A DNA stretch of 45,050 bases from contig JAQCEJ010000036.1 of assembly GCA_027618475.1 (NCBI GenBank), positions 1 through 45,050 on the forward strand, read 5' to 3'. This document shows, in pieces, positions 1-45,050 of this stretch. Both the position numbers and the translations under genes were made by a program. The notes below the pieces were generated by a model. The model did not search any database. It saw only the letters and a list, made by a program, of their open reading frames with translations, and had not been told where the DNA came from. This stretch comes from Planctomycetota bacterium. GTDB lineage: Bacteria > Planctomycetota > Planctomycetia > Planctomycetales > Planctomycetaceae. The first letter of the stretch is position 1; every line of letters begins with the position of its first letter.

Positions 1-40
1 CGTCGCGGCTAAACTTTGATTGGCGTTACGTATTGAGACG

Positions 41-2668
41 TCACCCGCCGAACTTCCCCCTGAAATACTCCATCCCCGCAGCGAGCGCCTCATCGATCTT
101 ATCTGCAAACCGTCCGCCGGCTTCTGCTAAGTCCGGGCGGCCGCCGCCGCCGCCGCCGACTAATTTTGCGGCGGCTTTGACGCAGTCTGAGGCATTGAAG
201 CCTTTGCTTTGCAAGTCCTTGCTGATCGCAGCCGTCAATGCGACTTTTTCGTCGACCACGGCGCCGACGATCACGGCGGCGCTCTTCGCTTTCGAGCGAA
301 TTTGATCGACGTATTCGCGCAGCAACTCGCGCGGCACGGTGCCGGCATTGAACTTCACTAGCAACGTTTCACCGATTTTCTCGGCTTGTTTCACGAGGTC
401 ATCGATCTGCGACGAGACCGAGGCAGAATTCTGCTGTTCGAGGTCTTTCTTGAGATGCCGCAGTTCATCCTGCAGCGCGGTGATGCGTTTGGGGAGATCT
501 TCGGGCTGATTCGCTTTGACCAGTCCCGTTAATTCCTTGAGGAGTTGCTCTTGCTCGCGAATGCGGGCGAGCGCTTTCTGACCCGTGAGCGCCGAGATGC
601 GGCGGACCCCCTTCGCGACCGGTTCTTCGCTGGTGATGCGGCAGATGCCGACCTGACCCGTGTTTGACAGATGCGTGCCACCGCACAGTTCCTTGCTGAA
701 GTCCCCCATCGTAACCACGCGGACTTTATCGGGATACTTTTCGCCGAACAGCGCCGTCGCGCCGGCGGCTTTGGCATCGTTGATCGACATCAGCGCCGTC
801 GAAACCCCTGCCCCTTCGGCGATGCGGGCATTGATTTCGTCTTCGACGGCGACGATTTCTTCGGGGGTCAAACCGCGTTTGTGAGCAAAATCGAACCGCA
901 GGGCGTCGTCTTCGACTTTCGAACCGCGCTGCATCGCCCCTTCGCCGAGTGTCATTTGCAACGCATGATGCAACAAGTGCGTTGCCGAGTGCGCTCTACG
1001 GATGCCGCCGCGCCGCAAGTCGTCGACATGGGCATTCATCTTCGCACCGATTTCAAGTTTACCGCGCGTGAGATGGCCCAGATGGACCAACAGCCCCCCG
1101 TTGCGTTGGGTGTCGAGCACGTTGAACTCGGCATTTTTTGTGGTCAACGTACCGACGTCGCCGACCTGTCCCCCTGCTTCTCCGTAAAACGGCGTGCGAT
1201 TGAGCACGACGCCGATCGGCAGCAGATGTCCCACCTCGTCGAGTTCGTCGATGAGCTGGCCGTTTGCGATGATGCCGACGATCGTGGCTTCAGAGGATGT
1301 GACATCGTAACCGAGAAATTCGGTATCGCCGGCGGTCTTTCGCAGCGCATCGAGCGGACCTTCGGACATGACGGAATCGGCGAAGGCACCGCTGCCGCTC
1401 CCTTTTTTGTGCTGGTCCATCAGGAATTTGAATCGCTTGGTATCGATCGACAGATTATGCTTTGCGGCAAGCGATTCGGTGAGTTCGATGAGAAAGCCGT
1501 CGGTCTGATGCAGATCGAAGGCATCGTCACCCGAGATGATCGACATCCCCTGCGAACGAGCGGTCTCGACGAACCTTTCGAAGCGGTGCAGTCCCTTGTC
1601 GACCACGCTGAGAAATTGCTCTTCCTCTTCGCGTATGGTGTCGGCAACCGATTCTGCGGTCTTGGCGAGTTCGGGGTACGGGACTTTCATCGCCTGCACG
1701 ACGAACGGCACGATCTGATGCAAGAACGTTTCGTGCTTGCCGAGCAAGTATCCTTCGAGCAAAGCGCGGCGGAGCAACTGACGAATGACGTAACTCTCTT
1801 TTTCGCTGCCGGGGGTGACCCCTTCGTGCATCGCAAAGGTGATGGCCCGCACATGGTCGGCGATGCGACGCAGCGGTCTGCCGTTCGATGACGAAAAGCT
1901 ATACGGCACGCCGACGATTTCTCCCACCGACTGGCAGAGCGGTTTCAAAATGTCGATCTCGAAATTGCTTTCGACCCCTTGCAGCACGGCGGCGGTCCGT
2001 TCGAGGCCCATGCCTGTGTCGATATTTTTCTTGGGGAGCGGACGAAGATTATCGGGAGGATCGCCGACGCGATTGAACTGCGTGAAGACGAGGTTCCAGA
2101 TTTCGACGCTTTTCTTCGAACTGGCGGGATGATAATAGATTTCGCTGCACGGGCCGCAGACGCCGTCGGGGCCGTGCGTGGGGGCACCGGCGGGCCAGAA
2201 GTTTTCCATTTCATCTTCGCGTGTGATGCGGTCGGTCGAAAGGCCGACTTCTTTATGCCAGATGTCGTAGGCTTCATCGTCGTCAAGATAGACGGTGACG
2301 GTAAGCCGGTCTTTATCGATGGCGAGATATTTTTTGTCGGTGAGAAATTCCCACGCCCAGTTAATCGCTTCGCGTTTGAAGTAATCGCCGAACGAGAAGT
2401 TTCCGAGCATCTCGAAGAACGTGTGGTGATAAGCGGTAACGCCGACGTTGCTGATGTCGCCGGTCCGCAGACATTTCTGGCAGGTCGCGGCGCGGGTGAA
2501 GTCGAGCTTGCCGATCCCCAGAAACTGGTTCTTGAACTGGTTCATGCCGGCGGGTGTGAACAAGACCGTCGGATCGTCGCGCGGGACGAGGACGTCGGTC
2601 GGCCGACGGACGCAGCCTTTGCTCTCAAAAAACGACAGGTAAATTTCTCGCAGTTCGTCGGTCTTCAT
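41..2668 (-). CDS. alaS: Alanine--tRNA ligase
   Basis: Cytoplasmic class II aminoacyl-tRNA synthetase that charges tRNA-Ala and edits mischarged Ser/Gly. The 875-residue length is normal. The N-terminus ([19 protein letters not shown]) is the family catalytic start. The editing-domain metal motifs are visible as HSATHLLHH and CGGTH. The C-terminal C-Ala region carries a run of six glycines followed by RPDLAEAGG. The frame is open about 54 codons further upstream, but those residues do not look like AlaRS, so the ATG at 2668 is chosen. It is the last of three same-strand genes: recA, a PDZ protease, alaS. Confidence 0.97.
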
Positions 2669-2774
2669 CGCGGCTGGAGCATCCGTTCTAATTCGTGTGT
2701 CGTGACAGAAACTGTTTGTTAAAGGTCGAGATTGTTCGGCGTTACGCTCATCCGAGAAACCGGGGCTCTTTCGA

Positions 2775-4364
2775 TTATGGAGGCAGTGTAACGCGTCGGC
2801 CATTGCTAAAGTAGAGTTCGACTTCACCATTTTTCTGATCGAGTGCCGCGGCGAATTCGTCCGGGGTCTGAACCGGCTGTTGATCGACGTGCGTGATCAG
2901 ATCGCCAGGCTGAATTTCGGCTTTCGCCGCAGGACTGCCGGGGAGCACATCGGTCACCAGCACCGCCATGGGATAACGAAAGGGCCATTGCACATATTTG
3001 AACCGACCGGTGGGGTGATCGACGATCACTCCGCGCCAACGAGGAATACGTGATTTTGTCGCGATCACTCCTTCATCATCGTAGACGGGCCATTTTCCGA
3101 GTTTGATCGAAAGTTTCAACTGCTGGCGAGCCCCCTCACGCCAAATCGAGATTTCAGTAGCCGTATCAGGGCCGAGCAGACCAATCTCGCGCCAGAGATC
3201 GTTGCGGTTGAGAATAGGAATGTCGTTAACCGCAAGAATGATGTCCCCTCGCATCATCCCCCCTTGTGCCGCGGGAGAATTCGGATAGACCCTCATGGCT
3301 ACCGCTGCAGACGGTTGGACCGCGCCGATGCCGAGTTTCGCCATTTCGGTGGGAAGGTAGTTTTCGGGTTGCACACCGAGAAAACCATATTCGACTTCAT
3401 AACCGTCGATCAGCGAATTCACCATGCGCCGTACCGAGTTCGTCATCGGTATGGCGTAACCCGAATCGCTTTCGTAGCCTTCCAGTGCGGCCATCGACGT
3501 CATGAGACCGATCATTTCTCCCTTCAGATTGACCCAGGCACCGCCGCTTGTCCCCAACGGCATGCGGGCATCGGCGGTCAACAGCGTACCATAATGATGA
3601 ATCGTCTCTCGCTGTCGTTCTTCTTCGGTAAGGGGGAGCGGGCCCAGCGGCTGGGGATAACGGGCGATATTGCTGAGAATTCCCCAGCTCGCGCTCGGGG
3701 AACCATCGCGTGCGATGGCGTAGGGGTTACCGAGGAGAATCACAATTTGTCCTTTGCGGAATTTAGGATTCTCGGGAAATGTCATCGGCGTGAGATCGCG
3801 CGGTGAAATCTGGAGTTCATCGAAGTCGATTTCGACGACTGCCAGATCGCTGCGCGGGTCGGCCGCGCGGATCATTCCCCAGCAACTGCGGCGATTGGCG
3901 AAGCGAAGATGAATCTGACAATCGGCCGCTCGATCGGCTTGATCGGTGACGGGACCACCGGCAACAAGATGATAATTCGTCAGAATATATCGTTCGTCGG
4001 GTCGATCCGGAGGAGTAACAATGACGCCCGCCCCAAACTCCAGCGGAACGAAGTCGGGATGATTGGGATCCCACAATTCTCGCGAAAAAAGTTCATCGCG
4101 TCCCTGTTCGCGAAGGGGCAATGGAACTTCACGGCGATTCACACCGTCTGTGCGAATGCGGGCAATGCTGACCAGTGAACCTTCCGTACGATCGATGACA
4201 TCGATAAACGTTTCTTCGAGGGCAAAAATCGGGTTCGATTCACCGTCGGGCTGAGCCGATGCAAACGGTAAATCGGATACTAATAAAGACAGCATGACGA
4301 TGACGAGTCGAGACATGCGTCGCGGCAACAAATACTTCAACGTCGATTGCGGCTGTATGGACAT
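2775..4364 (-). CDS. HtrA-like trypsin-fold serine protease with two PDZ domains
   Basis: Exported serine protease, probably periplasmic quality control or signalling. A hydrophobic segment at residues 17-38 ending in FASA looks like a signal peptide or anchor. The catalytic triad is visible: His132 in TNYHLVAGG, Asp173 in [10 protein letters not shown], Ser273 in LGTSGGAW. Two PDZ domains follow, one around residues 320-410 ([20 protein letters not shown]) and one at the C-terminus ([19 protein letters not shown]). The start at 4364 has an AAGGGA Shine-Dalgarno about 8 bases upstream; the longer open frame has none. Length is 529 residues. Insertions around the catalytic core make it more divergent than classical DegP, so no symbol is given. 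Confidence 0.88.
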
Positions 4365-4484
4365 GGGGTTGTCCCTTTCGCCGGCGTGTTCGTGGCGCAC
4401 GCACGGGAGAATTTGAGCAGATATCGGCTTCATACAGACATCTTACTCACTTGCGCAGCGATTGGCCAATGGGGAGCCGTGCGA

Positions 4485-5582
4485 TTATTCGTCGGACGAA
4501 TCGCCGGAATCGAGCGGCGCGAGCTGGCCGTTGTTTCCGGTTCCGCTGGCGCGTATCGTCATAATTTTCGAACGGAGTTCCTCGACGACGGCCGGGTTTT
4601 CTAAAAGGTATGCCCGGGCCTTATCGCGTCCCTGACCGAGACGAACTTCGCCGTAACTCAGCCAACTGCCGCTCTTGTCGATCAGCCGTTCTAGCACGGC
4701 CAAATCGAGAATGTCGGCTTCGTAGCTGATGCCGGAATCGCTGTACATATCAAATTCGGCGACGCGAAACGGGGGAGCGACTTTGTTCTTCACCACTTTG
4801 GCCCGCATTCTCATGCCGATGACGTTGTCCCCCTCTTTGAGTGTGCTGATGCGTCGGACATCGATGCGGCACGAGCTGTAAAACTTCAACGCCCTGCCGC
4901 CGGGGGTCGTTTCGGGGCTGCCGAACATCACGCCGATTTTTTCGCGGATCTGGTTGATGAATATCACGACGCTTTTCGATTTCGAAATCGCACCGGTCAG
5001 TTTGCGCATGGCCTGGCTCATCATGCGGGCTTGCAAACCGACGTGCGAATCGCCGATCTCGCCGTCGAGTTCTGACTTGGGAACCAGGGCCGCGACCGAG
5101 TCGATGACGATGACGTCGACCGCGTTCGATTTGATCAGCATCTCGGCGATCTGAAGGCCTTCTTCGCCGTACGACGGCTGACTGACGAGCAGTTCTTCGA
5201 GATTGATGCCGATGCGCTTGGCCCACGACGGATCAAGGGCATGCTCGGCGTCGACGAACGCGGCGATGCCTCCGTCCCGCTGGGCGCACGCGATTGTGTG
5301 CAACGCGAGCGTGGTTTTTCCGCTCGATTCGGGACCGAAGAGTTCGATGATACGTCCGCGCGGCAGACCGCGACCACCGAGGGCGAGGTCGAGCGATAAG
5401 GCACCGGTGGAAACACCAGGGATGCCGGCAAGAGCACCTGCGTTGGTCAACTTCATGATCGAGCCTTTCCCAAAGGCTTTTTCGATCTGACCTAACGCAT
5501 TCCCCAGCATTTGTTGCGATTCATCCTGCACGCGGGAAGAGGGAGCGGATGCGTTTTTCTTGGAGGTGGTTCTTGTGGCCAT
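4485..5582 (-). CDS. recA: Recombinase RecA
   Basis: ATP-dependent strand-exchange protein of homologous recombination and the SOS response. Length is 365 residues. The Walker A motif GPESSGKT and the RecA core are intact, including [14 protein letters not shown], the [15 protein letters not shown] Walker B region and [19 protein letters not shown]. The ATG at 5582 follows AAGGGAA at suitable spacing. The upstream region has no recognisable gamma/alpha-proteobacterial or Gram-positive SOS box, so LexA control cannot be claimed. The gene lies upstream of a PDZ protease and alaS on the same strand, recalling the recA-recX-alaS order of proteobacteria. Confidence 0.98.
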
Positions 5583-5740
5583 AACGGCAAATTCCCTTTC
5601 GCTGATGAATGAACAACGATGTGATTGGTGACTATGATCTTGCAGATATTACTCTATCAAATGTCTCTTGCGAACCGACAAATATGAACAAATAGATACT
5701 TTAACAGACGTTCAAATTTGTGCAAGAGCAAAATAAAAAA

Positions 5741-5776
5741 TTTCCGAAGCTGGTCCAGAGCACGCGAAACCGGAAA
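5741..5776 (-). terminator. Possible terminator after the CYTH gene
   Basis: Read on the minus strand, TTTCCG and CGGAAA can pair across a 24-base loop that could hold a small inner hairpin. They are followed by an almost pure T tract at 5730-5740. The site lies between the CYTH-gene stop and recA. The stem is short and the loop long, so this is weak evidence. Confidence 0.3.
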
Positions 5777-5824
5777 GAAGCATCACAGGAAGTTGGAGTG
5801 AAAATGATGGCGTTTGTACAATCC

Positions 5825-6391
5825 CTAACCCCCCTTCTCCAACACCATCGTCAGATAACTGCGCCGTTCGGGGTGCGACAGACCGAGATACGTCGCCAGC
5901 CGCAGGCACGCATCTCGGGCGGCGAGGCGTTCGGCCTCTTCATCCCCGGCGATTGTTTCGACTTCCATATACGATCCCAGACCTTCGACGTCGTCGAAGG
6001 TAACCGTGAAGTCGCGGTTGTCCCAATGCAGCCGGTTCGATATCCGCGTCTTACGAACCACGCCGCGCGGACGGAAACCGAGCGTTGTGAGCAGGTGGTC
6101 CATCTGCCGCGCGACGTCGGAACCGGATGCAAAATCAATTTCGATTTCCTCGCGGACTTTCACCTGCAAATCGACGATCGGCCCCTTATAGGTCAGGCAG
6201 TTTTCGTCATTCACGGTGCGAATGCGAAACGCTTCGTGCGTCTGGGCGAAGTCACGGTTTGGGTCGGGATGCCTGTAGTAGGTATCGCAATGATGTTCGA
6301 CTTCCCCGCTGGTCGAAGCGAGTTTCGCAAGATGAGCTTTCACCGTCTCACGGTTATCGACTTTGAATTTGAGTTCGACTTCAAAGGACAT
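5825..6391 (-). CDS. CYTH-domain protein (class IV adenylate cyclase / triphosphatase family)
   Basis: Length is 188 residues. The N-terminal signature EVELKFK (ExExK) marks the CYTH triphosphate-tunnel fold. Acidic and basic tunnel strands follow: EAFRIRTVND, LTYKGP, EEIEIDF, SNRLHWDNRDFTVTFDDVEGLGSYMEVE. Family members hydrolyse or cyclise nucleoside triphosphates or act on thiamine triphosphate in the cytoplasm; the CyaB-like layout fits class IV adenylate cyclase, but the substrate cannot be read from sequence. The start at 6391 is chosen because the ExExK strand follows immediately; the open frame extends upstream into a repeat region. No strong ribosome-binding site is seen. Confidence 0.85.
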   Translation of the reverse strand: MSFEVELKFKVDNRETVKAHLAKLASTSGEVEHHCDTYYRHPDPNRDFAQTHEAFRIRTVNDENCLTYKGPIVDLQVKVREEIEIDFASGSDVARQMDHLLTTLGFRPRGVVRKTRISNRLHWDNRDFTVTFDDVEGLGSYMEVETIAGDEEAERLAARDACLRLATYLGLSHPERRSYLTMVLEKGG

Positions 6392-6425
6392 AATGGGGCT
6401 GCCGATTGTCGCGTTTGAGTTTACG

Positions 6426-6503
6426 GAAATGACGAATGTCGAAATCCGAATGTCGAATGAATGACGAAGCACAAATGATCAAACCGGAAATTCGTCATTC
6501 ATT
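6426..6503. repeat. Intergenic repeat with a perfect 13-bp inverted repeat
   Basis: The spacer between the DUF971 and CYTH genes is built of near-copies of GAATGTCGAA/GAATGACGAA. It contains AATGAATGACGAA at 6456-6468 and its exact reverse complement at 6491-6503, separated by 22 bases. The right arm overlaps the DUF971 stop codon. From memory, very similar GAATGTCGAAATCCGAATG-type strings recur between genes in planctomycete genomes; the copy number here needs a genome search. Confidence 0.65.
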
Positions 6504-6813
6504 ATTGCCCGGCGTACGCCTCGCCCAGTTGCGAGAGGTGGTCCCAGGTATAGAGGCCGGTCGAGTGGTTGTCGGACCAGACGATTTTGACGGCGTAGTT
6601 GCCGACGAAGTTCATACTTTTGGGATGGATGTCATCAGGGATTCGCGAGACATCAAGTATCCGCTTGCCGGTGATTTCGTCAATGCACGTCGCACAGGGA
6701 CAATACTCGCGAACGACACGAAACGGCAACCGATCGGTCTTTTCGGGGGACCAGACGAGTTCGAGGATTTTTTGGTCGCTCAAGGCGCGAATGTTTTGCG
6801 GGGGGTCAATCAT
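6502..6813 (-). CDS. DUF971-domain protein
   Basis: Small protein of 103 residues matching the DUF971 family, also found as the N-terminal domain of gamma-butyrobetaine hydroxylase-like proteins. Family-typical features are the start IRALSDQKILELVWSP, the CPCATC cysteine cluster and the aromatic end VWSDNHSTGLYTWDHL. The cysteines could bind a metal or Fe-S cluster; stand-alone members have been linked to Fe-S protein biogenesis, but nothing here proves it. It starts 24 bases after the stop of the tetrahaem lipoprotein gene, so co-transcription is likely. Confidence 0.85.
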   Translation of the reverse strand: MIDPPQNIRALSDQKILELVWSPEKTDRLPFRVVREYCPCATCIDEITGKRILDVSRIPDDIHPKSMNFVGNYAVKIVWSDNHSTGLYTWDHLSQLGEAYAGQ

Positions 6814-6837
6814 GGTGGTTTTCAGTTGGACGCGCCA

Positions 6838-8526
6838 TTAGTCCCGCCAGGGGTGCGCGATTTCTTTCCAGTATTTTTCGAAATTGAAGTGCGGGCTGTT
6901 GTCTAAATCGTGGCATTTGTAGCAGACGTTGGCTTTTGCTGTTTCGAGGTCGAGGTGTGTCAGTTTTTTCGCCTCTTCGATCTCGCCCGCGTCGACGAGT
7001 TCGATGTGTTTGCTGCCGGGGCCGTGGCAGTTTTCGCATTGCTGGCCCTGCAGAAGTTTCGAGAGCGTTTTTTCATCGTCGGTCTGGGCGAACTCCTCGT
7101 TGACGAAGCCTCCATCGTAGCGGATATATTCCTTCGGGTTCCAGCCGGTGGAATGGCAGGCGAGGCACTCCGGATCATAAATTCGAGTGATGCCGTATGC
7201 GGGCTGACCTTCACGCGCATGCGTAATGCTTTCGGTGGCGTGGGAATGTTTTGTCGTCAGCCATTTTTCGTAGGCTTTCGTGTGACATTCGCCGCACTTC
7301 TCGGCACCGACAAAATGGGCTCCGCTAGGATGCGGCAACGGCGGTTCGGTATAAGCGAGTTGTTCGGATTTCAGCCGGTCCTGATAGTACCTCATCTGTT
7401 CGATCATTTTCATGTTGTCGCCAAACCGGCGATCGAGTTCGACGAGTTCAAATTTGAAATTCTGTTCGGCGTCGGGGTAGAAGCCGATCACTCCGGCATG
7501 TTTTCCCTTGTGGCCGACGTCGATAATCGTGGTCTCGCCGACTTTCTGTGCGATACCGTTCGGATCTTCGACGCCGCCGGCGGTGACGATGAGTTGAAAC
7601 TCGGGAAACTTCTCGGCAAGGACTTTCGATTCGTCCTGATCGGCGTGTGAGAGCAACACCAGTAAGTCGGGCGACTCGGCTTTCAAAGCTTCAATAACGG
7701 CGGGAAGCGCTGCTTCGGCATCTTCTGCCGACATATCACCACCTTCCGATTCGCCAAAGACTTCGCGCCGCTGATGGAGACCGAGAATCGACGTCACACC
7801 GATTTTTACACGGTTGATTGTAACGATCTTATACGGCAACTTCCCCAGGTCGGGTGTTTCGAGCATCGTCACGTTGGCAGAGACGAACGAAGGCGTCGTC
7901 TCGGGCTTTTCGGGCTCGGGATTGTGTAATTGAAGAAAGACTTCCGGACCAAAACGGAGTTCCTCGGGTCCGAGACCGACAGCCGTGTACTTCATTTCGG
8001 TGAGGGATGCGAGAATGGTTTCGTACTTGATCTGATCCTGACGGCGGTTTCTTTTGAGCATACCGCCGAGATCGAGCCCAGTGACGGACCAGCCGCGATC
8101 TTCCATCTTGGTGATCAGATCGGCGCGTCGCGACATGCCTCCTGATTGATTCTCGGTGCAGCCGCACGGCTCGAAGTAACCGTGAATCTCACCGGTAATG
8201 ACAATCGCCAGCTTCGGCTCGGGCCAGTCTTTGAGCAGTGGCCTGGCTTCGGACTGTGCTGTAGATTTCGTCTCGGAATGGGTCGAGTCCGTGGGCTCGC
8301 CGGGTGAGACATCGGCGGTATCCATGGTTTCCGTCTCGATGTCGTCAATGGCTGTCGAATCGTGAGTCTCGGGATGATTTTCGATGTCCGGTGCCGTGGC
8401 CTTTGCCTCGGGTACCGGTGCGGTTTGTTCGTTAGGGAGCGGGGAGTCCGATCCGCAGCCGACAAAAAACAGGATGAGGCAGACGAATGCCGGAATCGCA
8501 GCGGCGATGTGATCAAATCGATACAT
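6838..8526 (-). CDS. Lipoprotein with degenerate UshA-like domain and four-haem cytochrome c domain
   Basis: Exported protein of 562 residues. The hydrophobic start ends in FVGC (Cys24), a plausible lipobox, followed by an acidic Thr/Ser/Pro-rich linker to about residue 95. Residues 104-390 resemble an UshA-type metallophosphatase fold, but the usual D-x-H, GNH(D/E) and G-H-x-H ligands are altered, and EPCGC (Cys121, Cys123) followed by SGG-RR appears near the start. The C-terminus has four CXXCH haem sites at Cys411, Cys454, Cys497 and Cys535, as in cytochrome c554-like proteins. The ATG at 8526 has an excellent AGGAGGG site; the upstream extension is rejected. It lies between DUF1573 and DUF971 genes on the same strand. 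An extracytoplasmic electron-transfer role is inferred; the substrate is unknown. Confidence 0.85.
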   Translation of the reverse strand: MYRFDHIAAAIPAFVCLILFFVGCGSDSPLPNEQTAPVPEAKATAPDIENHPETHDSTAIDDIETETMDTADVSPGEPTDSTHSETKSTAQSEARPLLKDWPEPKLAIVITGEIHGYFEPCGCTENQSGGMSRRADLITKMEDRGWSVTGLDLGGMLKRNRRQDQIKYETILASLTEMKYTAVGLGPEELRFGPEVFLQLHNPEPEKPETTPSFVSANVTMLETPDLGKLPYKIVTINRVKIGVTSILGLHQRREVFGESEGGDMSAEDAEAALPAVIEALKAESPDLLVLLSHADQDESKVLAEKFPEFQLIVTAGGVEDPNGIAQKVGETTIIDVGHKGKHAGVIGFYPDAEQNFKFELVELDRRFGDNMKMIEQMRYYQDRLKSEQLAYTEPPLPHPSGAHFVGAEKCGECHTKAYEKWLTTKHSHATESITHAREGQPAYGITRIYDPECLACHSTGWNPKEYIRYDGGFVNEEFAQTDDEKTLSKLLQGQQCENCHGPGSKHIELVDAGEIEEAKKLTHLDLETAKANVCYKCHDLDNSPHFNFEKYWKEIAHPWRD

Positions 8527-8591
8527 GTGAAATCCCTCCTGTGGATGAAACGATACGCCGGTCGTCCTGACCCTCCGTCGCGGGCATCGTA

Positions 8592-8627
8592 TTGTTTTTT
8601 CGGCCGGGTGCCAAGCTGAAAAAACAA
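8592..8627. repeat. 13-bp hairpin between DUF1573 and cytochrome genes
   Basis: TTGTTTTTTC at 8592-8601 and GAAAAAACAA at 8618-8627 are exact complements. Three further pairs, one a G-T wobble, extend the stem to 13 bp around a 10-base loop. It lies in the 198-base spacer upstream of the cytochrome start. The T-rich arm comes first on both strands, so it is not a standard intrinsic terminator; an mRNA processing or stabilising hairpin is possible. Confidence 0.5.
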
Positions 8628-8724
8628 GCCCCGCGGGCGGGTGAAATAATCGATGCGGTGCATGGACATGCCATGGCATCGCCTTCACATTCGAGATCGC
8701 GGCGAGGCGGCAGCGACTTTGCCG

Positions 8725-10008
8725 TTAAAGAGCAATGTAATCGAAGTAGAAGGTCATCTCCTTCGACCGCGGATGATTGGTCTTAAACTTGATTTTGGCG
8801 ATGTTTTCGAACGTGCGGGCATGGGAAGGACCGTTCGGCGGAACTTCGAACGTCAACAGAAAGCGCCGCCTTGTCGGATCATCGAACTTCGCCGGGTCTT
8901 TTTCCATCGTCATTTTCAAGTTCGACGGGTCGGTTTCGATGTCGCTGATCTCAAAGTCCTCATCCATATCGTTAATGATCATACGCAGTTGGACTTTTTT
9001 TCCCTCTTGACTGGGAAACTGGCCCATCGAGATCAACATTCGATCGGGATCAAATCGTACCCCCTGCGTGGGATAGATGCGGATTGAACCGCTGCGAGAG
9101 CCCGTAATTTCTAAATCGATGTTTTCGAATTGGGGAACATTGGTGTGCAACGTTATTTTTTCGCTGAAACTACCGATGGGAATAACGGGCTGGAGGACGA
9201 CTTCAATTCTCACGCCGGAACGATATTTTTCTTTCACTATCAGATCGTCGTCGGCAGCAATCGGTGTGAGGTTGACGGACACGAGTTCCGGATGTTCGAT
9301 CTCGACCGATTCGACCTGCAGATCATCGACCATCCGCGACGTGAGGGTTCCGACTTTGGGACTGGAAGGATCCGTCCCCGCGTACGTCCCGGCGTTCCAC
9401 GGGCTGTTGGGCGCCAAGACGACTTTCGGTTCGACAAGACCGCTCACCGTCAGTTTGACGAGTGTCTGTGTCGGATCATTGGTTTTAACCTGCAACGATT
9501 GTTCAAAATTTCGATCGGCGTTTTTCGGTTTCCACTTCACGAGGATGTCCCCCGTTTCGCCTGGCGCGATCTCGCTTTTCAGAATATCGAATCGCGTGCA
9601 TTGGCAGGTGCTTTTTCCTCGCCGTAGGATTAGTGCCGCTTCGCCGTCATTGCGGATGGTAAAGAGATGTTCGCCGTCGGTTTCGGGCTCCATGACACCG
9701 AAATTAAAACTCGCCTGTTCGGTTTGCACTTTAGGATAGGGGCCGGATTCGGAAAGATCCGGGGAATCCTCTTCGGTACGATCACCCTCGTCCGCATCAT
9801 GGTCGTGATCATGATCATGTCCGTCGGCACCTTTCGCAACATCGGGGCTTTCCGGGGATTTAGACGCATCCTCATCAGGAGGAGGATCGGCTGGTGCCGA
9901 ACGGTAGCGGTCAACGGCCGAACTCTGCCCTCCTCCGCCGACCCATACGGTAAATGACAGGGCAACGATCAAACAGACAAATCCCACAAGAACGGACGTA
10001 AAACGCAT
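8725..10008 (-). CDS. DUF1573-domain exported protein with His/Asp-rich segment
   Basis: Length is 427 residues. The N-terminal hydrophobic segment (residues 4-24) is a signal peptide or anchor. A low-complexity acidic stretch follows, with alternating His and Asp at 63-71 that could bind divalent metals. The DUF1573 domain begins near residue 95: FNFGVMEPETDGEHLFTIRNDG, then STCQC (Cys135, Cys137), then an Ig/ASH-like beta sandwich. The rest looks like further beta-sandwich modules. The ATG at 10008 follows GGAG at about 10 bases. It precedes the tetrahaem lipoprotein gene on the same strand and has its own good promoter candidate. The function of DUF1573 is not established. Confidence 0.85.
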   Translation of the reverse strand: MRFTSVLVGFVCLIVALSFTVWVGGGGQSSAVDRYRSAPADPPPDEDASKSPESPDVAKGADGHDHDHDHDADEGDRTEEDSPDLSESGPYPKVQTEQASFNFGVMEPETDGEHLFTIRNDGEAALILRRGKSTCQCTRFDILKSEIAPGETGDILVKWKPKNADRNFEQSLQVKTNDPTQTLVKLTVSGLVEPKVVLAPNSPWNAGTYAGTDPSSPKVGTLTSRMVDDLQVESVEIEHPELVSVNLTPIAADDDLIVKEKYRSGVRIEVVLQPVIPIGSFSEKITLHTNVPQFENIDLEITGSRSGSIRIYPTQGVRFDPDRMLISMGQFPSQEGKKVQLRMIINDMDEDFEISDIETDPSNLKMTMEKDPAKFDDPTRRRFLLTFEVPPNGPSHARTFENIAKIKFKTNHPRSKEMTFYFDYIAL

Positions 10009-10166
10009 GGGAAAAACTCCATATCGAATTCAGGACCGATAAAAAATATAAAATAACAGCAATCACTGCGGGATGCCGTCGCGGGAAAAGAAAAAACCAT
10101 CTCGCTGTACATGCGAAACGACTCAGATCACTTCCATTGACGTTATCCTCCCAGGTTGTTTCATTC

Positions 10167-10195
10167 ATTATTAAATTTGATGTCACATTTATCAA
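10167..10195 (-). promoter_or_regulatory. Sigma-70-type promoter for the DUF1573 gene
   Basis: On the minus strand, TTGATA (10190-10195) and AATAAT (10167-10172) are separated by exactly 17 bases, each matching the consensus at 5 of 6 positions. It lies between the O-antigen-ligase-like stop and the DUF1573 start. Transcription would begin near 10160, leaving a leader of about 150 bases. This suggests that the DUF1573/cytochrome/DUF971 group is transcribed separately from the polysaccharide genes. Confidence 0.5.
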
Positions 10196-10220
10196 CAGCG
10201 AATTCGGACCTTCCCTTTGA

Positions 10221-12530
10221 TTATGGGACGACGGAATCATTCAACACCGCACGCACGCCCGATAATTGATCTGACGTTAAGTACTTGTCCGAATGTGAAT
10301 AGCGCCGATTGATCTCGTCGAGTTCGATGGCGCGTTTCGCAGCTCGACGTGCTTGTTCCGTTTGACCTGCCGCCCGACTGGCAATCGCCAGTTCCCACTG
10401 TAGTTCAGAATCTTCGGGATATCGCCGAACCGCCTCAACGAACATGTCAGCGGCGGTAGCGGCATCATCAGCCGTTTTGGTTCTCTCAAAACGTCGGCTA
10501 AACCATTGTCCCAGTATCTGATACCCCTTGTGATCGAATGGATTCCGCCTAATCGCTTCTTTCTGAAATGTCACTCCCTGGGCAAAGTCTGCGGATGAAG
10601 CATCACGGCTGACAGACCATACCAAAAACGAGACTTGCGCCAATCGTTCGTAAGGATCGGGATTCCAGTCATCGGCATCGGCGGCTCTCCGATAATAATT
10701 CTCGGCGATGCGGGGTGATTGCCCCGACATGAGTACGGAGTCACCTTGCAACAATAACGTCCTGCACTGCCACGCCGGCAAAAATGCTGTGAAAAGACAC
10801 GACATCAATAATGCGAATAACAGGAACATCGTACGGAAATTCCCTGATGACGACACAGGCTCCATGGCGCTGGTTTGAACCTGGGTCGAGACGGGGACCG
10901 CCAATGCCGGCAGGAGAAATAGGATCTGGGCGACCGCGGGCATCGAAGCCCCCCCTGCCCCTTGCAGGTGAATCACCAGAGCAAGCGTCGCGAGCCCTAA
11001 AGCCATTGGAGATGTAAATGACGCACTGTTCGACCGCAATCCGAACGGCAACAAGATCCAGAAGGAGAGACCACATGCGAAGAGGCGTTGATCAAACCTC
11101 TCACCGCACAAGAATTGCACAAGATATACCAGTAAAAAACTGCCGATGCCAGCTAGTATCCAGGGGGAATCGAAGCGGATTATAGCAGACGGTTGTTTGC
11201 CCGAGTCTTCCGCCACCGCGTGCGGTTTTCGTAATCCTCGAACCACAATCAGCAGCAACACGCCAAGACCGAGCAGTGAAACAACACCTCCCTGCACCCA
11301 AAGGTCGAGAACCATCTGATGGGGGTCGGCGATTTCTTCACTCGATTCGGGGAGCTTGAATTGCAAATAATGTTGTCGAAAATTTCCCGGACCGACTCCC
11401 GTCATCGGATGTGCTTTGATCACCTGCCACGTGCCGCTCCAGTATTCGAGTCGATATTTTAGTGACTTGGGAGCTTCCGAAAGAACTTGCCAGTCGAGTC
11501 CGCCGCTCAGTGCAAGCACGCCGGTGACAAGTACCACCACGGCCATGAATACCATTCCGCCGCGCAGCCATATTTTTCGAGAGATGTGCAGTTGTCGCGA
11601 CAACAATAGGCAACCAATGACGATAGCAAGTGCTGTCCCGACCCAGGCCGTGCGGCTTTTTGTCAGCAACAGACAAAAGACGATTGTCGCTGTTCCACAT
11701 ACAATTGCGAACCATTGTGAATTGCGACGGGACTGTTCTCCGCCCAAATCGTTTAGGGGAATCAGACGAATCAGTCCGAAAAGACCGATGATGGTTCCGA
11801 CAGCAAGCAGGCCGGCGAGCGAATTGGTCAGGGCAAAAAAGGCGATCGGTTCGGTGCTGGAAAACAATCGTTGTTCGAACATAAGCTGCGCTTGGCGGTT
11901 GTCGGGATACCCGGCCTGGGCGAGTTCTTTTTCGATGTCGTAACGGCGAGCGGGTTTGATATCTTCTTCGAGTGACGATAATAATTCGCGAAAATGTGCC
12001 GCTGTTTTAGGATACCACACGTAATGCTGCCAGATCCCGAGCCCTGAGAGGATGACAAGAAACGTCATTAATACAGTGATGAAGCGAGCCCGCAACAAAG
12101 ACGTGTTGAGCAGCCGTAACATCATCGATGTCGAGAGGCCGACGCCGATCCACTCCCAACATCCGTTGACAGCTGAACGAAGATTGCCACCGTTCATCCA
12201 AACTCCGGCACACCCAAGACATTGTCCCAGAACGACAACGCCTAATCCGATTTCCCACGGTGTGATTTTTTCGAGAGCAATCCGTTCGCGGTATTTGCTA
12301 TACACGTAAACCAGCGCGAGTATGATCCAGAGAACGACGATCCAGAGCGTTTCTCCCATCGTCGACGATTCTGCCGGGATCACCCATCGGGCAAACCAGA
12401 TGGCGATAGCGCAAGCAAGAACCAGCGGAGGCGAATCGAAAGCGTGAGAATTCGACTTACTATCACCGTGCACCACATCCTTCTGGGGACCGGCAGGGAA
12501 CGGCATCGATTTGTAGTTCCGGCGGCTCAT
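10221..12530 (-). CDS. O-antigen ligase/polymerase-like membrane protein with C-terminal TPRs
   Basis: About 769 residues. The N-terminal two thirds is strongly hydrophobic with roughly a dozen membrane segments. It has the Wzy_C/O-antigen ligase loop: W-x-G-TWQVIKAHPMTGVGPGNF followed by a conserved DPHQMVLDLWVQGG. The last ~170 residues are soluble and repeat-like (ENYYRRAADADDWNPDPYERLAQVSF and further TPR-like helices). Such proteins polymerise or ligate lipid-linked glycans at the outer face of the inner membrane. It sits 48 bases downstream of a WecA-like gene on the same strand, so the two probably work together. The start is uncertain: ATG 12530 is used; an in-frame GTG at 12548 and ATG at 12488 are alternatives, none with a clear ribosome-binding site. 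Confidence 0.8.
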   Translation of the reverse strand: MSRRNYKSMPFPAGPQKDVVHGDSKSNSHAFDSPPLVLACAIAIWFARWVIPAESSTMGETLWIVVLWIILALVYVYSKYRERIALEKITPWEIGLGVVVLGQCLGCAGVWMNGGNLRSAVNGCWEWIGVGLSTSMMLRLLNTSLLRARFITVLMTFLVILSGLGIWQHYVWYPKTAAHFRELLSSLEEDIKPARRYDIEKELAQAGYPDNRQAQLMFEQRLFSSTEPIAFFALTNSLAGLLAVGTIIGLFGLIRLIPLNDLGGEQSRRNSQWFAIVCGTATIVFCLLLTKSRTAWVGTALAIVIGCLLLSRQLHISRKIWLRGGMVFMAVVVLVTGVLALSGGLDWQVLSEAPKSLKYRLEYWSGTWQVIKAHPMTGVGPGNFRQHYLQFKLPESSEEIADPHQMVLDLWVQGGVVSLLGLGVLLLIVVRGLRKPHAVAEDSGKQPSAIIRFDSPWILAGIGSFLLVYLVQFLCGERFDQRLFACGLSFWILLPFGLRSNSASFTSPMALGLATLALVIHLQGAGGASMPAVAQILFLLPALAVPVSTQVQTSAMEPVSSSGNFRTMFLLFALLMSCLFTAFLPAWQCRTLLLQGDSVLMSGQSPRIAENYYRRAADADDWNPDPYERLAQVSFLVWSVSRDASSADFAQGVTFQKEAIRRNPFDHKGYQILGQWFSRRFERTKTADDAATAADMFVEAVRRYPEDSELQWELAIASRAAGQTEQARRAAKRAIELDEINRRYSHSDKYLTSDQLSGVRAVLNDSVVP

Positions 12531-12578
12531 ACGAATAGAATATTCCACGGAAGGCGTTTCAGTCGCGCACGAACGAAA

Positions 12579-13697
12579 TCACGGCCTATTCCTGCCGACT
12601 GTTTCGAGAATGGCAACAATAGTCAGAACGCAGATCACCAAGGCCATAATCAGCAACGCGGCAGACCAGTCGTTCACCCGATAGAGTAGCAGCCCTGCCA
12701 GTCCCGTGGTCATCGTTGCCAGGTAGATTGTCAGTACCGCGTATTTTGATTTGAGACCAAGTTCCACGAGACGATGTGAAAAGTGGCTTTTATCGGCATG
12801 AAACGGACTTCGTCTCTGTAACAGGCGAATGATGATAACCGACGCCGTGTCGTACAGCGGAACGGCCAGAATACAGAGCGGTGCGAGAATGACATGCCGC
12901 GATTCCGACCCATTTTTCGATTCGTAAAATGTTCCCAGTACGGTCATCGATGCCAGCATCAGGCCGACGAAATGACTGCCGGTGTCTCCCATAAATATAC
13001 GTGCCGGTGGCCAATTATGACATAAGAAACCTGCAAGCGCACCAGAGAGAATCAATAACACACCGGCCACCAGCCAGCGAGGTTCGCTCGTTCCGGTCAG
13101 CATGACGATCACAAAACCAATTGATGCAATCAGAGCGATTCCCGCCGAGAGACCATCCATGTTGTCGAGAAAATTGAATGAATTCATCAACACCAGCAGC
13201 CATCCGACCGTCAGAATATGACCGATCCAGGGCTGGTCGATGAACAATGTCATAGTCACACCCGACATCACCAGCCCGATAGCAATGGCTATCTGCAGGA
13301 AAAGCCTCGGCATCCAATGCAGGTTTTTAAGATCGTCGAGGAGCCCCATCACCAGCAGAATTGTCCCACCGGCTAGGATGGCCCAAAGTTGTGGGGCTCG
13401 ATAGCCGATGCCGTCTAGATGAACCGTCAAATTCGCCGGAAGATGTAACCATCCGGCCATTCCGTGGTGCGACAGCCAACCCAATAATTGGACGCCGACC
13501 AAGGGAACAACGACCCCGAGCCAAATCCCAATTCCACCTCCGAGCGGAGTCGGCACGACATGCACTTTGCGGGCAGCGGGACGGTCGATCAGCCCAACAC
13601 GGGGAGCGATTCGCCGCATCCCCCACGTCGCCACATACGAAACCGCGAACGCCGGAAGAATGCACCCCAGAACGAACGTCAACATGCTGTCGAACAT
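12579..13697 (-). CDS. WecA-like undecaprenyl-phosphate glycosyl-1-phosphate transferase (MraY/WecA family)
   Basis: Integral membrane enzyme of about 372 residues that transfers a UDP-sugar phosphate to undecaprenyl phosphate, starting a glycan on the inner-membrane lipid carrier. Family motifs are visible: RKVHVVPTPLGGGIGIWLG near the N-terminus, LLDDLKNLHW, MNSFNFLDNMDGLSAG (catalytic Asp region), FMGDTGSHFVGL and KSHFSHRLVELGL. Around eleven hydrophobic segments are present. Placement before the O-antigen-ligase-like gene favours WecA/exopolysaccharide use over MraY (peptidoglycan). The start at 13697 gives the usual hydrophobic N-terminus; a TTG-initiated extension to 13748 is possible. 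Confidence 0.87.
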   Translation of the reverse strand: MFDSMLTFVLGCILPAFAVSYVATWGMRRIAPRVGLIDRPAARKVHVVPTPLGGGIGIWLGVVVPLVGVQLLGWLSHHGMAGWLHLPANLTVHLDGIGYRAPQLWAILAGGTILLVMGLLDDLKNLHWMPRLFLQIAIAIGLVMSGVTMTLFIDQPWIGHILTVGWLLVLMNSFNFLDNMDGLSAGIALIASIGFVIVMLTGTSEPRWLVAGVLLILSGALAGFLCHNWPPARIFMGDTGSHFVGLMLASMTVLGTFYESKNGSESRHVILAPLCILAVPLYDTASVIIIRLLQRRSPFHADKSHFSHRLVELGLKSKYAVLTIYLATMTTGLAGLLLYRVNDWSAALLIMALVICVLTIVAILETVGRNRP

Positions 13698-14049
13698 AAG
13701 AAACGATCGCAAGAAGAGAACCAGGACGGGGGAAAAGACGTCAAACAACGATCATAACATGATCGATTTACCGATGCTGTCATTACGAATGACACGACTC
13801 AATCGTGGGATGGATTTGCATCGACAGTTGGAATTCTCGCCACAATCGCGATAATTGGACGCGTCGTGGGCGATCTGCCATAATCGAAATCCCGGAGTGC
13901 TTGTTGAAACCAAAGATTTGCGCATCGCACCCCTTGTCGATTTTTCGCATGATCATTAAGCTGTGCGGCACATGACTTTGAAACAAAAATTGTGCCGGTT
14001 TCCGGCTCGGGATATTAGACTCTGGATTTCATTTCTACAGGAATAGAAC
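13698..14049. other. Divergent intergenic region between WecA-like gene and ndk
   Basis: This 352-base gap must hold promoters for both directions. Only a modest promoter candidate for ndk was found (13990-14018). No small gene, RNA gene or convincing repeat is visible. Confidence 0.6.
13990..14018 (+). promoter_or_regulatory. Possible ndk promoter
   Basis: TTGTGC (13990-13995) and TATTAG (14013-14018) are 17 bases apart, about 30 bases before the ndk start. The match to sigma-70 consensus is partial. Confidence 0.35.
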
Positions 14050-14517
14050 ATGGCATTGGAACGAACGTTCGTGTTATTCAAGCCCGACGCCGTCGAGCGG
14101 CGTCTGTGTGGTCGTTTGCTCACTCGCTTCGAAGAACGTGGGTTGAAAATTCTCGGACTGAAAATGCTGCAGGTGACAAAGGAACTGTCGCGCGAGCATT
14201 ACGCCGAGCATGTCAACAAAGCGTTTTACCCGTTGTTGGAAGACTTCATCACTGCAGGACCGGTCGTCGCAATGGTGATTGAAGGACCGGGGGCGGTCGG
14301 AGTGGTGCGAGCAATGCTCGGTTCAACCAACGGTCGCGAAGCTCCCCCGGGAACGATCCGAGGGGACTACGGCCTTAGTCGACAGATGAACCTCGTGCAC
14401 GGCAGCGACAGCGTTGAATCGGCGTCTCGTGAAATCGGTATCTACTTCAAACCCGACGAACTCATCGACCGCGAAACCACACTCGGAGGCTGGGTCTGCG
14501 CTTCGGACGAAAAATAA
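14050..14517 (+). CDS. ndk: Nucleoside diphosphate kinase
   Basis: Cytoplasmic enzyme that moves the gamma-phosphate between nucleoside tri- and diphosphates through a phospho-histidine. Length is 155 residues, close to the bacterial norm. The N-terminal ERTFVLFKPDAVERRLCG and the active-site NLVHGSDS with His117 are intact, as is the substrate-site segment AMLGSTNGREAPPGTIRGDYG. An AGGAA motif precedes the ATG by about 8 bases. The gene converges on rnr, with only 50 bases between them. Confidence 0.97.
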   Translation: MALERTFVLFKPDAVERRLCGRLLTRFEERGLKILGLKMLQVTKELSREHYAEHVNKAFYPLLEDFITAGPVVAMVIEGPGAVGVVRAMLGSTNGREAPPGTIRGDYGLSRQMNLVHGSDSVESASREIGIYFKPDELIDRETTLGGWVCASDEK

Positions 14518-14549
14518 TTGCATCGAGAGATAAAGAATAAAGCGGATTG

Positions 14550-14580
14550 AGGTGATTTTGATCCCTCTCACCTGCTTTTT
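14550..14580 (+). terminator. Weak terminator after ndk, overlapping the rnr 3' end
   Basis: AGGTGA (14550-14555) can pair with TCACCT (14568-14573) over a 12-base loop, with a T run at 14576-14580. The right arm includes the rnr stop codon. The stem is only 6 bp, so it is a tentative call. Confidence 0.35.
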
Positions 14581-16907
14581 CGTCCTTTCTTTTGCTTCTT
14601 CTTTACTCCCGATCGATTTGATGTTTCACCCGTTCGTGACTTTGACTTGTGCGGCTTGTTTTTTTCTTTGGAACCGCCGGCCTTTGATCGCGATTCTGAA
14701 GGATGTCGATGTTTCGTTGCCGGACTGGCGGTTGCCGTTATCGACGGTTGATCGTTCTTGATCGGTGCGACAAGATCGACTTTTTTGCCCGACGGTAACT
14801 TGACGATCTGAAAATCGAGTTCCCGGCGGGCGAGATTGACTTCGCTCACCACGACTCGAAGACGATCTCCCAGTTGAATTTTCTGCCCCGAACGCCTTCC
14901 CATATAACTCATGCTCGCTTCTTCGAAGTAGAAATTATCCTCTCGCGGCAAGCGGCTGACGTGAATTAATCCTTCGACGGGAATCTCGACTCCCTGGCAG
15001 AATATACCGAATGGCTCGACCCCGGTGATGACGGCATCCAGCTCTTCCCCGACCCGGTTTGACATCATTACCAGTAGCTTGGTCTTGATCAGCTCGCGCT
15101 CGGCCGTCGCCGCACGGCGTTCGGTGCTCGAACAAGTTTTACCAAGCTTTGTGAGTTCGGAATCAGGCAGTACCGGTACTTTCGTTCCTTTCGCAATCGC
15201 ATCGAATAAACGATGCACAGTCAAATCGGGGTATCGCCGAATCGGACTCGTGAAGTGGCAATATTGATCGACACCGAGGGCGTAATGTCCCGCGTCGATT
15301 TCGGAGTATTCCGCCTGTTTGAAACTGCGGAGTAGAGCATAATTGAGTGCATACTCCTGTGGCTTGCCGTGCACGTTTCGAATGATTGCCTGCATTTCCG
15401 CCCGGCTGAAGATCGGTTTGAGGGGATACCCCAACAGCGTGGCGAATTTGGAAAAATTTTCGAGCTTCAATCGGTCGGGCTCACCGTGAATTCGCCTCAA
15501 GAACGGGATTTGCTTCGACGCCAGTACCTCAGCAACAGCGATGTTCGCCGCAAGCATGAACTCCTCGATGATCTGATGGCTCTCGTCGTGGACAACACGG
15601 TGCGCACCGCTGACGCGCCCTTCCTTGTCGAAATCGAGTTTCGTCTCGGGTAAGTTGAGTTCGAGCGCTCCCCCTCCCATGCGGCGGGCTCTGAGAATCA
15701 TTGCCAGTTCGTGCATTTTGCCGAGCAGTGCACGCACTTTCGCACTGATGCGCGTGCGAAATTTTTCGGGTTCGTTGATGATCGGCATCACTTCTTCATA
15801 CGCGAATCGCCGAGTGACTTTGATCGCCGAATTTACGAATTCGGTATGCAGCGGCAGGCCGGTCGCATCAAATTCGATGAACACACTCTTAGTGAAACGA
15901 ACCTGGTTCTGCTGCAAACTCGCCAGGCCATTTGAAATGACTTCCGGCAACATGGGCAGCACGCGATCGGGGAGATACACACTCGTACCTCGAACACGTG
16001 CTTCGACATCGAGCGCCGATCCCGGTTGCACGAAATGCGAGACGTCTGCAATGTGCACCCCAAGATGCCAATGCCCGTCGTGAGATTTTTCGAGCGAAAT
16101 GGCATCGTCAAAATCGCGTGCATCGACCGGGTCGATCGTCACGATGATCTCTCGCGTCAAATCACGGCGATCTCCCAGTTTTCCAGGATCGAATGCCTCC
16201 GCCTGCCGTCGTGACTCGTGATTCACATTATCGGGAAACTCGTCGGGCAAGCCGAATTCGTGAATGATGGCTTCGGTATCGACGCCGGCCTTTCCTCGAG
16301 GGCCGAGCACTTTGGTGAGCACGGCTTCTCCGGTCTGATATTGCCGGGGATAACGCAGCATTTCGACAACGACCTTGTCGCCTGGCTGCACCCCCTTCGC
16401 GCCGGGATCGCCGACATGGATCAATCCGTTAATGGCCCGTCCGTCGATTTCAACCCACCCCTGCCCTTCTTGTTCGGAATATGTTCCCACGAACTGAGTC
16501 GAAGCCCGCTCAAGCACCTCGGCAATTCGTCCGACGCGCTGTCCCCCTTTTCGTCGGCGATCGAGCAACTGTACCAGCACCTCATCACCCGTTTGCGCAT
16601 CAAACATGTTTTCGACAAAGATATAGATTTCACCCCATCGCGTTTTTTCGTGCGGAATGAGCACGCCGTTACCCGAATCGAGCCGCTTGACGATACCAGC
16701 AATCAAGTGAGAACTCGGCGTCCCCTGAATTTTTCCATCGTCATCAATTGTAATTCGATTATTTTGCAGTAATACATTAAGACAGTCGCGCAGGTCGCCG
16801 ATCTCGTCTCGGGGTATTCCCAATTTTTTCGCCAATGCTTTCGCACTACGCGGACGGTATCCTCCGCGTGAAATATAGCCTAATACCTTCTGTTCGAGGT
16901 CACTCAC
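14568..16907 (-). CDS. rnr: Ribonuclease R (RNB-family 3'-5' exoribonuclease)
   Basis: Processive exonuclease that degrades structured RNA, including rRNA fragments and mRNA, in the cytoplasm. Length is 779 residues. The order is winged-helix/cold-shock OB regions at the N-terminus, the RNB catalytic domain with the metal-binding Asp cluster TIDPVDARDFDDAISL, an S1 domain (GVEPFGIFCQGVEIPVEGLIHVS), and a Lys/Arg/Ser-rich tail of about 60 residues typical of RNase R. The start is GTG at 16907 with GGAG about 10 bases upstream. A perfect TATAAT lies at 16963-16968 on this strand, but no matching -35 box is seen at normal spacing. Confidence 0.95.
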   Translation of the reverse strand: MSDLEQKVLGYISRGGYRPRSAKALAKKLGIPRDEIGDLRDCLNVLLQNNRITIDDDGKIQGTPSSHLIAGIVKRLDSGNGVLIPHEKTRWGEIYIFVENMFDAQTGDEVLVQLLDRRRKGGQRVGRIAEVLERASTQFVGTYSEQEGQGWVEIDGRAINGLIHVGDPGAKGVQPGDKVVVEMLRYPRQYQTGEAVLTKVLGPRGKAGVDTEAIIHEFGLPDEFPDNVNHESRRQAEAFDPGKLGDRRDLTREIIVTIDPVDARDFDDAISLEKSHDGHWHLGVHIADVSHFVQPGSALDVEARVRGTSVYLPDRVLPMLPEVISNGLASLQQNQVRFTKSVFIEFDATGLPLHTEFVNSAIKVTRRFAYEEVMPIINEPEKFRTRISAKVRALLGKMHELAMILRARRMGGGALELNLPETKLDFDKEGRVSGAHRVVHDESHQIIEEFMLAANIAVAEVLASKQIPFLRRIHGEPDRLKLENFSKFATLLGYPLKPIFSRAEMQAIIRNVHGKPQEYALNYALLRSFKQAEYSEIDAGHYALGVDQYCHFTSPIRRYPDLTVHRLFDAIAKGTKVPVLPDSELTKLGKTCSSTERRAATAERELIKTKLLVMMSNRVGEELDAVITGVEPFGIFCQGVEIPVEGLIHVSRLPREDNFYFEEASMSYMGRRSGQKIQLGDRLRVVVSEVNLARRELDFQIVKLPSGKKVDLVAPIKNDQPSITATASPATKHRHPSESRSKAGGSKEKNKPHKSKSRTGETSNRSGVKKKQKKGRKSR

Positions 16908-17117
16908 TCAACAACTCCGGATTTCTGATTATTGTTCTCGTTTTGGGTTTTCTATCGTGATGATTATATACTGAAATCACCGTCATCGCGTTTCAATTAC
17001 AACAAATTCCTTACGTGCTGCTCGTTTTTTTCTGAATCTTTCCGTGCAGCGATCGATGCCGTTCCGTACAATATGCCTTAAAACCGATTTGTTACTCGCC
17101 CATAAAGGTTCTTCACA

Positions 17118-18614
17118 ATGACGAGACGCAGCGTTCGGCTGTTCTTCACGTTGATCGTCGTCGGCTGGTCTATACCGCATGATCACATCGTCAAAGCCGA
17201 CGACACGTCGGTCGATATTCCTGACGACAAGCGAATCGCGATTCAAAGTGTGATCGATCGCGAAGCTGAAGCCTGGGAAAAGGCCCTTTCTATCTGGAAG
17301 TGGGCCGAACCGGGTTATCAAGAGATCCGATCGTCGAAACTGCTGGCTGGCTGGCTCGAGGCCAACGGCTTCGAAGTCACAAGAGTTGTCGCAGGTATTC
17401 CGACAGCATTCGTGGCCAGTTTTGGTGATCAACCGCCGGTCATAGGAATTCTTGGGGAATTCGATGCCCTACCTGGACTTTCGCAAACGGCAGCTCCCGA
17501 ACGCCAACCCATCGAAGGACAATCGTACGGACAAGGATGCGGTCATCATCTCTTTGGAGCCGCATCGGCCTCCGCCGCCATCGCCATAGCCGAGCAGATT
17601 AAAGCCGGGAAACTCAAAGGGACGGTTCGCTTCTATGGTTGCCCTGCCGAAGAAGGAGGGAGCGGGAAGGTTTTCATGGTTCGCGCGAGACTGTTCGATG
17701 ATTGCGCAGCCGTATTGCATTGGCACCCGAGCCACGTCAACGCGGTCGGCGACCGCTCGACGATGGCACGCATGGCAGTTCGCTTTCGTTTTCGCGGTAC
17801 GGCAGCCCATGCGTCGATGTCGCCCGACCAGGGCCGTTCGGCACTTGATGCCGTTGAATTGACGAACTTCGCCGTGCAGTTGCTTCGCGAGCATGTACCG
17901 GAGATGACGCGCATTCATTATGTCATCACTGACGGTGGCAGAGCTCCTAATGTTGTTCCCGAGCGTGCCGAGGTCTACTACTATGTTCGTCATCCTGAGT
18001 CGGAAAAACTGATCTCCACGTACCGACGCGTCTTACGTTGTGCCCAAGCGGCTGCACTGGCGACCGAAACCGAACTCGAAGTCAATTACGAAGGAGGGAT
18101 CGTCGAACTTTTGCCGAACGAAATATTGACAAACGTTACACGAGTGAATCTTCGTCAGCTAAACGACATGCATTACGATGACGACGAATTAAAGTTCGCA
18201 CTCAAAATCCAGGAAACGTTAGACGAAAAACCTCCTATCACCCAATTTGAGCAGGTCATCGATCTCAATGGTGAAATCGGTCGGGGATCGACCGATGTGG
18301 GAGACGTTTCATGGGTCGTACCAACCGCCGGCTTTAACACGGCATGCTGGGTCGCGGGAACGTCTCCTCACTCCTGGCAAGCAGTTGCGGCCGGAGGAAT
18401 GAGCATCGGAAAAAAAGGAATGCAACTTGCCGCCAAAGTCCTTGCGGCCTCCGCGTGGGACATGTTGACGCATCCCGAATTGATAGACCAGGCTCAGGCC
18501 GAATTGAAAGGCCGCCTCGGTAAGCGGGCCTATCAGACATTGATGCAAGCCGATCAGCGACCCCCTCTGGATTACCGGAAGAACTCCATCGATTCAGGCA
18601 TGGACCCGAATTGA
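17118..18614 (+). CDS. Exported M20 family amidohydrolase (AbgB-like)
   Basis: Length is 498 residues. A signal peptide is likely (MTRRSVRLFFTLIVVGWSIP). The body matches the M20D amidohydrolase group related to the p-aminobenzoyl-glutamate hydrolase subunit AbgB. Visible metal/catalytic motifs are GEFDALPGLSQ, GQGCGHHLFG, CPAEEGGSGK and LHWHPSH, with the dimerisation segment GTAAHASMSPDQGRSALDAVEL. It would hydrolyse an amide-linked amino-acid conjugate outside the cytoplasm; the substrate is unknown. It is divergent from rnr and converges on the Nudix gene with 63 bases between. Its upstream region has an AAAGG site about 10 bases from the ATG. Confidence 0.87.
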   Translation: MTRRSVRLFFTLIVVGWSIPHDHIVKADDTSVDIPDDKRIAIQSVIDREAEAWEKALSIWKWAEPGYQEIRSSKLLAGWLEANGFEVTRVVAGIPTAFVASFGDQPPVIGILGEFDALPGLSQTAAPERQPIEGQSYGQGCGHHLFGAASASAAIAIAEQIKAGKLKGTVRFYGCPAEEGGSGKVFMVRARLFDDCAAVLHWHPSHVNAVGDRSTMARMAVRFRFRGTAAHASMSPDQGRSALDAVELTNFAVQLLREHVPEMTRIHYVITDGGRAPNVVPERAEVYYYVRHPESEKLISTYRRVLRCAQAAALATETELEVNYEGGIVELLPNEILTNVTRVNLRQLNDMHYDDDELKFALKIQETLDEKPPITQFEQVIDLNGEIGRGSTDVGDVSWVVPTAGFNTACWVAGTSPHSWQAVAAGGMSIGKKGMQLAAKVLAASAWDMLTHPELIDQAQAELKGRLGKRAYQTLMQADQRPPLDYRKNSIDSGMDPN

Positions 18615-18677
18615 AAACCGACAACGTATTGTCAGATACGAGGTTGACATCAATTACAGAGAAGGTTCGCACACACG

Positions 18678-19190
18678 TCAACCGATTACGTGATCAGAAT
18701 GACAATACCACCTGAACAACACCTTGAACGCCGGGCAGTAGCGATCAGGACGAGCGGCGATGAATTGTTCGATCAGATCTACCGGCATGATGTCAACGGC
18801 GGTGATTTCTTCAGGGTCAGGTTGTATCGGAGCGCTGGTCTGCAACCGATATAGTACTGTGTGTTCGTACGAGGTCTCTTTGCTTGCGGGGAATTTTTGC
18901 AGTCGCGAGAGAGAATCGACCGTTAATCCCAGTTCTTCTTTCAACTCGCGTACTGCCGCTGCGTCGTAATCTTCGCCGGCATCAACGTGGCCAGAACAGG
19001 AACTGGTGAAGCAGTTGGGATATTCGTCTTTTATCGGTGAGCGAAGCTGCACGTACATTTTTCCATCGTTATCAAAGACGAACACATGCACGGCACGGTG
19101 TAACAGTTTCTCAGCGTGTACTACGGATCGAGGGACTTGTCGCAAGACGCGGTCGTGTTCGTCAACAACATCAAAGAGTTCTTCTTGCAT
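18678..19190 (-). CDS. Nudix hydrolase (IPP-isomerase-like / YfcD-like)
   Basis: Length is 170 residues. The Nudix box is complete at residues 67-89: G, five residues, E73, seven residues, then REL-K-EELGL. The N-terminus (EELFDVVDEHDRVL) and HRAVHVFVFDNDGKMYVQLRS resemble the isopentenyl-diphosphate-isomerase-like Nudix group, which also includes uncharacterised hydrolases such as YfcD. The motif set alone cannot separate isomerase from hydrolase. The ATG at 19190 has AAGGTGA upstream. It lies 14 bases after the recG stop on the same strand, so it is probably co-transcribed with recG. Confidence 0.86.
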   Translation of the reverse strand: MQEELFDVVDEHDRVLRQVPRSVVHAEKLLHRAVHVFVFDNDGKMYVQLRSPIKDEYPNCFTSSCSGHVDAGEDYDAAAVRELKEELGLTVDSLSRLQKFPASKETSYEHTVLYRLQTSAPIQPDPEEITAVDIMPVDLIEQFIAARPDRYCPAFKVLFRWYCHSDHVIG

Positions 19191-19204
19191 GACGTTCACC
19201 TTGC

Positions 19205-21361
19205 TTATCCGGTTTGGGCGACATTCATCAATTCGCCGAAGCGTTCTGTGACAATCGCCTTGAGCTCCGCGTATTCGGGATCGTCCCATTGACCCGATTC
19301 TAGAATTTCAGCCGCTTGATCCTTGGCCAGTTGGAGTTCCGTCTGATTCACGGCAAGGTTGGCGATGCGGAATGGCAATTGGCCATGCTGTCTTGTACCA
19401 AGTACGTCGCCGGGACCGCGAAGTTCGAAGTCGGTCTCGGCGATTTGAAATCCGTTCGAGGTCGCTTCGAGTGCCGAAAGCCGGCGAATCGCGTCCTCGT
19501 CACTGCTTTCAGAGAACAGAAAACAGTAGCCGTGATATCTGCCGCGAGCGACACGTCCTCTGAGCTGATGGAGTTGCGAGAGTCCGAAACGCTCGGCGTC
19601 GAGAATGACCATCAACGTGGCGTTTGGCACGTCGACCCCAACTTCAATGACCGTTGTCGAGACGAGAACCTGAATCTTCCCTTCTCGGAAACCCTGCATA
19701 ACGCGGTCGGTCTCATCGCGCTTCATCTGACCATGTACGAGTCCCAGGCGAAAGTTTTTGAGTTCGCCAGCTTTCAATTGTAAAAATACCTGTTCGGCCG
19801 CCGTCGCCGTCAAGACGTGTCCCCCTTCAAACTCCTGGACTCCTCCTCTCCCCGTCTCCCCATCCCCCATTCCCCCACTCTCATCCTCCAACTCCCACAC
19901 GTCCCCTTCAGACACCCGTGGACAAACAACATAAGCCTGCCGGCCGTTCGCAACCTGCTCGCGGATGAATTGCCATGCTCGTTGCCTGATGTTCGGCTGG
20001 TACACCCGGCTTGTCACAACAGATTGACGCCCCGGGGGAAGATCGCCAATGACGGTCAGATCGAGATCACCGAACAGCGTCATGCACAAACTGCGAGGAA
20101 TCGGCGTTGCCGTCATCACCAGAACGTGCGGGTTACCCGACCCGATCGAAATTTGTGCCCGTTGTTTCACGCCGAATTTGTGCTGTTCGTCGATCACGAC
20201 CAGCCCCAGTTTTGCAAAGCGAACATCTCTTTGAATCACCGACTGAGTACCGATAATAAGGTCAACAGTACCTGCTGAAATCTCCGCAAGTACGTCGCGA
20301 CGCTGTGCCGGAGTAAGACTTCCGGTGAATAGTCGCCGACGAACTCGGCTCTTCACCAGAAGTTGATCGATGGTCTCCCAGTGCTGCATGGCGAGCAATT
20401 CGGTCGGGGCCATGAGTGCGGTCTGGCATCCATGCGCTACAGCGGTAAGCATTGCGTACACGGCCACTGCCGTCTTCCCTGCGCCGACATCGGCCTGAAG
20501 CAGACGATGCATGACGTGATGAGAATTGAGATCGGCAGCGATTTCCTTAACGGCGTGGTTTTGTCCCGCCGTGAATGGAAACGGAAACAAACGTCGAATG
20601 CGGGCATCGATTTTCGCCGTGACTTCAAGCGGGTAAGCGTCCGGACGCTTCTTCCAGCTGCGTCGACGGATTCCTAATGCAAGTTGAAATTCAAGCAGAT
20701 CATCATACGCAAGACGCGACCGGCAACGATTGAACTCAACGACGGTTCGCGGTCGATGAACCCCCCGCAATGCGGCGGGAAGCGATACCCAATCGTGATC
20801 AGCCTGAAAGGACTTCGGCAGTGGGTCAAATACAGTATCGGCATACTCTTCGACGGCAAGAGACATGATGCGACGCATTTCGTGCATCTTCAGTCCTTCG
20901 GTGAGAGCGTATATCGGCAACACCCCCACAGCGGCTTCGGCGTCGTCGTCATCGAGATACTGCACACGAGGATGATTCATTTCCCAGCGGCCAGCGCGAT
21001 ATTTCGGTTTGCCGGAGAACAGCACCGTCTGACCCATGTGAAACGATCGCAGCACCCATGTCTGATTAAACCACGTTCCACGAAGGAATTCACCGTCGCA
21101 ATCGAGCAACACCGACGTGATCGTTCGCTGGCGTGAAATTTCCTTCCCATCGAGATCGACCACCCGTCCGCGGACGGTATGTACTTCTTTTTCTTCAAGC
21201 TCCCGTACCGGCGTAACGACGGTGAGATCGAGCAAACCGCGCGGTATGGTAAAGAGAAGATCTTGCACCGTTTCGATACCAAGTTTCTCCAGAAGTTCGG
21301 CTCGCTGAGGGCCGACTTCTTTTAGAAACTGCACGGGCATGTTCAAGGGATCGTCGTTCAC
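19205..21361 (-). CDS. recG: ATP-dependent DNA helicase RecG, with a low-complexity insertion
   Basis: Branch-migrating helicase that reverses stalled forks and processes Holliday junctions. Length is 718 residues. The N-terminal wedge domain starts with PVQFLKEVGPQRAELLEKLGI. The helicase motifs follow: ADVGAGKTAVA (Walker A), VVIDEQHKFG (DExH), VMTATPIPRSL, TTVIEVGVDVPNAT and QLHQLRGRVARG. Between the conserved VCPRVSEGD and ATAAEQVFLQL lies a Gly/Glu-rich insertion of about 25-30 residues that E. coli RecG lacks; its DNA is a polypurine, G-run-rich tract. A GTG start at 21361 gives a normal N-terminus; ATG 21340 (MPVQFL) is the alternative. Confidence 0.95.
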   Translation of the reverse strand: MNDDPLNMPVQFLKEVGPQRAELLEKLGIETVQDLLFTIPRGLLDLTVVTPVRELEEKEVHTVRGRVVDLDGKEISRQRTITSVLLDCDGEFLRGTWFNQTWVLRSFHMGQTVLFSGKPKYRAGRWEMNHPRVQYLDDDDAEAAVGVLPIYALTEGLKMHEMRRIMSLAVEEYADTVFDPLPKSFQADHDWVSLPAALRGVHRPRTVVEFNRCRSRLAYDDLLEFQLALGIRRRSWKKRPDAYPLEVTAKIDARIRRLFPFPFTAGQNHAVKEIAADLNSHHVMHRLLQADVGAGKTAVAVYAMLTAVAHGCQTALMAPTELLAMQHWETIDQLLVKSRVRRRLFTGSLTPAQRRDVLAEISAGTVDLIIGTQSVIQRDVRFAKLGLVVIDEQHKFGVKQRAQISIGSGNPHVLVMTATPIPRSLCMTLFGDLDLTVIGDLPPGRQSVVTSRVYQPNIRQRAWQFIREQVANGRQAYVVCPRVSEGDVWELEDESGGMGDGETGRGGVQEFEGGHVLTATAAEQVFLQLKAGELKNFRLGLVHGQMKRDETDRVMQGFREGKIQVLVSTTVIEVGVDVPNATLMVILDAERFGLSQLHQLRGRVARGRYHGYCFLFSESSDEDAIRRLSALEATSNGFQIAETDFELRGPGDVLGTRQHGQLPFRIANLAVNQTELQLAKDQAAEILESGQWDDPEYAELKAIVTERFGELMNVAQTG
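19850..19876 (-). other. Potential G-quadruplex inside recG
   Basis: On the coding (minus) strand four G-runs of 5, 5, 4 and 4 bases are separated by loops AAT, AT and AGAC, a canonical intramolecular G-quadruplex pattern. The plus strand shows the C-runs at 19850-19853, 19858-19861, 19864-19868 and 19872-19876. It would be present in the recG mRNA as well as in the non-template DNA strand. Confidence 0.7.
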
Positions 21362-21424
21362 GATGACACGTCATTATTTGAAAATATCTCGTGTCGTTGC
21401 AGGGGTTATTGCCTTGCTATTGAG

Positions 21425-22921
21425 TCACTTCAGCTTTTCAACAATCATCTCGCGTACTTGTTTCGGGTCGGCGCCTTTGACGTTTTTCATCACCTGCCCG
21501 ATGAGTGGGCCGATGGCATTTTCTTTGCCGCCGCGAAAAGCGTCGATAGCCTGTTGACTCCCACTTCGTTCGAGCACTTCGTCGATTGCAGCGGTGAGCT
21601 GACCGGTATCGTTGACGACTTTCAAGCCGTTCTCTTCGATGATCTGCATGACGCGATCCGCCGTGACCGTCGCTTCGTTCTGTTCGTCGAGCAGAATTTG
21701 AAACACGTCGCGACCGCTTTTGGTGGTGATCATATTCGCGTGAATCTGGGACAATAATGTTCCCAACACGTCAGCAGGGACGGGATAGGTTCCCTCGGTG
21801 AGTTGGCGTTCTTTGATTTCGCGCAGAATGTCTTGCGTGACCCAGTTTGCGGCCATCTTGCCGTCGCCGGCGATCTTCGCGACCGCTTCGAAATAATCGG
21901 CGAACGACAGCCCCTGCGAAATGATCACCGAAGCGTCGTACGGCGAAAGATAATAGGCGTCTTGAAATCGCTGCCGGCGATCGGCGGGGAACTCGCACAA
22001 CCCGGTTTTGATCTGCGCCACCTGCTCGTCAGTTACGGTGACCGGGGCGAGATCGGGGTCGGGAAGATATCGGTAATCGGCAGCTTCTTCTTTGCTTCGA
22101 AGCGGATACGTCAGTTCGCGATTGGCATCCCAGCCGCGCGTCGTCTTAGGGACGTCGCCGAGTTTTTGTTGGGTGCGTTGATATTCTTCGTATTGCCGTT
22201 TCGCTTCGAATTCGATCGCCAGTTCCACATTGCGGAAACTGTTCATGTTTTTGACTTCGGTGATCGGTGTGGGAATGTGCTTGCCATCGAGACTGTGCAC
22301 GTGCAGGTTGACGTTGGCGTCGCAGCGCAGGCTCCCTTCCTGCATGTTGCAGTCTGAGACGTCGATATAAGTCAGCAGCAATCGTAATTCTTCGAGGTAG
22401 CGTCGCGCTTCTGATGCCGAGCGCAGATCGGGCTGCGAAACGATTTCGAGCAGCGGCGTGCCGGTGCGATTGAGATCGACCTGGCTGTCGTTCCCCCGTC
22501 CCGATTCGTCGTGAATGTTCTTGCCCGCGTCTTCTTCGAGGTGAGCCCGAATGATACCGATGCGCCGGAGCGGTGCGTCGGCATCATCAGCGGCGATGTC
22601 GAGCCAGCCGTCGTAACTGAACGGCAAATCGTACTGGCTGATCTGATAGTTCTTTGGCAAATCGGGATAGTAATACTGCTTGCGGTCCCATTTCGTGAAG
22701 CGCGCGATGTTGCAGTTGAGTGCGAGGGCCGTCTTGACCGAAAGTTCGTACGCCTTGCGGTTCATCACCGGCAGCGAACCCGGCAGCCCGAGACAGACGG
22801 GGCACGTTTGCGTATTCGGATGTTCGGGATTGAAGCGATTCGCACACCCGCAAAACAGCTTCGACGCCGTTTGCAATTGCACGTGCACTTCGAGTCCGAC
22901 AACGATCGTGTATTCTGCCAT
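21425..22921 (-). CDS. gatB: Aspartyl/glutamyl-tRNA(Asn/Gln) amidotransferase subunit B
   Basis: tRNA-binding and kinase subunit of the GatCAB complex, which converts Asp-tRNA-Asn and/or Glu-tRNA-Gln to the amidated forms. Length is 498 residues, near the family norm. The start [23 protein letters not shown], the [20 protein letters not shown] cysteine region and [15 protein letters not shown] are diagnostic. The C-terminal YqeY-like domain ends in [23 protein letters not shown]. It is separated from gatA by 274 bases, so it may have its own promoter. Confidence 0.97.
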
Positions 22922-23054
22922 GTGAAGATTCTATCGTGAACCAATACCGTTTTTTGATTCTTTAGCCGGAGGGTGGCTGGGGCGCACATCGGCGTTATTT
23001 ATATTTCGCGTGGCGAGTTCGCGATCATCGACCCTGCGTCGAAAAGTCCTGCTA

Positions 23055-23099
23055 GCCCCAGTATTCTGGAGTAACACTTCGTATACCATCGACTGGGGC
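23055..23099. repeat. Inverted repeat between gatA and gatB
   Basis: GCCCCAGT at 23055-23062 and ACTGGGGC at 23092-23099 are perfect complements across 29 bases. They lie in the 274-base gatA-gatB spacer, which otherwise holds no gene. A further GGCTGGGGCGC lies nearby at about 22974. There is no T tract, so it is not an obvious terminator. Confidence 0.45.
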
Positions 23100-23195
23100 C
23101 GTGGATGTCGCTAATCATTTCAATACCTCTTGCGAAATCGATGGTGTGAATTTTTCATATGCGTCTTGAACGCCCGAGCCACTCGCCGCCGTTTC

Positions 23196-24659
23196 TCAAC
23201 TTAACAGGGGACGTTTTTGCTTCCAGTCGGATTCGCGTTCATACATTCTTGCTCCGCGCAGGAGTTTGTCTTCTGATAACGGCGGGCCTTGCAGTTGCAG
23301 GCCGATCGGCAGCCCTTTAGAACTGAAACCCGCCGGGATCGACATGCCGGGAATTCCCGCGAGGTTGCCGCTCAACGTGAAAATATCGGCGAGATACATC
23401 GCCAACGGGTCGTTTGCAAACTCGCCCAGGTTGAATGCCGGCGTTGGTGAGACAGGCGAGGCGATGATGTCGACCTCCTCGAACGCTTTGTCGAAATCAT
23501 TGCGAATGAGCCGACGAACTTTGAGGGCCTTTAAATAGTAGGCGTCGTAGTAACCGGCGGAGAGGGCATATGTCCCCAGCATAATCCGCCGCTTCACTTC
23601 GCTGCCGAAGCCTTCACCGCGGCTGGCAGCGTACATGTCAATGAGATCGTCAAAATCTTTTGCGCGATGGCCGTAGTGCACTCCGTCGTAGCGGGCAAGA
23701 TTGCTCGATGCCTCGGATGGGGCGATCAGATAATATGCCGCGACCGAATACGACAAATACGGTAGCGAGATTTCGACCACCGTCGCGCCAAGTTGCTGAT
23801 ACGCATCGAGAGAAGCGTTGACGGCATCCGAGACTTCGCTGTCGAGCCCTTCACCAAAATGTTGGAAAGGAACACCGATTTTTAAATCCTTGAGCGGTTC
23901 TTCGAGATTCGCCGAGTACGACGGCACCGGTTGCGGGATCGACGTCGTATCGCGGCGGTCGTGACCGGCGATCGCTTCGAGCAGCAGCGCGGCGTCGCGG
24001 GTGTCGTGCGCCATCGGGCCGATTTGATCGAGCGAACTGGCAAAAGCGACCAGCCCGTAACGCGAAACGCGGCCGTACGTCGGCTTCATGCCGACGATGC
24101 CGCAGAAACCCGCCGGCTGACGAATCGAACCGCCGGTGTCGGTGCCGAGCGAAAGCGGAACCATCTCTGCGGCGACAGCCGCAGCCGACCCGCCGCTCGA
24201 TCCGCCGGGAGTTTTGCTTAAGTCCCAGGGGTTGCACGTCGGCTGATACGCCGAGTTTTCGGTCGACGAACCCATCGCAAACTCATCGAGATTCGTCTTG
24301 CCGATAAGCACGGCATCCGCGGCGCGGAGACGTTCGATCACGTAGGCATCGAACGGCGAACGATAATTCTCGAGCATCTTGCTGCCGCAGGTCGTCGGCT
24401 GGCCTACGGTGCAGATGACGTCTTTAATGGCAACCGGAATTCCTGCGAGAGATCCCAACGTTCCGCCGGCTTTGCGTTTGCGATCGACCACTTCAGCCTG
24501 AGCCAGCGCGCCGTCGCTATCGATATGCAAAAAGGCATGGACCTCGGGTTCGCGTTTCGCGATAACGTCGAGATGAGCGGTCGTCACATCGACGGCCGAG
24601 ATGTCGCCGCTTCGCATCGTTTCGAGCAAATCGACAGCAGAGAGTCCGACGATTGACAT
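23196..24659 (-). CDS. gatA: Aspartyl/glutamyl-tRNA(Asn/Gln) amidotransferase subunit A
   Basis: Amidase-signature glutaminase subunit that releases ammonia from glutamine for transamidation by GatB. Length is 487 residues. The Ser-cisSer-Lys triad is present: Lys79 in GIPVAIKD, Ser154 in PGGSSGGS and Ser178 in [11 protein letters not shown], the same numbering as in the well-studied Staphylococcus aureus GatA. The ATG at 24659 is chosen; an in-frame GTG four codons upstream is possible. It lies 22 bases downstream of gatC, so gatC-gatA form one transcription unit. Confidence 0.97.
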
Positions 24660-24681
24660 GTCTCTGTGCACCCTCTGCGAT

Positions 24682-24981
24682 TTACTCGGCGTCGAAGATT
24701 TGTGGAACGAGGAAGTACCGTCCGTCGGTCTTGGGAGAATTCAAAAGAGCGGCGGCGATCGGAATCGAGGGGGATATTTCATCCTCGCGAAAGACGTTCG
24801 ACAATTCGACCGCGTGAGCCATCGGTTCGACGTTTTCGGTGTCGAGTTCATCCAGCCGCGAGACATACTCGAGTACGTTGCTGAGCTGAGCCGTAAATTG
24901 GTCGACTTCTTCGGGCATCAGTTTCAGCCGCGCAAGATGGGCGACCTTCAACACTTCATCTCTCGTGATGTGTTCAGTCAT
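24682..24981 (-). CDS. gatC: Aspartyl/glutamyl-tRNA(Asn/Gln) amidotransferase subunit C
   Basis: Small belt subunit of GatCAB that wraps around the GatA-GatB interface. Length is 99 residues, typical for the family. Recognisable segments are ITRDEVLKVAHLARLKLMPEEV at the start, then LSNVLEYVSRLDELDTENVEPMAHAV and a C-terminal RYFLVPQIFD. It lies directly before gatA and just after the rpmB terminator on the minus strand. Confidence 0.95.
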   Translation of the reverse strand: MTEHITRDEVLKVAHLARLKLMPEEVDQFTAQLSNVLEYVSRLDELDTENVEPMAHAVELSNVFREDEISPSIPIAAALLNSPKTDGRYFLVPQIFDAE

Positions 24982-25022
24982 GTCGATCGCCTCGAGCCGT
25001 AATTCACGGCCCCCAAAGAATG

Positions 25023-25048
25023 AAAACGCTGAGTGTATCCACCCAGCG
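25023..25048 (-). terminator. Intrinsic terminator after rpmB
   Basis: On the minus strand CGCTGGGTG and CACTCAGCG form a 9-bp stem (one G-T wobble) closed by a GATA tetraloop and followed by TTTT. It lies 34 bases past the rpmB stop and 41 bases before the gatC start, separating the two units. Confidence 0.8.
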
Positions 25049-25081
25049 AAATCCTGAACGCGTGCCGAAACAATGTGCCGA

Positions 25082-25339
25082 TTACTTCGGCAGCGTAAAC
25101 GGCTTGCGAACGACGGCTTTCGTCACCGCGCCGCTACGAATACACTGCACGCAGACCCGCTTAGTCACGGTGGTTTCACCTTCCTGGACTCGGATCTTCT
25201 GCAGATTCGGGCGAAATACCCGACGGGTGATTCCGACCGTTTTTCGACCGTTGCCGCCAAGGTATTTCGCTTTGCCGCGTTGTTTCACTTTGTTGCCGCG
25301 GGAAATGCCTTTGCCGCAGACCAAACATTCCTGACCCAT
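25082..25339 (-). CDS. rpmB: 50S ribosomal protein L28
   Basis: Structural protein of the large ribosomal subunit. Length is 85 residues. It has two Cys pairs (CLVCGKG near the start and CVQC near the end), the zinc-binding C+ form of L28. The core RGKAKYLGGNGRKTVGITRRVFRPNLQKIRV is typical. The ATG at 25339 has AAAGGGA about 6 bases upstream; the five extra upstream codons are not used. It is followed by a strong terminator. Confidence 0.95.
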   Translation of the reverse strand: MGQECLVCGKGISRGNKVKQRGKAKYLGGNGRKTVGITRRVFRPNLQKIRVQEGETTVTKRVCVQCIRSGAVTKAVVRKPFTLPK

Positions 25340-25588
25340 CTCAATCCCTTTCAACCGCTTACGACGCCCCGCCGGTCGCGGGAACGAGGACCAGTTTTCT
25401 GCTGAAACAGTCAGTATAATTCCACCGATCAGAATTGCAAGTGATCCTCCGAGGCGTTCGTCTCTTCGAATTCAAAGTTGTTTCGCCTCTATCTCCGTCG
25501 CGATTCGTAAGTTTCACTTGTAGATTCGCCAAGCCTGGAGGGAGTTCCGGCAGATTCGGCCGGTTGATATTGGCACACAACAAACCAT

Positions 25589-25617
25589 TCCATATCACGT
25601 AAACGGCATCATGTCAA
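25589..25617 (-). promoter_or_regulatory. Candidate rpmB promoter
   Basis: On the minus strand a perfect TTGACA (25612-25617) is followed after 17 bases by TATGGA (25589-25594). The -35 box is ideal and the -10 box poor. It would give a leader of roughly 240 bases before rpmB. Confidence 0.4.
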
Positions 25618-25624
25618 CAGGTTA

Positions 25625-25656
25625 TAAATCATTCGTATTCTTGTCGTAAATCATTC
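25625..25656 (+). repeat. Two direct repeats upstream of the csrA promoter
   Basis: TAAATCATTC occurs at 25625-25634 and again at 25647-25656, a 22-base period (about two helical turns), ending 9 bases before the csrA promoter candidate. This is the layout of a paired regulator site. Confidence 0.5.
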
Positions 25657-25664
25657 CTGCGATT

Positions 25665-25690
25665 TGGCACGCCACCTGCAATGGTATACT
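25665..25690 (+). promoter_or_regulatory. Sigma-54-like promoter overlapping an extended -10 box, for csrA
   Basis: TGGCACG (25665-25671), four bases, then CTGCA (25676-25680) match the sigma-54 -24/-12 consensus at all but one position, with the required 10 bases between GG and GC. Just downstream, TGGTATACT (TATACT at 25685-25690) could serve as an extended -10 sigma-70 box, with TTGGCA only 15 bases upstream. Either reading puts the start near 25691-25697. Confidence 0.5.
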
Positions 25691-25836
25691 TTCCGTCTGG
25701 GATTGATCGAAAGAACCTGCGACTTTGAGAAATACAGCAAATAGTTTCAGCATCGATTATTTCCCGAATTGTATCGACTTCGCCTCAGAAGTTTAGATTG
25801 AACCTAATCGCTCAAGCAGCATGAAGGAGTATGACC

Positions 25837-26151
25837 ATGCTTGTTCTAACACGGAAGTGTTCCGAACTGATTCAGATCGGAGACGACATTGTGATCAAAG
25901 TCATCAAGACCGGCCGCAACACGGTCAAAATCGGTATTGAAGCTCCAAGAAGCGTCCGTGTCGCTCGCGGCGAAGTACTGTTTTCACGCGAAGTAGAAGT
26001 GCATGACACAGCTGAAAAGGAGACCCCTTCCTGCCCGGAGTCGGCCGGCATCGGCCCCGATGAATCTGATCATCAGCCCGCGCGAGTGGAAAACTTACGC
26101 CGGGTCGGTAGTGTCCAGCTCGACGATCCAAAAAGTTGTTTAGTCTGCTGA
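25837..26151 (+). CDS. csrA: Carbon storage regulator CsrA with a C-terminal extension
   Basis: RNA-binding translational regulator that acts on GGA motifs in mRNA leaders. The first ~60 residues are a typical CsrA: MLVLTRKCSELIQIGDDIVIKVI, IGIEAPRSVRVARGEV and the conserved Arg. About 40 further residues are acidic/Ser/Pro-rich and end in SCLVC, making the protein 104 residues against the usual 60-75. The ATG at 25837 is preferred because GGAG lies 7 bases upstream; an ATG two codons earlier would be too close to it. Two hairpins with T tracts follow. Confidence 0.92.
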   Translation: MLVLTRKCSELIQIGDDIVIKVIKTGRNTVKIGIEAPRSVRVARGEVLFSREVEVHDTAEKETPSCPESAGIGPDESDHQPARVENLRRVGSVQLDDPKSCLVC

Positions 26152-26204
26152 ACACCGTCCATTGATCCGGCTCGCACAAAACGAACGGACCTTTTCCCCG
26201 TATT

Positions 26205-26229
26205 CGATCGTCGGACCACGATCGTTTTT
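26205..26229 (+). terminator. Intrinsic terminator 1 after csrA
   Basis: CGATCGT (26205-26211) and ACGATCG (26218-26224) form a 7-bp stem with a 6-base loop, followed by TTTTT. It lies 53 bases after the csrA stop. Confidence 0.65.
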
Positions 26230-26269
26230 CATAGATTTGTTACCAACGCCTGTCACCCGCAAACCGCCT

Positions 26270-26310
26270 GAACGCACCGTCGGCTTTCGAGTCTTCGGTG
26301 CGTTCGTTTT
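26270..26310 (+). terminator. Intrinsic terminator 2 after csrA, against the transporter gene
   Basis: GAACGCACCG (26270-26279) and CGGTGCGTTC (26296-26305) form a perfect 10-bp stem with a 16-base loop, followed by GTTTT. It reads on the plus strand and touches the stop codon of the convergent transporter gene, so it would block csrA transcripts from entering that gene antisense. Confidence 0.7.
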
Positions 26311-27550
26311 ATGACTGTTCCGCTGCGTCGTCAGTCACATCTGCGACAACCGTTTCGCGATCGCGGAACAGCACGACGAATAACACCGAAAGCACAACCG
26401 AGAGCACCGCTGGAATCGCCCAGATCATTTGCCAGTTATGCGTCACGGAGTCATCTGGTCCGGTCGTTGTGTAATGTTGTCCCACCACCCCCGACAGCCA
26501 CGAGCCGACGAACATGCCGATTCCCAGCGTCACGAACGCATGCAATCCCTGAGCCGCCCCGCGAATCGATTCGCTCGCCCGCTTGTCGACCCACATCCGC
26601 CCCATCACGAAGATGAAGTCGTAGCACATCCCATGCACGGCGATGCCGAGATACATCATCCAGTGGGCGTCGCGCGAGGTGTCGAACCAGGCGAAGAGAC
26701 CGAACCGAACCGCCCAGGCCACCATGCCGATCAGCAGAATTCCCTTCGCACGGAAGATCGGCAGCAGGATCGGCAACAACAACAGAAAGACGACGTCCGA
26801 AACCTGGCCGATCGTCATCTTCGCCGCGGCGTTGGCGATGCCGAGTTCATTCAGGAACACGTTCATCCACGCGAAATAAAAGCTCAATGGGATGCAGATC
26901 AGGAACGAACACAATATAAACGTCGCGAACGACGGCTCTTTCATCAGCTTGAGTGCATCGAGCCCGAGCATCGTGCCGAGCGAAACTTTCTGACCCGCCC
27001 CCTTCGGAGGCGTGTGCGGCAGCGTGAACGAATACAGCCCCATCAAAGCCGCCGCCCCGCACGAGAGTTGAAACATTCCCACGTTGTCTTCGAGATTAAG
27101 AAGGCTGTTGACGAGCCCGGCACAAATCCAGCCAACACTGCCGGCCATCATCACGATGGGGAATTCCTTCCCCGGATTGACCGCATGATGCAGCGTGAGC
27201 GTATTCGTCAGTCCGTGCCCCGCCATATAGCTGATAGTATAGAGAATCAGCAGCGGATAAAATGCATTGAAGTCGGTCTGCGTCGTGACAAGATATAACA
27301 ACCCCGCCCCGATCAGGTGCAGAGCTCCCAAGAGCTTCTGTGTCGCAAAAAACCGGTCAGCGACGATTCCCGCGAAGAAGGGAGAAACGATCGCCCCGAT
27401 CGCCGTGCTGCCATAGGCCAGCCCGACCTGCCCCCCTTCGAATTGCAGAGTTTGCGTGAGGTAAGTCCCCATCGTGACATACCAAGCCCCCCAGACGAAG
27501 TAGTGCATAAAGACCATGATCCACAGCCGGAAAATCATGAATGGGGACAT
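26309..27550 (-). CDS. MFS transporter, nucleoside:H+ symporter (NupG-like)
   Basis: Inner-membrane transporter of 413 residues with about twelve hydrophobic segments. The N-terminus (IFRLWIMVFMHYFVWGAWYVTMGTYL) and the GSTAIGAIVSPFFAGIVADRFF loop fit the nucleoside:proton symporter group. Specificity for nucleosides is inferred from family resemblance, not from residues I can verify. The ATG at 27550 is chosen because transporter-like sequence begins there; an in-frame ATG at 27595 adds 15 unlikely residues. No strong ribosome-binding site is visible. The gene is isolated on both sides by gaps. Confidence 0.82.
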   Translation of the reverse strand: MSPFMIFRLWIMVFMHYFVWGAWYVTMGTYLTQTLQFEGGQVGLAYGSTAIGAIVSPFFAGIVADRFFATQKLLGALHLIGAGLLYLVTTQTDFNAFYPLLILYTISYMAGHGLTNTLTLHHAVNPGKEFPIVMMAGSVGWICAGLVNSLLNLEDNVGMFQLSCGAAALMGLYSFTLPHTPPKGAGQKVSLGTMLGLDALKLMKEPSFATFILCSFLICIPLSFYFAWMNVFLNELGIANAAAKMTIGQVSDVVFLLLLPILLPIFRAKGILLIGMVAWAVRFGLFAWFDTSRDAHWMMYLGIAVHGMCYDFIFVMGRMWVDKRASESIRGAAQGLHAFVTLGIGMFVGSWLSGVVGQHYTTTGPDDSVTHNWQMIWAIPAVLSVVLSVLFVVLFRDRETVVADVTDDAAEQS

Positions 27551-27993
27551 CGGCAAACTTTCACATTCGAGGAGGTGAAAAAGAATGCGTCCCATTGTGA
27601 CGAAAAATCCGCCGGATGCAATGAAGGCAGGTTATCAGGAGCGGGATGTCAGGGTATGAAGCATATCGTGTATTACAAGTTTTCAAACCATTACTCGCGT
27701 GCTATTGAGTCGACTTTGTCACCCAGGTTTAGCCATCTGGTGGTGAAATACGTTTGGTTTACGCATTCAAAGACACCGTTTTTGACACCAAATTCGCTGG
27801 AAACGCGTTATGCGAAACGGTGAAGCATTGGGGGGGGGGTTAATTCTTTCGGATCTCATGCTTGGGAATACGGGATTGATGTTTTGTTAGGGGAGCGCCA
27901 TCTGGAATGAACTGAAAATTGTCCGAGAAACTACAGACGCATGAATTGATGCACTTCAATTGGATCTGTCCACATGCTTCACCCAAAATATTC
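27551..27993. other. Gap upstream of the transporter gene
   Basis: The 443 bases between the kinase stop and the transporter start hold no convincing gene. Visible items are a 24-codon plus-strand frame with a perfect Shine-Dalgarno (27585-27659) and a run of ten G at 27830-27839. The transporter promoter is presumably here but was not recognised. Confidence 0.5.
27585..27659 (+). CDS. Possible 24-residue peptide, divergent from the transporter
   Basis: An ATG at 27585 opens 24 codons (MRPIVTKNPPDAM... ending RDVRV) and is preceded by AGGAGGTGA at ideal spacing of 7-8 bases. The only positive evidence is the very strong ribosome-binding site; the peptide resembles nothing I know, and a promoter was not found. 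It could be chance. Confidence 0.2.
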   Translation: MRPIVTKNPPDAMKAGYQERDVRV

Positions 27994-30615
27994 TTACTGG
28001 GTTGGAGTCGTCATGGCATGAGTTATCAGACAATTCGGCAAAGCCCTGTGGAGTTTTTCTATTCCCAAAGCAGTGACTTTGGTGTCGTCAAGATGAAGTT
28101 CGGCGAGGTTTTTGAGTCTTGTTAATCTGCCAACCCCATGGTCGGTGATATCAGTTTTCTGGAGATGTAAAACCGAAAGATTCGAGAGTTGTCGAATCAC
28201 TTCAACACCGTCATCGCTCACGTTTGTCCCATGGAGGCCGAGATACTCAAGATCCACAAAATTGCTAAGTGTCGTGAGTCCTTTGTCCGTCACTCGCGTC
28301 CCATCGAGATTGAGCGTTGCCAGAAGCTTTTTGTCTTTGAGATACTCTAGCCCAATATCACTGACCGGCGTGCCGCTCAACAGCAGGGTCGAGAGTTCAT
28401 TCAAATCAGCGAGGTGCGACAGACCGGCGTCACCGATAGCCGTCCCGTCGAAACTGAGATAGGTAAGTTTCGTGAGCGAGTGCAGGTGTTTGACGCCATC
28501 ATTCGAAATTTGGGTGTTGTCCAGGGTCAAAGATCTCAAATTTGTCAAACCCGCCAGATGTTTCAGGCCGAGATCGCCGGTCTGTGTAAAACCGAGATGA
28601 AGGCTTCGCAGTAATTTCAATTGAGCAATGATTGCCAGGTCTTCATCGCGAACGGCTGTCTTCGCGAGATGTATTTCTGTGATTTCAAAGAGTCGATTGG
28701 GGATTTGGTCGATCGTTTCAATGCTTCCCTCGCTGCTCTGGAGAGTTCCTCCGATCTCCAATACGAACATCGCGACGTTCCGACTCTGGGATCTTCGAAC
28801 ACCAATCGAATTATTCGACGTCGGCGCTGCTTTGCCTTGGTCGTTTTGATTGGTGATTTCAATCATCGAGTCGCCAGGCACCTTGATTTCGACTGTTTTT
28901 CCATCTTTAGGCGTGATCTTGATAATAATAACGCCTAAGAGCAAAACCAAAGCTGCTCCAACAATAGACAAACCGACGAGCATTCTTTTACCGTGGCCAA
29001 TGTTTTCTTCGATGATCGAACTATTAGGTTGAACCGAACCGATAAACAGCGACTTTTCTTCGGGCCATCGATCGACGGAATGTCTTGGCAGAGATCTCGG
29101 TTGATCAGTTTCCGAAATCGAGGTGTGTGGCTTGGCGGATGCATCCAAGGAGGCCTTGCCCGGCTTCTCGGTTTCCACTCCGTTAACCGATTCCTTCACG
29201 TACGCCTCGCAAGAGCGAGAACGCTTATCAATGACCTTTTCGTCACTCTCAGAAAGCCTCTGGATGATATCCGTCAACAAATCGGCCAATCTTAAAGAGG
29301 ACGAAAGCCGATGAGCTTGATCCTTAGCCATCAATTGTTGATATAGACGATTCAGTTCTTGAGGGACATCAGGACGACCTTGATGTAAATCAGGCGGTGG
29401 TTCGTCGAGATGTCCCCTCATCTTTCTCGACGTTGAAGAATGGTTCGCATCGCTAAATGGTGCACGACCGTGAAGCAGGAAAAATAGAGTACACCCCAGC
29501 GCATACAAATCCACGCGATGATCTACAACATGGCAATCGTCCCACTGCTCGGGTGCCATAAAATCAGGGGTGCCGAGGAATTGACCTTCACCGGTAAGAG
29601 ACAAGTCCAGGCTGTCAACGGTCGTCTCATCGAAAAGTCTCGCCAGGCCGAGATCGAGAATCTTTATCTTGCTCTGTTTTGTAAGCAACAGGTTCGAAGG
29701 TTTAATATCGCGATGCACCAGTCCATGTTCATGAGCGTGCGCCAGTGCGACTGCAGTCTGTCGAATCATATCACAGGCATTCACCACGCTTTGGGGACCA
29801 TTCTCGGCGATAAAACGTTGGAGATTGATGCCTTCGACATACTCCATCACCAGAAAATGTATTCCGTCGACCTGGCCGGCATCCATGGCGCGCACGATAC
29901 CCGGATCCTCCAGCTTTCCGACCGCCTCTATCTCGCGTTCGAATCGTGCGACCATTTTTGGCGTTCTTGTGAATTCCGCAGAGAGCACCTTTAGTGCGAC
30001 GCTTTTCTTGAGTTTGGAATGGACCGCCTGATAAACGATCCCCATTCCACCTCGCCCCAGTTCCGCGACCAGTTCGTAATTATCACTGAATCGACGTGGA
30101 AATGACTCTCGATCGGATGTCGATTTTTTTTGCCTACTGGGGATGATGGCAGTATCGCCAATGTCGATGGGCTTCTCGTGCTCGGTCCCATCCAGATGAA
30201 ATGCCACACTTCGTGTATCGATCTCTTCTCCAAAGATTTCATGCAGAGCGTCCAACTGATCTGGAAATCGGTCGCGATACTCGCAAGGGAAAACGATTTC
30301 ATTTCTGTTGTTCCGCAATTCATATTCCGCCGAGATCAATTGCTTGAACGTCTCGCGTTCATTCAACAGATCGGGAAACGATTGCACGTAATCTTCTAGG
30401 CGTTTTGATTCATCGGCTTTATAACGATATTCCAAATCCGTCAGCACCAACTCGACCATGACAGGCAGCCGCAGTCGTTGATCGGGGGGAATATACTGGC
30501 TGATGTCTGGAGATGAGCCTGCTTCTGAATCAGATTCATACTGCTGCAGGATCTGATTCAGTCTCTGTCGCTCTGGACGCGAAAGCTGATCCAGATTCTG
30601 CATGGAGTTGAACAT
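27994..30615 (-). CDS. Receptor-like Ser/Thr protein kinase with C-terminal leucine-rich repeats
   Basis: Length is 873 residues. Residues 1-175 are a helical leader region. The Hanks-type kinase spans about 181-455: GRGGMG loop (187-192), Lys209 in VALKVL, HRDIKPSN with Asp303 and Asn308, DLG at 321-323 in place of DFG, and GTPDFMAPEQ. A linker leads to one transmembrane segment at 545-566. Residues ~640-865 hold about eight 24-residue leucine-rich repeats of the L-x-L-x-x-T-x-I-x-D-x-G-L type on the far side of the membrane. This is a receptor-like architecture. The ECF sigma gene lies 36 bases upstream on the same strand, a pairing common in planctomycetes, so the kinase may control that sigma factor. 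The ATG at 30615 follows GGAG. Confidence 0.9.
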   Translation of the reverse strand: MFNSMQNLDQLSRPERQRLNQILQQYESDSEAGSSPDISQYIPPDQRLRLPVMVELVLTDLEYRYKADESKRLEDYVQSFPDLLNERETFKQLISAEYELRNNRNEIVFPCEYRDRFPDQLDALHEIFGEEIDTRSVAFHLDGTEHEKPIDIGDTAIIPSRQKKSTSDRESFPRRFSDNYELVAELGRGGMGIVYQAVHSKLKKSVALKVLSAEFTRTPKMVARFEREIEAVGKLEDPGIVRAMDAGQVDGIHFLVMEYVEGINLQRFIAENGPQSVVNACDMIRQTAVALAHAHEHGLVHRDIKPSNLLLTKQSKIKILDLGLARLFDETTVDSLDLSLTGEGQFLGTPDFMAPEQWDDCHVVDHRVDLYALGCTLFFLLHGRAPFSDANHSSTSRKMRGHLDEPPPDLHQGRPDVPQELNRLYQQLMAKDQAHRLSSSLRLADLLTDIIQRLSESDEKVIDKRSRSCEAYVKESVNGVETEKPGKASLDASAKPHTSISETDQPRSLPRHSVDRWPEEKSLFIGSVQPNSSIIEENIGHGKRMLVGLSIVGAALVLLLGVIIIKITPKDGKTVEIKVPGDSMIEITNQNDQGKAAPTSNNSIGVRRSQSRNVAMFVLEIGGTLQSSEGSIETIDQIPNRLFEITEIHLAKTAVRDEDLAIIAQLKLLRSLHLGFTQTGDLGLKHLAGLTNLRSLTLDNTQISNDGVKHLHSLTKLTYLSFDGTAIGDAGLSHLADLNELSTLLLSGTPVSDIGLEYLKDKKLLATLNLDGTRVTDKGLTTLSNFVDLEYLGLHGTNVSDDGVEVIRQLSNLSVLHLQKTDITDHGVGRLTRLKNLAELHLDDTKVTALGIEKLHRALPNCLITHAMTTPTQ

Positions 30616-30651
30616 ACGCCTTTTCTCCAAGCCCTGATGAGGAGGACCAGA

Positions 30652-31257
30652 TTATTCATCTGTTCGCACTACCATATCCATCTCGATCAAATCGTCTTTG
30701 ATGAATTTCAGGTGCCGTCGTACGGTCCTTTCGCTACACCTCAACTGCCGACTGATTTCGACATGCGAATGCCCCTGTAAAGCCAAGATGAATGTACTTC
30801 TCTGCTGCTCATTCAATACTACCATGAGACTGTTTACAGTCTCATTGAATATGGCAACTTCATCGGGCGTCGGTTCATGATCAATGAACTCTAAATAAAG
30901 GGACCGCGTTCTCGAGTTGTTCTGCGGTGACGCTTCCTGAAAAACATCACGCCGTCCCGTTCGGTAATGTTGATTTTTTCGAATACATTTACGAAGTGTA
31001 ATCTGTACCAGCAATCCCCATAAACTATCCCAATTCTTTAACTCGAATTGACCAGCAGCCATGCGACGAAAAAACGTCCGATAAACCGACTGTACGACAT
31101 CCTCCGCATCTACTTTACTTCGCAGCACCGAGTCGAGATGAGATGTGGCTTTATTGATGAGCTGGTTGGTGAAACGAAGGAAGAATTCGTTTTCTGCCAA
31201 TGATTCTCCGGATTTCAGCCCGGCAAGAAATTGTTCAAATCCGCGTAGATCATCCAT
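30652..31257 (-). CDS. ECF-family RNA polymerase sigma factor
   Basis: Length is 201 residues. Region 2 is visible as INKATSHLDSVLRSKVDAEDVVQSVYRTFF, binding core polymerase and the -10 element. Region 4 is the C-terminal helix-turn-helix SHVEISRQLRCSERTVRRHLKFI, binding the -35 element. No anti-sigma gene is adjacent; instead the LRR kinase follows 36 bases downstream, suggesting kinase-based control. The start at 31257 has AGGGCGG close upstream. The promoter overlaps a palindrome. Confidence 0.9.
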   Translation of the reverse strand: MDDLRGFEQFLAGLKSGESLAENEFFLRFTNQLINKATSHLDSVLRSKVDAEDVVQSVYRTFFRRMAAGQFELKNWDSLWGLLVQITLRKCIRKNQHYRTGRRDVFQEASPQNNSRTRSLYLEFIDHEPTPDEVAIFNETVNSLMVVLNEQQRSTFILALQGHSHVEISRQLRCSERTVRRHLKFIKDDLIEMDMVVRTDE

Positions 31258-31286
31258 CGACCGCCCTAGTGTGGATTAATACGGCG

Positions 31287-31315
31287 ATTATCTATCATTC
31301 ATAGATAAATAACAA
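31287..31315 (-). promoter_or_regulatory. ECF-kinase operon promoter with embedded palindrome
   Basis: On the minus strand TTGTTA (31310-31315) and GATAAT (31287-31292) are 17 bases apart. Between and partly over them lies a perfect inverted repeat: TTATCTAT at 31288-31295 and ATAGATAA at 31301-31308 with a 5-base centre. The start would be near 31280, about 23 bases before the sigma gene. An operator here would block polymerase directly. Confidence 0.5.
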
Positions 31316-31702
31316 TTCGCTGATTCCGGTTCAACCTGTTTATTTCATGATGACACAACGAGCTAACCAAAGTGTGCAGGCATTCCATCGCCGCAACGGT
31401 GTTACCGAGACCTCCACGCACTATAAACCAAGTTTCATAGCTCGAACGACATTTTTCTTTGACGTGGTTCTTGCCCGTTGCGAAGAACGTTCACCAACCA
31501 GTTTTGCTTATCACGATGCAATTTGTCCTTCTGATATCTGCAGACGACATCCCCACCACCGGCTTGATAGGCCTACTTAATTAGATGCCATTTGCCAGGT
31601 AAATGCGGACAGGAAAAACAGCAAGAAAGTGAAAATCAATGAAAATAATTCTAAATGACCTTCGCCAAGAGCATGTCTACCGTCGTGATGAATGGATGAG
31701 AA

Positions 31703-31736
31703 CACAACAGTGCGATACCAGCGACGCACAGTTGTG
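31703..31736 (-). terminator. Hairpin downstream of rnhA, possible terminator
   Basis: CACAAC-A-GTGCG (31703-31714) and CGCAC-A-GTTGTG (31725-31736) pair over 11 bp with one A-A mismatch and a 10-base loop. It lies 35 bases past the rnhA stop. On the minus strand only TTCTC follows, so termination is uncertain; it may protect the 3' end. Confidence 0.45.
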
Positions 31737-31771
31737 AAAAGAGTGCATCGTTGGTGCAGGTCGACGCGAAA

Positions 31772-32239
31772 TTAGTGCTGATTGACGGCCGCTTCGACGG
31801 CGAGGACGTCACAGCGCTCGTTTTCGGGATGACCCGAGTGGCCGCGGACGATCGTCAGTTTGACCTGATGCCGTGCGGCAATACCATCCAGCCGTTTCCA
31901 GAGTTCTTCGTTCAAGACGGGTCGCCAGCGGCTCCCCTCACGACGACGCCAGTTGTTCTTTTTCCAATTTGGCATCCATTCGGTCAGCCCCTTGGCGACG
32001 TACGTGCTATCGGTGATGATTTCGACGTCACTTTTACGCTTCAGCGCTTCGAGTCCCTGGATAACCGCCATCAACTCCATCTGGTTGTTGGTGGTTTTGG
32101 GAAGTGAACCGAAGCCTTCTTTTTCGTGTCCACTGGCGGGATGCTTGAGAATAAATGCCCACCCTCCCGGTCCGGGATTTCCTCGGCAGGCCCCGTCCGT
32201 AAATAACTGCACTTGCGGCAGCGATTCTTGACCTGTCAT
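31772..32239 (-). CDS. rnhA: Ribonuclease HI
   Basis: Cleaves the RNA strand of RNA-DNA hybrids in the cytoplasm. Length is 155 residues. The catalytic carboxylates are all present: Asp15 in FTDGACRGNPGPGG, Glu55 in NNQMELMAVI, Asp77 in IITDSTYV and Asp144 in NERCDVLA; His134 in the flexible loop is also present. The basic handle NWKKNNWRRREG is intact. It starts 6 bases after the infA stop and is very likely co-transcribed with it. Confidence 0.96.
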   Translation of the reverse strand: MTGQESLPQVQLFTDGACRGNPGPGGWAFILKHPASGHEKEGFGSLPKTTNNQMELMAVIQGLEALKRKSDVEIITDSTYVAKGLTEWMPNWKKNNWRRREGSRWRPVLNEELWKRLDGIAARHQVKLTIVRGHSGHPENERCDVLAVEAAVNQH

Positions 32240-32245
32240 GGAGGG

Positions 32246-32464
32246 TTACCGTTCGCGGAAGATAATACGACCTCGATTCAGATCGTACGGCGAAACTTCG
32301 ACGACGACACGATCTCCGGGAACGATACGGATAAAGTGCTTGCGCATCTTTCCCGCCACATGTGCGAGAACTTTGTGACCGTTGTTCAACTCGACGCGAA
32401 AATTCGTATTGGCTAATGCCTCAATAACGACACCTTCGACTTCAATGGCCTCTTCTTTGGCCAT
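32246..32464 (-). CDS. infA: Translation initiation factor IF-1
   Basis: S1/OB-fold factor that binds the ribosomal A site during initiation. Length is 72 residues, exactly the family size: [20 protein letters not shown] at the start, then [39 protein letters not shown] and RGRIIFR. A textbook AGGAGG lies about 6 bases before the ATG at 32464. It is the first gene of an infA-rnhA pair. Confidence 0.97.
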
Positions 32465-32749
32465 AGATTTCCTCCTGTTGGTCCTTATCAATAAGGGGGT
32501 TGCGTTTCTCTGCCGCGACGGCGATGAAACCGTTTTATCTCAGCGCAGTCAGTACGACCTGACGGCGAGATAACGGGCTATTGTGTCATCGTGACCGTCA
32601 GAATACCAGTCCACGCGAAAGAATGGTGAATCATCAGGTGACAAGAAGCCCGGCATTAGAAATCAGCGAGATTGATTTCCGCATACGGAGAGTCGCTTCA
32701 CGTAAGAAAGCTCCATTTTGCACGTCGATGACAATAATTGAAGTCGAGC

Positions 32750-35700
32750 TTACATCGGTTCATCGATTAGAGGCAACTGTTGCCGGCCACGGTCGAAGCT
32801 GAGTACGACTTCGCTTTTGACGCCGAATAACGTGAGATTGCCGTTATTTCGATCGTATTTCAGCTTCACCATCTTGTCGGGGAACAGATTTTCGCAACGG
32901 CCGATGGTCTCACCGGTCGCTACGTCGATGGCTTCGACCGACAACGATTGACGGGTGCTATCGGATTGCCCCCGTTCTTTGCTCATTAACACCAGAAACG
33001 GCAATTGATACTCGTTGAGTTGCAGTACAGAACGTTGCGGCAGTGATCGCTCCCAGAGAATTTCGCCGGATTTGGCATCCACGCACCATAATGTCCCCTG
33101 AATATGTACGGCCGGCAAGAACGTATCGGTCGCGTAGAAGCTGGTGCGTGCCGTATTCACAAAGCGAACCGCCTCCTGAAAGTTGATATAATAATGGTCG
33201 CGATCGCGAAATGTCCGCAGGTAATTGAGATTCGTCAATTGTTTCGTCGTCAGTTGCAGTGTCAACGACGTCTTGCCCGTCTCCAGATTGAAAATTTTCA
33301 ATTGATTGGCGGCGTTGATCAACAACAATTCGTTGTCGGAGGTCTGGTACGAAAAATGATGGTCGTTCACCGCTTCTTCCAGATCAAATCGATCGGTAAG
33401 GGGATCCCAGATTCTCATCTTTTTTTCGCCGTCCGACCCGGTCAGATAGAACAGTTTTCGACCGAGAACCGTTCGTTGATGACGCGAATCAATGTCGAGT
33501 TGCCCAATTCGCCGAATCTCTCCCGTCGCTGTTTCGTAGATCGTGTATCGTTTCCGGTCGGCGTGGAACAACACCAGTACACGTTCGTCACCGATCAATC
33601 CTGCGGAGTTGTCGGTCGTCAGCCCGCTTGTCGGCAACAAATCGCTGCGCTGCCAGAGAATTTTTCCTGATGCCGGGTCGACAGCGATAAGTGCCTGTCG
33701 AGTCTGAAAGATGCAATGTGAGGGAGTGACCGGCCCGACACGCACGACTTCATTTCGGCCGAACTGGGTTTCGAGGTCGACCGTCCAGGCCGGTTTGCCA
33801 GACTGGTGTTCCAACAACGAGATACCGTGCATTCTGCCGATGGTTCCCAGCGGGAAGAAGTGGCCGACGTGGCAATCGCTACCTGCAGACGAGTAATTAT
33901 AGTTAGAATCAACGTCGATTTCGCCGACGATCAAACCGAGATGCTTATTGATGACCGCGAATTGCCCCCCTTGATTCTTCCCTTTATCTAACAGGTACAG
34001 CGAACTGTTCTGCGGCATGGGAAATCGACGTCGATATTTGTCATATGTCAGACGCAAATAAGGACCGCTCTCTGTGAACTGATTATCGCTTCCGGGTGTA
34101 ATCATGACATCAGGGGTCAACGTACCGCGAATACCCACTCGATCAACGTTCCAAGGGACGGCCACATGCCGCTCCGCCAGTTCGGCGATCGAACCGCGCA
34201 TGGCACGCCGCGCGTACGATTGTCCGGTCTGGCCATTGGCCAGAGGAACGTCCTGGTAACGCGACTCCAATTCGAGCAGCAGATCAACCGCTTCGTGTTT
34301 CAATCCCGAGGCCAGCCAGATTTCGTACAACAATCGCGTTGCCTCCGCCGCGGCAACGGGCGATTCCGATTTTCGTACCGGGAGCAAATACAATTCCGCC
34401 GACTGATAATCCCCGCGATCGAAACAGCGCCGTGCCAGTTCCAGGCGAACCGCTGCGGCTTGCGGCCATTGTGAGTAAATCAGCAAGAAATTCTGTAGCG
34501 GAGAGATTTCTCGCGTTGACAGCACCGTTTGCTGTTCTTCATCGATATGTGTCCACAAACGATCGACGTCATTTGAGCCGATTTGCTGCTGGACGCGTTC
34601 GATGATACCGGGAATCCAGCTTCCAGCCGAAATCCAGTGTTCGGGATTTTCGCTTGAAGGAATCAAATCGGGGAGATCCAGTTCGGCGAATTCTCGGCAG
34701 GCCTTTAACACGCCTTCCAAATCCCCCTGTTTCAGGTCGTCTTCAGCTTTATAGGTGAGATAACGAGCCCGCTCGACAGTATTGTGGCTCAACACCGACA
34801 ACTGTGCCAGAAGGGCACCATGGTTACTGTCGTTTTCTTTCAGTTCGGCATACAACAACGCCCGGAGCGATGATTCGATACGCGATCGATGTGGTCTGGC
34901 CTTAAGATTACTCAAGAGGCGCACCAGCCTCTTGCGGGACGAGGGAAAATCACCCAGCGTCAATTCTAGTTCAGCGGTCAACAATTCGATTTCAATCGTA
35001 TTTTTTTGCGTTACCTCCTGCTCCTTCACTTGCCTGAGTCGCGCCGCCGCTTGCGGAAATGCAGTCACATCGCGTAATCCGACCGAAATGACTTGCGTCC
35101 CATCGGCCACGAGATTGCCGGGCCGCCAGGGACGACTATCAGGAACAACGTCAACCCGGGTCTTCGAACCGGCGGTTAGCGTTTCTTCGCGGAAGTTCTG
35201 ATACGACTCCTCACGCGACACACCGATTTCACGTCCGCTGGCAATTTCGATATTTGCAATTCGTCCCCGTTCCAGAGGTACCAGGTAAGATGAACCGATT
35301 TGTACGCCCTGCCCCGATGGGGTTCCTAACCAGGTTGACCAGACTTCCTCTCCGGTCGCCAGTGAAATCCCACGCGTATAGCGTCTGCCGACCGCCAATA
35401 CAATTTCCCGATCGACCGCCGCCAGATAATCGGTATCTTCCACCGCAGACTGCCAGATCAGATTTCCCGTCGCCAGATCGAGACAGGAGATCGATTCACA
35501 TTCATGCGGAAGATGAATAATGCGATGCCCGTTCACGATCAGTTTTTCGACGAACGGATATGTTGTCGAACCGGATACCGACACATTCGGCCAGCGATTA
35601 ATCTCGGGCTCAAAGGATGCGTCCCCCAAACGAGCGGCCCATAACAGCGATCCCGAGTGTGCCTCGACGGCAATCAACGATTGCAGGTGCGTGGGACATA

Positions 35701-37408
35701 GCAGAACTCCCTGTGCGGAAATCGGAGTGCACGAGAGCAAGCTACGGCGCGAGTCGATGCCGATTGGATTATCAACAAAACACAACCCTTGCGACCATAA
35801 CACCGTGCCAGACTCGGGTGCCAAAGCGATGAGATTGATCTGCCGATCAACTTCGGCGAGGACGTACAACACTCCATCCACAGCAGCCGGCGGACCGAGA
35901 AAGAAATGTCCCGCCAGCGGAGCATGTTCGGTTCCTCGAGGTTGCCCTCCAATCGACCAGAGCGGAGCTTGCGATCTCGGTCGACCACCCGGTACCTTCG
36001 ATTGGGCATGAGGTTCCAAAGGCAGGGCCACCAGCCGATTAATCCCTCGTCGTTCGATCTCGGCGATATGATCGTCGTCGAGCAACTGTGAATTCGCCCC
36101 GCCGGACTGTCGGTGATGATATCTGTTGAGCTGGCTGCCATCGACGGCGTACAGCCGTTCGCCATCGCTGGTCAGCGTTCCCATAAGAGAGTTATTGGCA
36201 TAGGCATAGTCGAGCTGCAGGCTGCGTGCCGCGGTGTCCGAACGGGGCCGAGTCGGTTCGGGTCCCTGTCCATCGGTCGAACCGATCAGCCGAGACAGTG
36301 AGCATTCCGCCGCGTATTCCCATACGACTTGACCATTGCGTTTGTCGATCGCCAACACTCCTTGCGGACTGCGAATATAGACGGTATCGCGAACAACGAG
36401 CGGAAAATTGCTGACCGACAACGGACTGAGACTCGTTGACTGATTCTGTTCCCACTTGGCGAGCAACGAGACTCCCGTTGCAGAATTCCAAATGCGAAAT
36501 GGATGCGACCATTGCGGTTGCCAATAAGGTGCACTGGCAAGCGTGTAATGCTTGTCCGTAGATGACGGATGGCGTTCGGAGCTATCGACGATCGACTTCG
36601 AGGGAGTGAGATAGGATGCCAACACCGGCTGAGTGAGCCATTCATTCGCCGTTCTCTGCTCTCCTCCCAAACCAAGCGTTTGATGCCCCTGAAGACGATT
36701 ACTCCACTCGGCGACTTTCTCTTCGTCACCGACAGACCGCCAGGCGATCATCAACTTGATACGAATCATTTCGGTTATACGACGACGATGAGCAGATGTC
36801 TGGTTCAGGTGCTCCCACATTTGCGCGGCCGGCAAGGGGCGCCCTTGATCGAGCCATTTTGTCGCCAGTCGATTCGCAGCGTGAAAACCTGCGATCGTGT
36901 GCAGATACTTTTGGCACAGTACCTGGTAGCCGTTTGTCTCCTGACGGCGATTGGCCGCTTCCAGGAGGATTTCCGCTTCCGAACCAAAAAGTTGCTCGTA
37001 GACCCTTTGCTCTCGCTTGTTAAGCCGATCAAACCGCCGCACGATTTCCTGACGGATGCTGGTTAACCGATGTTCGTCATCCAGCCAGATGAATCCATCT
37101 TCACCTTGCGTCAGCAGGCGTTGGAGCAGAACCAAACCATCGGATGTATGACCGGCTTCGAGAGCATCCAAACCACGCTTGAGCAGAACCTGCTGGCGAC
37201 GGCTGCGAAAGACATGCTGGGTGAGAACTTCGGATTGTCGGCTGTTCGCGGAGACGCTGCCTCCTTCTTTCTGACGAACAACCACCTGTCGCCCTTGTGC
37301 AAGTAGCACTGAGTGGGGAATGACCATCAGGACCGAGAGAGTGCACCAGACGATGGAAACGCCGATCGATCGCATCCTGACGAAGCTGGAATATTTGCGT
37401 TCATTCAT
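32750..37408 (-). CDS. Large exported TPR / PQQ-like beta-propeller repeat protein
   Basis: Length is 1552 residues. A signal peptide is likely (hydrophobic VSIVWCTLSVLMVIPHSVLLA near residue 15-35). A helical TPR-like region follows, then propeller blades of the PQQ type with the W-docking pattern A-x-D-x-x-(S/N)G-x-x-x-W: LAIDKRNGQVVWEY, ALAPESGTVLWSQ, AVEAHSGSLLWAARLG, CLDLATGNLIWQS. A middle helical section (~residues 830-1100) separates these from a second propeller group with AVDPASGKILWQR and CVDAKSGEILWERSL. Catalytic dehydrogenase residues could not be identified, so a scaffold or binding role is more likely. The ATG at 37408 has AAGGGAA upstream. It stands alone on the minus strand. 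Confidence 0.85.
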   Translation of the reverse strand: MNERKYSSFVRMRSIGVSIVWCTLSVLMVIPHSVLLAQGRQVVVRQKEGGSVSANSRQSEVLTQHVFRSRRQQVLLKRGLDALEAGHTSDGLVLLQRLLTQGEDGFIWLDDEHRLTSIRQEIVRRFDRLNKREQRVYEQLFGSEAEILLEAANRRQETNGYQVLCQKYLHTIAGFHAANRLATKWLDQGRPLPAAQMWEHLNQTSAHRRRITEMIRIKLMIAWRSVGDEEKVAEWSNRLQGHQTLGLGGEQRTANEWLTQPVLASYLTPSKSIVDSSERHPSSTDKHYTLASAPYWQPQWSHPFRIWNSATGVSLLAKWEQNQSTSLSPLSVSNFPLVVRDTVYIRSPQGVLAIDKRNGQVVWEYAAECSLSRLIGSTDGQGPEPTRPRSDTAARSLQLDYAYANNSLMGTLTSDGERLYAVDGSQLNRYHHRQSGGANSQLLDDDHIAEIERRGINRLVALPLEPHAQSKVPGGRPRSQAPLWSIGGQPRGTEHAPLAGHFFLGPPAAVDGVLYVLAEVDRQINLIALAPESGTVLWSQGLCFVDNPIGIDSRRSLLSCTPISAQGVLLCPTHLQSLIAVEAHSGSLLWAARLGDASFEPEINRWPNVSVSGSTTYPFVEKLIVNGHRIIHLPHECESISCLDLATGNLIWQSAVEDTDYLAAVDREIVLAVGRRYTRGISLATGEEVWSTWLGTPSGQGVQIGSSYLVPLERGRIANIEIASGREIGVSREESYQNFREETLTAGSKTRVDVVPDSRPWRPGNLVADGTQVISVGLRDVTAFPQAAARLRQVKEQEVTQKNTIEIELLTAELELTLGDFPSSRKRLVRLLSNLKARPHRSRIESSLRALLYAELKENDSNHGALLAQLSVLSHNTVERARYLTYKAEDDLKQGDLEGVLKACREFAELDLPDLIPSSENPEHWISAGSWIPGIIERVQQQIGSNDVDRLWTHIDEEQQTVLSTREISPLQNFLLIYSQWPQAAAVRLELARRCFDRGDYQSAELYLLPVRKSESPVAAAEATRLLYEIWLASGLKHEAVDLLLELESRYQDVPLANGQTGQSYARRAMRGSIAELAERHVAVPWNVDRVGIRGTLTPDVMITPGSDNQFTESGPYLRLTYDKYRRRFPMPQNSSLYLLDKGKNQGGQFAVINKHLGLIVGEIDVDSNYNYSSAGSDCHVGHFFPLGTIGRMHGISLLEHQSGKPAWTVDLETQFGRNEVVRVGPVTPSHCIFQTRQALIAVDPASGKILWQRSDLLPTSGLTTDNSAGLIGDERVLVLFHADRKRYTIYETATGEIRRIGQLDIDSRHQRTVLGRKLFYLTGSDGEKKMRIWDPLTDRFDLEEAVNDHHFSYQTSDNELLLINAANQLKIFNLETGKTSLTLQLTTKQLTNLNYLRTFRDRDHYYINFQEAVRFVNTARTSFYATDTFLPAVHIQGTLWCVDAKSGEILWERSLPQRSVLQLNEYQLPFLVLMSKERGQSDSTRQSLSVEAIDVATGETIGRCENLFPDKMVKLKYDRNNGNLTLFGVKSEVVLSFDRGRQQLPLIDEPM

Positions 37409-37843
37409 CGGTTCGATTCCCTTCTCGACGAACCTCCCGAACGGTCTCCTTCTCAAGACTGCTGCTTCATCCCTGATGCGGCGGCAATCCTAACACGAAA
37501 ACGCATTTTTCTCCCATACCGGTTTTCATGGCCACATGCGTACATACTCACGTTCTCCTTCAGAGGATAACAGCGCGCCGACTATTTCGTTGTCGAAGAA
37601 AGCGACATTTCACCTAAAATAGAGGCATGGGAAATTGGTAAAACGGTGTCACACCCTAATTATACGTAAGAAAAGAGATGGGGTGAATCTATTGCAGTTT
37701 TCGGGCCGTTGCCCTTCTCGCTCAACGTGATTTTTTTGAAGGAAGACACCGGCGTCAGTTGGTGTCGTACCAATAAAAAATCCCCGGAGTTTAACCCCGG
37801 GGATTGAAAACTGGCGGTGATAGGCGATTGCCGCTTCACCTGA
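37409..37843. other. Gap between the PQQ-protein start and tRNA-His
   Basis: Apart from the tRNA terminator (37775-37805), this 435-base stretch shows no gene. GACACC (37746-37751) and GGTGTC (37762-37767) can form a second small stem downstream of the tRNA terminator. The promoter of the PQQ gene was not recognised. Confidence 0.5.
37775..37805 (-). terminator. Intrinsic terminator of the tRNA-His gene
   Basis: On the minus strand AATCCCCGG and CCGGGGATT form a perfect 9-bp stem with a 9-base loop, followed by an uninterrupted T run at 37780-37775. It lies about 40 bases past the tRNA 3' end. Confidence 0.85.
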
Positions 37844-37918
37844 GGGTGGCTGACGGGCTTCGCACCCGCGACCTCCGGTGCCACAGACCGGCGCTCTAAC
37901 TCCTGAGCTACAGCCACC
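37844..37918 (-). tRNA. tRNA-His (anticodon GTG)
   Basis: The minus strand folds as a full cloverleaf. After a G at -1, the acceptor arm is GTGGCTG / CAGCCAC, the D stem GCTC / GAGC, and the anticodon stem CCGGT / ACCGG with loop CTGTGGC (anticodon GTG). The T stem is GCGGG / CCCGT with loop TGCGAAG, slightly unusual because the common TTCGA is TGCGA. The extra G at -1 opposite C73 is the identity element of bacterial tRNA-His. CCA is not encoded, so it must be added by the CCA-adding enzyme. Confidence 0.95.
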
Positions 37919-37981
37919 ATAACAAAAAAATGCGGTCGGCGGATCCATTTGTGCAGATCGCGACAACGGCTTCGACGCTCT

Positions 37982-38010
37982 AAGATAACTCCCCGACCGT
38001 CATGCTGCAA
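37982..38010 (-). promoter_or_regulatory. Possible tRNA-His promoter
   Basis: On the minus strand TTGCAG (38005-38010) and TATCTT (37982-37987) are 17 bases apart, about 64 bases upstream of the tRNA. Both boxes are only partial matches. Confidence 0.27.
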
Positions 38011-38095
38011 GTAATTGACACGCACACTTCGGGCAAAGTTCACGACAACGAGATATCGCGATTACCGGAGTGCGATGGAGTTCCGGCGACGGCTT

Positions 38096-38620
38096 CTAAA
38101 ACTGCCAGTCGCGATACAGTTTCGCACGAAATTCGAGCCATTCGGCCTGATGTTCGTCTTTGCCCGCCGATAACACCATATTTTTCGTCCATTCATCCAT
38201 ACGACGAACACGGTCTGCCAGAATGCCAATGGTATTGACGGCCATACGATACGCCGCGTGCGGATAGGTTTTCAGCAGGACTTCGAACTGCTCGCGGGTA
38301 AAGTACAGAAGTTCGCTTTCTTTGAGCGTTTTGACCGATGCCGAATGGGGCTCTGCTGTAAAAAAGGACATCTCCCCAAATACCGAATACGGATCGAGAA
38401 CGGCCAAACGCTGTTCCGATTCGCGAGGCCCTTTTACCACCGCACATTGACCTTCACTGATGATCCACAAAGCCCGTTCGAAGTCTCCTTCATGCAAAAT
38501 CTGCCAGCCCGCCGGCATTTTCTGAACATGTAGCATCTCTGCAATAATCGATATTTCAGTCGCATCCAATCCATGGAAAATCGGACAATCCTTCAGTAGT
38601 TTCTCCGCCACGACAGCCAT
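38096..38620 (-). CDS. Cyclic-nucleotide-binding-domain-like protein coupled to glutamate dehydrogenase
   Basis: Length is 174 residues. Residues 10-130 form a CNB domain: CPIFHGLDATEISIIAEML, ILHEGDFERALWIISEGQCAVVK, then FGEMSFFTAEPHSASV. The phosphate-binding cassette keeps FGE (Glu83), but the usual Arg of the P-R-(S/A)-A motif is His92, so cAMP/cGMP binding is doubtful. No helix-turn-helix follows; the tail is helical (ILADRVRRMDEWTKNMVL). The start codon overlaps the stop of the dehydrogenase gene in a TGATG junction, implying translational coupling and a functional link. Confidence 0.85.
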   Translation of the reverse strand: MAVVAEKLLKDCPIFHGLDATEISIIAEMLHVQKMPAGWQILHEGDFERALWIISEGQCAVVKGPRESEQRLAVLDPYSVFGEMSFFTAEPHSASVKTLKESELLYFTREQFEVLLKTYPHAAYRMAVNTIGILADRVRRMDEWTKNMVLSAGKDEHQAEWLEFRAKLYRDWQF

Positions 38621-39849
38621 CAGATTCCTCCCAACACTGTTGCACGACCAACTCTCCCGATACCCAGGAGATAGGCAGCCACCCGAAGCGGCACCTTCTT
38701 TTCTGTCGCGATATTCCAGACACGGTTGAAACTATCCGTCATGATTCGTTCGAGTTCGTTTCGGACACGCGGTAGATCCCAGCGAAAGTGCTGGCGATTC
38801 TGAACCCATTCGAAGTAACTGACCGTCACTCCCCCGGCATTCACCAGAACATCGGGCAAAACCAGAATCTCCCGCTCTTCGAAAATATGATCTGCCTCCG
38901 CCGTCACCGGCCCATTCGCCGCTTCGACGACGTATTTAGCTCGCACATCCCTGGCGTTTTCTGCAGTCAAAACCCCACCCAGCGCGGCGGGAATTAAAAC
39001 GTCGACGGGAGCCGCAATAAATTCTTCGTTCGACATCGGTTCTGACGCGGGAAAATCTTTGACTCCGCCGTGTGCAGCCGCGTACTCCAGGAGTTGGGGA
39101 ATATCGAGTCCCGCAGGATTCCACACGCCACCGGTTGCATCGGTGACGGCAAGGATTTTCGCTTTGTGCTCGGTAAGAAATCGAGCTGTGTAACTCCCGA
39201 CGTTACCGAACCCTTGTAAGGCGAATGTCAATTGATCGAATTTCAAGTTCAATCGCTCTAACATGGCGGCAATAACAATCACAACGCCGCGCCCTGTTGC
39301 TTCTTCACGGCCTTCCGACCCATGCAATTCGAGCGGTTTACCGGTCACGCACGCGGGATTGAAACCGTGATATTTTTGATACTGGTTCATAATCCACGCC
39401 ATAATCTGGGCGTTTGTTCCCATATCGGGAGCGGGAATATCCTTGTCCGGACCAACCATATCATGAATTTCATCGACAAACTTGCGCGTCAGGCGTTCCA
39501 ATTCCCCGGCGCTCAAATCGCGAACGTTTACGGCAATTCCCCCTTTGGCCCCTCCATAGGGAAGATTGACAATCGCCGTCTTCCAAGTCATCAGCGTTGC
39601 CAGTGAGAGCACTTCCTCGGCATCAACTTCTGCGTGAAATCTCAAGCCCCCTTTCATCGGTCCTCGTGACGTGTCGTGTTGCACACGATAGCCGATATAG
39701 GTGCCGATCTCGCCATTATCCATCTCGAGCCCGACTTGCACCTTGACTTCCCGTTGCGGTGTCTGCAACAGTTTGCGCATGTTTGACGTCAGGCCCATCA
39801 GTTCCGCAGCCTGAGAAAAATACCGGCACGTATTCTCGTAGGAACTCAT
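38620..39849 (-). CDS. Glutamate dehydrogenase (Glu/Leu/Phe/Val dehydrogenase family)
   Basis: Oxidative deamination of glutamate or its reverse, linking nitrogen and carbon metabolism in the cytoplasm. Length is 409 residues. Visible are the substrate-binding [10 protein letters not shown] and [10 protein letters not shown] with the catalytic Lys, [19 protein letters not shown], the ATGRGVV motif and the Rossmann [13 protein letters not shown]. The family also includes Leu/Phe/Val dehydrogenases, but the ~410-residue size and these segments fit glutamate. AAGGAAT lies 6 bases before the ATG. The downstream CNB-like gene overlaps its stop codon. Confidence 0.93.
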
Positions 39850-40023
39850 GTTATTCCTTCGGCGTTCGTCGTTTGGGTAACATTCTGAATCGTTGTCCTC
39901 ACCGTCAGAAGACGAAACATTTGCTCTTCAATTTCGCAACATCATTTCGTCTCCTATCGTCGGATGAATCGTGCAACTGTAACGAGACTCGATTCTTCCC
40001 AGCGAAAGTTCCTATGGCGACCG

Positions 40024-41253
40024 TTATTGTCTTGGTTTTTCTCTTTGTGACAAGGGAACCGGCATGACATCCGTTGAATGTCGAATCCACGGTCCGGAAA
40101 CGTGATCGACAACATGATAGGCAAGTTCACGGGCGAACAAGGCGTGACCAATACGCGAGAATAGCGGAATCGGCTTCAAAAACAGCCGATCGGCACGATC
40201 AAAATTCAGAAATGCCGTAGACGGTTCGATGGCCTGAATGTGATGGGACTCGGCGTAATTCAAGATGCGCTCGAACGGTTCGCGGCTGGTCAGATGTGAT
40301 GATTCGCCGACGCCAAATTGAGCGCGCACACCCGAACCGTTGCTCGCATCAGCGGAAACCTGCCACGGTGCCGGAACTATCGCCAGTAAGAAACTGGTCG
40401 ACGTTCCGTGAGTCAATTTCTCCAGTTGACCAATCGGTTCCAATGATTGTTGAACCGAAAATTCCCATTCGGCGGGGATAGATTCCAGCCAACGATACGT
40501 CCATCGCGACGAATTCAAGTCTTGTTCGAGATCCCCCTCGATCGCCTCTTGTCGATTCAACAGTCGACCAAACGTAGCGGCACACCAATTAGCCGTTTTT
40601 AAATCGCGTGACAGTTGCTTCCACCATTCCGAATCGTTCAACATTTCAGAAGGTGAAGAACATGCAATCGGAAGCCCCCGCTCATCTAATCGTGTGAACC
40701 GACGGTAACGGTGATCGTCAGCGACGTCGTTCATTTGAAAACTCAAAATGACCAGATCGGGTTGCAAACTACTTAACGTGTGTTTGTATTGCAAATAGGA
40801 CAACAAAGGACAATATCCAGGAATGCCGGCGTTAATCACTTCGATCTGGAATTCCGATCGTCGCTGGAGATATTGCTGTAATCGCGACGTCCACAAGTCT
40901 GCGTATGTCGTCTCGAATCCGGCAACGGATTCATCGCCTAGACAGAGAATACGAAAAATCCCCGCCGGTTTGGGGACGCTCGGCTCCGGTCCCCGAATGC
41001 CAAAACTGTTGGTCTCGATCTCAACCGACTCGGCAAACGACGGTTGTTCCCACTGAATTTTCTGCAATGGTTTGAGTGCTTGAAATGTTAACGCGGAATC
41101 GACAAGTAACGGATTTCGAGGTGCCGCCTCTAATTCACACGAACCATGGCATGCGGAATAGATACGCATCCCGACTTCCACCCCGCTGAAAAGCAGAGGC
41201 AGAGCGATCAATCCACCCACAACATGCTTCAACGTTCTCAATCGAAGGAGCAT
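40024..41253 (-). CDS. SGNH/GDSL-hydrolase-like exported protein with altered nucleophile block
   Basis: Length is 409 residues. The N-terminal membrane anchor or signal (residues 9-24) is followed by an SGNH-fold body: block I ILCLGDESVAG (residues 103-112), the block II segment INAGIPGYCPLLSYLQY, and block III LSFQMNDVADD with the Asn. A His in RIGHALFARELA near the C-terminus may be the catalytic His. In block I the usual GDS is GDES, so the nucleophile position holds Glu108, with Ser109 next to it. Family members are esterases or glycan O-acyltransferases/esterases. The ATG at 41253 has CGGGAG about 7 bases upstream; a longer TTG start is not favoured. It is not in an obvious operon. Confidence 0.75.
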   Translation of the reverse strand: MLLRLRTLKHVVGGLIALPLLFSGVEVGMRIYSACHGSCELEAAPRNPLLVDSALTFQALKPLQKIQWEQPSFAESVEIETNSFGIRGPEPSVPKPAGIFRILCLGDESVAGFETTYADLWTSRLQQYLQRRSEFQIEVINAGIPGYCPLLSYLQYKHTLSSLQPDLVILSFQMNDVADDHRYRRFTRLDERGLPIACSSPSEMLNDSEWWKQLSRDLKTANWCAATFGRLLNRQEAIEGDLEQDLNSSRWTYRWLESIPAEWEFSVQQSLEPIGQLEKLTHGTSTSFLLAIVPAPWQVSADASNGSGVRAQFGVGESSHLTSREPFERILNYAESHHIQAIEPSTAFLNFDRADRLFLKPIPLFSRIGHALFARELAYHVVDHVSGPWIRHSTDVMPVPLSQREKPRQ

Positions 41254-42502
41254 AACTCCCGTTCCCTGCCGTTGATGTTCCGACAATCGAACCTGGTTTG
41301 CCGAAACGTTTCTTTCATGACCTTTGTGACCGCGAATAGAGACATGTTAACGGACGCCCATCGAAGTTACCCGAGACGCTCTACCTGGCAGAAACCATGC
41401 GTTGATATACAATCGCCTATACCGAATGGCGAACCGCTCCTTTTAGTCAAATTAGGAGTTTTGAACAAGATGCATTTCTGGAATGGTCTCATCAGGTGGT
41501 CTGAGGTGGCAGCAGCCTCAGAAACAATTGGATCATGAAGGCTCTCCCGACCTTTGTGTATAGAGCCTTGGGTGTCGCTTCTTGCAAAGGTCCGTATTAT
41601 CGAGCAATCGAACTGCATGTACACACTGACATTCTCAGAAGTTACATTCGATTGAACATTTCATTTCGGACGTTATCGAAGTCCAAAGCGTATGCGAGAT
41701 TCCTCATTGAATCTTGGCGACAAGCCGTCTCGATACCGTCAGCACTTTCTTGGACATTTGCTCGCCACTTCGTCTTCTGACACAGCACGCTCACATACAC
41801 TACAAGTGCTCACAGCCATTTCACCAACGGCTACTTTTACCAAAATTAGATATCCTCTAGTGGCGAACCGAATTGATTTGCTGAATTTAAAAAAACAACA
41901 TGTCGTTATACTTCAAATTCTTGTGAAATAAGATATATTACACGTAGTGGATGCGTGAGGTTGGCCTCTCGTTGAGTATTTCCATTTTCCCTCGTATGTG
42001 ATTCGAAGGCGAATGCAAATCGATAACTCTCGCGACGGATTTACATACGCGATGCAAGAGTTGCAACGATAATTCTGACGGCCGGCATGTAAAAAACATC
42101 GTCCATGAAGGTTTATCAGCACGCGTCTTCAGGCGCCGTTGGATTGCCTGTAAATTAGAAATCGTCAACAAACGATACGACGTCGTGATTAGATAGTAGA
42201 ATAAAATTCGCCTAGCGTTCGACATTATTGTTCCAAATCGAACCTATCCCAGTCGTTCATTCGGTATCGATCTGGAACCTGCCATATAACATTGCGTTCA
42301 ACGATCTCCAATCGAATGGATATTCGTATAAAGTCAAATACAGGAAATATCATCCCTGCCGATATCATTTGTCTTCATTATCGAAACGTCGGGATGCAAC
42401 TTCTCTCTCGCTATTCGTCCGGTGATCTCTACGTTTTGCCATTTTGAGTTATGAAATTATTCTGCCATTTTGAAGAGTTGCACATAAACACAGGAGTCAA
42501 AG
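41254..42502. other. Gene-poor AT-richer stretch
   Basis: About 1.25 kb with no recognisable gene on either strand. Base composition is visibly more AT-rich than the flanking genes. Frames up to about 130 codons exist but lack good starts or any familiar motif. The only items seen are a small hairpin (TCTGAGG at 41500-41506 with CCTCAGA at 41516-41522), a 22-codon frame at 41470-41538 behind AGGAG, and a pair of direct repeats near its right end. It could be a decayed gene or a removed mobile element, but no remnant was identified. Confidence 0.55.
42434..42473 (+). repeat. Direct repeats upstream of the coiled-coil/winged-helix gene
   Basis: TTTTGCCATTTTGA (42434-42447) and TTCTGCCATTTTGA (42460-42473) differ at one base and are 26 bases apart. 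They end 29 bases before the start codon, a position where an autoregulator could bind. Confidence 0.5.
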
Positions 42503-42931
42503 ATGAACAGCCGTAATGACCTGACTGTCAGTGATCTGGAAAAATTGCTCGCGAAAAAGAAGGGGAATCTGACAAAACTCGAACGAGAGCGAGATCGGCT
42601 CGCTTCGAAACTGAATAGCGTTCAACGCCAGATCGATCAAATCAACGGCACCAAAACAGTGACCCTGGCGGTGCCCGGCAGTCGACGGATGTTGCGAGCC
42701 AAGAATAAAAAGTCGTTACACACCCACGTACTCGAGCTGCTCACAGAAAACAAAAAGGGACTGAAGTTGGGGGAACTCAACGAAAAAATTCTGGCCCGTG
42801 GCTATAAATCCAAAAGTTCGAATTTCAAAAACGTACTGTATCAAACGTTGTACCACAGCCCTAAAGTCGTGTTGAATTCCGAAACGCACCGGTACGGACT
42901 GAAAGACGTAAAAACGCAATCTTCAAAATAG
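42503..42931 (+). CDS. Small coiled-coil / winged-helix protein
   Basis: Length is 142 residues, strongly basic. Residues 7-50 form a coiled coil (DLEKLLAKKKGNLTKLERER and onward). A short Arg/Lys linker follows (SRRMLRAKNKKS). Residues 72-135 look like a winged-helix module of the HARE-HTH kind: LHTHVLELLTENKKGLKLGEL, then ILARGYKSKSSNFKNVLYQTL and a wing ending HRYGLK. From memory, many planctomycetes carry multiple proteins of this layout with no known function; DNA binding is an inference. AGGAG precedes the ATG by about 8 bases. It is bracketed by direct repeats upstream and a strong terminator downstream, so it is its own transcription unit. Confidence 0.8.
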   Translation: MNSRNDLTVSDLEKLLAKKKGNLTKLERERDRLASKLNSVQRQIDQINGTKTVTLAVPGSRRMLRAKNKKSLHTHVLELLTENKKGLKLGELNEKILARGYKSKSSNFKNVLYQTLYHSPKVVLNSETHRYGLKDVKTQSSK

Positions 42932-42973
42932 GAAGAAATCAAGAGGTTTGAGACGAACCTGACGCAATAAGCA

Positions 42974-43049
42974 GTTTCATAACCCTCTGGACACCGAATA
43001 TTTCAAGACCATTTGGACGTCTATTCGGTCGCCAACCGAATTATGAAAC
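42974..43049. repeat. Nested inverted repeats with alternative pairings
   Basis: The outer arms GTTTCATAA (42974-42982) and TTATGAAAC (43041-43049) are perfect complements. Inside, ACCGAATA (42993-43000) pairs with TATTCGGT (43022-43029), but TTCGGT (43024-43029) can instead pair with ACCGAA (43035-43040) over a 5-base loop. The two inner hairpins exclude each other. Confidence 0.6.
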
Positions 43050-43081
43050 CAGTTCTACGAACGTCCATAATTCATCCACAA

Positions 43082-43120
43082 AACGGATCGCGAACATTTC
43101 GGTTCTCGATCCGTTGTTTT
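43082..43120 (+). terminator. Strong intrinsic terminator between the winged-helix and peptidase genes
   Basis: AACGGATCGCGAAC (43082-43095) and GTTCTCGATCCGTT (43102-43115) form a 14-bp stem with a single mismatch and a 6-base loop, followed by GTTTT. It lies 150 bases past the winged-helix stop and 67 bases before the peptidase start. Confidence 0.8.
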
Positions 43121-43187
43121 ATAATTTGCTGATCGTTTTGGTTCATTCTCCCCTTGTTTCGTTTCGTGCCCTCCGGGATATTTAAAA

Positions 43188-44393
43188 ATGACTTCATCGA
43201 CAACGGCATCGCTTACGACTTTCACCTTCAACGAGCGTAAGGCCGTCGAACGGGTCATTGATATGATCGCCATCGCAGGAAAAAGCTGCGAGGAAAAAGC
43301 AATCGCCGACTTTATCGAGCAGAAACTATTGGCAGCCGGTGTTCCCGCGTCGGCAATAGTCTACGATCGAGCACATAAACTCAGCTCCTACGGTGGAAAC
43401 GTCGGAAATCTCATCGTCAAACTTCCGGGAACCAAACCAGGACCACGCCGGATGTTAATGGGGCATATCGACACCGTCCCACTTTGCGTGGGAGCCCAAC
43501 CGGTGCAGCGCGGTAACAAAATCGTCTCGAAATCGCCTTCAACCGCACTGGGAGGCGACAACCGCGCCGGTGCCGCTATTGTATTGACGGCGATCCTCGA
43601 AATCCTGAAGCAGAAGCTCCCCCATCCACCTCTGACGTTATTCTGGCCCGTCCAGGAAGAAATTGGCTTACTCGGCGCGAAGCACGTCGCCCTTAATAAA
43701 CTGGGGAAGCCAAAACTCTGTTTCAACTGGGATGGCGGCGATGCTCAGATCACCTGCATTGGCGCTACAGGGGGATATGAACTCTTCATTGAAATCGAAG
43801 GCATCGCCAGTCACGCCGGGGGACATCCTGAAGCAGGCGTTAACGCCATCTCCATTGCCTCACTGGCGATCGCCGATCTGGTCAAAAACGGCTGGCATGG
43901 GCTGGTCTTGAAGAATGGATTGCGCGGCACGAGCAACATTGGCGTGATTCAAGGAGGAGACGCCACCAACGTAGTGACTTCAAAAGTCAGTCTTCGCGGA
44001 GAGGCCCGCAGTCACGACCGCAAATTCCGCAGCCGCATCGTCAAAGAGATTCAACAGGCCTTTCAACGTGCAGTCAAGCAATTGAAAAACTCTTCCGGAA
44101 AAACAGGGAAGCTCACGTTTTCCGCCGAATTGAAGTACGATTCCTTCCAACTCTCGACCGACGAACCGTGCGTCCAATCGGCAATTGCCGCAGTGAAAAA
44201 ATGCGGGCTCAATCCCGAACTGCGCATCAGCAACGGCGGACTTGACGCGAATTGGACATCGGCTCTTGGCTTGCCGACCGTGACGTTGGGTGCCGGTCAA
44301 CATGACATTCACACCACCGCCGAGTGGTTGGACGTGCCGTCGTTTCTGAAGGGATGTCAGATTGGATTGCTGATTGCAACAGCCTCCGAATAG
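43188..44393 (+). CDS. M20-family metallopeptidase (PepT-like)
   Basis: Cytoplasmic zinc aminopeptidase of 401 residues. Metal-site motifs are in order: MGHIDTVPL, ALGGDNRAGAA, PVQEEIGLLGAK, FNWDGGDA and GAGQHDIHTTAEW. A dimerisation domain with SHAGGHPEAGVNAISIA sits in the middle. The layout fits tripeptide aminopeptidase-like M20 enzymes; the exact substrate is not decidable. There is no signal peptide, unlike the other M20 gene in the window. It follows a strong terminator, so its promoter should lie in the 67 bases after it or further upstream by read-through. The ribosome-binding site is weak. Confidence 0.88.
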   Translation: MTSSTTASLTTFTFNERKAVERVIDMIAIAGKSCEEKAIADFIEQKLLAAGVPASAIVYDRAHKLSSYGGNVGNLIVKLPGTKPGPRRMLMGHIDTVPLCVGAQPVQRGNKIVSKSPSTALGGDNRAGAAIVLTAILEILKQKLPHPPLTLFWPVQEEIGLLGAKHVALNKLGKPKLCFNWDGGDAQITCIGATGGYELFIEIEGIASHAGGHPEAGVNAISIASLAIADLVKNGWHGLVLKNGLRGTSNIGVIQGGDATNVVTSKVSLRGEARSHDRKFRSRIVKEIQQAFQRAVKQLKNSSGKTGKLTFSAELKYDSFQLSTDEPCVQSAIAAVKKCGLNPELRISNGGLDANWTSALGLPTVTLGAGQHDIHTTAEWLDVPSFLKGCQIGLLIATASE

Positions 44394-44445
44394 GACCATT
44401 GAGAAAACGGAATTCGTCACGCCAAGACACGACGGCGCTACGACT

Positions 44446-44474
44446 TTGCAGGTCAATGTATTACGTCATATTAC
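44446..44474 (+). promoter_or_regulatory. Possible promoter of the polyprenyl synthase gene
   Basis: TTGCAG (44446-44451) and TATTAC (44469-44474) are 17 bases apart, 36 bases before the start codon. The matches to consensus are partial. Confidence 0.33.
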
Positions 44475-44510
44475 TCGACGGAAGTCTTGTTTCAAAGATC
44501 GATTTTCAAC

Positions 44511-45050
44511 ATGCCCGACATCGGAGATGCCTCCTCTTGGGACGACTTTCGTCCGCTCATCAATGCGAGACTGGGAAAATATCTTACCTGTGTGGAAGAT
44601 TGCCCCCCACGTTTGCAACAGGCGATGGCGTATAGTGTTCTAGCAGACGGCAAGCGTCTGCGTCCCATTCTCGTCCTTCTGGCCTGCGAGGCATGTGGTG
44701 GTGATGTCGAAACGGCTTTGCCGGCTGCCTGCTCGCTGGAAATGGTGCATGCGTACTCGCTGATTCACGACGATTTACCGGCGATGGATGACGACGATTT
44801 TCGCCGTGGGAGGTTAACCAATCACAAGGTTTACGGAGAAGCATTAGCAATACTCGCTGGGGATGCGTTATTGACGCTGGCGTTTCAGATCGTGGCAGAA
44901 GAGATCCATCCTGCCGACGTTGCAGCAGCATGTTGCGTCGACCTGGCTAAAGCTGCCGGGATGTGTGGCATGGTCGGAGGACAAGTCGCCGATCTGGAGG
45001 CCGAGCAGACAGAACAGCCGTCGTTTTCGCAGCTGGAAGGTATCCATCGC
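44511..45050 (+). CDS. Polyprenyl (farnesyl/geranylgeranyl) diphosphate synthase, 3' end cut by the window
   Basis: The first 180 codons are in the window and remain open to its edge. The enzyme condenses isopentenyl diphosphate with allylic diphosphates in the cytoplasm to feed quinone, carotenoid and undecaprenyl synthesis. LADGKRLRPILVLLACEACGG and the first Asp-rich motif (HDDLPAMDDDDFRRG, residues 86-100) are clear, followed by TNHKVYGEALAILAGDALL and GGQVADLEAE. The sequence resembles IspA-type short-chain synthases; chain length cannot be fixed from this part. The ATG at 44511 is the first good start; the ribosome-binding site is weak. Confidence 0.92.
   Translation, partial: MPDIGDASSWDDFRPLINARLGKYLTCVEDCPPRLQQAMAYSVLADGKRLRPILVLLACEACGGDVETALPAACSLEMVHAYSLIHDDLPAMDDDDFRRGRLTNHKVYGEALAILAGDALLTLAFQIVAEEIHPADVAAACCVDLAKAAGMCGMVGGQVADLEAEQTEQPSFSQLEGIHR

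Follow-up and report, generated by a model that had tools for sequence, protein, structure and literature searches.

The locus lies in a stretch of 45,050 nucleotides from an uncultured planctomycete (hereafter, the window), in which a single open frame on the minus strand encodes a protein of the RecG helicase family. This assignment follows from both domain architecture, with the RecG wedge, DEAD, helicase C and RecG domain 3 all found by Pfam, and curated family scores, since two of the three best NCBIfam models, the RecG equivalogs NF008168 and NF008165, pass their cut-offs and the other (TIGR00643) falls just under its own (641.9 vs 659.4). Among solved structures, 1gm5 is the top match by sequence (phmmer) and also by the fold of the AlphaFold model, which has a mean pLDDT of 85.5. 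Confidence in that model drops in a loop flanked by the motif IV strand (residues 475-479) and the following helix (518-531), and it is here, directly after helicase motif IV, that the gene carries about 84 extra bases (Table 1). A misassembly at this point is judged unlikely, because one frame runs through the tract and joins the two halves of recG. Elsewhere in the window, the stretch 14562-14610 is also purine-rich, though less G-rich, and encodes the Lys/Arg-rich tail of a protein that we take to be RNase R-like.

Table 1. Position in the window and supporting evidence of the recG gene and of the elements within its loop.
Feature	Position	Strand	Evidence
recG, ATP-dependent DNA helicase, 718 aa	19205..21361	-	NCBIfam, Pfam, phmmer, AlphaFold model
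Loop predicted to be disordered, residues 484-518	19808..19912	-	pLDDT below 50
In-frame insert, 84 nt, residues W489-V516	19814..19897	-	Loop lengths of 103 distinct RecGs; exact edges presumptive
Polypurine tract (coding strand)	19820..19909	-	Third-highest score among the 18 strong tracts of the 845,050-base sample
Octamer-period core, ~5.4 copies	19840..19880		Tandem Repeats Finder, lag-8 self-match
G-quadruplex-capable motif G5-AAT-G5-AT-G4-AGAC-G4	19850..19876	-	Motif scan, G4Hunter, ViennaRNA
5' copy of imperfect flanking direct repeat, TCTGAAGGGGACGTG	19898..19912	-	Sequence
3' copy of imperfect flanking direct repeat, TTTGAAGGGGGACACGTC	19814..19831	-	Sequence

On the coding strand the G-rich core of the tract reads GGGGGAATGGGGGATGGGGAGACGGGG, in agreement with the earlier note, which had seen four G-runs of 5, 5, 4 and 4 bases with 2-4 base loops; the loops measure 3, 2 and 4 bases. 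The tract thus has the sequence signature of a G-quadruplex (G4), four G-runs with short loops, and it is the sole motif of four runs of at least three (G3+x4) or at least four (G4+x4) guanines in the whole window. Of 200 first-order Markov shuffles of the window, 79 contained one or more G3+x4 motifs and none contained a G4+x4 motif; hence, the unusual component is the length of the runs and not the presence of four G-triplets. G4Hunter values at the tract, up to 2.56, are the highest in the window, although by this looser measure ten further 100-base bins also reach an absolute value of at least 1.5. With quadruplexes allowed, ViennaRNA predicts a four-layer RNA G4 at -37.1 kcal/mol, against a weak G4-free fold of -6.1 kcal/mol for 90 nt, the latter without a shuffle control. 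Scored as a polypyrimidine segment, the tract attains 42 (60 shuffles: mean 21, maximum 40). Its core shows a period of 8 bases according to Tandem Repeats Finder, at a low score of 33, and a lag-8 self-match of 0.69 (p 0.0014 against mononucleotide shuffles).

The comparison with other RecG proteins draws on 59 genomes, none of the same genus, every one of which gave a match; the weak-E matches in distant genomes, with frames of about 1,100 aa, are probably the helicase Mfd rather than RecG. To the window protein and 29 aligned relatives, a named collection added 73 sequences (the best 80 of 585 loci, with best-segment identity of at most 60%, after removal of four without a usable frame and three duplicates), giving 103 distinct RecGs for the analysis of loop lengths, measured from P481 to H543. 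The named relatives accord with a planctomycete origin of the window. The modal length among the named RecGs, drawn from the best 80 of 585 loci, is 33 residues (49 of 73), as opposed to 61 in the window, and in the other set (n=30) lengths range from 31 to 119, with 34 the commonest (7 of 30). Removal of W489-V516 would bring the window loop to the modal 33 residues. Ten further loci extended the alignment to 113 rows, including one duplicate row, and here insertions of at least 12 residues occur after residue 489 in 21 rows, the window among them, after residue 408 in seven and after residue 144 in three. All the other 112 rows lack the window's own insert, a result that rules out a conserved protein insert among the RecGs compared. 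The expectation that the insert would prove lineage-specific is thereby borne out, and the case named beforehand as its refutation, a phylum-wide insert encoded by non-G-rich codons, is contradicted by the same alignment. Its size of about 28 residues also falls within the 25-30 proposed earlier, and its stated absence from E. coli RecG agrees with the solved chains: against 1gm5 the alignment breaks after query residue 489 and restarts at 522, skipping four chain residues, and against 9wm0, whose length of 693 aa points to E. coli RecG, it breaks after 490 and restarts at 513, skipping none.

The edges of the insert carry an imperfect direct repeat, both copies of which contain the 8-mer TGAAGGGG; at an uncorrected p of about 0.02 this is a marginal result. 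Seven bases at either edge (19814-19820 and 19897-19903), GACGTGT and ACACGTC, can also be read as an inverted match. Codon adaptation is 0.647 for the insert and 0.712 for the whole of recG, and values as low as or lower than that of the insert occur in 115 of 691 codon windows of recG and in 966 of 8,890 from other genes. On both comparisons codon usage fails to set the insert apart as foreign and is uninformative as a marker of capture.

The host genome contains tracts of the same kind. The octamer pattern CTCCCACTCCCCCACTC, allowing up to two mismatches, gives 29 matches at 20 places, against three for the reversed pattern used as control; the pattern was picked after viewing tracts of this genome, and nine of the 29 matches come from one tandem array on contig C84. 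At three mismatches the excess shrinks to 76 against 37. A single other genome, G021, shows a comparable signal (21 against nine reversed), with at most seven matches in each of the other 57; the reversed control itself is high in G012 (24) and G051 (nine). In 845,050 sampled host bases there are 18 strong tracts, and none in either of two shuffles, and the recG tract shares with the repeat both the 8-bp period and the G-rich purine strand. G4+x4 motifs number six in this sample (five shuffles: 0, 0, 0, 2 and 0) and G3+x4 motifs 30 (shuffles: 9 to 16); enlarging the sample to 1,206,475 bases leaves the G4+x4 count at six, of which only that of recG is inside a called gene. The earlier note had advised a search of the genome for the same tract, and the outcome is mixed, since tracts of the same kind were found and the best DNA match of the 80-base tract extends over 41 bases at 83% (E 3.3e-5), a weak similarity. 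With E up to 10, that query gave 12 non-self matches, one of them below 0.001. The whole recG gene, searched at E up to 1, gave 11 non-self matches among those listed, two of them on the tract, at E 9e-4 (the best of the 11) and E 0.25. The strongest tract sampled is the C84 array itself, a long tandem series of an 8-bp unit (C84:40342-40467; L198, ~342-467) placed at or ahead of a called gene's start. Another contig starts within a tract of octamer type (L039, C105:1-41), and therefore octamer repeats may break the assembly.

Most of these tracts lie outside genes. The host sample consists of contigs holding matches of the earlier searches, and gene starts are rough, the calls resting on a simple codon score. 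Its 1,206,475 bases hold 39 G-rich tracts, of which 29 fall between genes or straddle a gene boundary and six are at gene ends. The remaining four are inside called genes: recG, the gene of a Gly-Met repeat protein (C58), a predicted gene of 302 aa (C150) and a 990-aa frame (C134), in which the tract sits on the template strand. Stop codons appear to be favored. At nine of the 19 octamer places other than recG the tract is at or just across a stop codon (distance -38 to +13), with the G-rich strand coding, and the opposite orientation within 15 bases past a stop is seen at none of the 19. Within 50 bases after the stop of 527 called genes there are seven G-tracts and no C-tracts with a score of at least 20, compared with two G-tracts and four C-tracts upstream; at least one of the seven, on C134, belongs to a hairpin and is possibly a different repeat. 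With the threshold lowered to 16, the counts are nine G and five C downstream and four G and five C upstream. The recG tract is oriented like those at stop codons, with its G-rich strand as the coding strand. Octamer tracts, often AGAAGAGTGGG..., begin directly after stops, with the G-rich strand coding, at places such as C24:33475-33527 (L231), C151:29741-29788 (L221), C111:63578-63619 (L215) and C109:47024-47081 (L203). At L215, two convergent called genes (3467 and 3621; C111:63467 and 63621) each have a post-stop tract of their own.

Six recG genes or loops, picked for long or odd loops and not at random, were also searched against their own genomes. Repeats within RecG loops emerge in three of the five other genera and, weakly, in the window, among the matches listed. 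The loop of G012 has at least 58 matches besides itself, belonging to three kinds of repeat; at 119 residues (L022, 1219-1512), against the modal 33, its DNA holds all three dispersed kinds. For G013, all 36 non-self matches listed are in or at the edges of two inserts, and for G021, 23 of the 24 listed are within inserts after residues 408 and 489. The G013 inserts follow residues 144 and 408 (L178), and a site at about 942,500 of its contig C1 matches both, on opposite strands. The G021 insert after residue 408 (L177) opens with GGGGAATGGGGACCGGGGAGTGGGG, which is octamer-like and G4-capable. Of the 113 recG rows, two have a G4+x4 motif on the coding strand, those of the window and of G021, in each case within an octamer-like insert and in different loops; four rows have a coding-strand G3+x4 motif. 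Among the matches listed, G026 shows no dispersed loop repeat and only an inverted self-match, and the extra matches of G016 fall outside the loop, the two strongest being on a contig with a probable Mfd gene; long loops can therefore arise otherwise. The insert in the G026 loop (L014, 2083-2244) holds an inverted repeat with no second genomic copy at E 0.01 among the matches listed. In 587,413 bases of G021, a sample partly chosen as in the host, there are 102 G-rich tracts, 21 of them classed inside called genes, and 27 G4+x4 motifs, five inside called genes, though false gene calls may be among them (e.g. a 1985-aa frame with six tracts). With tracts and motifs in many called genes, RecG is not special in that genome, and the in-gene tracts of G021 and of the host weaken the notion of RecG as a unique sink for repeats.

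Taken together, these results make it very probable that a dispersed octamer-period polypurine repeat, mostly intergenic in the host, was copied in frame into a recG loop tolerant of length. The octamer excess in the host genome, the shared period and the placement of the tracts all support the suggestion, made on first inspection, that a genomic repeat had been captured by the gene. A single in-frame insertion would account for the insert, possibly aided by a short target duplication or by microhomology through the TGAAGGGG near-repeat at its ends. At 84 nt, and with an open frame, such an insert could survive in recG, the RecG bearing it would still work, and the tolerance of the loop to length change would allow it to be kept. 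The main competing account, which we consider rather unlikely, is that a purine-rich, Gly/Glu-coding stretch of the flexible loop grew in place by slippage, with no transfer. Octamer periodicity is the product expected of slippage, the length of the loop is variable among relatives, and the similarity of the tract to other copies, just 83% over 41 bases, is what such growth might leave; nonetheless, growth in place sits poorly with the genome-wide and mainly intergenic excess of the same octamer flavor, and slippage of an 8-bp unit would often have disrupted the frame.

Selection for the insert itself finds less room. It seems barely credible that it is a functional protein module, such as a Gly-rich contact with DNA or a partner protein, selected at the protein level: the model places it on the second RecA-like domain beside motif IV, but it is predicted to be disordered and is present in no other RecG compared. 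A selected quadruplex, in the coding strand or the mRNA, that slows the polymerase or the ribosome and tunes the level of RecG, or that flags the locus as a fork-stress sensor, is likewise very unlikely. The strong predicted G4 potential of the tract is in its favor, as is the fact that both coding-strand G4+x4 motifs of the 113 rows are in octamer-like inserts, and one study (PMC10530614) reports that in an E. coli recG mutant a cloned G4 repeat mutated at a 3.4-fold lower rate in one orientation, a second G4 repeat changing less than 2-fold. That result concerns the protein acting on G4s, and not a G4 within recG itself. The 27 G4+x4 motifs of G021, five in called genes, and its 21 in-gene G-rich tracts stand against such a role, and candidate captures in other genes of that genome make a property special to a fork helicase less likely. 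We give similarly little credence to the broader proposal that G-rich octamer repeats land recurrently in the RecG loops of this planctomycete family, where the coding-strand quadruplex would tie recG expression or stability to the very replication stress relieved by RecG. A role for the G4, if it had one, would connect a fork helicase with the structure of the gene that encodes it. Under the capture of a dispersed repeat, which we favor, a G4 could form in the mRNA and the non-template strand but would probably be incidental. Because the loop is variable in length and predicted to be disordered, the insert is probably tolerated, and on the structural model it most likely adds a flexible Gly/Glu-rich stretch to the second RecA-like domain, with little effect.

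The closest known parallel is that of the Rickettsia palindromic elements (RPEs), dispersed repeats described in passages of PMC10969869 and PMC3767692 as residing in frame within intact genes. The recG insert likewise is in frame in a housekeeping gene and has similar copies elsewhere in the host genome. RPEs, however, are palindromes of about 100-150 bp, whereas the insert is 84 nt built round an octamer-period polypurine tract, with a weak G4-free fold and no shown palindrome, and it belongs to another phylum. The outcome is thus similar to that of RPEs and the element is of a different type. MITEs with in-frame fusions, as presented in parts of PMC10969869, are also short repeats that land in reading frames, but the recG insert has no shown family terminal inverted repeats and its flanking direct repeat is imperfect and marginal (p about 0.02). 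As for placement, the host tracts are mostly intergenic or at gene ends, which recalls the enrichment of bacterial G4 motifs in intergenic DNA close to gene borders reported in PMC12563890; the emphasis there, in the portions that bear on this point, is on gene starts, whereas the host tracts favor stop codons, and the recG copy, unlike those border-placed tracts, is in the interior of a gene. Oligopurine and mirror patterns are described in sections of PMC4060949 as moderately over-represented in some cyanobacteria and in the planctomycete Isosphaera, and a literature search yielded no title on repeats within planctomycete RecG.

The recG insert is therefore real, lineage-specific and one case in a recurrent pattern. 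Repeats in RecG loops look like tolerated genomic clutter, and not like a proven regulatory switch. Our analysis suggests that, beyond the example of Rickettsia, a housekeeping enzyme can gain protein sequence from simple intergenic repeats, and that the RecG loops of different genera absorb unrelated repeats. These genomes provide a natural series for studying the spread of such repeats, the ways in which proteins accommodate them and whether G-rich tracts have any effect at stop codons.
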